From Desulfuromonadaceae bacterium (GTDB taxonomy: Bacteria; Desulfobacterota; Desulfuromonadia; Desulfuromonadales; JAHYIW01), in assembly GCA_019429445.1 (NCBI GenBank), contig JAHYIW010000016.1, positions 1-64,000 on the forward strand: a stretch of 64,000 nucleotides of DNA. Reading direction: 5' to 3'. This document shows, piece after piece, positions 1-64,000 of the stretch. Position numbers and translations under genes: made by a program. The notes beneath the pieces were generated by a model that was given only the letters and a program-made list of their open reading frames with translations, ran no database searches and had not been told where the DNA came from. Position 1 is the stretch's first letter; each line of letters begins with the position of its first letter.

Positions 1-253
1 GGTTGCCCGCCACGACGACAACGTGCCGACAGGGTGACGCGGCCACCCGGCACAGGAAACGGTAATAGAGCTCTTGGGCACGGTTGCTCGGAGTGCTGGT
101 GTCAAAAACGTCGCCTGCCACCAGCAGTACATCAATTTCATTCTGCTGAATCGTCTCCGCCAGCCAGGTCAGAAAGGATTCGAACTCCTCGTAGCGTTTT
201 CTGCCATAAAGGGTGCGGCCGATGTGCCAGTCGGATGTATGGAGGATTTTCAT
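1..253 (-). CDS. sbcD: Exonuclease SbcCD subunit D, N-terminal part (runs off the window)
   Basis: Calcineurin-like phosphoesterase, nuclease subunit of the SbcCD (Mre11-Rad50-like) complex that cleaves hairpins and DNA ends. The visible 84 residues carry the family start [17 protein letters not shown] (metal ligands D8 and H10) and the second metal motif VAGDVFD. The gene is cut by the left window edge, so its length and any sbcC partner cannot be judged. Its ATG overlaps the TGA of the upstream AAA_13 ATPase gene (ATGA), so it is translationally coupled to a zinc-hook ATPase and belongs to the defence operon, not to a housekeeping locus. The family call is secure; the defence role is inferred from context. 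Confidence 0.9.
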   Translation of the reverse strand, partial: MKILHTSDWHIGRTLYGRKRYEEFESFLTWLAETIQQNEIDVLLVAGDVFDTSTPSNRAQELYYRFLCRVAASPCRHVVVVAGN

Positions 254-2838
254 TTAGCCTCCTGCGGAACTGGTGTTATCGGTCTATTTTTAAATTCTGT
301 TTGCCACTGTTTTAATCCATTAAAATCTGTCTCCAACTCATCCGGTTCTGGAAGCGTGACTGGTGCCTCAAGTGGTTGGGAATGTTCATATCTCGAATAT
401 TTTGTCATCAGGTCATCAAAGTATTTGCAGTCTGCTTCTGAGATCTTGGCCAGATTGCTAATCTTTCCCATCGTATTTATTGCCCGTCTATACCGCTGGA
501 CAACATCCGACATGAGTTCGTACTCCACCATTCGTTCAAGAAGAATTCTGAATTCACTACAGATAGACTTCGCTTCTGACTTGTAAGCATCAAAACCACT
601 TTCATTGAATAGTTTTTTTGCTTTTGGAAGCTCGCTATTGATTAGCGTGTTGAGTGCTTGTAATGGTTTTTGAGCTTGTAGAGGGGTGTTTCCCGGCTCA
701 CCACTTCCCCACGGTTCTTCACGGATACATATTATTTCAGGCTTTACGCTAACCTTTTTGGCATAGTCCTGAACCATCGCCAGAAGTGATAGGCGATGGG
801 TGAATATGATAACTTGTCTCTCGGAAGCAATAGAGCAGAGACGTTGAACAACTGCCTCTTCGTAATTTTGATCAAGTGAAGAAATTGGATCATCAAATAC
901 AAAGGGAGCCGGATGTGTCCTGCCTGTGACATCAGCAAGAAATGACGCAATGGAGACAATCCGATTTTCTCCCTCGCTCAGAATATCGGCGAGACCATTC
1001 TGAGAGGCACCTCGAAGCTGGAGCTTATGAAGGACTCGGCCCTTGGAGACTTTTGATTTCACGAGCTCAACCTTCACCTGAGAGGCACCGAGGGCCTTGA
1101 GCTCTGCGTTGAACCTCTGCACGAACGCATCTGTAATCAAGGCCTCTGCCAGTTCCCCTTTCTTTTGAGACAGAGCTTTGGTATTGGTCAACTTCTTCGC
1201 TTCCTGGATCTGATTCAGCAGCTTCAGGCGATTAACTTCTTCATCGATGGCGGCGCGGTGCTCAGACAACCACTTTTTGGCCTGTAGGCTGATCAGCTTT
1301 TTCTTGATCTCCTCTCGATTGTCACTTTTGGCGTCTTCGTCATATTTTGCCGCGAGTTCACCGAGGCTCTTCGAATGGGCATTTGTTTCTTCGATCCACT
1401 TCGGTGAGAGCATAATAGCGGGAATGGCTTCTTCGGAATCGATCCCTGGAAGCTGATCTTTCCTGGCCTGTAATTGAGTAAAGAATTCCGTCACCTGGCT
1501 GGCGACTTCATCCTGTGGAATGCCTCCCGCATCGATTCGTGTCTTCAGCGTCTCCGATGTCGGTAACGCCTCGATAGTCTGAGTGGCGGTCTCATACTCC
1601 TTGACCGCATCCGTTGCGGCTTTCTGCATTTCACCCTTCACGAACTTTTCGAAGGAAATCAAGCGGTCCTTGGCCTCTTGGGTCAAGGTCTGATGGCATA
1701 GAACACAACGGGAACCATCAGAAACATTCGGGTAGTCGGTTTCTTTGTAGGCAGCCGATACGGAGTAACTTCGGGCTGCTTCCCAAAGTTCTTTCCAGAC
1801 ATCAGATCCGATACCTTCCAACTCGCTGCCGGAGAATACCTTTTCCGCCGCCGTATCTGCCGCTGTCTTCTTGAGGATCGACTTCTTCTTGGCAGCAATG
1901 ATCCGTCGGCAATTCTCGTCCGATAATTGATCCAGATACTTTTGGGCATCATGGATCAGAGTGTCGATATGCTGTTTCTGCTTTCTCAGCTGCTTCGCTT
2001 TTTCCGCCGGTGCCTGTTCGGCAAGGCGCTGTTGTAGCGTTTGCATCTCGGTCTCGTCAGTGCTGCTAAATACGCCGTGCTTGTCGATGTCCTGGGTGGT
2101 GGTCTTGGCACTGATGGATTCGTACCAGATACCTTCTGAAGTTACTTTCTTGTCAGCCGGGATATTCGGCTTTTTCGACTGGTGCCGATTGGTCTCGGCG
2201 TCCAGGGCCGAGGCGACCTTTTCACATGCGAGGATGAGCGAGCTAAAAAACGATAATACCGGCGGCTCGTAGCTCACTTCGTCTTCGCTGCTGACAAAGA
2301 CCTTGCCAAACGAGGTGTCGAAAATATCAACGCTGTTGAGGTCATCGCAGATACCTTGTCCTGACCACGTATGACTCTTCGGAATGCCGTCCTGCTCAAA
2401 CGAAATGCTGGCTTTCTGCACGGCAGAACCGGGCTTATAGACATTGCGGTGAAGGGTACCCGTCTCGCGGGCACCGCATACATGCTTGAGGAGTCTGACG
2501 TAACCGGATTTGCCTGATCCGTTGTTGCCATAAACAATCGTGATATTGCCCTTACCAAACTCAAGTGGTTTTTTCGGAGCAAGGGCGTTTACTCCTTCGA
2601 CATCACTGATTGAACACAAACGCAAGGTACCTGCAGCGCCCTGGGAGAACGCGGAAGCAGGAAAGGAGCAGGTCGTTTTGGACAGCTTTCCGTCAGATTC
2701 CTGCTGGCACAGGGTTGCGAGCTCAGAGACGTCTTTGTCAGTAAGCTCAGACTGCTGAAGTAGCCGAGTAGCCGCAATCTGGAGCCACTGGGGACGCTCT
2801 GAAAACCATTTGGTCAGTGATGCCGAAATATTACTCAT
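250..2838 (-). CDS. AAA_13 family ATPase with zinc-hook coiled coil (RloC/PrrC-like)
   Basis: 862 residues with a split ABC/SMC-type ATPase. Walker A GNNGSGKS is at about 104-111. A long coiled coil (about 260-600) is interrupted by CVLC near 378, the form of a Rad50/RloC zinc hook. The signature SEGENR and Walker [12 protein letters not shown] lie near 620-655. The C-terminal 200 residues end in a conserved-looking YSRYEHSQP segment. Proteins of this class (COG4694-type) include the anticodon nuclease RloC, but I cannot assign a nuclease triad here. The start overlaps the stop of the res gene by 4 nt, and the stop overlaps sbcD. It may act as a DNA-end or phage-sensing ATPase beside the type III RM genes (inference). 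A RecF/SMC-like repair function is the alternative. Confidence 0.82.
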
Positions 2839-5800
2839 GCTTTTGCCCCTCCCATACCGACAATCTCCATCAGCTTCCCGTAGCTGGTCACCACGTCATA
2901 CTTCACGTGTTCTGGATCAATCTTGCGGTTGACCTCCGCGAAGAACTTGCGGGCGCATTCGATTTTTGTATGCTCAATAGCCCGCAGTTCCATGCTGGAC
3001 ATGGAGCCTTTGGTCTCGGCGACGAAATAGATGTGCTTGACCGAGCCTTCCTTGAAAGAAATGGCCCAGTCCGGGTTGTAGTCGCCGACGGGAGTAGGAA
3101 TCAGAAAGCCTCTGGGGAGCTTTGCATAAACGACCACCTCGCTGCTGGTATCCAGCTCTTTCACAAACTCCCTTTCAACCTTGGAGTCGGTAATCACGTA
3201 GTCGTAGATATGGTTTTTCAGCTTTTCGCTGGCTTTGCTGAAATCCTGCTTGCTTTGGCCTGCGGTGAAAATATCGATATCGTGGGTCTCGGCGATGTTG
3301 TCGTAGCTCAGCCGCTCGATGATGATCGTGGCCTTCTGCTCATTGATCAGCCGCGACCCCTCGGCAATGAAGTGCTCGGGGTTCTGTTTGAATTGCTTGA
3401 AAACTGCGGGTTGAACGTTGCTCAATATATCCGCGATTGTTTTCCGAGTGAGCTGGGTGTTTTCGGCGATCTTTCCGAGCAGGTCGTAGGTGACCATCGT
3501 ATGAATCGAAGCGTTATATTCTTCCGTAGCAGTTTCACGAACTTCGAATGACTGACCCGCCTTTACTTGATCGTAGGTGGCCTGAGAGACCTGTTCGCCA
3601 CCCTGGATAGTGTACTGCAGAGGAGTAACCCGGAGCTCCTTGTCAAGCGTCCGAATGCAGTTCTGTATGAGTTCGTTTGACTCAAACTCAACGCGGTACA
3701 CGGCCTTCTGGTTGATACGGTCCCACAGTGCCTTAAACTCTTTCTTCTCGAAGTTGGCATTCAGCGGGTTGGTCTTCGGTTTACGGTCATCACCCACGTC
3801 AGGCAACTGGGATTCACTGAAGACGCTGTCGATCAGCGCGAAAATCTGCTCCGCATGAGGAGCAAGCTCAGGAGGGAGCGCCGCCAGGGTTCCATCGGCT
3901 TTTGCCCGGTGATAGGTCTCGGCAACCTGGTCCGTGGCGTCATCCGTATAATCGTTCTTAAGCAGATATTTATAGATTTGCTTGGCCATGACCGGGGTGA
4001 TTTCCAATGTTCCGGTTTCCGTGGTGATGACCTTCCCTGTGAAGTAGGCTTCGTCCGCCTTGCGGGGGCGAGCCGACAGCGAGTCACTGATTTCACGCTG
4101 CAGGTTGGCTACAAAGTCCTTATAACTTTCGCTGGCCACAACGGTTAGGATATTCACATCGTGAACTGTGGCCGGGTGATCCATGCGGTCACCGTGCTGG
4201 TTGACACTAATCCGCAACCCCCGACCAACCTCCTGGCGGCGCGAGATCGTGTTGTCGCTGTGCTTGAGCATGCACATGACAAAAACGTTGGGATTGTCCC
4301 AACCTTCACGCAGGGCCGAGTGAGAAAAGATAAAACGGACCGGTTCTTCGAAGGATAAAAGCCGCTCTTTGTCCTTCAATATCAGATCATAGGCATCGAC
4401 ATCATCCGAGAGTCCCGCCTCTTCACCCCGTGTCTTAAAACTTGGATCAGTGAGCTTTTTCGTTTTCTTGTCGATGGCGAAGTAACCGTTGTGCGTCCGG
4501 CCAACCCGAATATCGGTCAGGTATTTGCGGTAATCCTCGTTATCGAGTGCGAGCTCCCCTAAATATTCAGACTTGAGCAGTTCGTACTCCTCCTCAAAAA
4601 TACGGGCATATTCTCCCTGATCATCCGCCTGACTGTAATCGCGATATTTGGCGACTTCATCGATGAAGAAAAGTGACAGCACCTTGATGTTTTGAGCGAA
4701 GAGGTGCTGCTCCTTCTCAAGGTGCGCTTTGATGGCTTCACGAATTTGAATCCGCCGCATCGTCAACTCGGTTACGTCTCCGGTCGCATCACCCGCAGAC
4801 AGAACGTGGCCATTGGTAAATTCGACCGTGTCGTTATTGGCATCGATTTGGGCAATGACGAAGCCACGATATTGATCGAGCTCATTCGATTCAACGAACA
4901 GGTCCTTGCCGCGTTCCAGGCGTTTCACAATGCGCTTAATCCCATTTCCCTGGCGCACCTCCAGCTCAATACGGGCGACCGGTGCCTTCTTGGAAATCTC
5001 GATGGATCCCAGATAGAGATAGGCGTTGGTGCCTGCCAAGCCCTTCACCGCAATGCCGCGCACCGCGATCTTCTTCACCAGCTTCTGGTTATAGGCGTCC
5101 AGAGCATCGAGGCGGTGAATCTTGTTGTGGGTGGTGCGATGAGTCGCCGAGTAGCGCAGGATCATCAGCGGTTTGAACTTTGAGAGCGCCTCCAGGGTTT
5201 TTGCGCCTTCCATTTTCTGTGGCTCATCCAGAATCAGGATGGGGCGGTTGCTGCTGATCACATCAATGGGTCGGCGTGACTGGAAATCGTCCAGTTCATC
5301 ATAGATGCGGCGGTTGTCCTTGCCCGTGGCATTGAACGCCTGGATATTGATAACCATGACATTGATGCCTGCATCCGACGCAAAGCTCTCCAGGTGGTGA
5401 AGTTGCTTAGAGTTGTAGATAAAGAACCGGGCTTTTTTGCTGTAGCTCTCCGTAAAGTGTTCGGCGGTAATTTCCAGCGATTTAAGCACACCTTCACGAA
5501 TGGCGATACTGGGGACCACCACGATAAACTTGGACCAGCCGTAGCGCTTGTTCATCTCGAAGACGCTCTTGACGTAGCAGTAGGTCTTGCCGGTCCCGGT
5601 CTCCATCTCGACGTCAAGATTGACCTTGCAGCCAGCGCTGAACACCAGTTTGTCGGACAAGGGCAGATTTTGCCGCCGCTGCACGGCATGGATATTGGTC
5701 AATATCTGGGCATCGGTCAGTTGGAGATCGGCGTTCTTGAAGCCGCTCTGCTCCAGGTACGATGTCTGGTAGTAGCCCTGCGAATCTTTCCGGTTTGTGC

Positions 5801-5912
5801 CCGGATCAATGCGGTAGGCAATGCCCGAGGTATTCACCTGCCCGGCAAAACAATCGACAACAGCTTCAACTGCATTGGTTTGATAAGGCTGGACTTTGAA
5901 TTTCAGTTTCAT
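2835..5912 (-). CDS. res: Type III restriction endonuclease subunit Res
   Basis: 1025 residues, the usual size of a Res subunit. The N-terminal superfamily 2 helicase has Walker [10 protein letters not shown] at 103-111, a DEAD-type motif ILDEPQ near 228, SATHRTTH (motif III) near 255, and motif [10 protein letters not shown] near 565. The C-terminus carries a PD-(D/E)XK nuclease signature, NPDWA (about 947) followed by VAETKG (about 967). Res translocates on DNA by ATP hydrolysis and cuts when two inversely oriented, unmethylated sites are found; it needs the Mod partner, encoded 1.8 kb upstream at 7703-9769. Unusually, two genes (AAA_21 ATPase and DUF4276) sit between mod and res. Its start overlaps the DUF4276 stop by 4 nt. 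Confidence 0.93.
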
Positions 5913-6595
5913 GCCTGCCCCCCGACGATTGCTTCAAAACGTTGCAGCCACGCATTAAAAAGAGGACATTGCTCCCGCATCTTCTGTATACCGATATTGC
6001 GCGCCACGGTAATGCCCGTTGTCGTCTTGGGGAATTCACCATTCATCGACCACCCGTCAAGTCGCTTTGAAGGAGCCGTTACCGGGCTGTTGTTGATTGC
6101 CTCAGGTTCTCCGCACTCTTTCAGTACCGCCTTGACTTTTTCTTCAGCTATATCTAGTTCAGTTGCGAGACTTGCGCTGTCACTGAAGAGCAGTGCTTCA
6201 AATTCGTGAATGACCATGTGGGGGATGAATCTCCTCTTCGCCTGTTGCTTGGCGAAAAGGTCAACCACGGCAGCCTGGGTTGCGTCGTTGATGATTTCCG
6301 CAATCTTTGCGGGGGGCGCTTTCGCGGGAACCAAATCTATGCCCGGCCATTCGCGTACCCCATAAAAATCCACCAGTGTCGTCAGGTAAGTATCAGCGCG
6401 TTGTTTGAGATGAATTGCAAGGTCTTTCTTGACCCGTTCAAACCTCACGTCACCGCCTTTTTGTCCAGGCTTGCTGACCTGAGTCGGTGTCATAAAAATC
6501 ATCTTTTTAGCAAGATAGGGCTGCAACAATGATTTGATAAAAATTTCTTCGGTTTTGCCCTCAACAATGGTGATCACCTCGATAAAGTTACTCAT
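5909..6595 (-). CDS. DUF4276 family protein (TOPRIM-like)
   Basis: 228 residues matching the DUF4276 pattern: an N-terminal strand-acidic motif [14 protein letters not shown] (E12), a TLVDFYG motif (D76) and [10 protein letters not shown] (130-139). This layout is that of a compact TOPRIM-type fold, in which the glutamate and aspartates bind metal. DUF4276 genes are typically paired with an AAA_21 ATPase, and here the ATPase gene is immediately upstream and overlaps by 8 nt. By analogy with OLD nucleases, and with PARIS (AriA ATPase plus AriB TOPRIM), the protein may be the effector nuclease released or activated by the ATPase. The family is clear; the effector role is inference. Confidence 0.85.
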
Positions 6596-7694
6596 AAACC
6601 GGCCCTCCGGAGATCACGTTCTTCATCCAGAGTTCACCAACAGAGTAACTTTTGAGCCATTCAGAATAATCTTTTTCGTCAAGCCGCTTGAATGTAGATG
6701 CGCCGTCTTCACGATTGACAACGATAATATCGTCAATGCCGAACTGATCGATCAGAGCCGGAGACTGGGTTGCCACGATAACCTGTGTTCGTTTGGAAGC
6801 GACCTGAATGAGTTCCGCCAGAATGACGATGGCGGCAGGATGAAGCCCCAATTCAGGTTCATCCACGATAATGGTGGAGGGTGGATTCGGTTGCAGCAGC
6901 GCCGTGACAAGGCAAATAAAGCGAATGGAACCGTCGGAAAGATGATAAGGCTGAAGGGGATAATCCGACCCTTTTTGCATCCAGCTGATATTGACTTCTT
7001 TTTTGGCGCCACTCTCGCGTGGCTCAAGAATGAAGTCATCAAAGAATGGCGTGACCAGGCGAATGGCATTGAGAATATCTTTGTATTCCTTCGGATGCTT
7101 TTGCTTCAGTTTATAGAGGAATGGACCGATGTTTGAGGCATCGGTGCGAAGCACCTTGTTGTCCTCGACAATCTCGTAGTTCCGCATTGCCGCAGTGGAA
7201 CTGGTGTCGTGAAAGTGATAGATCTGCCACGAGGATATGGCATCGAAAACAGGTTGGCTGTATTTGGTATCACCCTTGTTTTCCTTTACCTCTTTGACCA
7301 TGCGCGACGTGCCGTCATCGCTATCCCCCAACACCCACCAGCCCGTGGTTCCGCCTTGGTAATACCGCGCCTCGTCTTCAATGGCACAGGCATTGCTCGG
7401 TGTAGGTACCAGCTTAAAACGGAATCCGCGAACGCCGAACCTCGTTTCAAACTCCATTTTTTCCGTCACCTTGCGACCATTAAAGAGAATATCCCCCGCG
7501 CCGCCGTTATCCCGTACATAACGGTTCAAATTGCCGTCGATCAGCGCCCGCAGCATCCTGAAAAACGAAATGAGATTGCTTTTTCCCGCGCCGTTGCCAC
7601 CCACCACCACATTCAGATTCGTTAATTCAAAATCGACGAGCGAGCGGATCGACTTGAAACCCTTTATCGTTAATTTATCCAGAGAAGTTCCCAT
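6588..7694 (-). CDS. AAA_21 (OLD-like) ATPase
   Basis: 368 residues of the RecF/OLD-like AAA_21/AAA_15 class. It has Walker A GGNGAGKSN (32-40) in the typical LNVVVGGNGAGKS context, a signature region HLSDGSIRFICL near 245-260, Walker B with D-loop IIVDEPELGLHP near 275, and an H-loop segment VIVATQSPALID near 310. It lacks its own TOPRIM domain; the next gene, overlapping by 8 nt, supplies a TOPRIM-like DUF4276 protein. The two-gene pair resembles the sensor/effector split of PARIS-type systems. It sits 8 nt after mod and splits mod from res, so it may be an inserted second-line module. Function in defence is inferred. Confidence 0.85.
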   Translation of the reverse strand: MGTSLDKLTIKGFKSIRSLVDFELTNLNVVVGGNGAGKSNLISFFRMLRALIDGNLNRYVRDNGGAGDILFNGRKVTEKMEFETRFGVRGFRFKLVPTPSNACAIEDEARYYQGGTTGWWVLGDSDDGTSRMVKEVKENKGDTKYSQPVFDAISSWQIYHFHDTSSTAAMRNYEIVEDNKVLRTDASNIGPFLYKLKQKHPKEYKDILNAIRLVTPFFDDFILEPRESGAKKEVNISWMQKGSDYPLQPYHLSDGSIRFICLVTALLQPNPPSTIIVDEPELGLHPAAIVILAELIQVASKRTQVIVATQSPALIDQFGIDDIIVVNREDGASTFKRLDEKDYSEWLKSYSVGELWMKNVISGGPVYE

Positions 7695-7702
7695 AGCGCC
7701 CC

Positions 7703-9769
7703 CTATATCGATTTCACTTCGGTGCCCGGAGACATCTGCTTGAAAATCTGCTCCACGTTGATCTTGACAGCATCGGAGATAAAACCGGTGTCGCGGAACA
7801 CAACCCGCAGCGGATTGTGCCCGGCCAGTTCTTTGACCAGGTCCTCATTCACGCCGGTATCGAAACAGGCGACAAGGGCGTTATCGTCCACGAAAAAGAC
7901 TTCAAAAGAATTTTTAACCACGGAAGACACAGACGACACGGAAGGGTTTTGTTTTTTACCTTCTGTGCTTTCCGTGTTTTCCGTGGTGATAACTGTTTTT
8001 CGGATGGGAAGTGAAAGATCCACGCCCCAGTCCAGCAGCACTTGGAAGAGCAGGTCTTCGGGCTTGCGGTCTGGCTTAATGTTGTCGGTGAAGAGTTGGA
8101 GATTCTGTTGGTCGATGGCGTCCGGCGTGTAGTAGACGTCGGCCATGTTAGATGAGTCGACTTTTAGGACGCGGAAGCCGATGTCTAGTTTATTTTTAAC
8201 CACGGAAGACACAGAAGGCACGGAAGAAGAATTGAATAAATCATCTTTGTCTTTTCCGTGTTTTTCCGTGCTTTCCGTGGTCAGCTCTTCCAGAATCTTC
8301 TTGCCTGCTCGACGGATGCGTTCCTTGCTGATTTCGGCGATGGTTTTATAGCCTACTTTGAATGCCTCGGAATGTTCGTCGCACGGTTCAGGGAGCTGCA
8401 CCATGATGAACTTGCGGTTGCCGCCGTCCTCTGCGTTGAGCTGCATAACCGCGTCAGCTGTGGTAGAAGAGCCAGCAAAAAAGTCGAGAACAAGATCTCC
8501 TGGATTTGTAGCCAGAATTAACGCTCGTTTAAGCAGTCGTGTTGGTTTTGGATTATTGAAAAGCCCTCCAATTCCAAGAGTCTTTAGTTCGTTATTTGCT
8601 TCATGAGTATGGCCAACTTCATCATATGGCCATAAGGTGACCGGGGTTACACCTTCTTTTACATCACAGAGGAAACTCTTCCTGGATGGTGTTTGTGTAC
8701 CATTAGCGCCAAACCAAATTTCATTGTTCTCATCCATCCTTTTCATTGATTCATCGTTAAAGCGGCGATACGTACCAATGGGCGGTTTCCAAGTGATGCC
8801 ATTATTAAAGGTGTATTCCGACGTATTGGTGCCACTTTTGGCGTGTAATGGTGTTGCCTTCCATATGCCTTTGGAGTGGTTATCTGGATTTGAGTATGCC
8901 GCCAACTGATCTTCATTTCTTGGCAACATTTTTAATGTCATGCCTTGCTTATCCTTGCCGTAGCAAAGAATGTGGTCGTGGTTATCTGAAAACCACTTGG
9001 CATCGTTTGCCCTTGTATATTTTTTCTGCCAAATCAGGTTGGCAATGAAATTCGTTTCACCAAAAATTTGGTCTGCTAACTTTCTTAGGTTCCCAACCTC
9101 ACCATCATCAATACTAATAAAAATGACGCCATCATCTCTCAACAAATTCCTCGCAAGTTTCAATCGCGCATATATCATCGAGAGCCAATCCGAGTGGAAC
9201 CTCCCATTGGACTCTGTATTAGCAACTAGCCGATTCCCTTCCTCATCCTTCTGATTCGACCTCTTCAGGAACTCCTCTGCGTTCTCGGCAAAATCATCTT
9301 CGTAGATAAAATCCTTGCCCGTGTTGTACGGCGGGTCAATGTAGATCATCTTGACCATGCCGAGGTAGGTCTCCTGGAGCAGCTTCAAGGCTTCCAGATT
9401 GTCGCCCTCAATAAACAGGTTCTTCGTGGTATCAAAATCCACACTCTCTTCCCGGCAGGGGCGCAGGGTCTTGGCGATGGGGGCATTGGCGGTGAGCAGC
9501 GCCTCCCGCTTGCCGGGCCAGTTGAGATGGTAGCGCTCCTGCGGGCCTTCCACGATGGACTCGGACAACTCCTGCCGCAACAAATCAAAATCAATCGCAT
9601 ATTTAACCACAGAAGACACGGACGACACGGAAGGATTTTGTTTTATATTTTCTGTGCTTTCCGTGTTTTCCGTGGTTCTAACCTCCGTCACACAGCCGGG
9701 GAACAGTTCGCGGATGCGGGCGATGTTTCCCTGGGTCAGGTTCGGGGAGTGCATTTTCATCTTTTCCAT
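7703..9769 (-). CDS. mod: Type III DNA methyltransferase Mod carrying three in-frame repeat insertions
   Basis: 688 residues. A beta-class N6-adenine methyltransferase with catalytic DPPYNTGKDF at 145-154, target-region segments in the middle, and the SAM-binding motif LVLDFFAGSSTT near 430. It gives sequence specificity to Res and protects host sites. Three segments are coded by palindromic repeats in the same frame: about residues 32-55 (TTENTESTE...), 497-524 and 595-618, each with the ...PSVSSVSSVVK type ending. They fall in the N-terminal leader and the C-terminal linker, away from the motifs, so the enzyme may still work. The start ATG has GAGG 6 nt upstream. The second codon-in-frame ATG lies 3 codons later, so the exact start is slightly uncertain. 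Confidence 0.92.
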   Translation of the reverse strand: MEKMKMHSPNLTQGNIARIRELFPGCVTEVRTTENTESTENIKQNPSVSSVSSVVKYAIDFDLLRQELSESIVEGPQERYHLNWPGKREALLTANAPIAKTLRPCREESVDFDTTKNLFIEGDNLEALKLLQETYLGMVKMIYIDPPYNTGKDFIYEDDFAENAEEFLKRSNQKDEEGNRLVANTESNGRFHSDWLSMIYARLKLARNLLRDDGVIFISIDDGEVGNLRKLADQIFGETNFIANLIWQKKYTRANDAKWFSDNHDHILCYGKDKQGMTLKMLPRNEDQLAAYSNPDNHSKGIWKATPLHAKSGTNTSEYTFNNGITWKPPIGTYRRFNDESMKRMDENNEIWFGANGTQTPSRKSFLCDVKEGVTPVTLWPYDEVGHTHEANNELKTLGIGGLFNNPKPTRLLKRALILATNPGDLVLDFFAGSSTTADAVMQLNAEDGGNRKFIMVQLPEPCDEHSEAFKVGYKTIAEISKERIRRAGKKILEELTTESTEKHGKDKDDLFNSSSVPSVSSVVKNKLDIGFRVLKVDSSNMADVYYTPDAIDQQNLQLFTDNIKPDRKPEDLLFQVLLDWGVDLSLPIRKTVITTENTESTEGKKQNPSVSSVSSVVKNSFEVFFVDDNALVACFDTGVNEDLVKELAGHNPLRVVFRDTGFISDAVKINVEQIFKQMSPGTEVKSI
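7916..7987. repeat. Palindromic CACGGAA repeat, copy 1 (inside mod)
   Basis: 72 bp, exactly 24 codons in mod. Left arm AACCACGGAAGACACAGA, T-rich loop, right arm TTTCCGTGTTTTCCGTGGT. The arms are complementary and each has a 9-bp period, so single-stranded DNA or RNA would fold into a long hairpin. Read on the minus strand it codes TTENTESTEG...PSVSSVSSVV. Confidence 0.92.
8198..8281. repeat. Palindromic CACGGAA repeat, copy 2 (inside mod)
   Basis: 84 bp, the longest copy; starts AACCACGGAAGACACAGAAG and ends TTTCCGTGCTTTCCGTGGT. The loop is longer than in copy 1 and the right arm has an extra 9-bp period. Codes TTESTEKHG...VPSVSSVVK in mod, in the same frame as copies 1, 3 and 6. Confidence 0.92.
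9604..9677. repeat. Palindromic CACGGAA repeat, copy 3 (N-terminus of mod)
   Basis: 74 bp; begins AACCACAGAAGACACGGACG and ends TTTCCGTGTTTTCCGTGGTT. It places about 25 repeat-coded residues between the first 30 residues of Mod and the conserved region that leads to the DPPY motif. Confidence 0.92.
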
Positions 9770-9786
9770 TTAAAACCTCTTTCTTT

Positions 9787-9849
9787 AACCACGGAAGACA
9801 CTGAACGTGTTTTTGTTATTATCCGTGTCATTCCGTGTGTTCCGTGGTT
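9787..9849. repeat. Palindromic CACGGAA repeat, copy 4 (3' border of the GxxExxY gene)
   Basis: 63 bp, the shortest full copy. Begins AACCACGGAAGACACTGA, ends CATTCCGTGTGTTCCGTGGTT. It fills the gap between the GxxExxY stop codon (which starts on the last repeat base) and the mod ribosome-binding site, so it is the only full copy outside a coding frame. Confidence 0.9.
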
Positions 9850-10226
9850 CATAAAACAAATCTTTCAATCTGTGCTTTCGGGTGACTGCCGAAGTTGATC
9901 AGTAATCCTAATTTCAAGTTTGTTGCCTTCAGGTAGTTGATTACCTGTGCTTTGTGTTCTGGCGATATGTCCTTGACCGCTTTGAGCTCAAGAATGATCT
10001 GGTCATAGCAAATCAGGTCAGGCTTGTAGGTTTGCTGTAATCGTTGCCCTTTGTAGTTGAGCGTCAATTCTGGCTGGGAGAGGAAGGGAATACTTTTGGC
10101 ACTGAGTTCCTTCTCAAGACACTCCTGATATACAGCCTCAAGGAAGCCACAACCGAGCTCTCGATACACCTCGAAAACGGCCCCACGAATGGCAAAGGTT
10201 TCTTCTTCAAATAACAAATTACCCAT
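9849..10226 (-). CDS. GxxExxY protein (small PD-(D/E)XK nuclease-like)
   Basis: 125 residues, full length for the GxxExxY family. The naming motif is GFLEAVY at 27-33. A PD-(D/E)XK-type core is visible: KPD (D70), then E80-L-K82 in IILELKAV, followed by a helix with HKAQVINYLKAT that resembles the usual post-core helix. The predicted role is a small nuclease or DNA-binding protein; no function is established to my knowledge. The gene is tightly bracketed by repeats: its TGA begins on the last base of copy 4, and its ATG lies 5 nt from half-copy 5. Gene plus repeats therefore look like an inserted cassette between DUF4391 and mod. The stop of DUF4391 is 1 nt before its ATG. Confidence 0.85.
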   Translation of the reverse strand: MGNLLFEEETFAIRGAVFEVYRELGCGFLEAVYQECLEKELSAKSIPFLSQPELTLNYKGQRLQQTYKPDLICYDQIILELKAVKDISPEHKAQVINYLKATNLKLGLLINFGSHPKAQIERFVL

Positions 10227-10227
10227 T

Positions 10228-11037
10228 TCAGTGGTCTTCCGTGTTTTCCGTGGTTAATCGTTCAAGTTCTTGTTTCAGGTCGCGCAACTCGGCATTGATC
10301 GCGACCTTGTGGTTGAATTGTTTTTCTTTGCGGAGCCGGGCCTCGCAACGCTCCAGCTCCCGCTGCTTGAGGCAAATGCGCTCCATCCGTTCCACCCGCG
10401 CCTGTAAGCCTTCAGCCGGTCGCGCCGGGTATGGCATCAATCCATCCAGCAAACTTTCATACAACTTCCCCAAATCCATCACCAAAGGCAGAGGCTCTCT
10501 TTTAACCACGGAACACACAGAATACACGGAAGAGTTTTGTTTTTTACGTTCTGTGCTTTCCGTGTCTTCCGTGATTAATTCTCTAAACCATCCCCCTTCG
10601 AAATAGTTGCTGATGACCCACTTGCTGGCATCCGCTTCACTCGGCCGCTTAAAGGCGGCGACAGGTTTTACTTTCCCGTCGAACCGAAGCTCAAAAATGA
10701 TCGGGAAGGGAATGGCCAGGTCAATGCAGCGCAGCACCTCGGGTTTGAGTTCGTCCCCCTTGAGCGTAATACTGAAGATCTGGATTTCAGGCACGGCCTT
10801 TGATGCCTTCAGGTTGACTGTCTCCGGGGCAAGCTTGTGCTGCCAGACGATCTGTTCCACCTGCCGCACAAACAACTGTCTGACTGCATTGCTGGGGCTT
10901 CCGTGTTCGTAGATTTTGCTCTTGGGAACAACCCGGCCAAATTTCGCCGATTCAGGGTATTGATAAACCACGGAAGGCACGGAAGGGTTCTTTTCAGGTT
11001 TTCCATTCTGTGTATTCCGTGTGTTCCGTGGTTCCAT
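10228..11037 (-). CDS. DUF4391 family protein with repeat-coded termini
   Basis: 269 residues. The central part (FGRVVPKSKIYEH, KAVPEIQIFSITLK, LRCIDLAIPFPIIFEL) matches DUF4391, a family usually found between an SNF2-type helicase and a type III mod gene, as here. Its biochemical role is unknown; a helicase/methyltransferase accessory is inferred from gene order. Three pieces are repeat-derived: residues 2-24 (copy 7, another frame, giving EPRNTRNTQ), 154-178 (copy 6) and 261-269 (half copy 5). The ATG itself lies 1 nt outside copy 7 and overlaps the helicase TAA by one base (TAATG), so translation is coupled. The native N-terminus was probably replaced by repeat sequence. Confidence 0.82.
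   Translation of the reverse strand: MEPRNTRNTQNGKPEKNPSVPSVVYQYPESAKFGRVVPKSKIYEHGSPSNAVRQLFVRQVEQIVWQHKLAPETVNLKASKAVPEIQIFSITLKGDELKPEVLRCIDLAIPFPIIFELRFDGKVKPVAAFKRPSEADASKWVISNYFEGGWFRELITEDTESTERKKQNSSVYSVCSVVKREPLPLVMDLGKLYESLLDGLMPYPARPAEGLQARVERMERICLKQRELERCEARLRKEKQFNHKVAINAELRDLKQELERLTTENTEDH
10231..10255. repeat. Half copy of the CACGGAA repeat, copy 5
   Basis: 25 bp, GTGGTCTTCCGTGTTTTCC plus GTGGTT, equal to one arm of the palindrome. Read on the minus strand it supplies the last residues of the DUF4391 protein (TTENTEDH) next to the TGA at 10228-10230. Confidence 0.85.
10504..10576. repeat. Palindromic CACGGAA repeat, copy 6 (inside DUF4391 gene)
   Basis: 73 bp; begins AACCACGGAACACACAGA and ends TTTCCGTGTCTTCCGTGATT. 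It codes ITEDTESTERKKQNSSVYSV in the DUF4391 protein, in the frame used by the mod copies. Confidence 0.92.
10966..11033. repeat. Palindromic CACGGAA repeat, copy 7 (5' end of DUF4391 gene)
   Basis: 68 bp; begins AACCACGGAAGGCACGGAAG and ends TGTATTCCGTGTGTTCCGTGGTT. Lies between the helicase stop/DUF4391 start and the conserved part of DUF4391, and is read in a different frame from the other copies. Confidence 0.92.
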
Positions 11038-14000
11038 TACTCTTCCTCCTGCACCACGAGAAAGGCGACGAGCTCGAAATCATCGAGCCCGGCGATGGTG
11101 TTCACCAGGGCCGTGGTTCTGCCGCCCGAGAACAGACTGTCCAGGTCCTTTTCTTCCTTGACGTCGATCATCGAACGGATCGCGGTACTCAGCAGGTCGG
11201 AACAAGTCTTCATGTTCCGGCCTTCGTCGGTCTGCTGATTGAAGAGGCGGCAGACGGCCTGAATGGGCTCCGGTTGTCCCTTGCAGCTGGAGCGCACCAG
11301 GTCGAGCAGTGATTTGACCTCGGTGTGGTTGGCAATAACCTGCCCATCGCCCGCGATATAGATCAAATAGTAGGGATGCAGCCGGTTCTGCTGGTTAATG
11401 TTAACGCCATGGTTGAGGTTGCGCAGTGCGAAGATGACGCCGGAGTGCAATCCCATTTCTGGTCTGGCGGGGACAACCGCATGCATGCCATTGGGCACGT
11501 TGGCAAGGTCGCCATTGGTTTTGACATAGTTCAGCAGGTCCATGCGAAAATCATTCAGACCAAGATCGGTGATGGACACACCTGTTTTAAGGTCTTCCAG
11601 TTCGATCACCTCTTCCTGCATACGCCGGAGTTGCTCTTTCCGATACGAAATTTCGCTGCTTTTTGCCGTGAGGACGTTGTCGTCGCCGGTGGCCGTCACG
11701 TCGGCAATGACCATCCGGTTTTCGACCCGTTCCTTGAGGTTAATGTATTCATCCAGAGAAATATCGGGCCAGTAGTTGACCAGCTGGATGGTCTTGTTGA
11801 TCGAGCCGATACGGTCGATCCGACCGAATCGCTGAATGATGCGAACCGGATTCCAGTGGATGTCATAGTTGACAACAAAATCGCAGTCCTGAAGGTTCTG
11901 CCCTTCGGAGATGCAGTCGGTGCCAATCAGCAGGTCCAATTCAGCTGATTCATTTGGCAGCACCTGATCCTTATCCTTGGCGCGAGGAGAAAAAAGCGTC
12001 AACAGCGACTGGAAATCATAATTCTTTTTGAGGGTTGATTTCGGCGCATCCTTGCCGGTTACTTTTCCGGTGTGCAGCCCCAGTGTTGCCAGCAGGGTAT
12101 CCGCCAGGTTGTTGTAGAGATAATTGGCCGTGTCGGCAAAGGCAGTAAAAATGAGGACCTTTTTATTGCCATCGTTGATAGGATTTTCAATCTTGCTGAG
12201 AATCAGGGCTTTCAGGTGTTGCAGCTTGGCGTCCTCCTCGGGTGTGACTTTTGCCATGGAGCTTAGCAAGGCGTTAATGACTTCCAGATCAACCTTCAGG
12301 TCATGTTCCCACGATGGAAGATCCATGTCGGCAAGGTTTATCTTCACCTTGCCGCCGATCTCGGCTTCACCCGGAACTGGGATATCATCTTCCTCGGCTT
12401 CGAGGTTTGCCAGGCTATCGGTCCAGTCAGAGACACTGCCAGCATCACCTGTAACCCTGAATGAATCGATTTTGCTCAGGGTGCGGGCATGGTTGTCATG
12501 CAGGCTTTTCAGGGTGAGCCGAAAAGCCTCAACCGAGCTTTCCAGTCGCTTGAGCAGATTGGTCGTCATCAATGCCTGCAGGCTTCGTTCGCGGTCTGCC
12601 TGCTTCAGCTTCCCTTTGCCACCTTCCACCTGCGTGTCGTACAGGTCTTCATATTTTTTGAGCCGACTGGGCAGGATGTAGCTGATCGGGGCGTAGACGG
12701 CCAGTTTAAGCAGCGAGAGCTGTTCAAATATTTCATTGAAGCTCATGACATCCGTGCGGTCGGTCAATGGCGAATGGAATGACAGCGGTTTGCGACGCTC
12801 GGGAAACTGGCCTATGTCACTGGTGTCATAGAAGGTCTGGATATGTTTGCGCGAACGGGCAATGGTGACGCTGTCAAGCAGTTCAAAAAAGTCAAAATCA
12901 AGGGAATCCAGAATAGCCCGCGCCGTGCGATCCTCGGGTGCCAGTTTTGACCACAGGTTGAAGGCCTTTTGGGCATTGCGGAAGATTTCTTCCACTGATC
13001 TGCCCGTGCGCAGCTTCTTGCTGAGATTTTCAGAGTCGCCTTCGTAAGCCAGCGCGAGTTGGTTGCGCAGATCATTGAAGCGGTTATTGACCGGGGTGGC
13101 GGACAGCATCAGAACCTTGGTTTTAACGCCCTGGCGGACGACCTGGTTCATCAGTTTCTGATAGCGGGTTTCCCGGTCCTTGACGGCATCGTTGTTGCGG
13201 AAATTATGTGATTCATCGATGACGACCAGATCATAGTTGCCCCAATTGATCCGATTCAGAGGAATGCCGAACGACTCTCCCGAGGTGCGGGACAGGTCAG
13301 TGTGGCATAGAACGTCATAATTGAACCGATCTCGGGAGGATATGTTGGTCGTCAGGTTGCTGTTGTAATTCAACCAGTTGTCCGCGAGTTTCTTGGGACA
13401 CAGCACTAGCACCGAACGGTTGCGCAGTTCGTAATATTTCACAACGGCCAGAGCCGTGAATGTTTTACCAAGCCCCACGCTGTCGGCCAGGATGCAGCCG
13501 TTGTAGGTTTCCAGCTTATTGATAATGCCTATGGCAGCATCACGCTGAAAATTGAAAAGCTTGTTCCAGACCAGCGTATCCTGATAACCCGTGCGGTCGT
13601 TGGGCAGGACGTCTTCATCAATATCATCGAGAAAATCACTGAAGATGTTGTAAAGCATCAGGAAGTAGATGCGCTCTGGCGAATTTTCCTGATAGACCGA
13701 CGCGATATGATCACAGATTGCGGTGGTCACATCTTCAAGTTTTGTCGGGTCACTCCAGATCTGGTCAAAAAGCTGAAGGTATGTCGACGTAAAGGCCGTC
13801 TCGTCTACCCGGTTGACGATGTTGGAAACGGCATCACCCTGCTGATATCCCAGATCCACGGCGGTGAAACCATGCAAAGGCATATATGCCGCTTCCAGCG
13901 AAGGCCCCTGAATGCAGGTAAACTGCTGCATCGGGGATTTGGTTTTGTTGGAGCGGAATCTGGCTTTGCGGCGCATCCATTCGGCACACTCGCGGGCAAT

Positions 14001-14309
14001 GGCACGTTGGGTGAGCTTATTGCGAAGCTGGATTTCAAATTCGGAGCCGTAGAGGCTGCGTTCCCGGTTGGCCTTGGGGATAAAAAACTCTCGGCGTTCT
14101 TTTCTGAGTTTGTCGGTGACTTCGTTGGGAACGAAGGTCGGTGCCGTGAAGATGAATTCCAACGACTCAATCTTTGCGAGCTCGGACTTTAAAGCTTCAT
14201 AGGCATAGATCGAAAAGCACGATGCCGCGATCTTCAATTTGGCCTTGGGGTGGATGGAAGCCTTCAGATCGTCGCCCAGCAAAGAATTGATGTTGTCGAT
14301 GATCTTCAT
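11037..14309 (-). CDS. SNF2-type superfamily 2 helicase with N-terminal PLD-like region
   Basis: 1090 residues. Motif I LADSVGLGKTFTAL near 273, motif II VIDESHNF (DESH) near 365, motif III MLSATPVNN near 405, and motif VI QRFGRIDRIGS near 826 define an SNF2/RapA-like translocase. Motif IV-V text (LLIGTDCISEGQNLQ) is also present. The first 200 residues (LKIAASCFSIYAYEAL, HGFTAVDLGY) resemble a phospholipase D-like fold, but no HxKxxxxD is seen, so it is probably inactive or the match is wrong. The start overlaps the HTH gene stop by 4 nt. With DUF4391 and Mod it forms a helicase-containing variant of a type III RM locus; DISARM is unlikely because drmA and drmB are absent. Confidence 0.88.
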   Translation of the reverse strand: MKIIDNINSLLGDDLKASIHPKAKLKIAASCFSIYAYEALKSELAKIESLEFIFTAPTFVPNEVTDKLRKERREFFIPKANRERSLYGSEFEIQLRNKLTQRAIARECAEWMRRKARFRSNKTKSPMQQFTCIQGPSLEAAYMPLHGFTAVDLGYQQGDAVSNIVNRVDETAFTSTYLQLFDQIWSDPTKLEDVTTAICDHIASVYQENSPERIYFLMLYNIFSDFLDDIDEDVLPNDRTGYQDTLVWNKLFNFQRDAAIGIINKLETYNGCILADSVGLGKTFTALAVVKYYELRNRSVLVLCPKKLADNWLNYNSNLTTNISSRDRFNYDVLCHTDLSRTSGESFGIPLNRINWGNYDLVVIDESHNFRNNDAVKDRETRYQKLMNQVVRQGVKTKVLMLSATPVNNRFNDLRNQLALAYEGDSENLSKKLRTGRSVEEIFRNAQKAFNLWSKLAPEDRTARAILDSLDFDFFELLDSVTIARSRKHIQTFYDTSDIGQFPERRKPLSFHSPLTDRTDVMSFNEIFEQLSLLKLAVYAPISYILPSRLKKYEDLYDTQVEGGKGKLKQADRERSLQALMTTNLLKRLESSVEAFRLTLKSLHDNHARTLSKIDSFRVTGDAGSVSDWTDSLANLEAEEDDIPVPGEAEIGGKVKINLADMDLPSWEHDLKVDLEVINALLSSMAKVTPEEDAKLQHLKALILSKIENPINDGNKKVLIFTAFADTANYLYNNLADTLLATLGLHTGKVTGKDAPKSTLKKNYDFQSLLTLFSPRAKDKDQVLPNESAELDLLIGTDCISEGQNLQDCDFVVNYDIHWNPVRIIQRFGRIDRIGSINKTIQLVNYWPDISLDEYINLKERVENRMVIADVTATGDDNVLTAKSSEISYRKEQLRRMQEEVIELEDLKTGVSITDLGLNDFRMDLLNYVKTNGDLANVPNGMHAVVPARPEMGLHSGVIFALRNLNHGVNINQQNRLHPYYLIYIAGDGQVIANHTEVKSLLDLVRSSCKGQPEPIQAVCRLFNQQTDEGRNMKTCSDLLSTAIRSMIDVKEEKDLDSLFSGGRTTALVNTIAGLDDFELVAFLVVQEEE

Positions 14310-14515
14310 TCGTCCGAGCCCTTCTTGTTGCGGTCCGCCGCACCACCAGCCTCAACCCAGGCATCGACCTGATCTTTCTTGAACTTCCAAAGACGGCCCA
14401 TGCGATGGGCGGGCATCGCATGCTTGTCGATCCAGCGGTAAACGGTGTCACTGCTGACACCGAGGTACTTGCCTATCTCGTCTACTGATAACCAGCGGTC
14501 TTCCATCTCGGCCAT
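14306..14515 (-). CDS. Small HTH_17/excisionase-type DNA-binding protein, first gene of the RM operon
   Basis: 69 residues of MerR-like winged helix-turn-helix, HTH_17 or excisionase family: WLSVDEIGKYLGVSSDTVYRWIDK (helix-turn-helix), then the wing MGRLWKFKKDQVDAWV. It is the first gene behind the promoter at 14610-14638 and overlaps the helicase gene by 4 nt. No integrase is nearby, so a role as operon regulator is more likely than excision (inference). It has the same design as the 70-residue protein at 28028-28240 that heads the PstI-type RM operon, including the basic tail after the wing. ATG choice: GGAGCTGGAGAT lies just upstream. Confidence 0.85.
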   Translation of the reverse strand: MAEMEDRWLSVDEIGKYLGVSSDTVYRWIDKHAMPAHRMGRLWKFKKDQVDAWVEAGGAADRNKKGSDE

Positions 14516-14609
14516 ATCTCCAGCTCCTCAGGGGCGATTGGTTTTTTTGCCACGCCAGAGGCGGTAACGGGAATGCAGGGCGAAGCTTCCCCAAATTAAA
14601 ACGTTCTTT

Positions 14610-14638
14610 AATATATTTAGGCAGAGGCCGATTGTCAA
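14610..14638 (-). promoter_or_regulatory. Near-consensus sigma-70 promoter of the type III RM operon
   Basis: On the minus strand TTGACA (14633-14638), 17 bp spacer, TATATT (14610-14615), about 95 bp upstream of the HTH gene ATG. Only one mismatch from consensus in the two hexamers. Expected start of transcription is near 14603. Strong constitutive firing would need a repressor, which the first gene could supply. Confidence 0.7.
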
Positions 14639-14862
14639 ACGATTTCGTCCGGATAAGGCCGCAAAGGTCTGCTCACGGACGTAACCACTCGCCGCTGGCG
14701 ACTCTTTCCGCGTAATCCAGGCATGGCATCCAGTAAGTCCAGGCAGGAATCGAAGTGCGCCCGCTCCCCATGGATCAGTCCTTCCGGCACCTCAAACGCT
14801 GACGTTAGACTTCCGGATGAGCTTCCGACTTGGGCCTTCGGCTTCAGAGAATCAGGGGGCAA
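14635..14862 (-). pseudogene. Possible remnant of an IS5/IS4-type transposase
   Basis: An open stretch of 75 codons whose middle, HFDSCLDLLDAMPGLRGKSRQRR, resembles the region of DDE transposases that precedes the ADKGYD motif; the motif itself is missing and the sequence after QRR is unrelated. No full element or terminal inverted repeats are seen. The promoter -35 box of the RM operon overlaps its end. This may be chance similarity; otherwise 14516-14889 holds only the promoter. Confidence 0.25.
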
Positions 14863-14889
14863 ACAGAGAAAGAATGGCTGGAAATCGGC

Positions 14890-15866
14890 CTATGCCTGCC
14901 CACCGAAAATCGTAGTGATCAGGTAGGTCGTGTAGCCCACGTAACAGGCCAGCAGCACCGCGCCCTCGAACCGGTTGATACGCCCCGCTCCCCGGAACCC
15001 GTAACCGATGACGAACAGCGACAAGGTCAGTGCGGCCATCACCAGTATGTCGCGGGTGAAGACTTCCGGCCCGACTGCCATGGGATGAATCGCGCCAGCG
15101 ATCCCCACTATCGCCAAGGTGTTGAACAGGTTGGAACCCAGGATATTGCCGAGTGCGATGTCGTGTTCCCCCTTGCGGGTAGCAATAATCGACGCGGCGA
15201 GTTCGGCAGTGATGTGCCGACCGCGATGATGGTCAGGCCGATGATCAGGTCGCTGACCCCGAACCGATGGGCGATCTCCACTGCGCCCCACACCAGTATT
15301 CGGGAGCTGAAAATCAACAACACCAGCCCTGCCAGCAGCCAGAAGACCGCCCGGCGCAGCGGCATGGAGCGGACCTCCAGCTCCTGTTCCATCTCGCTGC
15401 CCAACGTATCCGCTTTTTTCCGCAGCCCCTGCCAGAGGGTCCAGGCCATCACCCCGCCGAACACCGCGAGCAGCACCAGCGCATCGAACCGGGTAATTTC
15501 ACCGTCCCAAAGTTGCCAGGCCGCCAGCGCGGTCACGACAGTGAGAATAGGCAGCTCCTTGCGCAGCACCTGCGAATGGACGGCGATCGGGCTGATCAGG
15601 GCGGTTACCCCCAGGATCAGGGCGATGTTGGTGATATTGGATCCGTATGCGTTGCCGAGCGCGATCCCCGGATTGCCCTGCGAAGCCGACAGCGCCGAGA
15701 CCACCATTTCCGGCGCGGAGGTGCCGAAGCCGACAATCACCATGCCAATCAACAGCGGCGGCATGCCGAAATGGCGGGCGGTAGAGGCTGAACCCTCCAC
15801 AAAGCGGTCGGCGCTCCAGACCAGTAGTGCGAGGCCAAAAATGATAGCGATAAAAGGCAGTGTCAT
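14890..15866 (-). pseudogene. CaCA-family Na+/Ca2+ antiporter, frameshifted
   Basis: A YrbG-like cation antiporter with two alpha repeats: FGTSAPEMVVSALSA near residue 50 and, in the second half, AVGTSLP followed in another frame by ELAASIIATRKGEHDIALGNILGSN. The two parts join across a -1 shift near 15204 (minus strand CTGCCGAACTCGCC where CTGCCGGAACTCGCC is expected), so one G is missing. About ten hydrophobic segments span both parts. Read through, the product would be about 325 residues, normal for the family. It may be a true recent mutation or a sequencing error. Inner-membrane calcium/sodium exchange is the expected role if intact. It lies between two defence loci. Confidence 0.85.
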
Positions 15867-16012
15867 ATAGATCCCTTACTTATCCGCTTAAACGAGATAT
15901 CAACATGCGTTGGAAACGTGTTCCCTTGTCCTCTGATCGAAGCCAAGGGAAGGCGTCAATTTGGCACGCCGCCACTTACTCTCCTTTTCATGATGTGCAC
16001 CTTTCACACTGA

Positions 16013-16876
16013 CTACACCAATGACAGCATCAGGATGGAACCAACCGCCATGGACACAGCGGCGATTTTATGCAGGGTCAGTCGTTCCATTCCCAACCCG
16101 ACGGCCAACAACAGGGCGACAGCAAAACTCATATTGGCGATGGGAATGACAACGCTGGCCTGACCCTTCTCGATGGCCAGCAGCAGGAAATTGACGATCA
16201 GAAACACCAGCACACCCGAAAGAGAGGCATAGGCGGCTTTCTTGCCGGTCATGCGGAAGCGCTTTTCCCGAACCAAGGCGTAGACAAAACCGCCGATGAC
16301 CCAGCAAAGTGCCGACAGCACCAGCAACGTCTGCAGTGACGCGCCCTGATTCAGCCCCGCCTTGGACACCACGCCATAGACGGCGCGCAGCAGCGAAGCC
16401 GCCACGGCCAGAGCGAAAAACAGCGCGAAACGTCGGCCGGTCGCTTCGCCATGACCGCCGGGGCGGTAGAGCAGGATGACCGCGCCGACCCCTGCGACAA
16501 CGCCAAGCACCTTGAACCAACCGAGACTTTCCTGAAGAAACAGCACCGAGAGCGCCACCACGCCTACCGTGTTGAGTCGATAGACCGTCGATCCGAGACT
16601 GGCGTCGATATGGGACAGGCTCTCCAGCAGCAAGATATTGGAACCGGTCAGCAGCACCCCGGCGGCAAGACCGTACACCAGCGAGATATCGGACAGGGTA
16701 AATTCAATCCCCCGGATGGCGGCATAGGCAACCTGGAGAATCAACCAGATCAAGCCGATGCCGAAGACGTAGACCCCACGCGAACGGTCTTTGCCCGCAT
16801 AGCGCTTGAACACAACGTCGTTGACTCCGGCGCATGTCAGACTGAGCAGTGCGTAGAGCACCGACGTGGAGATCAT
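16013..16876 (-). CDS. EamA/DMT-family transporter
   Basis: 287 residues with ten predicted membrane helices in two EamA halves (LLSLTCAGVNDVVFKRYAG at the start; second half from ALFFALAVAASLLRAVYGVVSKAG). Drug/metabolite transporter superfamily; substrate unknown. I chose ATG 16876 because GGGAGGG lies 4-10 nt upstream; an in-frame extension to 16942 would overlap the DksA/TraR-like gene. It follows that gene after 38 nt and may be co-transcribed with it. No sign of a specific link to the defence genes around it. Confidence 0.85.
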   Translation of the reverse strand: MISTSVLYALLSLTCAGVNDVVFKRYAGKDRSRGVYVFGIGLIWLILQVAYAAIRGIEFTLSDISLVYGLAAGVLLTGSNILLLESLSHIDASLGSTVYRLNTVGVVALSVLFLQESLGWFKVLGVVAGVGAVILLYRPGGHGEATGRRFALFFALAVAASLLRAVYGVVSKAGLNQGASLQTLLVLSALCWVIGGFVYALVREKRFRMTGKKAAYASLSGVLVFLIVNFLLLAIEKGQASVVIPIANMSFAVALLLAVGLGMERLTLHKIAAVSMAVGSILMLSLV

Positions 16877-16914
16877 GCGACCCTCCCTTCCGACATCCTT
16901 GCGATTGTCACCAC

Positions 16915-17265
16915 TTAGCGCCTCTCCTGCCGGGATGCGCAATCAATACAGAGGGTTGCGGCGGGGTCGGTTTCCAGGCGGCGAATGGCAATCTCTTCCT
17001 CACAGGCTATGCACAGGCCGTAATCTTCGGATTGCATCCGCGCAAGTGCAGCATGGATGCGCTGCAACTGAAGGTCGCGACGGCGCTGGGACGCAATGGC
17101 CATCGCCTGCCCCTGCATGGCATCCATCCGCGAGAGGCGACCGACGCTGGCCTGATCGAGCGTCACCGGCCTGGTGGAGTCTCTGGCGGCATCCTTGCTC
17201 GCCAGCAGCTCCTGCCGCTGAGCTTCCAGCAGTTGGCGAAAGTGTTCGAGTTGGTCGGGTGTCAT
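16915..17265 (-). CDS. TraR/DksA-family zinc-finger protein
   Basis: 116 residues. An N-terminal helical hairpin (MTPDQLEHFRQLLEAQRQEL) is followed by GLCIACEEEIAIRRLETDPAATLCIDC, a C4 DksA/TraR zinc finger (CxxC...CxxC). DksA-type proteins bind the RNA polymerase secondary channel and adjust promoter output; short members are common on mobile elements. The usual acidic coiled-coil tip is not clear, so activity on polymerase is uncertain. It lies 16 nt after the 137-residue hypothetical gene. Confidence 0.88.
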   Translation of the reverse strand: MTPDQLEHFRQLLEAQRQELLASKDAARDSTRPVTLDQASVGRLSRMDAMQGQAMAIASQRRRDLQLQRIHAALARMQSEDYGLCIACEEEIAIRRLETDPAATLCIDCASRQERR

Positions 17266-17281
17266 GGCTGTTCGTCTTTCC

Positions 17282-17695
17282 CTATGCGGTCTCGTCGGAG
17301 CGGTTCTCCCCGAGATATTTTTTGAATTTGCGGCACATGCGCTCGAAGGCCTTCAGTTCGGCCTGGGTCATCTGGTCATAATGATCGGGTAGAATACCGT
17401 CATCAGCGACCGATTCGCGCAGCTTCTCCAGCGGATCGTCCTGATACTCCTCGTACAGGGAAACATCTCGGATGATCGTGCCGCCAAGCGACCAGAGGTG
17501 GTCGCGATACCGGGCGAAGGTCTTGCGGGATAATCCCTCGGCATAAAGCGCCTGCAGAAAACCGGCAAACCAGGGCAACAGCTTCCTGCCGTAAGCGAGA
17601 TCTTCCGCAACGCCCATCCAGCTCGTCGGCCAGCTGTCGAAATCCGGTGTCCAGGCGCGAAAACTCTCCGCTTCACTGTTCCTGTCGACGCTCAT
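17282..17695 (-). CDS. Hypothetical protein (137 aa)
   Basis: Not recognised. The sequence is acidic and helical, with a tryptophan-rich start (AWTPDFDSWPTSWMGVAEDLAYG), a segment SRKTFARYRDHLWSLGG that resembles an SMC- or integrase-like helix, and a basic C-terminal helix AFERMCRKFKKYLG. No signal peptide or membrane segment. Its ATG overlaps the TGA of the 45-codon fragment upstream, and the DksA/TraR-like gene follows 16 nt downstream, so it is part of a small operon behind the Wadjet genes. It could be an accessory protein of that region, but nothing in the sequence shows this. Confidence 0.6.
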   Translation of the reverse strand: MSVDRNSEAESFRAWTPDFDSWPTSWMGVAEDLAYGRKLLPWFAGFLQALYAEGLSRKTFARYRDHLWSLGGTIIRDVSLYEEYQDDPLEKLRESVADDGILPDHYDQMTQAELKAFERMCRKFKKYLGENRSDETA

Positions 17696-17829
17696 TTCTC
17701 ACCATAATCGTTGATGAAGCTGACCGGGGTGATTTGCGCCCGCGAGGAGATAGCACGCAGGTTGTCCATCTCCCGAGCTGTCAAGGGACGGTCGACGGCG
17801 AGAAACTCAAGATCCTGGTATTCACTCAC
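17692..17829 (-). pseudogene. Short 45-codon ORF, likely N-terminal remnant of a larger hypothetical protein
   Basis: GTG at 17829, stop overlapping the next ATG (ATGA). The product starts VSEYQDLEFLAVDRPLTARE and continues NLRAISSRAQITPVSFINDY. I recall this beginning from a conserved family of several hundred residues (YEF.A.DRPLT..E...LRALS.RA.ITP.SF.NEY), so the gene seems cut short after its first 45 residues. The family recollection cannot be checked here. It may still be expressed as a leader-like peptide coupled to the next gene. Confidence 0.5.
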
Positions 17830-17838
17830 GGCAACGTC

Positions 17839-18171
17839 TCACGCTGATTTTGTGGCCCGAAAGGCCGAGTCGTCCGCCAGATGCAGATAGATGCAGCCGT
17901 TCAGCTCGCCATTTTCAATAACCGCCCAACCCCGACCGCAGACCGGATCGTTTTCATCCTGTCCGGACCAGGAAAAATCGAAACGTGGCGCATTACCGCA
18001 TTGCTCCACCCGGCCATCGACATCCCCGGATATCAGCCCGAACTGAAACTGTCCGGTTCCATCTGAACCGATGTGGATAAATCCCGGTACCTCCATATCG
18101 ACGTAATCCTGATCCCAGACCTCCATCTCGACAATGCGCCATTTTCCGGCAAACGGTTTCATTTGATTCAT
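17839..18171 (-). CDS. Hypothetical protein (110 aa)
   Basis: Begins MNQMKPFAGKWRIVEMEVWDQDYVDMEVPGFIHIG. Alternating strands and glycines suggest a small beta-barrel (FQFGLISGDVDGR, FDFSWSGQDENDPVCGRGWAVI, GCIYLHLADDSAF). The protein is acidic, cytoplasmic, and has no known domain that I recognise. I place the start at the ATG at 18171, preceded by GGAAGGA at a good distance; an upstream GTG overlapping jetD would add 11 residues. It sits directly after jetD, but this gene is not part of the defined Wadjet operon. No function is assigned. Confidence 0.65.
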   Translation of the reverse strand: MNQMKPFAGKWRIVEMEVWDQDYVDMEVPGFIHIGSDGTGQFQFGLISGDVDGRVEQCGNAPRFDFSWSGQDENDPVCGRGWAVIENGELNGCIYLHLADDSAFRATKSA

Positions 18172-18200
18172 AGAATGTCCTTCCAGAATCTCGCTTTGTT

Positions 18201-19379
18201 TCACGTCAACGTGTGCAGAACGTCAAGCAATAAATCGAAACTTATCCTCTCTTGCTCAAGCCGAACTCGTTCTCCCCAATGGCTCTGGCGCAGTTGATCA
18301 TAAAGGATCGATTCTTCAGCGTTCAACCGCGTAAGAGTCGCTGTTTCAGGTTGCGTTTCACCCCCCCAGAGGGTCTTGTGTGCAAAGAGTGTCTGCCGGT
18401 CCATCAGAAAAGAAACGGCATGAGGAAAGGTTCCGCGTAATTGATTGAGAATGGCAAAGCCGTGAGTATCGATGTCTCCCCAATAGTAGATTTCTTTTTC
18501 GTGCAGCCAGTGTACGGCCGCGAGGTTGTCAAAGCCGTACCCCGCCCCGAAAATCACCAGGGCATCAGGAACCTCCGGAAACGCCAGGAAGTTGATCTCG
18601 TTTTCAGTGATGAAGACCTTGGCTACCGGCGGATCGAGAGCCGCGAAGGCTGCCTGTGTCAGGGTGATATCCTGATCGACTGCCACCGGCAGCAGCCGGG
18701 CATGCGAGTCCAACATTCGAAAACGCACCCGTGACGGTTTATCAAGAAAACCATAGCGCCGACAGAACCCGCCGATGCCCGTGTGAATTCCATCAATAGA
18801 GTGCTCCGGCAACACAAGATCGAGCAGTTCCGTCAGCACGCCGCGATGCCCTTCAATCAACTTGGTATGGACACCCGGCAGGTCAATCTGACGCAGATAG
18901 ATCGCCGGGCGAGGATGCGTGAGGCACCAGGCAACAATCTCCAATAGTCGCGGCCAGTCTTCGGCCAATTCCAAGGCACGCAGCGGCCGCTTGGCCAGCC
19001 AGGGGAGCAATTCAGGCTGTTTGTCCCTGGTCAGTTCAACCAGCAATGCAAACTGTTCCGCTGCCCGGCGCTTGCCGATGAGGCCGAGAGCGTCAGCAAG
19101 CCGGTCGATCCAGATGGCCGCCGGGATGTCATTGGTTCCAAGAACGCGGTGGTTGACGCTGCGCCATGCGATGCGATAGGGACCGGCAGCAGCGGACAAC
19201 TGGGCGATCCAGTCCCGCACCTCGGGGAAGCGTTCGCCCAGCTCCCGTGAATCAGGGCCTTTGAGGGTCAGACGTCGCGGGAAGGGCGATTCTCCGCCCG
19301 CCACGCAGGCGAGCAGCAAACCGCGATCCCAGAGCTTTTGCACCTGAGTTTTGAGATCGGCCGGGGTCGTCCAGCTCAT
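18201..19379 (-). CDS. jetD: Wadjet JetD (DUF3322/DUF2220), TOPRIM nuclease subunit
   Basis: 392 residues. The N-terminal DUF3322 half ([34 protein letters not shown]) is followed by DUF2220, a topoisomerase VI A-like TOPRIM domain with acidic motif [11 protein letters not shown] near 300 and upstream glutamate in [12 protein letters not shown]. Type I Wadjet JetD cleaves closed circular plasmid DNA after the JetABC SMC complex has extruded it. Its ATG overlaps the jetC stop (ATGA). Motifs needed for metal binding look intact. Confidence 0.93.
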
Positions 19380-22300
19380 CCCTGCATCCTTTGCTTCTCG
19401 GCCCGATATTCCTCGATGGTGAGATTGCGCAACACCGAGTTGCGGCCGTCTTCATTGTGCACAAAGCCGACACCGGCGACAAAGGGCTCGATGATGTGGA
19501 TCTTCTGCAACGGCGTGACGATCAGCAGTTGCAGATTGAGCTGGGCGAACAGCTCCAGGCCATATTGGGCCGATTCATCGGAACCGCGCCCGAACGCCTC
19601 GTCGATCACCACAAAACGGAAAGAGCGCGAGCGCACCGCGCCCCATTCCAGACCAAATTGATACGCCAGACTGGCGGCGAGGACGGTGTAAGCGAGCTTC
19701 TCTTTTTGGCCGCCAGATTTGCCGCCGGAATCGGCATAATGTTCATGTTCGCTGTTATCTTCGCGCCAGCGTTCGCTGGCGGCAAACATGAACCAGTTGC
19801 GCACATCGGTGACCTTGGCCGTCCAGCGCCGATCCAGATCGGCGGATTCATCGCGACCACGAAAACGCTCAATGATCCGCCGCACCTGCAGGAATTTAAC
19901 CTCAGAATATTGTGCGTCGCCCGAGCCGGTGGTGGTGCTGTCGGTACAGGCGCGGAGATCGGCTTGAAAATCACGGATATCGGCATCGACGGTCGCTTGG
20001 GTTTCGAGGCTGATGTAACGCCCGGGATTGTAGTCGATCTGGGTGAGCGATTCGTTGATATGCGCGATCCGTTCTTTAATCGTTTCGCGTTCGCGATGCA
20101 GCTGGGAATTGAAGTTGGCAATTTCGTTAATGGCATTGACGTTGAGCAGCTCCTTGAAACGCGCCTCAAAACGCGGCAGATCGTCGGCCCGCAGCTGATC
20201 GAGCATGCCGCGATATTCGTCAGCGGCCGCAAGACTGGCATCGACATCGCGGGTTTCCAGCTGCCAGGTTTCCCGATATTCGGCCATGGCCCTAATGATC
20301 TTTTCACTCAGGCGGCTGAGCTTGCGGTCCTCGGCGTCGATTTTCGTCTGCAGCCAGTCACGCATGTCCCGCTCGCGGTTGTCACAGGACTCAACCGTCA
20401 GCACATGGCCGCCGAGCGCCTCCTCGCGCAGCGCTTCCAGCAGGGCAAAGCGCTGGACCGCTTCCGCGCCGACGTCCGCCAGCAGCGCGCCAGCCTGCTG
20501 CTGCACCTCCTGCGCGGCGCTCATTTTCTGTTCGGTTTTCGAGCGCTTGTCCTTGCGTTCGTCAAGCTGCTGTTCGGTTTCGCGCAGTTCGGATTCCAGC
20601 GCGCCGAGTTGCCCGGCCAGGGTTTGCAACAGATCGGAAGCGGCCTCAAGATTATGCTTTTCCGCTTCCAGCCGACCGATGGTCACCACCAAAGGTTGCC
20701 AGTCGAGATCGCGGTAATCCGCAAAGACCTCCAGCTTTGCAAGGGTGTCCAGGCGCTCTTTGAGGTTTTTCTGTTCCTGCTGCAGCTGACCGATGCGACC
20801 GGCAAATTCAGCCAGCTGCGTCTCCTCTCCTTGCGCTTTTTCTTCCAGGGCCTGGATCTTGGCGGCATTGCTCCAGCCGAGAACATAGCGGCTGCGATCG
20901 TCGAGGCGGTGGCGGTCGTCTTTTTCGTGGCGCTCACCGGGCGCCTTGATCTGCCCGGCCAGAGTGATGGCTTTCTTTTCCCGCCGGAATTCTTCCTGAC
21001 TGGTGCAACAGGCCAGATCGAAACGCTGGCCGACTTCCTGTTCCAGCCAGTCAAAATAGGCGGAATCCGCCTTGATCGCCAGTTTGCGCGCCAGCGAATC
21101 AGGACGTCCGGTTGCCCGCTCCTTGCGCCCCTGCGGTCGAACCCGGAAATAGACCAGTCGCCCTTTCAAGTGGGTGCTATCGACCCATTCAGCGACCCTG
21201 GCGTAGGCCTGATCCGGCACCAGCAGCGAGAGCCCGAAGTTGTGCAACAGGCGTTCAATAGCGCCTTCCCAGTCGCGTTCGTCTTCGCGGACCTGAAGCA
21301 ATTCACCAGCGAACGGCATCTCATCTTCCGCCAGATTCAGCGCCTGACAGAGACTGCGCCGCATGGCGATCTGTTTTTCGTCAATATTGCTGCGGCGGGC
21401 TTTCAGCCCCCTGATCTCGGCGGTCAGCTGTTGGTGCTCACGCCGCCCCTGGGCAAAAAAGACCCCCGCCTCATTCAGCTCGTTCTGCACCCGATCTTCC
21501 GCAGCAGCGGTGGCTGCGCGCAAGGTCGCGCATTCAGCACGCTGGCGCAGGAAATCCACCTGGGTGGTCGCGGGGTGGGCGCCAATGAGTCGCACCAGCT
21601 CAGCATAGTGGGCGGCTTTTTGTCTGCGCCGGCCGAGTTCATCCTGCAGCTGGCGAATCTCCTCGCCGATGCTCTCAATCCGATCACCGCCGTTTTCGGC
21701 AATGGTACGCCGCAACTCACGTTCACGCCCCAGCTGGGCACGGCGCTGCTCTTCCAGCCGTTCGACCACCGCCTGGTGGCGCTGCAATTCCTCTTGCAGA
21801 GCAGCGAGCCGCTTCGCCAGCAATTCCGACTTGAGACCGGCAAACCAGGGGCGCAGGGTGTCGCGGCAGTCCCGCAGGTTTTCCGTCGTTTGCAGCAGAT
21901 CCCGGTGCCGATCGCAGTCGGCCGCCAGGGGTTCCAGCATCTCCACCTGACGTTTGGCCTTGAGAACGGCTTCGTGGGCCCGATTGAGATTTTCAAAATG
22001 CTGGATCAGGGCGGCGATTCGCGGCACGACATCAAACGGTTCAAGCATGTGGCTGCGCACGAAATCGGTGAGATTCCCCACTGATTTGAGAGAAACGGTC
22101 TGATGAAACAGGTCGAGCGCCTGCTCGTTATCGATCCCGAAGCGCCGGCGAAACCAGGCTCCGTAAGGTGGAAAACTGTCAAACAACTCGACCCCGGCCC
22201 CCCGAAGCCGTTTGCGCAGACCGCTGATCTCAGTGCCAAAACCTGCGAAGTCGGCGCTGATCGATAGCTCGCCTTCGCAGGCGGCATAGAGGCGCGCCGG

Positions 22301-22741
22301 CTGACCGGCGGTGTCCTTCATCCAGAACACCTGGGCCAAAGTCACCGTTTTGTGGTAACCGGCATTGTAAAAGACCCCGAGAACCACCGAATAGCTATTG
22401 GGATCGCGTAAGGCGACCGGCTTGGCGCTGCCCAGGGGTTCCTGGCGTTCGGATTTAAAATAACCGAGCACGTAGGAGCGCAACGAACGTTCCCGGCTGT
22501 CGGCACCTGCGGCCTTGTTGTAGGCGATGCGCTGGCTCGGTACCAGCAGGGTGGTCACGGCATCGACCAGCGTCGATTTACCGGAACCGATATCGCCGGT
22601 GAGCAGGCCGTTTTTACCCTCCAGCCGCAACGTCCAGACCCGGCCGTCGAAGGTCCCCCAGTTGAAAACCTCCAGCCTTTGCAGACGGAAGCCAGCCAGA
22701 TTATCATCGGCCATAAACTCCAGTTCAAGGGTCTCAGACAT
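19376..22741 (-). CDS. jetC: Wadjet JetC, MukB/SMC-like ATPase
   Basis: 1121 residues. Walker [21 protein letters not shown] near 46-65, a long coiled coil with hinge region around 430-560 ([23 protein letters not shown]), then ABC signature [11 protein letters not shown] near 1008 and Walker [16 protein letters not shown] near 1043. It is the motor of type I Wadjet, which extrudes loops on circular DNA and restricts small plasmids. The start is set at MSETLELEF (22741), which overlaps jetB by 8 nt; the longer reading is out of character for the family. A long antisense open frame on the plus strand is a codon-bias shadow. Confidence 0.94.
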
Positions 22742-23366
22742 CGACGTCCTCCTGCGGCTGCGCAAACGGCTGCCGGTATTCGGCCAGGCGCTGATCAAAG
22801 TCGGCCAGCCATTGCGCATCGACAAAGGCCTTGAGAATCCGCCGGACTTCAATCATCTGCCCCTGGCCGCGCAGGCGACGTACAAATCCCAGCTCAGCAA
22901 TTTTACTCAGCGTGGCATCAACCTGATCGATCAATTTGACATCGTTACTACCAGCCGGCAGAAAAATCCGAATCAGCTCCACCACTTCATCCCGCGAAAG
23001 AATCAGTCGCGTATCTCCGCCTCCGGCATCGCTTTCAGCGAGTTTTTTACGCAACAACGCCAACAGCAAACTGACCGGATAAGACAGCTGCCGCCTTGCC
23101 ACCAGCCGGGGGACGGCGTTGCCCCCCACCTCCCCGGTTTCAGGCCGAGAGCGCAAAAAGGCGTAGCCTTCCGCCTCGTCAAGCAGCAGTTCCAACCCGA
23201 GCACGGCGACGTAGTCGCGCACGCCAGCCTGCATATTCAGCAGAGCATTCCACAGCCCCGAGTGTTCCTCCTGGTAAATTACGCCCTTCAGCAGCGGCAC
23301 GACCACCGCTGAGATTTCGTGCTGCGGGTCAAGCGACCGGCGGCCCAGGTTATCAGTATGCTCCAT
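22734..23366 (-). CDS. jetB: Wadjet JetB (DUF4194), kite-like subunit
   Basis: 210 residues of DUF4194, the MukE-like subunit of type I Wadjet. Typical text: [23 protein letters not shown] at the start, then [38 protein letters not shown], and a winged-helix region near 140-185. It bridges the JetA kleisin and the JetC heads. The start overlaps the jetA stop by one base (TAATG type), so it is translationally coupled. Confidence 0.92.
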
Positions 23367-24814
23367 TATCCGTTCCTCAATAAAATAATCCGCGGCATGC
23401 TGGCCCGGCGGGTCGCCCCGGTATCCGTCTGCCAGCTCACCTGTTCCTGCTGCTGTTCATCGACCACCTTTTGCGACCACTCCCCGGCCAGGTGCAGATA
23501 GGTTACCAGTTCGGCCAGACCATTCCGCAAAGGATGTTTGGCCACCACCTCGCCCAGACTTACCTGATTGCGCCCCTGTAAGGCCTGACGGATGTTGCGC
23601 GCCAGCTCCGCCTTGTCAACCACCACCTGCGCATACAGCGCGGCGGTGTCGATTTCAACCTCCCCATCGTCCAGGGCCAGCTCGGCAATCAAAGGTTTGA
23701 GCGCGAGGCGATAAAGCGGTCGTTCCAGCGGCAGATCGATACTCGCGGATACTTTGGCCAGGGGCATGAACTCGCCGGCGGGCAGGTCTTCGCGCAGCGC
23801 CAGGGCGTGGGCCTCGATCTGGTGGAGAATATCCATGATGCGGCGATTCTCCAGCCAGGCCTGATCATCGAGAAAGCGGCGCAACTGCTCGGAGAGTCGC
23901 GCCACGGTGCGCTGGGTATATTCGCCCGCCTCCAGCCAGTCGTAGTGAACCCGCTGCAGACGGGCATCGGGGCGCAGCGCGACAATCGGCGGCAAGGCCA
24001 GCACCTGTTGCAGCAAGCCGCTCAACTCTTCCTGGCGGGTTTGCGACATCAGAAAATCCCAGAAAGCGCGAAAGCTCTTCCCTTGGTCGGAATCGGCGAT
24101 GGCGTCGCGTTCCCCCAGAATCTGTTCGAGCAGGGTGCCCTTGGCCCCTTCCCAGAGAGCGATGCGCTCGCGCACGCGGCGATCGAGGGTGCGAAAATTC
24201 TGTTCCACCTCGCGAAAATCGGTCAACAGTTCCCGCGCCAGCTGTAAAAACTGCTGAAAACGGTCTTTGAGCGCCGTATCGTCCATAAGCGGGATATCGC
24301 CGCCAAGAATGCGGGAGATTTCATTATCAATCTCGCCGCGCCGTTTTTGCAACTCGTTAATCCGCACTTCGGGGTCGGTCTGGCTCCCCTCACTCATCTG
24401 CCGCAGCAGGTCAAACAGGGTCAGAAGCCGCGACTCGGTGCCGACAAAAGCGCGTTCGGTCAGTCCTTCCAGCCAGGCCAAAACCTTTTCCGTCGCCGGA
24501 GTCAGATCAAAGTGCGGTTCATCGGTGCCGGTCGGATAGAACTTGCGCAGCCACCCCTTGTCGTTGTCGGCCCAGTCGTTGATGTATGTTTGCGCGGAGC
24601 CGGGAAAAGCCCCGCCCCCGAGTTGCTCGCGCAAAACAAAGAGCTCATCTTCCAACGCCTCGACCAGGTCTGCCTGCGACAGCTCGCGGACATTGGGCAC
24701 GATGAACACCCGGCGCAAAAAACCGGCCACCAGCGGCGCATGCTGGGCGCGCAGCAGCCGCCAGGCCGGGTGGTTCTGGCGGAGCAGCTCTAATGTTGCG
24801 TAGTCGAGTGCCAT
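23366..24814 (-). CDS. jetA: Wadjet JetA (DUF3375), kleisin subunit
   Basis: 482 residues of DUF3375, the MukF-like kleisin of type I Wadjet. It begins MALDYATLELLRQNHPAWRLLRAQHAPLVAGFLRRVF, which is characteristic, with a helical middle (EVRINELQKRRGEIDNEISRI) and a C-terminal winged-helix part. First gene of jetABCD. It overlaps the 3' end of the broken fic gene by 25 nt; a purine-rich ribosome-binding site (GGGGGAAG) precedes its ATG within that overlap. With jetB, jetC and jetD all intact, the system looks functional. Confidence 0.93.
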   Translation of the reverse strand: MALDYATLELLRQNHPAWRLLRAQHAPLVAGFLRRVFIVPNVRELSQADLVEALEDELFVLREQLGGGAFPGSAQTYINDWADNDKGWLRKFYPTGTDEPHFDLTPATEKVLAWLEGLTERAFVGTESRLLTLFDLLRQMSEGSQTDPEVRINELQKRRGEIDNEISRILGGDIPLMDDTALKDRFQQFLQLARELLTDFREVEQNFRTLDRRVRERIALWEGAKGTLLEQILGERDAIADSDQGKSFRAFWDFLMSQTRQEELSGLLQQVLALPPIVALRPDARLQRVHYDWLEAGEYTQRTVARLSEQLRRFLDDQAWLENRRIMDILHQIEAHALALREDLPAGEFMPLAKVSASIDLPLERPLYRLALKPLIAELALDDGEVEIDTAALYAQVVVDKAELARNIRQALQGRNQVSLGEVVAKHPLRNGLAELVTYLHLAGEWSQKVVDEQQQEQVSWQTDTGATRRASMPRIILLRNG

Positions 24815-25486
24815 ATCTTCCCCCGGGGGTTATCCACCGCCGTGCCCGTGCCGGGCATCACCTGACGCCCCTTGACGGTCAGGCGGTATTTCTGCTTGCT
24901 GCTGCGCGGCTTGTCGGGGATGGTCATTTTAACCAATCCGGCCTCCAAAGCGGGGAGCAGATAGGCCTTGCGAAAATGCTCATCGTCTTTCAGCCCGAGC
25001 GCCTCTTTGAGTTGCTGCCGGGTCATCTCGGCGGTCAAGACTGAAAGCAATCTGACTTCCGGGGTAACTTCCCGGGTTACTTCCGGGGTCGAACTGGTCA
25101 CGGTATCCAGAATCATCCGCAGCATGAAGGCGATGAACGGGGCGGAGTCGGTCTTGTGGGTGCTTTCCTGAATGGCCTGGTAATACTCGACCTGGTGCTC
25201 GAAGATCAGGCTTTCCACCGGGATGTACCTCCTGCACTTCGCGGGGCGGAGCGATGATCCGCTTGCCGTCGAGAATCGCGGTGATCTGCGCCTCGCTCAG
25301 GGTGTTGCCTTCGATGGCCAGCGAGCCGTGAATGGTGCGGATGCGGTTGATGCGCCGCAACCGCAAGGCTTTCGCCTGATCGGTGAGCACGGTGAGCCAC
25401 CCTAGGCCAAAGCTGATCGCGGCGACCCGGTTCAGGATCTCGGGGGTGATGGTGTAGGGCGGGTTGTATGTGGCTTCTGCGCTCAT
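24790..25486 (-). pseudogene. Fic-family protein with the catalytic core deleted
   Basis: The N-terminal Fic region (LRLRRINRIRTIHGSLAIEGNTLSEAQ up to PPREVQEV) is fused, out of frame near 25220-25230, to the C-terminal part (IPVESLIFEHQVEYYQAIQES, then winged helix RQQLKEALGLKDDEHFRKAYL). The central segment with the HPFxDGNGR active site, normally about 130 residues, is absent. Intact relatives transfer AMP to target proteins or act as toxins. The deletion plus frameshift means no AMPylation activity is possible. The inhibitory helix motif (S/T)xxxE(G/N) type text TIHGSLAIEGN remains. Located immediately upstream of jetA, so transcription of jetABCD may still start from the old fic promoter. 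Confidence 0.85.
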
Positions 25487-25543
25487 GCCGAACCTTCCCT
25501 GATTCGAGCTTTTATGAATTGACCGTGGTGTGTTGAATTCATT

Positions 25544-26500
25544 TCAATCTGCATATGGCCCGAGGAACCTTTCTCCATTGAAATGAATTAAATGGGATGG
25601 AGCATCAGCTACCCATACTTCTGTTTCCCATGCGATTTCTCCAAGATACCGACCCATAAGGGAACGGTTCGGAAATGCGGTGACATAGACAATTCCCGCT
25701 TTGGAATTGGCGAAAAGCTGTGACAGTTCCGCATGCCTTTTGCCGTCCACAGGACCGTGGCTGGCAACGGATTCAACGAGTAACAGCCATTTTCTTTCCG
25801 TACAGAACAGAACTACATCAGGCATCTTCCCGTGAGAATCGACACTGACGCCGAGATCGAAAAGCAAAGGAGCATCGAAATATCCCCATTTGTCACCGGT
25901 ATCGCCAGCATAGATCAGCACACCGCCAGGAACGAATCGAGGTCCGAACTCCTCAATGATGTCTCGTATCAGTTCGCTATGCTCGCCGGGACTCAGGGTG
26001 ATCTCCTTGCCCTTGGCGATTTTCACGGGAACCCGATTCTGTTCCCGTTTCATTGCGTAACGCGCCGCAAGGGTCTCTTTGTCGGCAAGGTAGGAAGTCA
26101 GGTTGTCATGCCACGCTGAAGTGCCAAAGGAACGCAGCAACTCCAGAACGGTATCTTCAATCTGATAAACAGCCTTGGGGCTGTTCACAGGCCGGGCGGG
26201 TTTGTCAGGATTGTAGAGTGCGATTCCAGCATCCACGAACTGATGCATGGTTTGCTTCCTGACGGTTTCCCGAGTATTTGGGGCGTAGTCCTTTTGATAG
26301 TGCTCACGCGCCCAGTCCATGATGGGCGTTATCCCTATCAGCGGCTTTTCAGACTTCTTCCATTTCTTGCCAGGCGTGAGATTCAGCAATGCAAGAAGAC
26401 AGAGCGCGGAACGCTCGTTTTGCTGCGCCCTCGGCATTCCAAGAGCTGCCAGGATATTGATTGCCTCACTGATTTGCTTATGGTTTTTATCCTGACTCAT
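25544..26500 (-). CDS. Type II restriction endonuclease, BsuBI/PstI family
   Basis: 318 residues. Matches the BsuBI/PstI family: helical N-terminal domain (ISEAINILAALGMPRAQQNERSALCLLALL), and a C-terminal PD-(D/E)XK-like core with MPDVVLF near 225 and LLLVESVASHGPVDGKRHAEL near 238-258. PstI and BsuBI recognise CTGCAG; recognition here is expected to be the same or similar but is inferred. Start at ATG 26500, which overlaps the stop of the cognate methyltransferase by 4 nt; the longer reading is out of frame with that gene's logic. Methyltransferase-first order fits safe establishment of an RM system. Confidence 0.9.
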   Translation of the reverse strand: MSQDKNHKQISEAINILAALGMPRAQQNERSALCLLALLNLTPGKKWKKSEKPLIGITPIMDWAREHYQKDYAPNTRETVRKQTMHQFVDAGIALYNPDKPARPVNSPKAVYQIEDTVLELLRSFGTSAWHDNLTSYLADKETLAARYAMKREQNRVPVKIAKGKEITLSPGEHSELIRDIIEEFGPRFVPGGVLIYAGDTGDKWGYFDAPLLFDLGVSVDSHGKMPDVVLFCTERKWLLLVESVASHGPVDGKRHAELSQLFANSKAGIVYVTAFPNRSLMGRYLGEIAWETEVWVADAPSHLIHFNGERFLGPYAD

Positions 26501-28035
26501 ACTGCGATTCTCTCCATTTCTTCGTCGATCATTTCCTGGCTCAAATCCCCTTGCTTGATTGCCCATTTTCCGAGTTCAATGAGGGCCTTGCGGCTTGGGT
26601 ACTTCATAAGTTTGAGATCAGTTGCATTTACTTGTGTGTGGCCGCTAAACCGCCGAAAGTTGTCATCAACTGCCGTCGAATTGAGAAAGACGGCAAGCCC
26701 TCTCGCAAGAGTCTCCGTTAGCGGCTCTTTATTGCTATGGAAAACATTGAGGTGATTTTCTAATCCAATCTTTTCCGCTGCATCAAACACGGCAGGGTCG
26801 ACGACGCTGGCAACAATGCGCCGTTTCTCTTCTTTTGAAGAGAAACGGCGCACCACAGCATAAAAACCTGTTGGATACAGCCATTTTTGCGTTTCCTCGT
26901 TACACAAAATCGCGTTTGGCTTTTTCCCTCCTTCTATTGGCCATTGCATGGACTGCCCCTTGAAATGACATGGGTACAACAACGGCACTGTTCTGGCTTC
27001 AGGCATGGCTTTCAATTGATCCTTCATGCGAAAATCCACGACCGGGCCAGTTGAAACCTGTATCCCAAGTTGCAAAAGCGAGTGGTTAAATGCTTTCGCA
27101 TCGTCGAGGAAATCAGCTTCCGGTGTCGCCGGAATATGAATAAAAAGTTCTTTATCATCCTCGCGGACAATTTCCCTGAATTTATAATCAGAAATGGATG
27201 TATCGGAGAATGTATCGTCGGTAGAAGTAGAGACAATGACCCCGTTCTGCAGGCCGCCTTTTTCAAGCGCCAAGATGATATTTTCCTGAAGAACCTTGTC
27301 TTCCTTAAATGCCTTGTTTCTGGAGCCGAACAGATGAATGCGCCGTACAGCGGCATGTTTCAGTATAAAATCCCGAAAAGGTCGATAGTACGGACCATTG
27401 CAAAAGCTCCTTGGAATGATTGCAACCAGATATCCGCCTTTTTCCAGCAGGAGTAAGGACAAGGCAACGAAAGCAGAATACAAATTAACCGTTTCGATTC
27501 CCGCAGTGCGAAGAGATGTCCTGTGGCGCGACGCACTGGAAATCTTTTTATATGGAGGATTCATAATGCAGTGCGTATACCTATTCACTATTTCAGGCCA
27601 CAGGCTATTGAGCGAAGATGTCTTCCTTGATGCTTCAGTAATGAAGTCCTCGGCAAAAACACGCCATGTCACCGAACCACCGTATTTCGCTGCCGTTGCT
27701 CCGCACAGATTAAGATTCTTCTCCAAATATGAGCGCATTACGGAGTCTATCTCATAGGCATCTACATCAATATGATAGCCTGTTTTGTTCTTGCAGAGAT
27801 GTTCGACAAAAGCGGATGTCAGACTGCCGACGCCAGCTCCGGGGTCCAACAACCGTATATTTTGATTTGATGGGGTAGGAAACAATGAAGCCATAAAAGA
27901 AGCAATGGCGGCTGGTGTCATGTATTGACCAAAAGCGCTTTTGGTTTCAACCTTGAGCTTGCCGTTTGCAATTTTTCTTGAGGCATCTGCTCGAGATAAA
28001 AGATTCGATGGTTCTTTCAGTAATGCTTCAGGCAT
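26497..28035 (-). CDS. N6-adenine DNA methyltransferase, BsuBI/PstI (gamma) type
   Basis: 512 residues. SAM-binding motif I RLLDPGAGVGSLTSAF near 60-75 and catalytic motif IV CIMNPPYKK near 157-165 in the order of gamma-class N6A enzymes; the start (KSAFGQYMTPAAIASFMASLF) is typical of Eco57I/PstI-type methyltransferases. The C-terminal target recognition part is intact. It protects the host from the downstream BsuBI/PstI-like nuclease by adenine methylation, probably of CTGCAG (inferred from the nuclease family). It overlaps the upstream HTH gene by 8 nt. Confidence 0.9.
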   Translation of the reverse strand: MPEALLKEPSNLLSRADASRKIANGKLKVETKSAFGQYMTPAAIASFMASLFPTPSNQNIRLLDPGAGVGSLTSAFVEHLCKNKTGYHIDVDAYEIDSVMRSYLEKNLNLCGATAAKYGGSVTWRVFAEDFITEASRKTSSLNSLWPEIVNRYTHCIMNPPYKKISSASRHRTSLRTAGIETVNLYSAFVALSLLLLEKGGYLVAIIPRSFCNGPYYRPFRDFILKHAAVRRIHLFGSRNKAFKEDKVLQENIILALEKGGLQNGVIVSTSTDDTFSDTSISDYKFREIVREDDKELFIHIPATPEADFLDDAKAFNHSLLQLGIQVSTGPVVDFRMKDQLKAMPEARTVPLLYPCHFKGQSMQWPIEGGKKPNAILCNEETQKWLYPTGFYAVVRRFSSKEEKRRIVASVVDPAVFDAAEKIGLENHLNVFHSNKEPLTETLARGLAVFLNSTAVDDNFRRFSGHTQVNATDLKLMKYPSRKALIELGKWAIKQGDLSQEMIDEEMERIAV

Positions 28036-28240
28036 GTTGAGCCCCCGTTTTCCGCTTGCTTGGTACGCTCATATTCTCGTTCATCCACACATCGATCCGA
28101 TCCCTGTCAAAACGCCACTGAGTGCCGATCTTGGAGGCTGGAACCTCGCCGCGCTGGGCCATGCCGTAGAGCTTGGTCCGGCTCATCTTGATGTAGCCAG
28201 CCAGTTCATCAATGGTCAGCCATTTGTCGATTTTATCCAT
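28028..28240 (-). CDS. Small HTH_17/excisionase-type regulator, first gene of the PstI-type RM operon
   Basis: 70 residues: helix-turn-helix WLTIDELAGYIKMSRTKLYGMAQRG, wing IGTQWRFDRDRIDVWM, basic tail SVPSKRKTG. Same architecture as the protein at 14306-14515. It overlaps the methyltransferase gene by 8 nt, so it is its translational leader. It could control timing of the RM genes in the way C proteins do, although C proteins are of a different HTH class (inference). Excisionase function is less likely as no integrase lies nearby. Upstream are a candidate promoter and a hexanucleotide repeat. Confidence 0.83.
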   Translation of the reverse strand: MDKIDKWLTIDELAGYIKMSRTKLYGMAQRGEVPASKIGTQWRFDRDRIDVWMNENMSVPSKRKTGAQHA

Positions 28241-28285
28241 GACCTCACCGTTCGGAAGAGATTCTTAGTGAAAATTTGATAAAGA

Positions 28286-28314
28286 AAGATAACCATGGCC
28301 ATCCATAAAGACAA
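28286..28314 (-). promoter_or_regulatory. Candidate sigma-70 promoter of the PstI-type RM operon
   Basis: Minus strand TTGTCT (28309-28314), 17 bp spacer, TATCTT (28286-28291), about 46 bp before the HTH gene ATG. Two mismatches in each hexamer. The TCATTG repeat begins 20 bp upstream of the -35 box. Confidence 0.4.
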
Positions 28315-28333
28315 GAAAAAACAGCATACAGCG

Positions 28334-28364
28334 TCATTGTCATTGTCATTGTCATTGTCATTGT
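28334..28364. repeat. (TCATTG)5 tandem hexanucleotide repeat
   Basis: Five exact TCATTG units just upstream of the candidate RM promoter. No gene covers it. Such repeats can change copy number by slippage and alter promoter strength; this is possible but unproven here. Confidence 0.85.
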
Positions 28365-28403
28365 GGGATTTTTTCCGATTTTTCCGACTCATCCTGCTGC
28401 CAC

Positions 28404-28486
28404 CCGGTAAGTAAGGGCCATGAGAACAGACAAGAAAAAAATTTCAGCCGACACCCGACACTTTCTCCGTCTCTCCGGTAAGTAAG
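28404..28486. repeat. Direct repeat CCGGTAAGTAAG, two copies
   Basis: Copies at 28404-28415 and 28475-28486, 71 bp apart. A second shared string, GACAAGAAAAAA, occurs near 28310 and 28428. The gap 28241-28526 therefore looks like partly duplicated non-coding DNA at the island border. No gene is seen in it. Confidence 0.6.
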
Positions 28487-28526
28487 CGGGGAAGCAATCA
28501 GAAATCACAACGAGGAGCCACTGGCC

Positions 28527-28715
28527 ATGGACATCAACGACCTGTTTGACGGAATCATGAAGAGTATCAACCAGTTTGCCGACGAGATCGCCGAGCAGCG
28601 GTTGAAGGAAAAAATGCAGGACACCGGACGAGGTCCGAAGAATGGGGGTAAGAATGCGGAGAATTTTGAGGCGAAAGAGAAGCGGGGTATAACGAACTTC
28701 CCGAAAAAGGAGTGA
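28527..28715 (+). CDS. Small charged hypothetical protein (62 aa)
   Basis: One of the few plus-strand genes. ATG is preceded by GAGGAG at 9 nt. The product starts with an acidic amphipathic helix (MDINDLFDGIMKSINQFADE, EQRLKEKMQ) and ends in a lysine- and glycine-rich tail (GPKNGGKNAENFEAKEKRG). No known family. It sits between the RM operon and the tmRNA terminator, at the proposed island edge. Good ribosome-binding site and sensible codons make it plausible, but the short length keeps confidence moderate. Confidence 0.5.
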   Translation: MDINDLFDGIMKSINQFADEIAEQRLKEKMQDTGRGPKNGGKNAENFEAKEKRGITNFPKKE

Positions 28716-28770
28716 TCGGGGCGACAGCGCCGACACCCTGAAAGCGGCGTAAGTCGCTGACAATACGCAG

Positions 28771-28815
28771 AAAAAGAAAACCCGCCCAATAACCGGACGC
28801 GGTTAGTGGACGGGT
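28771..28815 (-). terminator. Rho-independent terminator of ssrA
   Basis: Minus-strand arms ACCCGTCCACTAACC (28801-28815) and GGTTATTGGGCGGGT (28780-28794) pair over 15 positions with one mismatch and one wobble, loop of 6 nt, followed by TTTTCTTTTT. It lies 15 nt after the mature tmRNA 3' end. Confidence 0.88.
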
Positions 28816-28829
28816 CTGTCTTTTCTAAA

Positions 28830-29181
28830 TGGTGGAGGTGGCGGGAATCGAACCCGCGTCCGAAAATTTTTCACATCAAGCTTCTACATGCGTAGTCCGT
28901 GTTTTAAATTTAACCCTGAGAACTCCCACGAACAGGATTCCCTTCGGGCGATTTCGCTAAGGTTTCGCCTCGCCACCGCGAACAGATATCGAGACTAGCT
29001 CACTAAATTAACGTTTCAAGCTCCACATGAGCGATGGAACAAAAAACGTGACAGCAATTAAGCTGCCAGTGCGTATTGAACGTCAGTATCGGCGTTTATA
29101 CATGATGGGCTTAGTTACGGAGCCAGCCCACTCCGGCATGCCACTTGCGCTTCCAATCCCCGTCGAAACCAGGTCACCCCC
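28830..29181 (-). ncRNA. ssrA: Transfer-messenger RNA (tmRNA)
   Basis: 352 nt. The 5' end GGGGGTG pairs with CACCTCC before the encoded 3' ACCA. The T arm is GCGGGTTCGATTCCCGC. The tag frame (stop TAA at 29058-29060) reads NADTDVQYALAA after an ATA codon that is probably the resume codon. With SmpB, encoded 118 nt upstream, it rescues stalled ribosomes and tags the product for degradation. The 3' end of ssrA is a frequent target of integrases; the defence island begins right beyond it. Confidence 0.95.
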
Positions 29182-29299
29182 ATATTCTCAAAGAACTTGC
29201 TTTAATTTTTCGCTACAGATGAAGTATCCCACAAACGCCAAAGAAAATAAACAAAATAACTGAATTCCGAGTATTTAGCGCCATAATCGAGAATTTACT

Positions 29300-29758
29300 T
29301 CAACCATCACGATGTTCGCGAATCGCCCGTTCTGACTCGCGAGTCGCCTGTTGACGCTTGAGCGTTTCGCGTTTGTCGTAAAGATGTTTCCCTTTGCCGA
29401 CACCAACCTCAACCTTGGCTCGGCCACCCTTGAGATAAAGCTTGGTGGCAATCAGGGTATAACCGCGCTCATCCACCCGCTTCGATATTTTTTCGATTTC
29501 GAGGCGATGCAGCAGCAGTTTACGTGAACGCGTCGGATCGTGGTTGAAACGATTCCCCTGTTCGTAGACGCTGATATTCATATTGTCGATAAAAGCCTCA
29601 CCGTTACGAATGCGACAGAACGATTCCTTGAGACTGACTTTGCCGTCACGGATCGATTTGATCTCCGTCCCGGTCAGCACCAGCCCCGCCTCCCAGGTAT
29701 CTTCAATGAAGTAGTCGTGGTAGGCTTTTTTATTGTTGGCAATAATCTTGATCCCCAT
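29300..29758 (-). CDS. smpB: SsrA-binding protein
   Basis: 152 residues, full length. Family hallmarks: [33 protein letters not shown] at the start, [25 protein letters not shown] in the OB-fold, and the basic C-terminal tail that enters the mRNA channel. Delivers tmRNA to stalled ribosomes. Directly upstream of ssrA and in the same direction, the normal arrangement. The 118-nt gap between them (29182-29299) is AT-rich and must hold the ssrA promoter, though I cannot fix the boxes. Confidence 0.97.
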
Positions 29759-29761
29759 AAA

Positions 29762-30208
29762 CTAATTTTCTTCCTCAATGATCGCGGTGATGCGCGGCAT
29801 GTAACGCTCGTTCGACAAGATCCTTCCGGCAAACTTGATAAGAAGCAGCGATCCGACCAGAAAAACCGTCCCGATCAGCGCGGCGAGCAGATTCGGATCG
29901 GCGTTCAGGTGCAACAAACGGCCGATCATTTCTCCACTCGCCGCACCGATCACCAAGGCGATCAGCGGTACAATGTAAAGGATAAATGACGAGCGCAGAA
30001 AACTGCCGCTATCGACCGCAAGCCTGACCCGTTGACCGACGGTGGCACCGAGAAGATTGATGGCATCGACCAGCATGGTCTGTTTGTCGTTGCCAGGGTG
30101 ACAGGCTTCAGCCGAGACGCAATGTTCGCACATGCTGTTGCGGCAACAAAGAATAGTGGCCACCCCGGCATCTTTGAGTTCGGCGACCGTGCCGTATTCT
30201 TCCATCAT
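29762..30208 (-). CDS. rseC: SoxR-reducing/RseC-family membrane protein
   Basis: 148 residues with an N-terminal cysteine cluster (CCRNSMCEHCVSAEAC), a middle barrel-like segment (ATVGQRVRLAVDSGSFLRSSFILYIVPLIALVIGA) and two membrane helices (second: LIGTVFLVGSLLLIKFAG). RseC proteins work with the Rnf complex in reducing SoxR; in anaerobes the partner is less clear. The start overlaps the stop of the amidohydrolase gene, and smpB follows after 3 nt. Family assignment is good; the physiological role is inferred. Confidence 0.85.
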   Translation of the reverse strand: MMEEYGTVAELKDAGVATILCCRNSMCEHCVSAEACHPGNDKQTMLVDAINLLGATVGQRVRLAVDSGSFLRSSFILYIVPLIALVIGAASGEMIGRLLHLNADPNLLAALIGTVFLVGSLLLIKFAGRILSNERYMPRITAIIEEEN

Positions 30209-31485
30209 CGTGAAATACTACCTTGTCCTGTAAGTTGATTACGCCCGTGCAGATAAAGCGCCTTGACTTCAGCGTCACGCCCCGGCGCGGTTAAAAAATC
30301 TTCCACTTCGGTCAAGCGGGGTAACGCCGCCGGACGCAAGACCTGAAAGTGGGTGCCCCACCCTGCGGCCAGCCGCCCCAACTCACCCACCAGACCGAGG
30401 GCCGCCGCACCGTTGATGGTGGCCATGGCGAGCAGCGCGGGCGAATCGAGTTCGCCGTTGAACCAAGTGCGGGCAAAAGCGAGTTCATCCCAGATCGAAA
30501 GACTGTCGTTGCTGGCCAGACTGTCCGTGCCGAGCGCCAGTCTGATCCCGGCCCGGTGCATGGCACCTGCCGGCGCTTTACCAACGTGCAGCCGATGATT
30601 CGATCGGGGGCAGAGAACCACGCTGGCGCGGGCGGCGGCGATGGCCTGGATATCCGCCGTCGTAACCTGCACGGCATGGATCAGCAACGTCCGGGAGGAG
30701 AGTTGACCACATGATGCCAACCAGGTCAACGGTGTTTTTGCGGTGGCGATTGGCATGGTATCGCGCCAGCCGACAAAGGGATAAAATTTATCGATCAGCG
30801 GACCGGTTGCCGTCTGCAAAAATTCGACCTCATCGCTCGACTCGGCAAGATGGATCGCCAGGGGTAACTTTTTCTCGGTCGCCAACGTCATCACGTTGGC
30901 AAGAAATTCAGCGCTGATCGTATAGGGTGCGTGAGGGGATAACGCTGGCAACAGCGCCCCATAGTGCGCATCAAGGAGCGCTGTTACGGAGGACAAGAGC
31001 TGATGGTTACGCGCCGGATCGCGGCCGAGGATTTCAAAAAAGACCCGCCCCAGCATGGGGGTGTCGAGATAAGCTGAGCGGGCCCAAAAGGAAGACAAGA
31101 TGTCACCGATGGCACCAACGCCCGATTGCAGCGACGCGCGCAGGCCGGTTGCTACCGCTGGCGCGAACGCCTCACGTGCAATCTGGCGCTTGACGCGCAC
31201 CATACGCAACATCCAGTCAACAAAAGTTGGTGAGGTGCCTTTTTCATTAAACAGACGCGCCCATTCGGGGAAAAGCGTCAGTTCGAGGTGGGTATGGGCA
31301 TTAACCAGTGGCGGGAGGATGATGGCGTCGCCAAAGTCGGTGATCCGCGCTGCGGGATAATCCTTGCGCAAGGCGGAACGGGCCCCGACGGCGACGATCC
31401 GCCCGGCGTTCGCCACCAGGGCACCATCGCAGATCGACGGCTGACCGGGGGTGTAGAGAATTCGGGCTTGATAAAGCTGCTCCAC
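30205..31485 (-). CDS. Amidohydrolase, cytosine deaminase/TRZ-ATZ type (possible aminofutalosine deaminase)
   Basis: 426 residues. Metal motif VNAHTHLEL near 60, SPHAPYTIS near 200, HLAES near 226 and LGTDSLASND near 325 are the four metal-binding motifs of the superfamily. Related enzymes deaminate N-ethylammeline, S-adenosylhomocysteine or aminodeoxyfutalosine (MqnX, menaquinone synthesis). Delta-proteobacteria often use the futalosine route, but no other mqn gene is in the window, so the substrate is not fixed. It ends 4 nt into rseC and follows panC by 14 nt. Confidence 0.82.
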   Translation of the reverse strand: MEQLYQARILYTPGQPSICDGALVANAGRIVAVGARSALRKDYPAARITDFGDAIILPPLVNAHTHLELTLFPEWARLFNEKGTSPTFVDWMLRMVRVKRQIAREAFAPAVATGLRASLQSGVGAIGDILSSFWARSAYLDTPMLGRVFFEILGRDPARNHQLLSSVTALLDAHYGALLPALSPHAPYTISAEFLANVMTLATEKKLPLAIHLAESSDEVEFLQTATGPLIDKFYPFVGWRDTMPIATAKTPLTWLASCGQLSSRTLLIHAVQVTTADIQAIAAARASVVLCPRSNHRLHVGKAPAGAMHRAGIRLALGTDSLASNDSLSIWDELAFARTWFNGELDSPALLAMATINGAAALGLVGELGRLAAGWGTHFQVLRPAALPRLTEVEDFLTAPGRDAEVKALYLHGRNQLTGQGSISR

Positions 31486-31499
31486 GCTGGCACCAGATT

Positions 31500-32372
31500 C
31501 TAAAGTGGTTGCGACAGGGTGTGATTGTCAAGCAAACGGGTATTGCCGACCTTGACAGCCATCAACATCACCGCCTCCCCTTCTGTCACAATTTTGGTCA
31601 CAGGCCGGAGGGTCACGGCGTCACGGATTTCAATATAATCAATCGTCGCCAGTGGCTCGCGACGAATTCGGTCAGTGGCTAGCGCAATCAAACTTTGGGC
31701 ATCCTGTTGGCCACTTTGCAGACCGGCGGCAGCGATCCGCAACGCATCAATCAGCGCCAGCGCCTGATTGCGTTCCTCCGTCGAAAGATAGACGTTGCGG
31801 GAACTCATCGCCAGACCGTCAGCTTCGCGGACAATCGGCATCCCAACGATCTCAACCGGCAGATTCAGATCGCTGGTCATGCGCCGGATCACCGCCAGTT
31901 GCTGAAAGTCCTTCTGCCCGAACAGGGCGACATCCGGCTGAACAATATTAAAGAGTTTACACACAACCGTTGTGACCCCGCGAAAATGCCCCGGACGGTT
32001 CGCTCCGCACAGCCCCTCGGTCACCCCCTCGACAGTGACATAGGTGGCGTAATGTAGCGGATACATTATCTCCGGAGTCGGCAAAAAAACCAGATCGACT
32101 CCCGCTTCAGCGGCCACGGCAAGATCCCGTTCGAGATCACGCGGATAGCTCGCCAGATCCTCATTCGGTCCGAACTGGGTGGGGTTGACAAAGATCGAGA
32201 GGATCAGCAACTCACCGCGCTCTCGCCCGGCGCGCAGCAGGCTGAGATGCCCTTCGTGGAGATAGCCCATGGTCGGGACAAAGGCAATGGTCTGTCCGGC
32301 ACGCCGGGCGGCCAGGCACCGTTGCTGCATTGCAGCGGCGTCCGCGATTGTTTCAAGAGATGGTGTCGTCAT
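31500..32372 (-). CDS. panC: Pantothenate synthetase
   Basis: 290 residues. ATP-dependent condensation of pantoate with beta-alanine, last step of pantothenate synthesis. FVPTMGYLHEGHLSLLRAGR carries the HIGH-like motif, FVNPTQFGPNEDLASYPRD binds pantoate, and AMSSRNVYLS is the KMSKS-like loop. Directly follows panB (3 nt gap), so the two form the pan operon. Confidence 0.97.
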   Translation of the reverse strand: MTTPSLETIADAAAMQQRCLAARRAGQTIAFVPTMGYLHEGHLSLLRAGRERGELLILSIFVNPTQFGPNEDLASYPRDLERDLAVAAEAGVDLVFLPTPEIMYPLHYATYVTVEGVTEGLCGANRPGHFRGVTTVVCKLFNIVQPDVALFGQKDFQQLAVIRRMTSDLNLPVEIVGMPIVREADGLAMSSRNVYLSTEERNQALALIDALRIAAAGLQSGQQDAQSLIALATDRIRREPLATIDYIEIRDAVTLRPVTKIVTEGEAVMLMAVKVGNTRLLDNHTLSQPL

Positions 32373-32375
32373 GAT

Positions 32376-33173
32376 TTAAAAGCTGTGTTCGTCGTCAGGG
32401 AAGGTTCCCTGTTTGACGTCGTTGATATAGGCCTGGGCGCTGTCACTGATGATTTGGGCAACATCACTGTAGCGCTTGACAAATTTGGGGGAGTATTTTT
32501 CACACAGACCGAGGATATCGTGAATCACCAGCACCTGACCATCGCACGCGACACCGGCACCGATGCCGATCGTCGGAATCGTCAATTCAGCGGTGATTTC
32601 AGCAGCCAGCGCCGCCGGGATCCCTTCCAGGACAATGGCACAAGCGCCAGCGTCCTCAACTGCGCGGGCGTCAGCGCGCAACTGTGCGGCCTGGACATCT
32701 TCACGCCCCTGCACCCGATAGCCGCCCATGCGATGGATCGATTGCGGCGTCAGACCGATATGCCCGACAACCGGAATATCGATGGCGGTCAGCGCGGCGA
32801 TAGTCGCGGCGATATTGGTCCCCCCTTCAAGCTTGACCGCCTGGGCCCCACCCTCCTTGATCAGCCGTCCGGCATTGCGCCGGGCAGCGGCGCAGTCAAC
32901 CTGATAGGACATGAATGGCATATCAGCGACAATCAACGCATTGGTCGAGCCGCGCACCACCGCGCGGGTGTGATAGATCATCTCCTCCATCGTCACCGGC
33001 AGGGTATTATCGTACCCGGCCACCACCGAACCGAGCGAATCTCCGACCAGCAGAACATCGATCCCAGCCTGGTCGAGCAGCCGCGCGAAGGGATAATCGT
33101 AGGCAGTCAAGACGGTGATTTTTTCACCGGCACTTTTCATTCGTTGTAAATCAAGAATCGTCTTTGGCTTCAT
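32376..33173 (-). CDS. panB: 3-methyl-2-oxobutanoate hydroxymethyltransferase
   Basis: 265 residues, standard length. ITVLTAYDYPFARLLDQAGIDVLLVGDSLGSVVAGYDNTLPVT at the start, HIGLTPQSIHRMGGY in the middle and TIGIGAGVACDGQVLVIHDILG near the end are family motifs; the metal-binding D47-type aspartate in VGDSLG is present. It forms ketopantoate from ketoisovalerate and methylene-THF. First gene of the panBC pair; 100 bp of non-coding DNA separate it from the glutamate dehydrogenase gene and probably hold its promoter. Confidence 0.97.
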   Translation of the reverse strand: MKPKTILDLQRMKSAGEKITVLTAYDYPFARLLDQAGIDVLLVGDSLGSVVAGYDNTLPVTMEEMIYHTRAVVRGSTNALIVADMPFMSYQVDCAAARRNAGRLIKEGGAQAVKLEGGTNIAATIAALTAIDIPVVGHIGLTPQSIHRMGGYRVQGREDVQAAQLRADARAVEDAGACAIVLEGIPAALAAEITAELTIPTIGIGAGVACDGQVLVIHDILGLCEKYSPKFVKRYSDVAQIISDSAQAYINDVKQGTFPDDEHSF

Positions 33174-33273
33174 AATCGCAACCTGTCGAATTTAATGTTA
33201 TGACTGTCAGGGAACGGCAGCGCTAAAGCTATATCATCCACCAGAAAACTGTCCAGACTTTTTTGCCTGCAGT

Positions 33274-36200
33274 TTATTCGATCACAAGCGATCGAAAAGC
33301 GGCCAGAAGAACCGTAAAGGGATGCAAATTTGCTGCTGGTGCGGTGCGCACATCCTTCAGCAGGCGCAGATAGTTGCGTTCACTGCGGCGGCGGAGCGCG
33401 CAGTAGGCATCCAGATTGCCGTTGTTTTTGGTAATCACCTGACGCGACAACTGATAGAGTGTTGCACGAAAATCATCCGTCAACAACTCTGCTGCCCGCT
33501 GTTCCCAGCGATCAGCTTTGCGGCTTGCGATCAGGGGCACGATTTCGGTGATGGCAAAGCGCCGAGTGATTTCATTGACCATATTGGCCGCTGTATAAAA
33601 ATCACAGGAAACTGCCGTTGCCAGCTCAGCAACATCAATAAAGTCAACGAACAGTGGCAGACACGCCAGCACCCGGGCCTGTTCATCAGAAAAACCTTCA
33701 GTGCACAGGCGTTCAGCTTCGGCGCGGTAATTTTCCCAATCATCCGCAGCGATGACCCCACCGAGACTTTTGGCATATTCAGCCAGCAATGTGCTCTGCC
33801 GTTCGATTTCAGCGGTCGAAAAATTCAAGACCTCCCCGTTATTCAGGGTGCGGCGACAGAGTTCATAAAGAAGTTGTTCCAGACGCAGCAGAACTTCGTG
33901 CTGACGCTCCGCCGGCATCCGGTAATCACCGGCGTAGATCGCGGCGCGCAATTCATCTCCGTTAATCACTGCATCAAAAAGCAAATAACGCTCGGCAACA
34001 TCGAATGCGCTGGCATCGGTTTCACGCATCAGATCAAAAATGATCGAACTTCCGGCCTGATCAATTATGTTATTTGTCAACACGGTGGCAATAATCTCAC
34101 AACACAGGGGATGGTGCGCAAACTCGTTGGCAAAGCGTTGCTGAATCGGTGCCGGAAAGTAACTGTCCAGAATCGGTCGATACACCGGTTGATCAAGGAC
34201 GCCGGAGTCAATCAGGGTATGAAAAAGGTGCATCTTTGCATAGGCCATCAGAATTGCGAGTTCCGGTCGTTCGAAACGCCGCCGGTCACGGGCCATGATA
34301 ACTTTGGCGGGCGGAATTGACTCTCCCTTGCGATCCATCACCCCGCCCCGGTCCAAACGTTCGGCCAGGGCAAGATGTCGCTCAGGATAGGCACTGCATC
34401 GCTTCAGTTCGAGCGAAAGCGACAGGCTCTGACGATAATTGTTGCGCAACACCATGGCGCAAACGATATCTGTCACGTCGGCCAGCACCCGGTTACGCTC
34501 GGCACTGTCGGCCAACTGCGCATGCACGGTCGGTTGCAGCATCAGAATTTTCAGATTGACTTCATGGTCGGAACAATCAACACCGGCTGAATTGTCGATG
34601 GCGTCGGTATTAATCCTTCCGCCATGACTGGCATATTCAACCCGCGCACGTTGGGTCATGCCAAGATTCCCCCCCTCGCCGATAACTTTCGCCTGCAATT
34701 CGGAGGCATTGACACGCACATTATCGTTGGTGCGATCGCCAACCATGTCATTCGTTTCATCGCTTGCCTTGACATAGGTTCCAATCCCGCCGTTCCAGAG
34801 CAAATCGACCTCTGCGCTGAGCAGCTTGCTGATCAGGCTGTTGGCATCAAGCGATTCATGACGAATATTCAACCAGCGTCGCACCTCGGCAGAGAGGGGG
34901 ATATCTTTGGCGTGCCGGGGGTAAACCCCGCCACCGGGAGAAATCAGTGCAGCGGAATAATCTTCCCAGCTGGAACGCGGCAGCTGAAAGAGCCGTTGTC
35001 GCTCACGCCAGCTGCTGGCAGGATCGGGGTTCGGATCGAGAAATATATGCCGATGATCGAACGCCGCCCGCAGTTGAACTGTTTTTGACAGCAACATGCC
35101 GTTACCAAAAACATCGCCACTCATGTCACCGATACCGACAACACTGATCGGGGCAACTTCAGGATTGATCCCGATCTCGCGAAAGTGGGTTTTGACACAT
35201 TCCCATGCGCCACGCGCCGTGATCGCCAGCTCCTTGTGATCGTAACCGTGCGAACCGCCGCTGGCGAAGGCATCATCAAGCCAGAAACCGTATGCTGCGG
35301 AAATAGCGTTGGCGGTGTCGGAAAGATGGGCGGTTCCCTTGTCGGCCGCGACCACCAGATAGGGATCGGTATCATCGTAGGCAACGATCCCTGCCGGGCG
35401 GACAATCTCCTTCCCGACCCGATTGTCGGTCAGGTCAAGGAGTCCGCGCATAAGCCGCTGATACGCCGCACTGGAGAGTCGCGCGCCACTCTCGCGATCC
35501 GACCATTCTTCCTTGACCACAAACCCGCCTTTCGATCCAACCGGAACGATCAACGCATTTTTGGTCATCTGGGTTTTCATCAAACCAAGGATTTCCGTGC
35601 GAAAATCATCGGGGCGATCGGACCAGCGAATCCCTCCCCGGGCAACACGTCCACCGCGCAGGTGGATCCCCTCCATTGACGCGGAATGAACATAAATTTC
35701 GTAAAGTGGTCGCGGTGCAGGCATTTCGATAATGCCGATAGCACTGATTTTGAAAGCAAAGAAATAATCATCACTGTCGATCCGGTTGAAATAATTTGTT
35801 CTGACGGTCGAATCGATCAAGTTGAACAGTGCGCGCAAAATCGTATCTTCGTTGACATCGGCAACAGCATTCAGGGCAGACAGCAGTTCCAGCCGCAGCG
35901 GCATGAGTGCTTCTTCCTCGCGCACAGCCGGATCGGACCAGCGGGGTTCATCCTTGAACCTGGCGGCAAAGTATGCAAAGAGCAGCTTCGCCACCTGGGG
36001 ATTCCTGATCAGTGAAAATGCCACCCGTTTTTTGGTGAACGGGTTCCCCAGCTGGAAGTAATAATTGCGATAACCGCGAAAAACATCGATCGCCCGCCAG
36101 TCCAGTCCGGTGGGGAGCAGGAGTCGATTGAGATAGTCATTTTCTACCGCACCTGCACGCAGGGCGTGAAGGATTTCGAGCAATCTCTTGCGGACCGGTC

Positions 36201-38010
36201 CGATCGCCCCGCCAGATGATGCTTCACGGAGTTTGAAGCTTTTGATATACAGTTTTTGCGCCGGGTGGGAAACCTCGAAGTCAACCTCGTCGATAACACT
36301 GATCCCGAGATTTTCCAGTAGCGGAAAGAGGGTATTCAGGTCGTGCTCGGACACACTGTAAAACTGGAGTCGAAAGTACGACTCAGCGGCGAGAAATGGC
36401 CCCCAGAGATCGAAACGATCCTGCTGATCTGCTGCTACGCGTTCAAGCTGGACGATATCACGCACCGCGAAACGTGGATGAATGGTCTGCCGGTATTCAG
36501 TACAGAAAGCCCCAACATAACGGGAATTTATCAGGTGACCGTGGTCCTCGCCGTAATGGCGCTGTAACAGCATTTGCAGTTTGAGCGGCCAGGGGCGGGT
36601 GAGATGGGTTAACGCATATTCGATGCGGTGAATATCCAGTTGCTGTGGAACTTCAGGCACGTAAGCGTGAAGCTGAAATGACAGATAGTCCGCCGTCGGT
36701 CGCGGCATGCGCGAGCGCATGTACTCAGCTTTTAGCGTGCGGCGCAGAAATCCCTCGATTTTCAAACGATTCTGCTCAGAGTAAAATTCGCGCGGCAACA
36801 TGATCAGAAACGACAGCCCGCTGACCGCCAGACTGCGCGTGACAATAATTTTTACGGAACGATAACGATAAAGATAGACAAACGATTTGATCAGGGTAAG
36901 CAGATCCTCATCACTTAACTGAAAAAGCTCAGCCTTGGGAAAGTCGTTCAGGATGTCGCTCGACTTGCGATAATCGTACGAACCGACGGCAAGTTTGAGG
37001 GTATTTAACGCTGCGCCAATGCGCCGCCGAAGAACAGGTACGCTGTCGATCTGATCATCAAAGGATTGTGCGGTAAAGAATCCGCAGAATATGTGCTCAT
37101 GAACACCGGCATCATCAGCCACACGCAAGCCCAGATAGATGAGTGGTTCCGGGCGGCAAACCGGGCTTTGAAGCTCAAGCTCTTCGATCACCAGATGACG
37201 GTCGCGGTGCAGAAACGAGGTCATCATTGCCATCCTGTCCTGTGCCTCCAGTTCAGGAGCGGGCCAAAGCTCGGGACCTCGCCCGGCCGCCGTATCTTCC
37301 GCAATAAATTCGGCATTATCAGCAGTAACCAGCAAAGAACGGTATTGCAGCGGCACAAAATTATCTGCGCACATCCATTTCAGCAACTCCCTGCTTTCCT
37401 TGGTTGGCAGCTGCGTAGCCAGTTTTTTCAGCAGTTGATAATGTGACTGCCGGTTGCGAGCCACGTCAAGGGTTTGCTCAATGACCTGTTCAAGTCGAAG
37501 GGTCAGTTCACGCGAAATCAAATCGTCATGGCAGAGAAGTTCGATCAACTGCAGGGACTCCTGGGATCCGGATCCTCCTTGCGAAGACAAGCGGGTGACC
37601 TGACCATGCGCCCGGGCCACGGTCAGAATCGGATGACAGACAACACGAAACGGGATCCCCTCGCGATTCAGCAACATCTGGCTGGAATCAAGCAGATACG
37701 GGGCATCGACAGCATTAACCATCAGCAGAGGATAGCGCGTGGTGCAGGCTCCGGGAATGATGCAGACGTGGACATGCTGCTCCCGCGCAGAAAAAAACCG
37801 GTCAATACGTGAAAAGATTTTAGCGAGCAGGGAGGGATCCAGCCGCTGGAAATATGCGGCTGGAGTAAACGCGATGAGATGATGAAACAATGCCTGCTGT
37901 AAATCGCTGAACCCGGTTCCCGGAAAAGCTTCTACTTCCCTGGTAATGCGATCGATTTCAGGGGAATGGCGGTCATTGTCGTGTGCAATAAAAATGTTTG
38001 GAGTCGACAT
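33274..38010 (-). CDS. NAD-specific glutamate dehydrogenase, large (about 180 kDa) type
   Basis: 1578 residues, the length of the bacterial large GDH class (Bac_GDH). Long N-terminal regulatory part with ACT-like segments; catalytic core in the second half with GGIRWSDRPDDFRTEILGLMKTQMTKNALIVPVGSKGGFV (substrate site) and SVVGIGDMSGDVFGNGMLLS (NAD-binding). It oxidises glutamate to 2-oxoglutarate and ammonia, and usually runs in the catabolic direction. Start at ATG 38010 with GAAGGG 8 nt upstream; a GTG nine bases earlier would add three residues. Follows the parvulin gene by 12 nt. Confidence 0.93.
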   Translation of the reverse strand: MSTPNIFIAHDNDRHSPEIDRITREVEAFPGTGFSDLQQALFHHLIAFTPAAYFQRLDPSLLAKIFSRIDRFFSAREQHVHVCIIPGACTTRYPLLMVNAVDAPYLLDSSQMLLNREGIPFRVVCHPILTVARAHGQVTRLSSQGGSGSQESLQLIELLCHDDLISRELTLRLEQVIEQTLDVARNRQSHYQLLKKLATQLPTKESRELLKWMCADNFVPLQYRSLLVTADNAEFIAEDTAAGRGPELWPAPELEAQDRMAMMTSFLHRDRHLVIEELELQSPVCRPEPLIYLGLRVADDAGVHEHIFCGFFTAQSFDDQIDSVPVLRRRIGAALNTLKLAVGSYDYRKSSDILNDFPKAELFQLSDEDLLTLIKSFVYLYRYRSVKIIVTRSLAVSGLSFLIMLPREFYSEQNRLKIEGFLRRTLKAEYMRSRMPRPTADYLSFQLHAYVPEVPQQLDIHRIEYALTHLTRPWPLKLQMLLQRHYGEDHGHLINSRYVGAFCTEYRQTIHPRFAVRDIVQLERVAADQQDRFDLWGPFLAAESYFRLQFYSVSEHDLNTLFPLLENLGISVIDEVDFEVSHPAQKLYIKSFKLREASSGGAIGPVRKRLLEILHALRAGAVENDYLNRLLLPTGLDWRAIDVFRGYRNYYFQLGNPFTKKRVAFSLIRNPQVAKLLFAYFAARFKDEPRWSDPAVREEEALMPLRLELLSALNAVADVNEDTILRALFNLIDSTVRTNYFNRIDSDDYFFAFKISAIGIIEMPAPRPLYEIYVHSASMEGIHLRGGRVARGGIRWSDRPDDFRTEILGLMKTQMTKNALIVPVGSKGGFVVKEEWSDRESGARLSSAAYQRLMRGLLDLTDNRVGKEIVRPAGIVAYDDTDPYLVVAADKGTAHLSDTANAISAAYGFWLDDAFASGGSHGYDHKELAITARGAWECVKTHFREIGINPEVAPISVVGIGDMSGDVFGNGMLLSKTVQLRAAFDHRHIFLDPNPDPASSWRERQRLFQLPRSSWEDYSAALISPGGGVYPRHAKDIPLSAEVRRWLNIRHESLDANSLISKLLSAEVDLLWNGGIGTYVKASDETNDMVGDRTNDNVRVNASELQAKVIGEGGNLGMTQRARVEYASHGGRINTDAIDNSAGVDCSDHEVNLKILMLQPTVHAQLADSAERNRVLADVTDIVCAMVLRNNYRQSLSLSLELKRCSAYPERHLALAERLDRGGVMDRKGESIPPAKVIMARDRRRFERPELAILMAYAKMHLFHTLIDSGVLDQPVYRPILDSYFPAPIQQRFANEFAHHPLCCEIIATVLTNNIIDQAGSSIIFDLMRETDASAFDVAERYLLFDAVINGDELRAAIYAGDYRMPAERQHEVLLRLEQLLYELCRRTLNNGEVLNFSTAEIERQSTLLAEYAKSLGGVIAADDWENYRAEAERLCTEGFSDEQARVLACLPLFVDFIDVAELATAVSCDFYTAANMVNEITRRFAITEIVPLIASRKADRWEQRAAELLTDDFRATLYQLSRQVITKNNGNLDAYCALRRRSERNYLRLLKDVRTAPAANLHPFTVLLAAFRSLVIE

Positions 38011-38022
38011 ACGTTTCACCCT

Positions 38023-38907
38023 TCAACCGGTTGATTTATGAGTGTTTTCGATTTTGGCCTGCCCTTTAAGCGCTGCGATTAAAAGGTGCAGACGTTGTGC
38101 TAACGCCAGTTCGGTCATCATACGGCAAATTTTCGGAGTGGCTTCATCAAGGGTCAATGGTCGTGGCTCCTGACGCTCTTCAACCTTCAGCAAATGGAGC
38201 CCGAACGCAGTCGCGACGATGTCACTGACCACTCCAGGCTGCAGAGTAAAGGCGACAGCGGCGAAATCCGGATCGACATCGGAACTTGAAATAAAACCGA
38301 GGCTGCCCCCATTGACGGTGCTTGGGCAGTGCGAATGCAGCGATGCCAACTCGGCAAAATCGTCGGTTTGCGCCTTTATTCTGAGCGCTTCAATTTTAGC
38401 TTGCGCGGCGGCGCGATTATCGTCCTCGATGCGAATCAAAATGTGACGAACATGCACCTTGGGTACTGTTTGCAGCGCATCACGGTGCTCCTGATAAAAC
38501 TCGGCGATGGCCTCGGCAGTCGCTTCGGGCAGTTCGTTGCGCAGTCGATCATACAACTGATGAACCGCCAGATCCTGCCGGGTCATGCGAAAATATTCCA
38601 TCGGGGAGATCCCTGCATCGGCGAGAAAGCTGGCAAACGCATCGGGCGAAGGAAAGGTGCTGACAATCTTGTCAATCTCGACGTCAGTTTCTTCGTTGGT
38701 CGGCACGATACCACGCGCCATCGCTTCTTCAAAAAGCAGCTCTCGCGCAACGAGATTCTCCTGAACCCGTTGCTGAAGATCTTGCTGCACCAGCGGCGGT
38801 AGCGCAGAGAACTTTTTACCCTGCTCATTCAGGGCGAATCCGTTAAGCGCATTGGCATAATCACGCTCCAGAATCGGTTTACCGTTAACTGAAATGATTG
38901 TCTTCAC
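38023..38907 (-). CDS. Parvulin-type peptidyl-prolyl isomerase, SurA/PpiC-like
   Basis: 294 residues. N-terminal SurA-like helical chaperone part (residues 1-145), then a rotamase domain starting at VHVRHILIRIEDDN with GGSLGFISSSDVDPDFAAVAFTLQPGVVSDIVATAFGLHLLKV, the usual parvulin block. No signal peptide is seen, so it is probably cytoplasmic, unlike SurA. It could assist folding of the large dehydrogenase encoded next, but that is speculation from adjacency. ksgA lies 12 nt downstream of... its upstream side and may be unrelated in function. Confidence 0.87.
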   Translation of the reverse strand: MKTIISVNGKPILERDYANALNGFALNEQGKKFSALPPLVQQDLQQRVQENLVARELLFEEAMARGIVPTNEETDVEIDKIVSTFPSPDAFASFLADAGISPMEYFRMTRQDLAVHQLYDRLRNELPEATAEAIAEFYQEHRDALQTVPKVHVRHILIRIEDDNRAAAQAKIEALRIKAQTDDFAELASLHSHCPSTVNGGSLGFISSSDVDPDFAAVAFTLQPGVVSDIVATAFGLHLLKVEERQEPRPLTLDEATPKICRMMTELALAQRLHLLIAALKGQAKIENTHKSTG

Positions 38908-38919
38908 GTGGATGCCTTT

Positions 38920-39711
38920 TCACTGTACTGCAATTGCATTACTCAGGGCAGCAAACTCTTCGAGGGTGAGGGTCTCTCCCCTGCGCTGCGGATCGATGGC
39001 AACTTCCATCAAGGCACTGTCGAGCAGGGCAGCGTCGATATCGAGCAGACGCAGGGCATTGCGCAGCGTTTTGCGGCGCTGGTTAAACGCCGCCCTTACT
39101 ACTTTACGAAACAGACCCGCATTGGTCAAATGGGCTCTCGGTTTTGCCAGAGGAGTAAAAGCCAGAACGACTGAATGAACTTTAGGGGACGGGATAAACG
39201 CCGTGGGCGCAACGGAGCAAACCTGCTCAATCGAAAAATGGAGTTGACTGAAGATCGACAACACACCGTAATTCTTGGTTCCGGGACTCGCCCGGATACG
39301 GTCGCCAACCTCCTTTTGAAACATGAGCACCAGACGCTTGAAGACATCACGATGCTCGATAATTTTGAAAAGAATCGGGGTTGAAATATTATAGGGCAGA
39401 TTGGCAACCAGCACGTAGGGCGGGTTACGCAGCAATTGATCCCACTGAAGTAACAGAGCGTCCCCTTCATGAACCAGCAACCGGGGGTCATGTCGTTCCT
39501 TGAGCCGGGCAAGCAGGTCGCGATCAACCTCCATGACCTCGACCTGCCCGGCAGCGTGCAGCAACTCATCGGTCAATGCGCCCAGACCGGGACCAATTTC
39601 CAGTGCTCGATCCGCAGTTGTCAGGAGCGCTGCAGTTACTATTTTGCGCACAATATTCTGGTCGCGCAAAAAGTTCTGTCCAAAACGTTTTTTATGCCGG
39701 TAATCGGACAT
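38920..39711 (-). CDS. ksgA: 16S rRNA dimethyladenosine transferase
   Basis: 263 residues. RsmA/KsgA dimethylates two adjacent adenosines in helix 45 of 16S rRNA. Start motif KKRFGQNFLRDQNIVRKIV, SAM site ALEIGPGLGALTDELL, catalytic NLPYNISTPILFKI and FQKEVGDRI are present. I chose ATG 39711; a TTG 33 nt earlier would extend it into the DUF2062 gene. The gap to that gene's stop is 5 nt. C-terminal arginine-rich part (RRKTLRNALRLLD) is normal. Confidence 0.96.
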   Translation of the reverse strand: MSDYRHKKRFGQNFLRDQNIVRKIVTAALLTTADRALEIGPGLGALTDELLHAAGQVEVMEVDRDLLARLKERHDPRLLVHEGDALLLQWDQLLRNPPYVLVANLPYNISTPILFKIIEHRDVFKRLVLMFQKEVGDRIRASPGTKNYGVLSIFSQLHFSIEQVCSVAPTAFIPSPKVHSVVLAFTPLAKPRAHLTNAGLFRKVVRAAFNQRRKTLRNALRLLDIDAALLDSALMEVAIDPQRRGETLTLEEFAALSNAIAVQ

Positions 39712-39716
39712 CAGCT

Positions 39717-40199
39717 TTAAAGACGCCGCCGGGGACGAGGCCAACGGGGAATGCGGGCTTGTTTAAGTAACGGCAAAAGCCGCAGGGTCAAGGCATAGGT
39801 GATCACATAAGAAAGACTGGCAAAGAGCAAACTGCCAAGAGCAAGAGCAAGAATCACATCAGAACCCATCTGACACAGGGTGTGATAGGATAATTCCTGC
39901 GGCATTCCAACACGATTCAAACCAAGCAAAACACGACCTGTTTCATATTCAGCGGCATAAATAAAAGGCGCGGTCAGCGGGTTGGTGATCCAGACGCCGA
40001 GAACCGCAGCAAGCTTGTTTTCACGGAGCAGCATGGCAAAAAAAATCGCAATCAGCATCTGCAAACCGAAGGTGGGGGTCATGCCGATAAAGATGCCGAG
40101 CGCAAACCCGCGAGCGATATCATTCGGCGTGCCGTGCAACCGTATAAATCGCAACAGATTCAGTTTGAACTGGCGAATAATGGACCACCGACGCCACAT
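39717..40199 (-). CDS. DUF2062 membrane protein
   Basis: 160 residues with RLHGTPNDIARGFALGIFIGMTPTFGLQMLIAIFFAMLLRENKLAAVLGVWITNPLTAPFIYAAEY, the DUF2062 signature, and three to four membrane helices, the last near 115-145. Function unknown; members lie near glycosyltransferase or ribosome-assembly genes. Between tsaD and ksgA, 15 nt after tsaD. Ends in an arginine-rich tail. Confidence 0.88.
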   Translation of the reverse strand: MWRRWSIIRQFKLNLLRFIRLHGTPNDIARGFALGIFIGMTPTFGLQMLIAIFFAMLLRENKLAAVLGVWITNPLTAPFIYAAEYETGRVLLGLNRVGMPQELSYHTLCQMGSDVILALALGSLLFASLSYVITYALTLRLLPLLKQARIPRWPRPRRRL

Positions 40200-40214
40200 A
40201 ACAGACGATTCCGA

Positions 40215-41228
40215 TCAGAGATTTAAACGATCGAGCGGCCAGTTGGCGACCGCGTTAATTTCCAGCGGGCTGTGCTGCCCGTTTTCCAGGTAATAATCAC
40301 CGGCGACAGCCAGCATGGCGGCATTGTCACCGCAAAACTGCGGCGCGGGAAAAATAATCTCCACCTGAAGCTCGGCGGCCAACTGTCGCATCCCGTCGCG
40401 CAAGCCACTGTTACACGCGACCCCGCCGACAACAACCATGCGCTGCAGACCGGTTTTATGCAAGGCACGCCGGGATTTGTGACACAGCACTTCAACCACC
40501 GCGGCCTGAAAACTGGCGGCAAGATCGGCCAGTTGGTCATTGGTGGCAGGCATGCCTTGTTTCTCGACATAAAGCCTGACTGCGGTCTTCATGCCACTGA
40601 AGCTGAAATCCAGATTATCCCGATGGAGTATCGGTCGTGGAAAATCGATTGCTGCCGGGTTGCCTTGTGCCGCCAATTGATCGATCAGGATCCCCCCTGG
40701 ATACCCCAGCCCGAGAAGTTTGGCGATTTTATCAAAAGCCTCTCCCGCTGCATCGTCCAGAGTACGGCCAAGAATCTGGTAATGACCGATGCCGTCGACG
40801 CGGTAAAGATGGGTATGCCCCCCGGACACGGCAAGTGCCAGAAAAGGGAATTCGACCCGTCCTTCGAGCAACGGCGCCAGAATGTGCCCCTCTATGTGAT
40901 GAACACCGACCAACGGAAGCTGACGGCCAACGGCCAACGCTTTGGCGAATGAAAGTCCCACCAGCAAAGCCCCGATCAGCCCTGGGCCGCGCGTTACCAC
41001 GATCCCCTCAATCTCGCTCAAAGAAATATTTGCCGTCGCCAGAGCCTCTGCGACAACCACATTGATCGCTTCGACATGTTTACGTGCCGCCAACTCCGGA
41101 ACAACGCCGCCGAAACGGGAGTGGAGGTCAATTTGCGAGGCAACGATGTTCGCCATAACTTCGCGACCGTCTTTCACGATCGCGGCAGCGGTTTCATCGC
41201 ACGAGCTTTCCAGGGCAAGAGTCAACAT
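40215..41228 (-). CDS. tsaD: tRNA N6-adenosine threonylcarbamoyltransferase
   Basis: 337 residues. Kae1/TsaD of the ASKHA fold, transfers the threonylcarbamoyl group to A37 of ANN-reading tRNAs. LALESSCDETAAAIV at the start, HIEGHILAPLLEG (iron ligands), LAVSGGHTHLY, and GVACNSGLRDGM near the end are diagnostic. Lies 11 nt after the PhoH gene. Confidence 0.97.
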   Translation of the reverse strand: MLTLALESSCDETAAAIVKDGREVMANIVASQIDLHSRFGGVVPELAARKHVEAINVVVAEALATANISLSEIEGIVVTRGPGLIGALLVGLSFAKALAVGRQLPLVGVHHIEGHILAPLLEGRVEFPFLALAVSGGHTHLYRVDGIGHYQILGRTLDDAAGEAFDKIAKLLGLGYPGGILIDQLAAQGNPAAIDFPRPILHRDNLDFSFSGMKTAVRLYVEKQGMPATNDQLADLAASFQAAVVEVLCHKSRRALHKTGLQRMVVVGGVACNSGLRDGMRQLAAELQVEIIFPAPQFCGDNAAMLAVAGDYYLENGQHSPLEINAVANWPLDRLNL

Positions 41229-41239
41229 GACAAGTGTAT

Positions 41240-42562
41240 TTAAAGGATATTTGCGGCGGTTTCGGCAAGTTTTGACCGCTCACCTTTTTCCAGCGTCACA
41301 TGCCCGGAAATTGACTCATTCTTGAATTTTTCAACGACGTAGGCAAGACCGTTACTTGATGAATCGACATACGGGTTATCGATCTGGTAGGGATCCCCCG
41401 TTAAAACAATCTTAGTGCCCTCCCCGGCCCGGGTAACGATCGTTTTGATCTCATGGGGGGTCAGGTTCTGTGCTTCGTCAACGATCATGTACTGATTTGG
41501 AATCGACCGGCCGCGAATATAGGTCAACGGTTCTATTTCAAGAATCCCCATATCGACCAGTTCGCGATAGCCCCGCTTGCGCCGCCCGTCCTCTTCAACT
41601 GATCCCAGGAGTAATTCAACATTATCAAAGATCGGCTGCATCCACGGCGCCAATTTTTCTTCGACATCTCCCGGCAAAAAGCCGAGATCGCGCCCCAACG
41701 GAAAGATCGGTCGCGAAACGAGCAGCCGATTGAAACGCCGGTCGTCTGCAACCTTCTGCAAACCGGCGGCGATGGCGAGTAACGTCTTCCCCGTCCCGGC
41801 CTTGCCGACCAGCGTCACCAGCTGGATATCCTCGTTCAACAGCAGATCGAGCGCAAATTGTTGTTCCCGGTTGCGCGCGGTAATCCCCCACACCCCGTCT
41901 TTCGGCATTTTTATCAGCGCGACGATCCGCCGCATACTTTCCTGATAACGACCGATCGCGGTATGGGAGGGATTCGCAGCGTCTATCAGGGTGACACATT
42001 GGTGTGGCAGGAATGACTCTTCGGTGTCGATAAAACCTTGCGAGTAAAAGAGATCGACCGCAGCCCGATCAGTCAACAGCTCGGTGACCCCCGAATAAAG
42101 TTCTTCAATCGAGACTTTGTCGGAGGAATAATCTTCTGCAAGCAAACCGACAGCGTCGGCCTTGATGCGCAAATTGGTGTCTTTGGTCACCAGTACAAAG
42201 GGACCGCTACTTTGATCACGCAGCGCGACAGCGATGGCCAGAATACGGTTGTCACCATGATCATCCTGCATCTGATATGGCAGGCAGGTCATGAAATCCT
42301 CGCGGTAAAGAACAACCTTCAGTGTCCCACCGCTTTCCAGCGTCACCCCCTCAACCAGAGGACCGCTGGCCCTTAATCCATCAAGGAGGCGCGAAAAGTG
42401 GCGAGCATTGCGACCAACCTCATTAAGGTCTTTTTTGAAACGGTCAATCTCCTCAATCACCGTAATCGGGATAATCAGATCGTTATCTTCAAAGCGAAAA
42501 ATTGCCATGGGATCGTGAAGCAATACATTGGTGTCCAACAGGTAGGTTTTATTATTTTTCAT
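41240..42562 (-). CDS. PIN domain and PhoH-like ATPase
   Basis: 440 residues. N-terminal PIN nuclease domain (YLLDTNVLLHDPMAIFRFEDNDLIIP, acidic residues D8-type) and C-terminal PhoH ATPase: Walker A LVGKAGTGKTLLAIAAGLQ near 265, Walker B MIVDEAQNLTPHE near 380, sensor-like VLTGDPYQIDNPYVD. Such PIN-PhoH2 proteins are RNA helicase-nucleases. Start at ATG 42562 preceded by GAGGAC; earlier ATG codons give no better site. Codon use matches neighbours. Confidence 0.92.
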   Translation of the reverse strand: MKNNKTYLLDTNVLLHDPMAIFRFEDNDLIIPITVIEEIDRFKKDLNEVGRNARHFSRLLDGLRASGPLVEGVTLESGGTLKVVLYREDFMTCLPYQMQDDHGDNRILAIAVALRDQSSGPFVLVTKDTNLRIKADAVGLLAEDYSSDKVSIEELYSGVTELLTDRAAVDLFYSQGFIDTEESFLPHQCVTLIDAANPSHTAIGRYQESMRRIVALIKMPKDGVWGITARNREQQFALDLLLNEDIQLVTLVGKAGTGKTLLAIAAGLQKVADDRRFNRLLVSRPIFPLGRDLGFLPGDVEEKLAPWMQPIFDNVELLLGSVEEDGRRKRGYRELVDMGILEIEPLTYIRGRSIPNQYMIVDEAQNLTPHEIKTIVTRAGEGTKIVLTGDPYQIDNPYVDSSSNGLAYVVEKFKNESISGHVTLEKGERSKLAETAANIL

Positions 42563-42569
42563 TTTGTCC

Positions 42570-42845
42570 TCAACGATCATATTCCATAACTTCAAGGCCG
42601 TCACTGGTGGCCAGTATCTTGACATGAACCGGGAGATTACGGTTTGGGATATTCATTCTGGTAGTCAGGACCGCTTCGCCATACGTATTCAATGCATCCA
42701 GAACTTGTTCGGGGGACTCTTCAATGACATAACGCTGAAAAAGGCGGTGTTTATTGAGGTCTTCTCGTGTCACCACCCTCAACGGTTTTAATGAACAGGC
42801 GAACAGCGTGATGACAATAAACAACCAGACAAGTTTTCTCATCAT
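42570..42845 (-). CDS. Small lipoprotein, hypothetical (91 aa)
   Basis: Signal sequence MMRKLVWLFIVITLFACSL with lipobox LFAC (Cys 17), then a short soluble part (DLNKHRLFQRYVIEESPEQVLDALNTYGEAVLTTRMNIPN) without known domain. Probably exported and lipidated at the outer face of the inner membrane. Follows the cysteine desulfurase by 10 nt and precedes phoH by 7 nt. Function unknown. Confidence 0.75.
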   Translation of the reverse strand: MMRKLVWLFIVITLFACSLKPLRVVTREDLNKHRLFQRYVIEESPEQVLDALNTYGEAVLTTRMNIPNRNLPVHVKILATSDGLEVMEYDR

Positions 42846-42855
42846 AACTTCTCCA

Positions 42856-44001
42856 TTATTGTTTGTTTCCGGCGAGAGACTTTATCGCCTCGATCAGAAT
42901 ATCGATCTCGTTTCGGGTCGTGAAATAACCTGGGCTGACGCGCACCGTACCCTGGGGGAAGGTGCCTAGCGAACGATGCGCTTCAGGGGCGCAGTGCAAC
43001 CCGACCCGGACACAAATTTCATGGTCTTTCTCAAGTAAAAACCCGACTTCCGCCGGATCGAGACCGTCGATATTGAAAGACAATGGTCCGACGTGCCGGG
43101 CAGATAACGGTGCATAAAGGGAGACTCGGTCAATGGCTGACAGCGTGCCCCGCAGTGATGTCATCAATGCATGCTCATGCGCAAAGATTTTTTGCAGCGT
43201 TTCCTGCTGCAGAAATTCAATCGCTGCACCCAGTCCGGCAATCCCCGCAACGTTCATCGTTCCAACTTCAAACCGTTCCGGCAACGTGTCCGCGGGGAAT
43301 CTGCTTGTCGAGTTGCTGCCGGTACCACCAAACAACAGCGGTTGAAGTTGCAGATCGGGGTGAATATAGAGAAAACCGGTTCCTGGTGGTCCCAGCAAAG
43401 ATTTATGTCCAGGAACCGCCAACAAGTCAATCGCCATCTGCTCGACATCAATCGCGATCAAACCCGCACTTTGCGCTGCATCGACCAGAAAAGTCACCCC
43501 GTTTTCCCGGCACCAGGGACCAATCTTTTCGATCGACTGAACGGTGCCACTGACGTTGGAGCAGTGACTGAGCGCTACCAACCGGGTCGGCTTTGCACAG
43601 GCGGCAAAGATGGCGTCTGGTTCGACATACCCCTGCTGATCGGCCTGCACCTTGACGACTTCAATACCCCGCATCTCCAGTTGCGCCAGCGGACGCACCA
43701 TGGCGTTGTGTTCCATAGTGGTCGTAACCACCCGATCACCGGGCACGAGCAAACCAAAGAGCGCGAGATTGATCGCCTCGGTCGCATTCGCAGTAAAGAT
43801 GATCCGTGAAGGGTCGGCAACGGCAAAAAAATTCGCGACAGATTCACGAACATTATAAACAAGTCGCGCCGCGTCAAGGGCGAGACGATGCCCACCTCGA
43901 CCGGGGTTGGCTCCGATTTCTCTCAGAGCATGATCCGCAGCCCTGTAAACAGTCTCAGGTTTTGGGTGCGAAGTCGCTGAATTGTCAAGATAAATTGGCA
44001 T
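42856..44001 (-). CDS. Cysteine desulfurase/class V aminotransferase
   Basis: 381 residues, PLP-dependent, NifS/SufS-like. IYLDNSATSHPKPETVYRA at the start, TANATEAINLALFG (cofactor phosphate), TTTMEHNAMVRP, DAAQSAG, the lysine loop AVPGHKSLLGPPGTGF, and the C-terminal active cysteine region VRVGLHCAPEAHRSLG. It supplies sulfur (or selenium) from cysteine or selenocysteine. It lies 16 nt after the SPASM protein and may serve the radical SAM cassette, for example for iron-sulfur assembly, or the YedE selenium uptake route (inference). Confidence 0.9.
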   Translation of the reverse strand: MPIYLDNSATSHPKPETVYRAADHALREIGANPGRGGHRLALDAARLVYNVRESVANFFAVADPSRIIFTANATEAINLALFGLLVPGDRVVTTTMEHNAMVRPLAQLEMRGIEVVKVQADQQGYVEPDAIFAACAKPTRLVALSHCSNVSGTVQSIEKIGPWCRENGVTFLVDAAQSAGLIAIDVEQMAIDLLAVPGHKSLLGPPGTGFLYIHPDLQLQPLLFGGTGSNSTSRFPADTLPERFEVGTMNVAGIAGLGAAIEFLQQETLQKIFAHEHALMTSLRGTLSAIDRVSLYAPLSARHVGPLSFNIDGLDPAEVGFLLEKDHEICVRVGLHCAPEAHRSLGTFPQGTVRVSPGYFTTRNEIDILIEAIKSLAGNKQ

Positions 44002-44017
44002 AATCTATGTATTTAAA

Positions 44018-44959
44018 TCAACGTTTCCCGGAACAGAGTAAATCACGCTGTCCCAGTTCTTTAGTGAATATTCCCGACAGACCACGGCAGCCACCATGGC
44101 AGTCATTGACAATCAAACAACCATTACACCCTGACGGAACATGCGCGATTTCTCTGCGGATACGTAATCTTTGTTCCGACTCCCAAATATTGCCAAGATC
44201 TGTAGTCAACAAGGAGCCGAGCTTTTCCGGCCAGGAGATACAGGGGTAGACATCGCCTTGCGAGGTGATGTGGACCAGACTGTTCGCTGCCTGGCAGCCA
44301 CCGTACTCCTCGCGTCCCTGAGCAGCGTCAGGAACCAGCAACTCCCAGAGAAACAGATCATGTACTTCCAGCCGCAGTTGAGGAGGAGCCTGCCAACTAT
44401 TTTTGAGCATTTTTTTTAGCGCGGCGAGGTCTTCGGAACGTGGCAGCTGAACGCAATCTGAGCTTTGATAAGTAACATCGATACCTATATTTGGCAACTT
44501 AAATCGCTCTATTTCAAGTATCTCGCAAAGATTGATAAGTTGCGGGATTTTCAGCAGATGTTGACGAACCGGAGGACATAATAACCCCGGGTTTAATCCC
44601 GATTGTCGCAAGCGTTGCACAACATATTTCAGTTGGTCAAAGTCAATTTCATCGGCAAGAAATCGGGTGACATCAAGCCACAGTCCAACATGTTGCAATG
44701 GGCGCTCTTCAAGAACCCGCAATTCATCTTCGTCCCCACGGCAGATAATTTCCGTCTGGCACCCGCCAGCGGCCAGGTCATGCAAAACCGCTCGACAGGC
44801 AGGATGTTTGAGCGCGGGGGGCTGAAGCAGTAAATAAAAGACACCGGCGGCGATCAGTTGCTGTGTGATGGTAGATACAACTTCGCCGGCGGGGGTGCTG
44901 GCGTCTGAACTCAGTGTCCAGGTAGCGCGGATCGGGGTGTCAAGAAGATCGAGAGGCAT
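44018..44959 (-). CDS. GeoRSP-type SPASM domain protein
   Basis: 313 residues. The C-terminus has a SPASM-type cysteine set (GGCQAANSLVHITSQGDVYPCISWPE, then GCNGCLIVNDCHGGCRGLSG). The N-terminal part folds like a radical SAM barrel but has no CxxxCxxC, so it cannot bind the SAM cluster; it is probably a partner or peptide-binding subunit of the real radical SAM enzyme at 45100-46104. I use ATG 44959 because the upstream reading begins inside the peptide gene. It lies just after a terminator-like hairpin, so its expression should be lower than that of the peptide. Family name recalled from NCBIfam GeoRSP models, not checkable here. Confidence 0.78.
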   Translation of the reverse strand: MPLDLLDTPIRATWTLSSDASTPAGEVVSTITQQLIAAGVFYLLLQPPALKHPACRAVLHDLAAGGCQTEIICRGDEDELRVLEERPLQHVGLWLDVTRFLADEIDFDQLKYVVQRLRQSGLNPGLLCPPVRQHLLKIPQLINLCEILEIERFKLPNIGIDVTYQSSDCVQLPRSEDLAALKKMLKNSWQAPPQLRLEVHDLFLWELLVPDAAQGREEYGGCQAANSLVHITSQGDVYPCISWPEKLGSLLTTDLGNIWESEQRLRIRREIAHVPSGCNGCLIVNDCHGGCRGLSGIFTKELGQRDLLCSGKR

Positions 44960-44970
44960 GGAGTGTCTAA

Positions 44971-44997
44971 AGAAAAAGGGGGCAGAAGACTGCCCCC
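44971..44997 (-). terminator. Hairpin terminator/attenuator between peptide and SPASM gene
   Basis: Minus strand GGGGGCAG, loop TCTT, CTGCCCCC (8-bp stem, 44978-44997), then TTTTTCTTT. It lies 8 nt after the peptide stop and 11 nt before the SPASM gene ATG. Classic intrinsic terminator form; partial read-through would keep the downstream enzyme low and the peptide high. Confidence 0.85.
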
Positions 44998-45005
44998 TGA
45001 TCGGT

Positions 45006-45062
45006 TCAGCAGGGATGAACGTTCGAGGAACCGACAATACGGGGTTTCAGATACTTTTTCAT
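45006..45062 (-). CDS. GeoRSP-type precursor peptide, 18 residues
   Basis: Encodes MKKYLKPRIVGSSNVHPC, too short for most gene callers. AAGGAGGT, a perfect Shine-Dalgarno, lies 7 nt before the ATG. A basic leader-like half (MKKYLKPRIVG) is followed by SSNVHPC, with a C-terminal Cys next to His and Pro, good candidates for modification by the adjacent radical SAM/SPASM enzyme (45100, 37 nt upstream). A terminator follows. The SSNVHPC ending matches my memory of GeoRSP targets in Geobacter relatives. The final codon TGC is followed by TGA; selenocysteine was considered and not supported. Confidence 0.8.
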   Translation of the reverse strand: MKKYLKPRIVGSSNVHPC

Positions 45063-45099
45063 GTTTTAACCTCCTTGGTTGTTGATTGACAGGACTGTA

Positions 45100-46104
45100 T
45101 TACTTCCAGCAATGGGGATCGGGTTGATTGAAATCCCCGGTTATTGCATAAGATCGCGCCGTACACCCCCCCTGACAGGCTTCATAGGAGCCACAATCCA
45201 GACATTTGCCTCCGGCGCGCTTATTTCTCATCTGATTAAGAACAGGAGAATTGTACCATATTTCATCAAAATCATCGTGCAAAATATTGCCGACAGTGAG
45301 CGGAATAAATCCGCAGGGGGTCAAGTCGCCATTCGGTCGTAAATTCAATGAGAGTTTTCCGCAGCTGCTTCCTTTAACCAATGGATCGGTGTCATAACCC
45401 GGCAGGGAAGAGATGACCGGATCGTCGAAAGAAATCGCCAGATCATGCGTTTGTTGCTTGACACGCAACGCCTCAACATAGAATGCTTTCCACTCAGCGG
45501 GGGTCAGATCAAGGTCCTCCCGATTTTTAAAGCCACGACCGCTGCACTTGAAATTATGCAGGTAAACCTGCGCCACCTCGTAGCGACGTGCCAGATCAAG
45601 CAGTTCGTGGAAGTGTTGATAATTGATTTGTGAGATAACAGAACTCATGGTCCGTTTCAACCCGACGTTCTGCAGTACCCTCAAGGCAGCAACTGCTTTT
45701 TCGAATGAGCCGGGCATATTCCTGAAATCATCATGCAAGGCGGGATCAGCACTGTCGATACTGATCCCCACACTTTTGAATCCGCTCTTGTGCAGTCGTG
45801 TCGCGGCTGGTTCGTCGAGCAAAGATCCGTTTGAATTCATCGCAACATTGAGCCCTTTGGATGTCGCATACGCAGCAATCTCAAACAGATCCTCGCGAAT
45901 CAGCGGTTCGCCGCCGCCAAAGTTGATAAATGGAATCTTTTTAGCCACGAGAATATCAATGATCTTTTTAATATCAGCGGTTTCCAGTTCTGCAACCTGT
46001 TCATCACGGCTATAGCAATGGCTGCAACTGAAATTACAGCGAAACGATAACGTCCAGTTGATTGTCAGTGGCGCAGAAAACAGATCGATAAAGTTGTCAG
46101 GCAT
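45100..46104 (-). CDS. GeoRSP-type radical SAM/SPASM enzyme
   Basis: 334 residues. Radical SAM cluster motif CNFSCSHC (CxxxCxxC) near 23-30, GGGEP SAM-binding near 63, and a C-terminal SPASM region (CGKLSLNLRPNGDLTPCGFIPLTVGN, then KCLDCGSYEACQGGCTARSYA) that binds extra 4Fe-4S clusters. It is expected to modify the 18-residue peptide encoded just downstream, with PqqD-like protein upstream as recognition chaperone (overlap 8 nt) and the SPASM-only protein as partner. The chemistry (thioether, epimerisation or other) cannot be read from sequence. Confidence 0.9.
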   Translation of the reverse strand: MPDNFIDLFSAPLTINWTLSFRCNFSCSHCYSRDEQVAELETADIKKIIDILVAKKIPFINFGGGEPLIREDLFEIAAYATSKGLNVAMNSNGSLLDEPAATRLHKSGFKSVGISIDSADPALHDDFRNMPGSFEKAVAALRVLQNVGLKRTMSSVISQINYQHFHELLDLARRYEVAQVYLHNFKCSGRGFKNREDLDLTPAEWKAFYVEALRVKQQTHDLAISFDDPVISSLPGYDTDPLVKGSSCGKLSLNLRPNGDLTPCGFIPLTVGNILHDDFDEIWYNSPVLNQMRNKRAGGKCLDCGSYEACQGGCTARSYAITGDFNQPDPHCWK

Positions 46105-46423
46105 AACTCAGCCATCCTCGTTGCTGTAATTCATCAAGAAATTCATTGACATCACTCTCCAGTTCGTCACGGGAAACGGAAAATTCGTCGGCAAGTTGTG
46201 CGGTGATCTCGTCAACCGTGCGGGTCCCGTCACATAAACACCAGATCATCCCGCCGACAAGATTCAACTGATGCATGGTCCCGGACACCACGAGCAGAAC
46301 GGTGCCTTGCTCATCCACCACTTCACCTTCCTCCAGTGCCCGCAACACCCGTTCCTCCTTGCGTTGTTCCCGGCGCCAGACGATATCGCTGTTTCTCAGT
46401 GGTCGTTGCGTAAAATAATCCAT
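46097..46423 (-). CDS. PqqD-family peptide-binding protein
   Basis: 108 residues from ATG 46423 (AGGAACGTC upstream). C-terminal PqqD fold: TVLLVVSGTMHQLNLVGGMIWCLCDGTRTVDEITAQLADEF. PqqD proteins bind the leader of a ribosomal peptide and deliver it to a radical SAM enzyme, here the overlapping gene. The first 30 residues are charged (WRREQRKEERVLRALEEGE). 7 nt separate it from the YedE gene. Confidence 0.88.
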   Translation of the reverse strand: MDYFTQRPLRNSDIVWRREQRKEERVLRALEEGEVVDEQGTVLLVVSGTMHQLNLVGGMIWCLCDGTRTVDEITAQLADEFSVSRDELESDVNEFLDELQQRGWLSYA

Positions 46424-46430
46424 GACGTTC

Positions 46431-47495
46431 CTATTCTGTCTCACGTTCACGAAACAGCAGCATCGATAAAACCGTCAGCGCCAGACCGGTAAGTACTGCA
46501 ATTTTTCCGCCGCTCGGAACCCCAGCTGTTGTTGCTGTAATCCCCCAGGCTTGCACCAATGCCGCACCAATCAGCATACCAATAACCACCAGCCCGGCAT
46601 CAGTGTCCCCTTCCCCTGATTTGATCAGCTGACGCAGCGGGCAACCACCGATCAGCGCCGAGACAATTCCCACCAGCAGCATCCCGGTAAAATTCCAGAC
46701 CGCTTCGAGGTGCGCGCCCGGTTGACCGAGCCAGCCAACGTTGAAACGACCAACAAGGACACTGAACAAAAATGCGCTGACAATAAAGGCTATTCCGCCC
46801 CACAACAACGGTGCCCGCCGCCCCAAAATCAGCCCGTCCCGAATCCCCCCGGTAATACAGAAGCGGGTTCGTTGGGCAAGCCCGCCGAGAACCAGACCCG
46901 CCCCAAGGGAAAAAAACCAGGGAGCATGTAATGACGCACTGCCGCGCTCGGAAAAGAGCAAAAATCCGGGACGCACAAAAAATGCGGCCAAAAGTGCCAA
47001 AAAAAACAGTGGTGTGATCCAACCGGTTCCCCGCTCTTTCAGTGGCTGACCGAAAGAAACGCCATGACCAAGCCCCTGCAAACCGATCCAGACACCGCAG
47101 AACAGACCGGCAACCCCGGCCAGCGCAGTTAAATCACCGGCGGAGAGTCGCAAAAAAAGTTTTATCGGACAACCGATAAATATCGCGCAGCCAATCATCA
47201 GCAGAATTCCGGCTACGATGCGTGGTAACGGTGCCCCACCGCCACGCGAGACGAACTCCCGACCGATTAACGCACTCACTGTTGCACCGAGCACAAATCC
47301 CGGCAGCTCCGGCCGCAGATACTGCATCCGGTCATTATCATGAAAACCGAGCGCACCGACGCTGTTTTCAAGAAAACAGGAAACACAGATTCCGGAATTA
47401 GCCGGGTTGCCCCATACGGACAGCATGACGCCGAGCGCACCGAAAACACCTCCGGCCAGAATGACCAGCCATAAATGTCGATCGCGCCAGTTCAT
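46431..47495 (-). CDS. yedE: YedE/YeeE-type putative selenium (or sulfur) transporter
   Basis: 354 residues, about nine membrane helices. Cysteine motifs SGICVSCFLE, IGCPIKLFLR, RFCITGG and IGGCPLRQLIKSGEG are those of the YeeE/YedE family, whose thiosulfate-type members pass sulfur through the membrane by conserved cysteines; the YedE branch is linked with selenium metabolism by gene context. Between the periplasmic gene train and the PqqD/radical SAM cassette, with gaps of 3 and 7 nt, so probably co-transcribed with both. Confidence 0.88.
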   Translation of the reverse strand: MNWRDRHLWLVILAGGVFGALGVMLSVWGNPANSGICVSCFLENSVGALGFHDNDRMQYLRPELPGFVLGATVSALIGREFVSRGGGAPLPRIVAGILLMIGCAIFIGCPIKLFLRLSAGDLTALAGVAGLFCGVWIGLQGLGHGVSFGQPLKERGTGWITPLFFLALLAAFFVRPGFLLFSERGSASLHAPWFFSLGAGLVLGGLAQRTRFCITGGIRDGLILGRRAPLLWGGIAFIVSAFLFSVLVGRFNVGWLGQPGAHLEAVWNFTGMLLVGIVSALIGGCPLRQLIKSGEGDTDAGLVVIGMLIGAALVQAWGITATTAGVPSGGKIAVLTGLALTVLSMLLFRERETE

Positions 47496-47498
47496 CGG

Positions 47499-48038
47499 TT
47501 ATTCACATCCGCCCGCCAAACGACTTTGCAGATAATGCAGATGACGTTTGGTCGTTAAAGCGACCGTATCCTCAGCATCGTTCGCCACACGCGCAGCGTA
47601 GAGGGGTAATTGATTTGCGACCAGCGCTATTACCGTTTTGCGATAAGAAAGCGAACCGTTGCGATCAATATAATTGCCATTCTGCTTTATCCCGGCGGCC
47701 AAACTTTCCAGCGCGGCATCGATGGCTCCCATCTTGCTGAGTATCACCCCCTTAAGCACCTGACCATACGCTTCGTCCGGGGAAGAGCGTTGAACCTCCT
47801 CCAACGCCAACAGGGCATGCGAAAAATCACCAGCTTCCAGTGCTGCGGTCACCGGCGCGTAAAGGTCTGCAAGATAGTCAAAGCGTGCCCGCTCGGTAAT
47901 TTTACGTTCGAGATTGCGATCATTATGCTGCGTCACATAAGCGCTACCTTGCAGGGAATATGCAGTCGTTGTCGCGATGGCGATCAAGAGCAAAATAAAC
48001 GCGCCCCATAAGAGACGATCATAACGATCAACAAGCAC
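47499..48038 (-). CDS. Membrane-anchored hypothetical protein with TPR-like part (179 aa)
   Basis: An N-terminal membrane helix (LLWGAFILLLIAIATTTAYSL) and a soluble, probably periplasmic domain with alternating helices (FDYLADLYAPVTAALEAGDFSHALLALEEVQRSSPDEAYGQVLKGVILSKMGAIDAALESLAAGIKQN) that look like two to three TPR units. No catalytic motif. Within the gene train, 3 nt from each neighbour. Probably an assembly scaffold for the periplasmic partners (inference). Confidence 0.7.
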   Translation of the reverse strand: MLVDRYDRLLWGAFILLLIAIATTTAYSLQGSAYVTQHNDRNLERKITERARFDYLADLYAPVTAALEAGDFSHALLALEEVQRSSPDEAYGQVLKGVILSKMGAIDAALESLAAGIKQNGNYIDRNGSLSYRKTVIALVANQLPLYAARVANDAEDTVALTTKRHLHYLQSRLAGGCE

Positions 48039-48041
48039 TGC

Positions 48042-48950
48042 TTAATACTCCTGATAAGGGGGCATGTTAACCAGCCTGGCCATGTCACGGACGACATCGT
48101 ATTCAGCGTCGCGCAGAGCTTCAAAACCATCGATCCAGGCGGATTTCAAAACTTTGATGCGCTCCCCGGCAATGTCAACGGTTGTCTCCGGGGTCAGTTC
48201 GAGTAAGGCCCGGCGCACTTTTTCAACCACTGCGGGGTCAAGTTTGGCCGCTGCGCCGAAGGTGCAATACGGTACCAGTGGACTTTGCCCCAAAATCACA
48301 AAATCATCGGCGGTAATTTTGCCTTCACGGGTCATCACTTCCAGGTCGAGCAAAGGCGCGGCGGCAACATCAAACGCACCAAAATAGAGACCATAAACCA
48401 GTTTTTCGTGTTTAAACGACCCGGAAGGGATTGCGTAATAGGCCAGGTCACGCTCCGGATCGATCCCGTTGCGCAACATCAGGTCGTATTGAGCCAGATA
48501 TCCGGTCGGTGCCATCATCGGACCGAAGACCATTCGCTTGTCTTTAAGGTCAGTCAGTTTTTCAATACCACTCCCTTTGCGGGCAATAATTGTTCCGGCA
48601 CTGCGCGAACCGAAGTTCCCACGTTTTTCAGCCGCCAGAAGTTGCAAATCATGATCGAATTTAAGTTGAACGTAAAGGAGTGAATTCGAATGGGTTAAGG
48701 CAAACTCACCTTGCGCATAACGTTCTGCAAATTCGTGGGTATCAACCGGTACCGCCTCAAAATCGATTCCGGTGTAATGACTCAAGTAAGCTGTCAGCGG
48801 GAGAAAGCGCGTAAGGGTCTCTGCCTCGCTGTTGCAGTTCATGTAACCGATCTTCATTTTTTGACGTTCACCCGCCTGCTCGCAGCCTGACAAAAGCAAA
48901 GAGGTGACAACCAGTAATCCGGCGATCAATAGATAGCGCAGCAATGACAC
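48042..48950 (-). CDS. PhnD-like periplasmic binding lipoprotein
   Basis: 302 residues. Signal peptide with lipobox LLSGCEQ (Cys 23), then the PhnD fold: KIGYMNCNSEAETLTRFLPLTAYLSHYTGIDFEAVPVDTHEFAERYAQGEFALTHSNSLLY, DLKDKRMVFGPMMAPTGYLAQYDLMLRNG, SFKHEKLVYGLYFGAFDVAA. Relatives bind phosphonate, phosphite or other oxyanions for ABC transporters; no permease or ATPase genes are here, so it may be a sensor or chaperone-like lipoprotein of this gene cluster. Confidence 0.87.
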   Translation of the reverse strand: MSLLRYLLIAGLLVVTSLLLSGCEQAGERQKMKIGYMNCNSEAETLTRFLPLTAYLSHYTGIDFEAVPVDTHEFAERYAQGEFALTHSNSLLYVQLKFDHDLQLLAAEKRGNFGSRSAGTIIARKGSGIEKLTDLKDKRMVFGPMMAPTGYLAQYDLMLRNGIDPERDLAYYAIPSGSFKHEKLVYGLYFGAFDVAAAPLLDLEVMTREGKITADDFVILGQSPLVPYCTFGAAAKLDPAVVEKVRRALLELTPETTVDIAGERIKVLKSAWIDGFEALRDAEYDVVRDMARLVNMPPYQEY

Positions 48951-48953
48951 AAT

Positions 48954-50048
48954 TTACCTTTCAAAAGTGATTTCAGGACGAATCTTTAATGGCAGTGAAG
49001 CATCCACGATACCAGCCGCCGGACGATCATTACGGTCCCGAATCAGCAATTCAATGGAGGCTGGTTCAACGTTACCCCACCAGTTGTGTTGAGCACTGAA
49101 ACTGTCGGAGCCTTCATTCACCAGCGCATATTCGCCGTTGGAGATAATTGCATTTTCGGACAGTAGCGCTGTGGAATTGACCACCTTGACCCCCGCTCGA
49201 CCCTGACCGGTGATGAGATTGGCGTTGACCACTCCGCTTGTTTTTTCAAGAAGAATGCCATGTTCACTGTTTCCCTCAATCCGGTTGTGCACCACAACGG
49301 CCCGGGATTCCTGAAGATAAATCCCCTTGCGGTTATTGCGAACCAGATTGCGGCGCAACGACACCTCAGACCCGCGAAAGTTCAAGCCATTGATCCGGTT
49401 GTTTTCAATCAGGCAATCTTCCATTGTTACCGTGCTGTAGACGCAACGGGCCCCCCAGAGATTGCCATCAATAACGCTGTCAGCAATACTTACCGTCGAG
49501 TCACGAAACTGAATTCCGTTAAAGTTATCAAGGATTTTACAGCGTTCAATCGCCACCGTTGATTCCTGGAATTGTCCGGCGCGAAGATTGTTGCTCAATT
49601 CAGTCTCACGTAATCGTGCCCGTGAAAAATGGGCATGAAAACCACGGTAGGCATATTCGATCTTGCAATGTTCGAACAGGCTTTCTGTTTCGGTCGCCAT
49701 CATGTTGATCGCCCCCCAAGCACCGGGATGAGGTTGTGCCTGGGCCGAAGTAAACACAACAGGCGCGGCGGCGGTCCCCATTGCCCGCAACGTTCCCTGA
49801 ATAAACAGTTCATGTTCGCCGATACGATCATGGTTACTGTCAGCAAAAGTGAAAGAAATGATCGTTCCAGGGCGAATTTCCAGCGTGATGCCAGGTGCAA
49901 CCGTCAGGATTCCGTCAATCGTGACCTCTCCCTGCCAGACTGTGTCACGGTAGAGGGTATTCTCACCCCGATAGGACAACGAACCATCCTGCGCCAGAAT
50001 CGGCAGAGGGATCAAACACAGATAAACGACACAGATCAAAATTTTCAT
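48954..50048 (-). CDS. NosD-like right-handed beta-helix protein (secreted)
   Basis: 364 residues. Cleavable signal MKILICVVYLCLIPLPILAQ, then repeated short strands with regular polar turns (VTMEDCLIENNRINGLNFRGSEVSLRRNLVRNNRKGIYLQES), the pattern of a parallel beta-helix of the NosD/CASH type, ending with QHNWWGNVEP. Periplasmic. NosD helps maturation of N2OR, but no nosZ is here; a copper/heme assembly or carbohydrate-like binding role is open. ATG overlaps the previous stop (ATGA). Confidence 0.83.
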   Translation of the reverse strand: MKILICVVYLCLIPLPILAQDGSLSYRGENTLYRDTVWQGEVTIDGILTVAPGITLEIRPGTIISFTFADSNHDRIGEHELFIQGTLRAMGTAAAPVVFTSAQAQPHPGAWGAINMMATETESLFEHCKIEYAYRGFHAHFSRARLRETELSNNLRAGQFQESTVAIERCKILDNFNGIQFRDSTVSIADSVIDGNLWGARCVYSTVTMEDCLIENNRINGLNFRGSEVSLRRNLVRNNRKGIYLQESRAVVVHNRIEGNSEHGILLEKTSGVVNANLITGQGRAGVKVVNSTALLSENAIISNGEYALVNEGSDSFSAQHNWWGNVEPASIELLIRDRNDRPAAGIVDASLPLKIRPEITFER

Positions 50049-50863
50049 TGATCGCCCGTTACTGCATCTGTCAATGCACGCGACAGGTGGACATCGACCC
50101 GGTTGGCGTTGAACTGGATATGCGGGTACGAAACATTGCGGGAACCAAGATATATCCCGATGTCGTTATGGCTGATGGTGTTTGCATGCAAGGTTGGCAT
50201 ACTGTCGGCGTCGATATGAATACCCTCTTCCTGCTGGCCGGTGATTCGATTGCCAACCAGGACAGGGGCACTGGAACGCCAGCAAAAAATCCCCCCTTCC
50301 CCACTTTCAATAAGATTATCGCGGATCACCGGTGCGCTCCCAAGCTGAGCAATAATGCCGTAGCGACAACCACTTAGATGGTTATCCTTGATCAGCGGGG
50401 AAGAACTGACGCAGAGAATTCCGGTCTCGGCATTGCGTAGCTCGGTACCGACAATCTGCGATCGCGTCGCACCGAGCAGTTCGATCCCGGCCCAGCCGTA
50501 AGCGGTTCCATCAGGCACTTCAAGCGGAGTGAATACCACCGGCTGTGCCGTTGAACCGGATATTCTCAATTCCCCCTGGATGAGCAGCTCCGTCGCGGAA
50601 GAAAGAAACTCCGGGTCGATCTTTGTCCCCTGCGCGGCACGGATATAGATTCTGGTTCCCGGATGAATAATCAACTGGCTACCGACCGGAATGCGCACGT
50701 CGCCAGCTATCAACAGCTCATCACGCCACTCGGTTATGCCGGTCAGGGTGCCTGAATATCGCGGCAGCGTCTGCATATCCGGTGCGTCGGCAAAAGATCG
50801 CGAATGGGGAGTGCATCCCGCCAGAGAAATTATAAAAAGCAGTATGGCCAGAAGACGAAACAT
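50045..50863 (-). CDS. Right-handed beta-helix lipoprotein
   Basis: 272 residues from ATG 50863. Lipobox LAGCTPH (Cys 17), then the same kind of beta-helix repeats (ELRNAETGILCVSSSPLIKDNHLSGCRYGIIAQLGSAPVIRDNLIESGEGGIFCWRSSAPVLVGNRITG). A second, lipid-anchored relative of the next gene, which suggests duplication and that the two form a pair. GGGTGGG lies upstream of the chosen start; an extension to 50953 lacks a signal peptide. Confidence 0.82.
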   Translation of the reverse strand: MFRLLAILLFIISLAGCTPHSRSFADAPDMQTLPRYSGTLTGITEWRDELLIAGDVRIPVGSQLIIHPGTRIYIRAAQGTKIDPEFLSSATELLIQGELRISGSTAQPVVFTPLEVPDGTAYGWAGIELLGATRSQIVGTELRNAETGILCVSSSPLIKDNHLSGCRYGIIAQLGSAPVIRDNLIESGEGGIFCWRSSAPVLVGNRITGQQEEGIHIDADSMPTLHANTISHNDIGIYLGSRNVSYPHIQFNANRVDVHLSRALTDAVTGDQ

Positions 50864-50867
50864 GGGA

Positions 50868-51332
50868 TCAAACCCACCCCTGTTCGAAATAGAACTGCCG
50901 TACCAGCGCCAATGGAGCGGCCCCCTCTCTGACCTGCTTAAGGAGCTGCGCATAGTGCTGCGGTTGTAACTGTTGCCCCAGTTTAGCCAGCGCTGGAATT
51001 GTGGTGGTGAACTGAAGTGTTGCTAAGATGCGTTTGCCTGCCAGAAGAACCGCGTCGGCAGAGAGAACCAACAGCGCTGTCTCGTTTTCTCGCGGCGGGA
51101 CAAAAGCAAAATCAATCTGCTCATTGCCGATCAATAGGCGCGGATCCTGATCGATAATCACCGCGTCAACCTCCGTGCCGGTCTTTTCTTTGAGATAGAT
51201 CGAGATTAGTGCATGTTGCAGTTCTCCCGCCGGACCGGAGGGAACCCCCAGATACAGTTTGGGCCCGAAGCAGGCATCGGTCGGTGTGGTCAGAGCACAG
51301 ATGATGGTGATCAATAAAAGCAGTGTCTTCAT
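50868..51332 (-). CDS. Small periplasmic binding-protein-like protein (154 aa)
   Basis: Signal peptide MKTLLLLITIICALTTPTDA, then CFGPKLYLGVPSGPAGELQHALISIYLKEKTGTEVDAVIIDQ and NEQIDFAFVPPRENET, which resemble the first lobe of an OpuAC-type solute-binding protein, but the length is only half. Start ATG 51332 fits the signal peptide; the longer reading starts within the polyferredoxin gene. No transporter partner; role unknown. Confidence 0.68.
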   Translation of the reverse strand: MKTLLLLITIICALTTPTDACFGPKLYLGVPSGPAGELQHALISIYLKEKTGTEVDAVIIDQDPRLLIGNEQIDFAFVPPRENETALLVLSADAVLLAGKRILATLQFTTTIPALAKLGQQLQPQHYAQLLKQVREGAAPLALVRQFYFEQGWV

Positions 51333-51333
51333 A

Positions 51334-52827
51334 TCAGCGAATAAAGAGCCAGACGATAACGGTAGCAAGATAAAGCGCGGCGACCAGAGTGACCCCCGTT
51401 GCCGCACCAAAAAAATATCCCCAGCGGATTGCCCCGGTCCGGGCAAGAGCAACTCTTTGCGCAGCAATTAAAGAGACAGCATAGCCCGCGATAAGCAGGA
51501 GCAATACGACCCATTTAAGCAGATCGAGTGACACCACTACTCCGGGAGGAGTGACCGTTGTCATAATGTTGATCGCCAGATAGCTTTTGACACCGGATGG
51601 ATCACTGAGAACCAGCGGTAGATACCCCCCCTTGGCATTCAACTTAACCAAAGCCAGAATGGCGTGAGCGGCCAATAACAGCGGGATATAGGGTAATGCC
51701 AGACGGCGAAACGATTGCCACCAGCCCGCAGTGACATCACGCTGTTGCCCTGTGGGAGGGTCAGGCCGGGGAACCGCTGAAACGTTTGTCTCGGCAAGGC
51801 GCATCACCAGCCAACCGGGAACCGTTAATAACAGCGGCAAGCCGAGAGTTATCCAAAGAACCGCGAGAAGATTATACCCCCCCGCCTGCCAACCGAGCAG
51901 TTGCGCGACCTGTTCCGGCAACCAGAAAATCACCTCGCGCAGATCAACATTGACTTTGCTGAAATTGGCCGTCAACATACCGAGCAAAACCAGCAAAAAA
52001 AGTCCTTCGGTCAGGGCCAGACGGTCTGTACCGAATTCTGCCAGCCATGGCCTGAACCCCAGCCGCATATTGTCACGATCACAGTTCTGAAGACAACCCA
52101 GACACAGGGTGCAGCCGGAATCATCGTGCAACTCGGCAGGAAACAAATCGACCGGACACGCATCACGTTCGGCGTGCCAGTAACCGACTGCCCGCCCGAG
52201 GGAAATTTTTTTCCAGAAACGCCCACCAGACACGCAGGCACGTGTATCACAGCCGGCACAGGTAGATTCATCCTTGACCCGCAGGCTGAATGGTGCGATC
52301 CGCGCATAGAGTCCGAAGACCGCGCCAGCCGGGCAAAACAGCTTGCAGAACGCCCGCCCCCGAAAAAGAGCTCCGGAAAAAACGGTCAACAGCAGCATCA
52401 GACCGATCAGCCAGGCAGTAAAATCGGGGTAACGATGGATTGCGAAAAGGTAGACGATGAGCTGCAACAGCACCAGAACGATTGTCACCGACACATAATT
52501 GTTGATCCAGCGAGGCAACGTCAGCTTGAAACCAGAGCGGGCAACCAGACCGTTCAGCCAGCCAAGCGGACAGACTGAACACCAGGCACGCCCGAAAAAA
52601 AGAGCAATAAAAACAACGCCCATCATCCATACGACCCAAAAACCGTAAGTCGACAGATTGGTATACATCAACGGGTCTTTGACGTCCAGACCGGGGATCG
52701 TATGATGATGCCACCCGGCGGCGGCAATCACCAGCAACAGCAACAACAGCGACAGCCGCAGCAGCCGCCAGCTCCAGCGCGAGCGCAGGATCTGGCCGAC
52801 AAATTTCACATCCAGAAGATTGTTCAT
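51334..52827 (-). CDS. NapH/NosR-like membrane polyferredoxin
   Basis: 497 residues, about ten membrane helices. Cysteine sets GRAWCSVCPLGWLNGLV, GRAFCKLFCPAGAVFG, STCAGCDTRACV and SGCTLCLGCLQNCDRDN indicate several 4Fe-4S or CX3CP-type sites, as in NapH, NosR and CcoG. It probably moves electrons from the quinone pool across or along the inner membrane to the periplasmic components of this cluster. Start after the HEAT gene by 15 nt. C-terminal three helices (GYAVSLIAAQRVAL...) are extra relative to NapH. Confidence 0.88.
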   Translation of the reverse strand: MNNLLDVKFVGQILRSRWSWRLLRLSLLLLLLVIAAAGWHHHTIPGLDVKDPLMYTNLSTYGFWVVWMMGVVFIALFFGRAWCSVCPLGWLNGLVARSGFKLTLPRWINNYVSVTIVLVLLQLIVYLFAIHRYPDFTAWLIGLMLLLTVFSGALFRGRAFCKLFCPAGAVFGLYARIAPFSLRVKDESTCAGCDTRACVSGGRFWKKISLGRAVGYWHAERDACPVDLFPAELHDDSGCTLCLGCLQNCDRDNMRLGFRPWLAEFGTDRLALTEGLFLLVLLGMLTANFSKVNVDLREVIFWLPEQVAQLLGWQAGGYNLLAVLWITLGLPLLLTVPGWLVMRLAETNVSAVPRPDPPTGQQRDVTAGWWQSFRRLALPYIPLLLAAHAILALVKLNAKGGYLPLVLSDPSGVKSYLAINIMTTVTPPGVVVSLDLLKWVVLLLLIAGYAVSLIAAQRVALARTGAIRWGYFFGAATGVTLVAALYLATVIVWLFIR

Positions 52828-52842
52828 CGAACATCACCCATG

Positions 52843-53742
52843 TCAGTGATAGATATTGTAAGGGGGGACATAGTCACCAGCATTGTTGCGATAAAGGATA
52901 TGTTCTCCGGTAATCATTTCGAGTGAACGTGCGGACCATTCGCGCACGACACGGACCTCATCCTCCAGGGTTTTACGCAACGATTCAACTGCCGCTGGTC
53001 CGCCAAGCGGTCCCAGAGCCATGGCCGCATTCATGCGAATACGCCAGTCGGGATCGTCCAGCGCCGAGGTCATTGCCGCTGCGGCACGCCGATCCTTCAA
53101 TTTTCCCAAAGCCAGTATCGCTTCGATGCGATGCTCTCCGGAAAGCTGCAGCAACAACGCATCGAGTGCGCGTTGATCGCTGATATCCCCCAATGCGCGA
53201 ATGGCACCGGCCGCGGCACGCACCGACCCGGCAGACAATACGTCGAGCAGAGGGGGCACAGCCGCGCGATTCAACTTGATCAACGAACGCGTTGCGTAGC
53301 GCCGCACTTGGTGATCAGGGTCATCGAGCGCGGCAATCAACGCCGGAATCCCGGCAGGATCGGCAATTTCACCGAGTGCCCAGGCGGCAATGTAACGGCG
53401 ACCTAATTTTGTGTTCGCCAACACAGCGCCGATTTCCGGAACAGCGGCACGCACCTGGAGTGTGCCGAGAGCGGCAATGACGTGTTCGCGACGCTCACTG
53501 CTGTCGGAGTCAATCTCTTTGATCAACGCAGGCGCAGCCTTTTCCCCCAGATCGAGGAGTATTTTGTAAGCCTGCATGTTCAGGTTGTTCTCTGTATGTC
53601 CCAAGAGAGCAACCAGCTGTTCAGCCGCTGGCTGGTCGCCACTGCGCGCCCGTCCTTCGAGGGCGGCAAGGTCAAGCGGCCCCTGTTGTTCACAAGCATT
53701 TAACATGAACATGATGACGAATAACAACGTATACCGTGTCAT
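52843..53742 (-). CDS. HEAT-repeat lipoprotein
   Basis: 299 residues. Lipobox MLNACEQQ (Cys 17), then about six HEAT/PBS-lyase-type repeats (AWALGEIADPAGIPALIAALDDPDHQVRRYATRSLIKL; AIRALGDISDQRALDALLLQL). No bilin-lyase residues can be claimed. A scaffold for protein contacts in the periplasm is the usual reading. Overlaps the previous gene by one base. Confidence 0.85.
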   Translation of the reverse strand: MTRYTLLFVIMFMLNACEQQGPLDLAALEGRARSGDQPAAEQLVALLGHTENNLNMQAYKILLDLGEKAAPALIKEIDSDSSERREHVIAALGTLQVRAAVPEIGAVLANTKLGRRYIAAWALGEIADPAGIPALIAALDDPDHQVRRYATRSLIKLNRAAVPPLLDVLSAGSVRAAAGAIRALGDISDQRALDALLLQLSGEHRIEAILALGKLKDRRAAAAMTSALDDPDWRIRMNAAMALGPLGGPAAVESLRKTLEDEVRVVREWSARSLEMITGEHILYRNNAGDYVPPYNIYH

Positions 53743-54494
53743 TACCAGACCTTATGAACAGTAATATCGACGTTTTTCAATAACTCTTCATCCTTGACAA
53801 TGACTGCCGAAGGCTCAATCGTTCCCTGATCGTAACGGCCATAAAGATCACCAAGTTTTGGCGGGCCACCAAACTTGTCGCGCGCCGCCAGATAATAGGT
53901 GCCCCCTTCCGGAAGATAGATCAGATAACGCCCGTCCGGCCCGGTCTTTTCAGAAACGAATTTAGGGCGTTCCGACATCTGGACGTGGTCATAAACATGG
54001 ACCCGGGCCGCCTCCACTGACAACCCGTCGCTATTAAAGATTGTTCCGGAAATGCCGGTCTTGGTTACCAGAGCATCCTCGGTCAGGCGACGGGTATCAC
54101 CAACCTTGAGGGGCGCAAGGATGGACAATCGGGTCACATCTTTGGAAACCGACAAATTAATAAATTCACTCTTGTTGTCCCCCGCCAGAACCGGCCCCGT
54201 AGCATCCCCCGTCTGACGTTTTCGAGCCACCAGGATGTAATCACCAACGGGAAGGTTAAGGTCAAAACTACCATCTGCCCCGGTTGCTTCTGAAAGAGTA
54301 AACGCCGGGCCATAAAGATCCATCCCTTTTTTGTAAACGTAAATGGTCGTGCCTTCCACCGGGGCAACAACTGTTCCGCTCACCGAACGAAGTGCGGACG
54401 TCGTCGCGGGGGATGGTTGAGAACCTCCTTCATTCTGACATCCAGAAAGCAGCAGGAGACTGACCAGCAGCAGGACAAACAGGTAGCGAATCAT
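53742..54494 (-). CDS. Carboxypeptidase-regulatory-like lipoprotein
   Basis: 250 residues. Lipobox LLSGCQNE (Cys 19), then two beta-sandwich repeats of the CarboxypepD_reg type (SVSGTVVAPVEGTTIYVYKKG..GSFDLNLPVGDYILVARKR, and GISGTIFNSDGLSVEAARVHVYD..GRYLIYLPEGGTYYLAARDKFGG). Probably a binding or structural lipoprotein in the periplasm. 15 nt after the heme-domain lipoprotein gene. Confidence 0.83.
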   Translation of the reverse strand: MIRYLFVLLLVSLLLLSGCQNEGGSQPSPATTSALRSVSGTVVAPVEGTTIYVYKKGMDLYGPAFTLSEATGADGSFDLNLPVGDYILVARKRQTGDATGPVLAGDNKSEFINLSVSKDVTRLSILAPLKVGDTRRLTEDALVTKTGISGTIFNSDGLSVEAARVHVYDHVQMSERPKFVSEKTGPDGRYLIYLPEGGTYYLAARDKFGGPPKLGDLYGRYDQGTIEPSAVIVKDEELLKNVDITVHKVW

Positions 54495-54509
54495 CTTTTT
54501 CTCCGTAAA

Positions 54510-55532
54510 TCAGCGCTTTTTTGGCAACAGCACCAGACGTTCAGCGGTTGTCGAAGCATAGTGTTCAAACAGGGTATTGTCCATCAGTGACAACCCAAAT
54601 GCAACCCCTCTCCCGTTGTCAGGAGTGAAGGTCACATCATCCTCGTCATCGGTTTGCAGTTTGCGGCGTAAAATAACTGTCCAGCGACCGTCGGCATAAT
54701 CTTGAAAGGCAGCGACATCAGCCCTTCCCGATATGGGTCGACTGGTTAAATAGCCCGGCGCACGACTTCCCGCGACATGAAACTGCTGATCAATCGGCAG
54801 TCCTTCAGCATCGTAAAGCGGACGGTCTCCGGGAACGAAGGCGGTGTCGTCAGAACGCGCCGCAGAGTGAGAATTCGGGGTAAAAATATCGCCTGAAGCA
54901 TCTGGATGAATTCCGTTCGCATCAATCATCCGATCATCGGCAAAACCGAAATGGCCGGTCCGCCGGGCCTTCCAGTTCCAGAGGTCGAAACGTCGGCTAT
55001 CTCCAGTGACCAGCTTCATCTTGTTGCGCGCATGAAAATTTGAGCCCTGGACCCCGAAATCATCGATATGACAGGCGTAGGAACAGCTGAAATCGTTTAA
55101 TCCGACAGTATCCCAGAGAATGCCGAAGCCGTCTTCTGCGGCATTACTACTATGCCACTCTTGTCCATCAAAAGACCACTCACGAATAGCCTCATCGCGC
55201 GTGGCATCTTTCCAGCTCAGCCGCAAAAAGAGGTCATTGTCAGTATAAAATGCCCGCAGATCAACGGCGACCGGGTCTGGAAGAGCCGCACCGTGATGAC
55301 ACGAGGCGGTAGAGGTATGCACCGTATCCTGATCGATGTCGCCAATTTTCTCCACTTTATTCAGTTGCCCCCCCTTGACATAAACCGTCCGCGGCAAAGC
55401 CCTCTCCCAGTCCGCCACTAGCGGATCACGGTCAAGATAAAGTGCGTAAAGTCGGTCAGACGTTAATTCACGACAGCCGCCTGAAAAAACAATCAACCCG
55501 ACAACAAATATAGGTAGAAATCGCAGTATCAC
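54510..55532 (-). CDS. Ethylbenzene-dehydrogenase-like heme-binding lipoprotein
   Basis: About 340 residues from GTG 55532 (AAGG 8 nt upstream; an upstream GTG at 55553 is possible). Signal with lipobox FSGGCREL. The rest matches the EB_dh heme domain (VDLRAFYTDNDLFLRLSWKDATRD, WNWKARRTGHFGFADDRMID, AAFQDYADGRWTVILRRKL). A CSYACH sequence (CxxxCH) and ASCHHG are present; neither is the standard CxxCH, so covalent heme binding is uncertain. First gene of the 10-gene train and likely its electron-carrying end. Confidence 0.82.
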   Translation of the reverse strand: MILRFLPIFVVGLIVFSGGCRELTSDRLYALYLDRDPLVADWERALPRTVYVKGGQLNKVEKIGDIDQDTVHTSTASCHHGAALPDPVAVDLRAFYTDNDLFLRLSWKDATRDEAIREWSFDGQEWHSSNAAEDGFGILWDTVGLNDFSCSYACHIDDFGVQGSNFHARNKMKLVTGDSRRFDLWNWKARRTGHFGFADDRMIDANGIHPDASGDIFTPNSHSAARSDDTAFVPGDRPLYDAEGLPIDQQFHVAGSRAPGYLTSRPISGRADVAAFQDYADGRWTVILRRKLQTDDEDDVTFTPDNGRGVAFGLSLMDNTLFEHYASTTAERLVLLPKKR

Positions 55533-55710
55533 TCTAACAACCTTGGCAATCACGCGGCATTCTATTAACCACAATGAGACATGAACGGATAGAAAATATG
55601 AACAATATTCCGAGCAATTTTCATACCATGGGTTATCCCGGCAGAACAACCCGTCAGGACATGATCGACGCGAGTAAACACGTAACTATTCACCTACCCG
55701 TCCAAGGGTC

Positions 55711-55793
55711 GTCATCCCCGAAGGATCCTGTCGGGGATCCAGACTTTCAACCCTGAAAAATCTGGATTCCGGCTAAAATCATGCCGGAATGAC
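55711..55793. repeat. Paired palindromic repeat, GTCATCCCC/GGAATGAC type
   Basis: Two hairpins facing each other: GTCATCCCCGAAGGATCCTG with its inverted half, and TCTGGATTCCGGC...GCCGGAATGAC. The outer ends are inverted (GTCAT...ATGAC), and GGATCCAGA pairs with TCTGGATTCC across a 20-nt spacer. This form is common in delta-proteobacterial intergenic DNA. Confidence 0.75.
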
Positions 55794-55796
55794 GCT

Positions 55797-55845
55797 GTAG
55801 GAATCGCCTTCAGGCGCGATTGTTCGCGGCTAAAGCCGCTCCTAC
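55797..55845. repeat. REP-like palindrome, GTAGGA...TCCTAC type
   Basis: 49 bp: GTAGGAATCGCCTTCAGGCG, ATTGTT, CGCGGCTAAAGCCGCTCCTAC. Outer ends are inverted and both halves hold inner hairpins (CGCCTTCAGGCG and GCGGCTAAAGCCGC). Like the REP elements known from Pseudomonas and other proteobacteria. Confidence 0.8.
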
Positions 55846-55957
55846 ATAAAAAGCTGAACAGTTACGCAAGCACCAGGGATAAATCATAGGAAAATCGATT
55901 TGAATGACAGGAATCTGCCAAGAGGCCGAGGCAGGGCGTGTTATGCCGCGGAGGGTG

Positions 55958-57322
55958 TTAGTCGAGCATGCCGTATTTTTCCATTTTGTAACGTAACGTG
56001 GTGCGCTTGATACCCAGCGCATCAGCTGTTCGGGTTTGAGAACCATCTTCGCGGCGCAACGTCTGGATAATCAGCTGCCGCTCAAGATCCTCAAGAATAT
56101 CCGTCAAATTCGACCCATGTTCGGGAACTTCCAGACAAATCTGACTTTCAGACTGAACGCCTCCCGGCAGATCGCGTGGAGTGATAATATTTCCCTTGGC
56201 AAGGACCACTGCCCGCTCCAAAGCGTTCTGCAGTTCACGAACATTTCCCGGCCATTCATAGGCAAGCAGGCAACTAAGTGCCCGCGGGGCAATCGATTCA
56301 ATCTTCTTGCCCATTTCACGGTTGAATTTGTCGAGAAAATGTTTCGCCAACGGTTCAATGTCCTCGCGGCGCTCACGTAATGACGGCAGATGAATATTGA
56401 CCACGTTCAATCGGTAATAAAGGTCTTCACGAAAACGACCGGCCTTGACTTCAGTATCCAGATCTTTATTGGTCGCGGCAACAATACGAACATTGCACGT
56501 TATGACGCGTGAACCGCCAACCCGTTCAAACTCTTGCTCCTGAATCACCCGTAACAGCTTGACTTGTGCCGCAAGACTCATCTCCCCGACTTCATCAATA
56601 AAAAGCGTCCCCTCATCAGCCAGCTCGAAGCGTCCCTTTTTAGCATTTAATGCCCCGGTAAAAGCCCCTTTTTCATGGCCGAACAACTCGCTCTCAAGTA
56701 AATTCTCCGGCAGTGCGGCACAGTTTAAAACAATAAAGGGACGTTCATGGCGCGGAGAGTTGAAATGGACGGAACGGGCGACCAGTTCCTTTCCGGTGCC
56801 ACTTTCTCCGGTAATCAGAACGTTGGCATTCGATGCTGCAACCGATGATGCCATTTCGAAAACAGCGCGCATAAGTGGTGATGAGCCGATGATTCCGGCG
56901 TAGCGGTAACGTCCCTCCAGCTCTTCGTGCAGATAACGATTCTCAGCCAGCAGTCGCACCCGTTCCAGCGCACGCGCGGCTGCGTGACGGATATCGTCAT
57001 TTTCAAATGGCTTGGTGATATAATCGTAGGCACCGGCGCGCAGTGCCTGAACCGCACTTTCAACCGATCCGTATGCGGTGATCACCACAATCGGCAACGC
57101 CGGGTTGTAATCGCGCACCTCCCGGATCAACGCCAGACCGTCCATCCCCGGCATCTGAATATCAGTGATCACCAGATCATAATCATCGCGTTCCAGTCGT
57201 ACCAGAGCATCTCTACCGGAGGTTGCCGTATGACAGAGGTAGCCCTCTTTTTCGAGGACCCGGCGCAGTAGCCGACACATGCGTTCTTCGTCGTCAACAA
57301 TCAGAATTTTTTCTTGAGACAT
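55958..57322 (-). CDS. NtrC-type sigma-54-dependent response regulator
   Basis: 454 residues: receiver domain (ILIVDDEERM, phospho-acceptor D53-type in LVITDIQMPGMDG, K in ITKPF), AAA+ domain with Walker A ITGESGTGKELVAR near 168, GAFTGA loop (GHEKGAFTGALNAKKG) that contacts sigma-54, Walker B TLFIDEVGEM, and a Fis-type HTH at the end (RTADALGIKRTTLRYKMEKYG). All functional residues appear intact. No histidine kinase gene is next to it; the GAF-GGDEF gene lies 8 nt upstream and is probably co-transcribed. Confidence 0.95.
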   Translation of the reverse strand: MSQEKILIVDDEERMCRLLRRVLEKEGYLCHTATSGRDALVRLERDDYDLVITDIQMPGMDGLALIREVRDYNPALPIVVITAYGSVESAVQALRAGAYDYITKPFENDDIRHAAARALERVRLLAENRYLHEELEGRYRYAGIIGSSPLMRAVFEMASSVAASNANVLITGESGTGKELVARSVHFNSPRHERPFIVLNCAALPENLLESELFGHEKGAFTGALNAKKGRFELADEGTLFIDEVGEMSLAAQVKLLRVIQEQEFERVGGSRVITCNVRIVAATNKDLDTEVKAGRFREDLYYRLNVVNIHLPSLRERREDIEPLAKHFLDKFNREMGKKIESIAPRALSCLLAYEWPGNVRELQNALERAVVLAKGNIITPRDLPGGVQSESQICLEVPEHGSNLTDILEDLERQLIIQTLRREDGSQTRTADALGIKRTTLRYKMEKYGMLD

Positions 57323-57330
57323 GGATATTT

Positions 57331-58380
57331 TTATTTCCTGGAGGCATGAACAACCAGATTACGGCCCTGACTTTTTGCCTGATACATCAGATCATCAACG
57401 ACTTTCAGCAGCGTTTCACAACTTGTCCCGTTACGGGGGTAACTGGCAACACCAATACTGACGGTTACCGGCATGTCGGTGACAGCACTGATTGAAGCAA
57501 CGGCATTTTCTTCGATAATGCGACGGATTCTTTCAGCGACCGGACGGGCCGAGGCCAGATCGGTTTCGGGGAGCAGGGCAATAAATTCCTCTCCCCCGTA
57601 GCGGAAAGACAAATCAACTTCACGTACCGTATCACGGATCAGCCGCGCAACCTGTATCAATACTTCATCGCCTACCGGATGACCATATTTATCATTGAAA
57701 AGTTTAAATCGATCGACATCAATCATCAGCAGCGACAGAGGCACGCGGAAACGTTTTGAGCGGGACATTTCCCGGTCAAAGAGTTCGACAAACTGGCGAT
57801 GGTTATATAGCCCGGTCAGACCGTCCGTACTGGCCTGCAAGCGCATCTGTTCGTGCATCCGGGCATTATCGATACTCATCGTTGCAAACGAAGACAGAAC
57901 AGATAGCATGTGCAATTTATTTTCAGCAAACTTACGGGGAACAAAATCATCCAGATACAGGATACCGATGATTGAATCCTGAATCTTCAAAGGGATGGCA
58001 ATCAGCGAACGAATCCCCTCATTCAGGGCCAGAGGGTTGTTGAAATATGGTGCATCATGCGTGTCATTAATGACAAAGATTTTGCCATCATTGAGAATCG
58101 TATGGGTCAGCCCGCCTGGCTTGACTCGCCAATGCGATTTCGAAATAAATTTGTCGGTGAACCCAAAGTGGACCTGGATGTCCACCTCATTACGAAGCCG
58201 ATCATACAGGGCAATACTGCCGGCCGGAACATCGATCAGACTCATCGCACTGAAAAGAATATTCTGCAACACCTCGCCCAGGTCAAGTGACGACACAACA
58301 ACCTGAGCGACACTCAGAATACTCTTGATATTCTTCAGCTCTTCTTCCAGCTCATGGTGACTTTGCAGTTGCGATGACAT
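57331..58380 (-). CDS. GAF-GGDEF diguanylate cyclase
   Basis: 349 residues. GAF sensor at about 25-170 (VVSSLDLGEVLQNILFSAMSLIDVPAGSIALYD), then GGDEF domain with ASTDGLTGLYNHRQF and active site FRYGGEEFIALLPETD (GGEEF). It should make cyclic-di-GMP. No membrane segment, so a cytoplasmic sensor. No RxxD I-site is seen five residues before the GGEEF, so product inhibition may be absent. Paired with the sigma-54 regulator downstream. Confidence 0.93.
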   Translation of the reverse strand: MSSQLQSHHELEEELKNIKSILSVAQVVVSSLDLGEVLQNILFSAMSLIDVPAGSIALYDRLRNEVDIQVHFGFTDKFISKSHWRVKPGGLTHTILNDGKIFVINDTHDAPYFNNPLALNEGIRSLIAIPLKIQDSIIGILYLDDFVPRKFAENKLHMLSVLSSFATMSIDNARMHEQMRLQASTDGLTGLYNHRQFVELFDREMSRSKRFRVPLSLLMIDVDRFKLFNDKYGHPVGDEVLIQVARLIRDTVREVDLSFRYGGEEFIALLPETDLASARPVAERIRRIIEENAVASISAVTDMPVTVSIGVASYPRNGTSCETLLKVVDDLMYQAKSQGRNLVVHASRK

Positions 58381-58672
58381 AGATTTTTCATCCAGGACCG
58401 GTTTTTGTGATTCACATCAAGTAAAGCTAACCTAATCTATTTATATTGTAAAGCGCATTAACTTTTCGCCCCCATTTTTCATATTTTTGCGCAAGTGACA
58501 TATCAGCGACAGAAAAAAAGTTCCTGCACTTCCGGACGGTTATGATTTGTGCTGAAAATATTCAAAAAATACTCTTTGACATTGGCCAGATGTTGTGGTT
58601 TAAATTCAACCCTATACAGTATGTAGTTGTAATTCCCTTCTTTACGCAACATTTCATTTAAAGGGTCACCAC
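58381..58672. other. Divergent intergenic region between cyclase and nrdJ
   Basis: AT-rich, no gene. It must hold promoters for both directions. The nrdJ side is described separately; on the other side I see no convincing boxes or sigma-54 GG-N10-GC element. Confidence 0.5.
58576..58604 (+). promoter_or_regulatory. Candidate sigma-70 promoter of nrdJ
   Basis: TTGACA (58576-58581), 17 bp spacer, TTTAAA (58599-58604), about 70 bp before the nrdJ ATG. Consensus -35, weak -10. No cobalamin riboswitch or clear NrdR box is seen in the leader. Confidence 0.5.
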
Positions 58673-60892
58673 ATGTCCAGAAAAACCCCGCTGCACTTGT
58701 CGAAAAATGCCGTTACCGTATTGAACCGCCGTTACCTGAAGCGTGATAAAGACGGAATCATTCTTGAAAAACCGGAAGATATGTTCCGCCGTGTCGCGGA
58801 CTTTATTGCCAGTGCCGAAGAAAAACTTGGGTCAAACGTTGCCCCCGAAGAACTGGCTGATGAGTTCTATCGGATGATCACCTCGTTGGAATTCATGCCG
58901 AATTCACCGACGCTGATGAACGCAGGGCGTGAGCTCGGTCAACTGTCCGCCTGTTTCGTGCTCCCGGTGGGTGACTCGATGGAGGAAATTTTCGAAGCGA
59001 TTAAACAGACCGCTCTGATTCATAAAAGTGGTGGTGGCACCGGGTTTTCCTTCTCGCGCATCCGCCCTTCAAACGATGTGGTCCTTTCGACCAAAGGGGT
59101 CTCAAGTGGTCCGCTCTCTTTTATGCAGGTGTTCGACGCCGCTACTGAAACAATCAAACAGGGCGGCACCCGGCGCGGCGCCAACATGGGCATTCTTCGC
59201 GTTGACCATCCCGACATAATGGATTTCATTATGTGCAAGCGGGATCAAACCAAACTGAATAATTTTAATATTTCCGTCGGCATGACTGAAGGGTTCATGG
59301 AGGCGGTTGAAAACGATACGGAGTATGAAATTATCAACCCGCGTGACGGTGAAGTTCTCGGGACCAAATCTGCGCGCAAAGTATTCGATCACATTGTGGA
59401 TATGGCCTGGAGCAACGGTGAACCGGGAATTATTTTTCTCGATCGCCTTAATCGCGACAATCCTACCCCGCATATTGGAGAGATTGAAGCGACCAATCCT
59501 TGTGGCGAACAACCGCTGCTTGGCTATGAATCGTGCAATCTTGGTTCGATCAATCTGTCGAAACTGGTCAAAAACGGTGAGGTTGATTGGGACAGGCTTG
59601 ATCACGTTATCAGACACGCGGTGCGCTTCCTCGACAATGTTATCGAGGTTAACAATTACCCGCTGGCGCAGATTGGTGAGATGACCCGGGCCAACCGCAA
59701 AATCGGCCTGGGCGTCATGGGGTGGGCTGACATGCTGGTTTTGCTGGGATTCCCTTACAACAGTGATGAAGCGATAGAACTTGGCAAGCAGGTCATGCAA
59801 TTCATCAACGATGTTTCGCATGCCGCTTCGCAGCAGTTGGCGGTGGAACGTGGTGCTTTCCCGAACTTCAAGGGGAGCGTTTTTGACCGGCCAAAGACAA
59901 AAAAAATACGCAATGCAACGACCACCACAATCGCCCCGACCGGAACGATTTCAATCATTTGCAATGCGTCCAGCGGCATTGAACCGCTCTTTGCGGTATC
60001 CTATGTCCGTCAGGTACTCGATAATGACATCCTGGTTGAGGTGCACCCGATCTTTGAAGAAATTGCTCGTGAACGCAATTTTTACAGCCCTGAATTGATG
60101 AAGAAAATCGCCGAACATGGCACCATTCAGGAGATTGAGGAAATTCCGGAGGATGTTCGTGCTCTGTTCGTCACCGCGCATGACATTTCCCCGGAAGACC
60201 ATATCCGCATGCAGGCAGCTTTTCAAAATCACACGGACAATGCCGTCAGCAAAACGGTCAATTTCTGCAAGAATGCGACGCGTGACGATGTTGCCAAAGT
60301 TTATCGTCTGGCCTATCAGAGTGGCTGCAAGGGGGTCACAATCTATCGTGACGGATCTCGTGATATGCAGGTTCTGTCGGTTGGTGGAAAAAGTGAAGCC
60401 CGGCCGGAAGACAATATTCCAATGGAAACTGGAAAAGCTGGGCGCAAACGTGAGCGACCGCGCGCACTTAAAGGTGCCACCTATCAAATGGAAACCGGTT
60501 GTGGCCCACTCTATATTACTGTCAATGAGGACAAGAGCGGTGTTTTTGAACTTTTCACCACGATGGGCAAGGCAGGTGGTTGTGCGGCTTCTCAGTGTGA
60601 AGCAATCGGCCGTCTCGTCTCTCTGGCCTGGCGTTCAGGCGTTCAGGCACGGCAAGCAGTCAAACAGATGATCGGCATCACCTGCCACAAACCGGCTGGT
60701 TTTGGTGCAAACCGTGTGACATCATGTGCGGACGCTGTTGCCAAGGCGATTCAGCTGCACATGGCGGAGCGGGAAGAGATGGTCGGGGAGCATACGCAAA
60801 ACAGCGGGGCTTGTCCTGAGTGTGGCGGTCCAGTTGAGCACGAAGGCGGTTGTTGCGTGTGCCATTCATGTGGCTATTCAGAGTGTGCCTAG
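58673..60892 (+). CDS. nrdJ: B12-dependent class II ribonucleotide reductase
   Basis: 739 residues. Adenosylcobalamin-dependent reductase, oxygen-independent, makes dNTPs from NTPs or NDPs. [16 protein letters not shown] (first active Cys), [26 protein letters not shown] (catalytic NPCGE site and Cys), [24 protein letters not shown], and a C-terminal [16 protein letters not shown] region followed by a zinc-finger CPECGGP...[12 protein letters not shown] that holds the redox cysteines. Only gene for dNTP synthesis in the window. One of the rare plus-strand genes. Confidence 0.97.
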
Positions 60893-60917
60893 AATCCACA
60901 ACCTTTGCTTTATATCT

Positions 60918-60955
60918 AACGGGGGCATAGCCGTTTATTCGGTTACGTCCCCGTT
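60918..60955 (+). terminator. Possible bidirectional hairpin after nrdJ
   Basis: AACGGGG at 60918-60924 pairs with CCCCGTT at 60949-60955, with an inner CCG/CGG. It lies between the convergent nrdJ and chemotaxis genes. No T-run follows, so termination is uncertain. Confidence 0.4.
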
Positions 60956-60980
60956 CTGGTTCCGACAGCAAAGTGGGAAA

Positions 60981-62975
60981 TTAATCTGTTACCCCTTTCA
61001 GAGCCTCCAGACTTTCGATAATCTTACAACTGCCTTTTTGTCGATTTTCTATCTCGGAGAAGATTCGGGTCACCATTGAACTAACAGAACCGACCGCCGA
61101 TTCAATGTCGCGCGTATTACTTTTCTGGATCTCGGTTGCCTCAACCATGTCGTCAGTCAGCCGCTTGATTTCTTCGATCGCTTCAGCAATATTATGGGTC
61201 GCCAGGGTTTGCTCGCGTGAAGCCGTTGAAATGCGTGAGGCCATATCTCCCAGCTCGGTGATCGAGTGCGAAACAGAATCAGCACTGCGCGAAACTTCCT
61301 GTGTTGCCACACTCATTTCCGACGACATATTCATCGCTTGAAAGGCACCGTCAAGGATATCCCTGAGCGATTCCTCCATTCCGTGACCAAACTTGACCCC
61401 GTCGTTAACCAGGGTGCGGGTCTGCGAAATATTGTGCACCGTTTCCTGGGTCAGCATCTGGATTTCAGAGATGATCTGCTCAATCGCTCCGGTTGAATCC
61501 GCCGCTTCCAGCGAAAGATTGCGCACCTCATCGGCAACAACCGCAAAAGAACGTCCATGTTCACCGGCCTGCGCGGCGATAATAGCCGCGTTTAATGCCA
61601 ACAGATTGGTTTTTTGCGTTATCTCGTTGATAACTGTCGTAATGTTGCCAATTTCATCCCCCTTGTCGAGCAGCCGTTCAATCGCGGCCACCGCACTCTC
61701 AACGGCTGAAGAAATCCCCTGTAATCCCGTCAGGGTATCAGTGACCGCGCGGGCACCAACCTCAGCACGTTCCATGACGGTTTGTGACATATCGTGAGAG
61801 CGAGAGCTGTTCTCTTCCACCGACTTGATTGTCGCGGAGATTTCAGTCATCGCTGAGATTGATTTATCAACACAATCTGTCAGTCGTCCCAGATTTTCTG
61901 AAACTTCCTCAATCGTTGCTGACATTTCACTGGCTGTAGAACGGGTCACATCAACCGCCTCGTGCACAACCCCGGCGGCATCTGATATCTCGCTGATCGC
62001 CTCACCTGTTGAGGTCGTCGCCTGATTAAGCGCGAGATCAAGACGCCGGTGTTCCTCGCGAAACTTGAGCAGTTCTTTGAAGGTGTGTTCCAGTTCATTG
62101 GTCAACGTTTCAATCACGTTAATCATCCGGATCTTGGTCAGGGTCGTCGCAACCTGATCGGCAAACAACTTCACCGTATCGGCATCGCTGTCATTGAGCG
62201 GTTTACCACTGAAACAATTATCAATTCCGTAGAGTCCAACCACTTCGCCACGTACGATAATCGGGCAGATAATAAATGATTTGGAATATAGCTGTTTGAT
62301 GGCGTTACAGGGTGGCTGTAGATGATATTCCTGAGAAAGTTCACTGATATCTTCAACCAGCAGGACTTCCCCCTCTTTAATGACTTTGTAAAAAGAACCG
62401 GCGCGTTGGTCGAGCGGCAAAGAAATGTTGCCGATATCGTGCACCGTCTCACCGCGCATCGCCACCGCCCGCAAACAGTTGTTCTCACGATCAACCAAAA
62501 ACAAATTGACGCGGTCGTAGCCAAGAACATTGTGCAAACCGTCGACAGTAAGATTCAGGACAATATCACGATCAAGGGTTTTCTGAATCTGACTGCTGAT
62601 GGTGTGAAAATTTTTGATTCCGGCGTTCAGATCGGTAAAGCGTTTTTCGTAAATATTTTTCTGTTCATCAATGGTTTTATTCAGTTTGCCGAGAGCCTCC
62701 GCACGTGTATAAATATCTTCCGTCCGGCGCCCGATTTGATAACCAAGAAACGCAAGGACCAGGGCCGTCCCTCCCCCCATGTAGGCATAGCGCAATTGTG
62801 ACTCAACACTGGTAAAGACATCTCCCGTTACCTGGTCGATGATCGACAGATTGGCATCCCAGAAAACGATCAACCGTAAAAATGCCCAGCCGATAGGAGC
62901 GAGAACCCCGAGAAAAAGGCCAAAGAGCGAATAAAGACGACAGCGACTTCCAACCTGACGATTTGTCATAACCAT
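60981..62975 (-). CDS. Methyl-accepting chemotaxis-type transducer with GAF domain
   Basis: 664 residues from ATG 62975 (GTG 62978 is 3 nt earlier). Two membrane helices (LFGLFLGVLAPIGWAFLRLIVFW near 20-42; YAYMGGGTALVLAFLGYQIG near 63-83), coiled linker, GAF at about 130-285 (VDGLHNVLGYDRVNLFLVDREN), then MCP signalling domain with the tip EITQKTNLLALNAAIIAAQAGEHGRSFAVVADEVRNLS. Signals to CheA. The tip has AAIIAAQAG in place of the usual AAIEAARAG, so coupling to CheA may be changed. Confidence 0.9.
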   Translation of the reverse strand: MVMTNRQVGSRCRLYSLFGLFLGVLAPIGWAFLRLIVFWDANLSIIDQVTGDVFTSVESQLRYAYMGGGTALVLAFLGYQIGRRTEDIYTRAEALGKLNKTIDEQKNIYEKRFTDLNAGIKNFHTISSQIQKTLDRDIVLNLTVDGLHNVLGYDRVNLFLVDRENNCLRAVAMRGETVHDIGNISLPLDQRAGSFYKVIKEGEVLLVEDISELSQEYHLQPPCNAIKQLYSKSFIICPIIVRGEVVGLYGIDNCFSGKPLNDSDADTVKLFADQVATTLTKIRMINVIETLTNELEHTFKELLKFREEHRRLDLALNQATTSTGEAISEISDAAGVVHEAVDVTRSTASEMSATIEEVSENLGRLTDCVDKSISAMTEISATIKSVEENSSRSHDMSQTVMERAEVGARAVTDTLTGLQGISSAVESAVAAIERLLDKGDEIGNITTVINEITQKTNLLALNAAIIAAQAGEHGRSFAVVADEVRNLSLEAADSTGAIEQIISEIQMLTQETVHNISQTRTLVNDGVKFGHGMEESLRDILDGAFQAMNMSSEMSVATQEVSRSADSVSHSITELGDMASRISTASREQTLATHNIAEAIEEIKRLTDDMVEATEIQKSNTRDIESAVGSVSSMVTRIFSEIENRQKGSCKIIESLEALKGVTD

Positions 62976-63125
62976 CACACAGACACCCTCTCCGGAGTAT
63001 ATCTCCCGGCACCATTTAACAGTTCAATAATAACGATACATTAACGCCAAAACTACTCGTGGAAGAGAGGCCCGTCAAGCACAAACAGGTCGGAGAAGAA
63101 AGATTGAAAAGGTAAAATGGCTATT

Positions 63126-64000
63126 TTATTCAGGATTAACCAATTCCAGAAGGTGGTAGCTTCTCACCAGAAACTGTTCCATGCGCTCCTTATTAAACCC
63201 ACCGGCGGCCAGCTGGGCGAGATCATACACATGAGCAACCAGCATTTCAGCATCGGACCGGCGCCCGCTTTCATTCAATTCTGCAATTTTACGCACGATC
63301 GGGTTGGCGTGATTAACCAGTAATTGATGTTCAGCAGGAAGTCCCTCCTTGTGACCCATCATCCGCGTCATTTCACTCAATCTGCGCTTCTGCTCCGACT
63401 GCATCAACAGCGCCGGAATCGACGCGTCGTGCAGGGTTTCCCCCTTGATGTCCAGATCGGTCGGAAGACAGTCGCGAAAAACCTTCAAGGCCTGTTCGGA
63501 ACGCGTTGCACCGGACGGGGATGTTGCGATGTCGTCTGCGGGCTGTTTCCCGACCAGCGTTTCCGCCAACTCGGAATCGACCCGCAGAAAGCTCACCCCG
63601 CTGTTCTTCATTTCGAGAAACTGGATAAAATGATTGTCGATCATCGCGTCGAGTAACAACACCTCAATGCCCTGACCGGCAAACAAGCGAAGATACGACG
63701 CCTGCGCGGTCTCATCGGTGGCGTAATAAACCTTGTCCTGGTGCGATTCCGCCGCTCGTTCGAGATAGGCGGGGAGTGTTGTGTAGCGCTCTGTTGCAGT
63801 CGTGCGGTAAACGATATGATCCTTCACCTTGTCGCTGAACTTGTCGTCGCGCATCATGCCGAACTTGACAAAGGGGTGGATATCATCCCAGATCGGTCCG
63901 AAAACGGACATCTCGCTCTTTGCCAGTTCAACGATTTTTGTCGCGACGCGGCTGGTGATCACCTCACGGATTTTGCGCACCTGAGGATCATTCTGCAGAT
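63126..64000 (-). CDS. htpG: Chaperone HtpG (Hsp90), C-terminal part, 5' end outside window
   Basis: About 291 residues visible: middle domain piece (LQNDPQVRKIREVITSRVATKI, KFGMMRDDKFSDKVKDHIVYRTT) and C-terminal dimerisation part (QKRRLSEMTRMMGHKEGLPAEHQLLVNHANPIVRKIAELNESG). The ATPase domain lies past the right edge. HtpG refolds and stabilises client proteins. The gene ends 150 bp before the chemotaxis gene start. Confidence 0.93.
   Translation of the reverse strand, partial: LQNDPQVRKIREVITSRVATKIVELAKSEMSVFGPIWDDIHPFVKFGMMRDDKFSDKVKDHIVYRTTATERYTTLPAYLERAAESHQDKVYYATDETAQASYLRLFAGQGIEVLLLDAMIDNHFIQFLEMKNSGVSFLRVDSELAETLVGKQPADDIATSPSGATRSEQALKVFRDCLPTDLDIKGETLHDASIPALLMQSEQKRRLSEMTRMMGHKEGLPAEHQLLVNHANPIVRKIAELNESGRRSDAEMLVAHVYDLAQLAAGGFNKERMEQFLVRSYHLLELVNPE

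Follow-up and report, generated by a model that had tools for sequence, protein, structure and literature searches.

What an open reading frame of only 18 codons and a TGA stop is doing beside the genes of a radical SAM/SPASM cassette, whether it encodes the substrate of the neighboring enzyme, and what its product could be for, are the questions raised by the 64,000-nucleotide stretch of Desulfuromonadaceae DNA analyzed here (hereafter, the window). The frame (MKKYLKPRIVGSSNVHPC) begins 37 nt behind the stop codon of the radical SAM gene. The minus-strand letters up to its start read CCAAGGAGGTTAAAAC-ATG, with the ribosome-binding site AAGGAGGT (45076–45069) placed 6 nt ahead of the ATG, and it is followed by a G+C-rich stem of 9 pairs (44998–44977) and a T run (TTTTTCTTT). 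A sequence-only reading of this DNA had placed a ribosome site, an ATG, a stop, and a terminator around an 18-residue peptide, and all of them are present on the minus strand. It had also described the flanks as a radical SAM enzyme with a PqqD-like protein on one side, which holds, and as a SPASM-only protein on the other, which does not, since that protein has a radical-SAM-like barrel too.

Table 1. Features of the peptide gene and the surrounding locus (window coordinates)
Feature	Position	Strand	Basis
GeoRSP precursor peptide CDS, MKKYLKPRIVGSSNVHPC	45062–45006 (stop included)	minus	sequence, relatives, coding selection
Ribosome-binding site of the peptide gene, AAGGAGGT	45069–45076	minus	sequence
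Intrinsic-terminator-like stem-loop directly after the peptide	44977–44998	minus	sequence
GeoRSP radical SAM/SPASM maturase	45100–46104	minus	TIGR04303, 434.9 bits (cut-off 400); alignment A1
PqqD-like RiPP recognition element protein	46097–46423	minus	Pfam PqqD, 1.8e-19; TIGR04302
GeoRSP SPASM protein (degenerate radical SAM barrel plus SPASM)	44018–44959	minus	TIGR04304; alignment A2
Cysteine desulfurase family protein	42856–44001	minus	TIGR01977, 434.5 bits (cut-off 377)
YedE-type sulfur/selenium membrane transporter, kept in locus	46431–47495	minus	TIGR04112, 380.7 bits (cut-off 200); synteny
TPR-like protein, kept in locus	47499–48038	minus	synteny
PhnD-like periplasmic substrate-binding lipoprotein, kept in locus	48042–48950	minus	PF12974, 3.8e-46; synteny
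NosD-like right-handed beta-helix exported protein	48954–50048	minus	PF13229/PF05048; synteny
Second NosD-like beta-helix protein	50045–50953	minus	PF05048, 1.1e-16; synteny

Judged by its profile scores, the cassette belongs to the known GeoRSP system as a divergent form, because the radical SAM/SPASM enzyme lies above the TIGR04303 cut-off, while the other two proteins find their best families in TIGR04302 (PqqD-like protein, 94.7 bits, just below the cut-off of 100) and TIGR04304 (SPASM protein, 110 bits against 300) without reaching the cut-offs. The position of the SPASM protein gene is as in Geobacteraceae loci. This protein keeps seven conserved SPASM-type Cys residues, lacks CxxxCxxC (alignment A2), and shows a profile match to PqqE (6c8v) across most of its length. 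Its predicted structure (mean pLDDT, 82), with SuiB (5v1s) and PqqE as the best fold matches, resembles whole radical SAM enzymes, with a (β/α) barrel plus SPASM. In the absence of CxxxCxxC, the SPASM protein is probably a catalytically dead radical SAM paralogue.

The gene run NosD–PhnD–TPR–YedE–PqqD–radical SAM is kept together in distant families; ResB- and NicO-like genes are present in addition in Geobacter loci and an ArsP-type permease in a Nitrospiraceae locus, and the cysteine desulfurase family gene is a conserved neighbor only within the order. We infer that the roles of these genes at or across the inner membrane would fit export of the product or of its targets; neither a protease nor a dedicated exporter for the peptide was recognized. 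The same neighbors can be read in another way, with the mature peptide as a secreted metal- or sulfur-binding ligand that loads a periplasmic metallocofactor through its terminal His and Cys, and with NosD, PhnD, YedE, and the desulfurase as suppliers of the metal or sulfur. Such a ligand would account for the conservation of NosD-like, YedE, and substrate-binding proteins in the locus, for the NicO, ResB, or Cu/Zn-efflux-like genes at some loci, and for the His-Pro-Cys tail, but no metalloenzyme target is found in the locus and the roles of the NosD-like, YedE, and PhnD-like proteins here are untested, and we regard it as unlikely. The gene run itself extends upstream (window 51334–54494) into genes for a NapH-like 4Fe-4S membrane protein and lipoproteins, one of which appears carboxypeptidase-regulatory-like by eye. 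Elsewhere in the window, a tmRNA gene lies on the minus strand at 28830–29181 (Rfam, 210 bits).

In relatives, the same 18-residue peptide was visible already in a pattern-free listing of small ORFs behind the enzyme, and other loci, once turned round, showed further copies behind the enzyme. The family follows the pattern [YF]xxPx[VI]xGxxx[VI]HPC-stop, and the consensus of 137 gene copies with 86 distinct 15-residue tails is Y-x-K-P-[RK]-[VI]-V-G-[ST]-[SAG]-[NS]-V-H-P-C-stop, in which the DNA search pattern (Yxx P x7 VHPC-stop) prescribed Y, P, and VHPC and left the other positions free. Every member found carries [YF]xxP, whose Y and P, though pattern-fixed, were first seen pattern-free, and the C-terminal Cys is invariant and always the last residue; peptides from distant genomes read MKTRYVKPRVTGQSSVHPC, MKKIPYVKPRIAGTSSVHPC, and MKKYMKPKVVGSSSVHPC. 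With a pN/pS of 0.21 across 15 codons and of 0.37 across the 9 codons not fixed by the search pattern, the family evolves as coding sequence with mostly synonymous changes. A ribosome-site-like sequence precedes 130 of the 137 peptide genes, and a terminator-like hairpin follows 69 of 135, as against 18 of 685 control stretches (2–4% of controls). Because about half of the peptide genes, whether beside the enzyme gene or away from it, have the hairpin behind them, the peptide gene usually comes last in its unit. No model in NCBIfam or Pfam matches the 20-residue paralogues of the peptide. Selenocysteine at the tail was rejected, the last codon being TGC or TGT in every exact-pattern member (TGA variants were not systematically covered). 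In one lineage without an obvious peptide, a conserved MKVSLSNTKILLFRGKK ORF was likewise discarded, since reading its frame upstream revealed a longer ORF that ends in it; the peptide of this lineage, with Phe for Tyr, was located elsewhere in the genome by the one-mismatch search.

The peptide and the enzyme occur together genome by genome. Among 38 relatives in the order, a GeoRSP radical SAM orthologue of at least 500 bits is present in 18 (other matches, below 155 bits), and the peptide was found in 18 of these 18 genomes versus 0 of the 20 without the enzyme (Fisher p = 3e-11). In the phylum (297 genomes; enzyme in 21, all scoring above 379 bits and well separated from the next score, 193), the exact pattern is present in 18 of 21 genomes with the enzyme versus 2 of 276 without (p = 8e-24), and in 20 of 21 with the enzyme when one mismatch is allowed; in Nitrospirota (148 genomes), the corresponding counts are 10 of 10 versus 3 of 138 (p = 3e-13). 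These p-values overstate the significance, because related genomes are not independent. Among named records, the enzyme is carried by Geothermobacter hydrogeniphilus, Malonomonas rubra, Geomobilimonas luticola, many Nitrospirae, and a Candidatus Rokuibacteriota bin, among others. All three species and the Rokuibacteriota bin also have the peptide, as do, with a single exception, the Nitrospirae genomes searched (one mismatch allowed). A supposed absence of the peptide from Geobacteraceae and Nitrospirota proved wrong, as it sits elsewhere in their genomes. Exceptions run in both directions: in the drafts G212 and G352, the enzyme is present and no peptide was found with one mismatch allowed, and five assemblies (G235, G281, G378, G418, and G439) contain the peptide without a full GeoRSP enzyme orthologue, possibly through assembly gaps or loss. 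At the G418 locus (C13:14489–15959), the only trace of a radical SAM gene near the peptide gene is a short piece of the C-terminal part, at a distance of about 1 kb, and it is possible that the system is decaying there. On the genomes available, the peptide family nearly always accompanies the GeoRSP enzyme in at least three bacterial phyla.

The pattern read backwards gave no match in any genome searched with it, indicating that chance matches are rare; one match of the forward pattern, in G285, was set aside as chance because of an in-frame stop. With its recurrence at the same place in most relatives, its coding-type evolution, and the absence of reversed-pattern matches, the 18-residue peptide is, at the level of sequence, beyond chance and a genuine gene. 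Its very short length and the terminator immediately behind it might be taken to mean a regulatory leader or a chance ORF that is no substrate at all. A chance ORF is excluded by the conservation and the controls, and protein-level conservation across phyla with predominantly synonymous change, the genome-wide association with a single enzyme family, and a location last, not first, in transcription units leave either form of this explanation highly improbable. The sequence-only reading had proposed that the peptide is the substrate of the enzyme and would have been refuted by a lack of conservation beside homologous radical SAM/SPASM enzymes; the peptide is conserved there, and the genome-wide co-occurrence, which persists even when the two genes are distant, supports it further. 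What that reading said of the peptide and the substrate was right and understated, as the named system, the multi-copy dispersal, and the link to cytochromes add to both.

The assignment of MKKYLKPRIVGSSNVHPC as substrate is thus strong, whereas how it is modified and what it does are matters of inference. W/Y/LxxP motifs are the reported targets of PqqD-type recognition elements (PMC12710340), lasso peptides use a YxxP recognition motif (PMC6784204), and PqqE requires PqqD as a separate recognition protein (PMC8326336). A precursor motif of this type is present here as [YF]xxP, and the VHPC tail with the upstream YxxP would fit a leader plus a modified tail, the modification being inferred and not shown. 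The PqqD-like protein may bind the N-terminal half through [Y/F]xxPx[V/I], for which there are no binding data, and offer the remaining, C-terminal half (xxxVHPC) to the radical SAM/SPASM enzyme. Assisted by its probably catalytically dead paralogue, this enzyme would then modify the C-terminal end (SSNVHPC in the window), most likely at the C-terminal Cys, by a thioether, a C–C cross-link, or an oxidative decarboxylation. After GeoRSP itself, the best-scoring named relatives of the enzyme are the heme b synthase AhbD and the mycofactocin enzyme MftC. Both catalyze oxidative decarboxylations, MftC at a C-terminal residue, and given this kinship, a thioether and a C-terminal change at Cys18 are equally plausible. 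We hold it quite probable that this reading, with the peptide as a GeoRSP precursor that is bound by the PqqD-like protein and modified at its C terminus, is correct.

As for the function, the number and the placement of the peptide genes are informative. Each genome has one enzyme and one to six, often 2–6, scattered peptide genes. The window's genome has one GeoRSP enzyme and three peptide genes; the copy in the window is not itself behind a multiheme gene, and the two further copies, both on another contig, lie 37–40 nt behind giant cytochrome ORFs with 38 and 34 CxxCH motifs. Across genomes, 90 distinct copies are not beside the enzyme. A multiheme cytochrome gene, with up to 52 CxxCH motifs, is directly upstream of 36 of the 86 for which the upstream ORF was readable, versus 14 of 1107 ORFs in control stretches (Fisher p = 1e-33), although the enrichment ratio is approximate because the background ORFs were called mechanically and some are spurious. 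The link to cytochromes is not universal, since more than half of the dispersed peptides are not directly behind a cytochrome gene and some stand alone; other upstream partners are FG-GAP/ASPIC proteins, carboxypeptidase-regulatory-like proteins, and Ig-like exported proteins with a terminal biotinyl/lipoyl domain. The last of these, large and exported-looking, precede peptides in several genomes (L151:8949–12140, L152:5624–8410, L287, L301, L302, and L303), a lipoyl-type domain being odd at the end of an exported protein. Separately, the giant cytochromes before peptides frequently share a conserved end, W-N-x-x-[TS]-P-W-stop (L135:8931, L136:8008, L138, L148, L149, L276, and others). Counted by pattern, with hits having TGG in place of the stop discarded, this end occurs in 11 of 18 genomes of the order with GeoRSP versus 1 of 20 without, and is possibly a surface-sorting or partner-binding tail.

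The copies behind genes for giant exported heme proteins suggest a role in building or running the outward electron wiring of the cell. The product may be exported and act as a modified small subunit, as a cofactor, or as a maturation factor, its partners being giant multiheme cytochromes and other exported proteins of the surface, a proposal that rests, for the multiheme proteins, on gene position only and on which we are evenly divided. More tentatively still, one maturase may turn out modified 18–20-residue peptides that are built, as structural or redox subunits, into surface proteins, giant extracellular multiheme cytochromes among them; if so, every such surface protein would have its own peptide gene behind it, and extracellular electron wiring would be partly peptide-modified. 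It is also conceivable, if doubtful, that the peptide is the GeoRSP substrate and the product is a single diffusible redox cofactor or carrier, in the manner of PQQ and mycofactocin, the copies merely raising the dose of precursor and the cytochrome genes carrying one because they need the cofactor expressed alongside. The tiny precursor of about the size of PqqA, the aromatic-x-x-P motif, the discrete PqqD, and the PqqE-like enzyme agree with such a cofactor, as does the small variation in the last seven residues among the copies within one genome. No finishing enzymes like PqqB/C/F or MftD/E/F were seen in the locus, however, and copies behind several unrelated kinds of exported protein are less easily explained by one shared cofactor.

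No mention of GeoRSP as a system, of its TIGR numbers, or of SNVHPC was found in the open-access literature, and no open-access paper was found that brings a multiheme cytochrome, a radical SAM enzyme, and a RiPP together (subscription papers were not covered in either case). As far as this literature shows, the maturation system has a name, and no description exists of the peptide family, of how it is dispersed, or of its link to giant cytochromes. With the present assignment, a radical SAM system that had a name but for which no described target was found gains a substrate, with the reservation that free-text notes of the NCBIfam curators may mention one. It also connects GeoRSP, in Desulfuromonadales, Geobacteraceae, and Nitrospirota, with giant multiheme cytochromes; these groups are intensely studied for extracellular electron transfer. 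The assignment predicts that a modified peptide, not seen so far, is present in cells and structures of kinds that are already being purified, so that the prediction is directly testable.

Compared with GeoRSP as defined by TIGR04302, TIGR04303, and TIGR04304, the window agrees in the radical SAM/SPASM enzyme above the cut-off, the gene order, and the best-matching models, and differs in PqqD and SPASM proteins below the curated cut-offs and in a peptide without an NCBIfam or Pfam model. One maturase for many scattered peptide genes behind different exported proteins is unlike the usual compact RiPP cluster. Sactipeptides and ranthipeptides share the radical SAM/SPASM enzyme and a tail Cys, whereas the GeoRSP peptide has a single Cys at the very end and no thioether has been shown. 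PQQ biosynthesis is similar in its very short precursor (PqqA has about 22–24 residues), aromatic-x-x-P motif, discrete PqqD, and radical SAM/SPASM enzyme, with PqqE (6c8v) among the best solved relatives. In contrast to PQQ, there is no Glu/Tyr cross-link pair, the window peptide having no Glu and its Tyr lying in the recognition motif, and the GeoRSP peptide has an invariant C-terminal Cys and dispersed copies, with no PqqB/C/F seen. In quinohemoprotein amine dehydrogenase, QhpC, modified by the radical SAM enzyme QhpD, is a small chain that works as a subunit together with a c-type heme protein encoded beside it (PMC7876137), and many dispersed GeoRSP peptide genes likewise stand next to genes for heme proteins of the c type. 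QhpC, at about 15 kDa as produced with its tag and leader, far exceeds the GeoRSP peptide in length, and it shares an operon with the enzymes that modify it, whereas a single GeoRSP maturase, encoded at a separate place in the genome, acts for many loci. By analogy, quinohemoprotein amine dehydrogenase is the closest precedent for a multiheme role, and a subunit role of the GeoRSP peptide is put forward here as a hypothesis.
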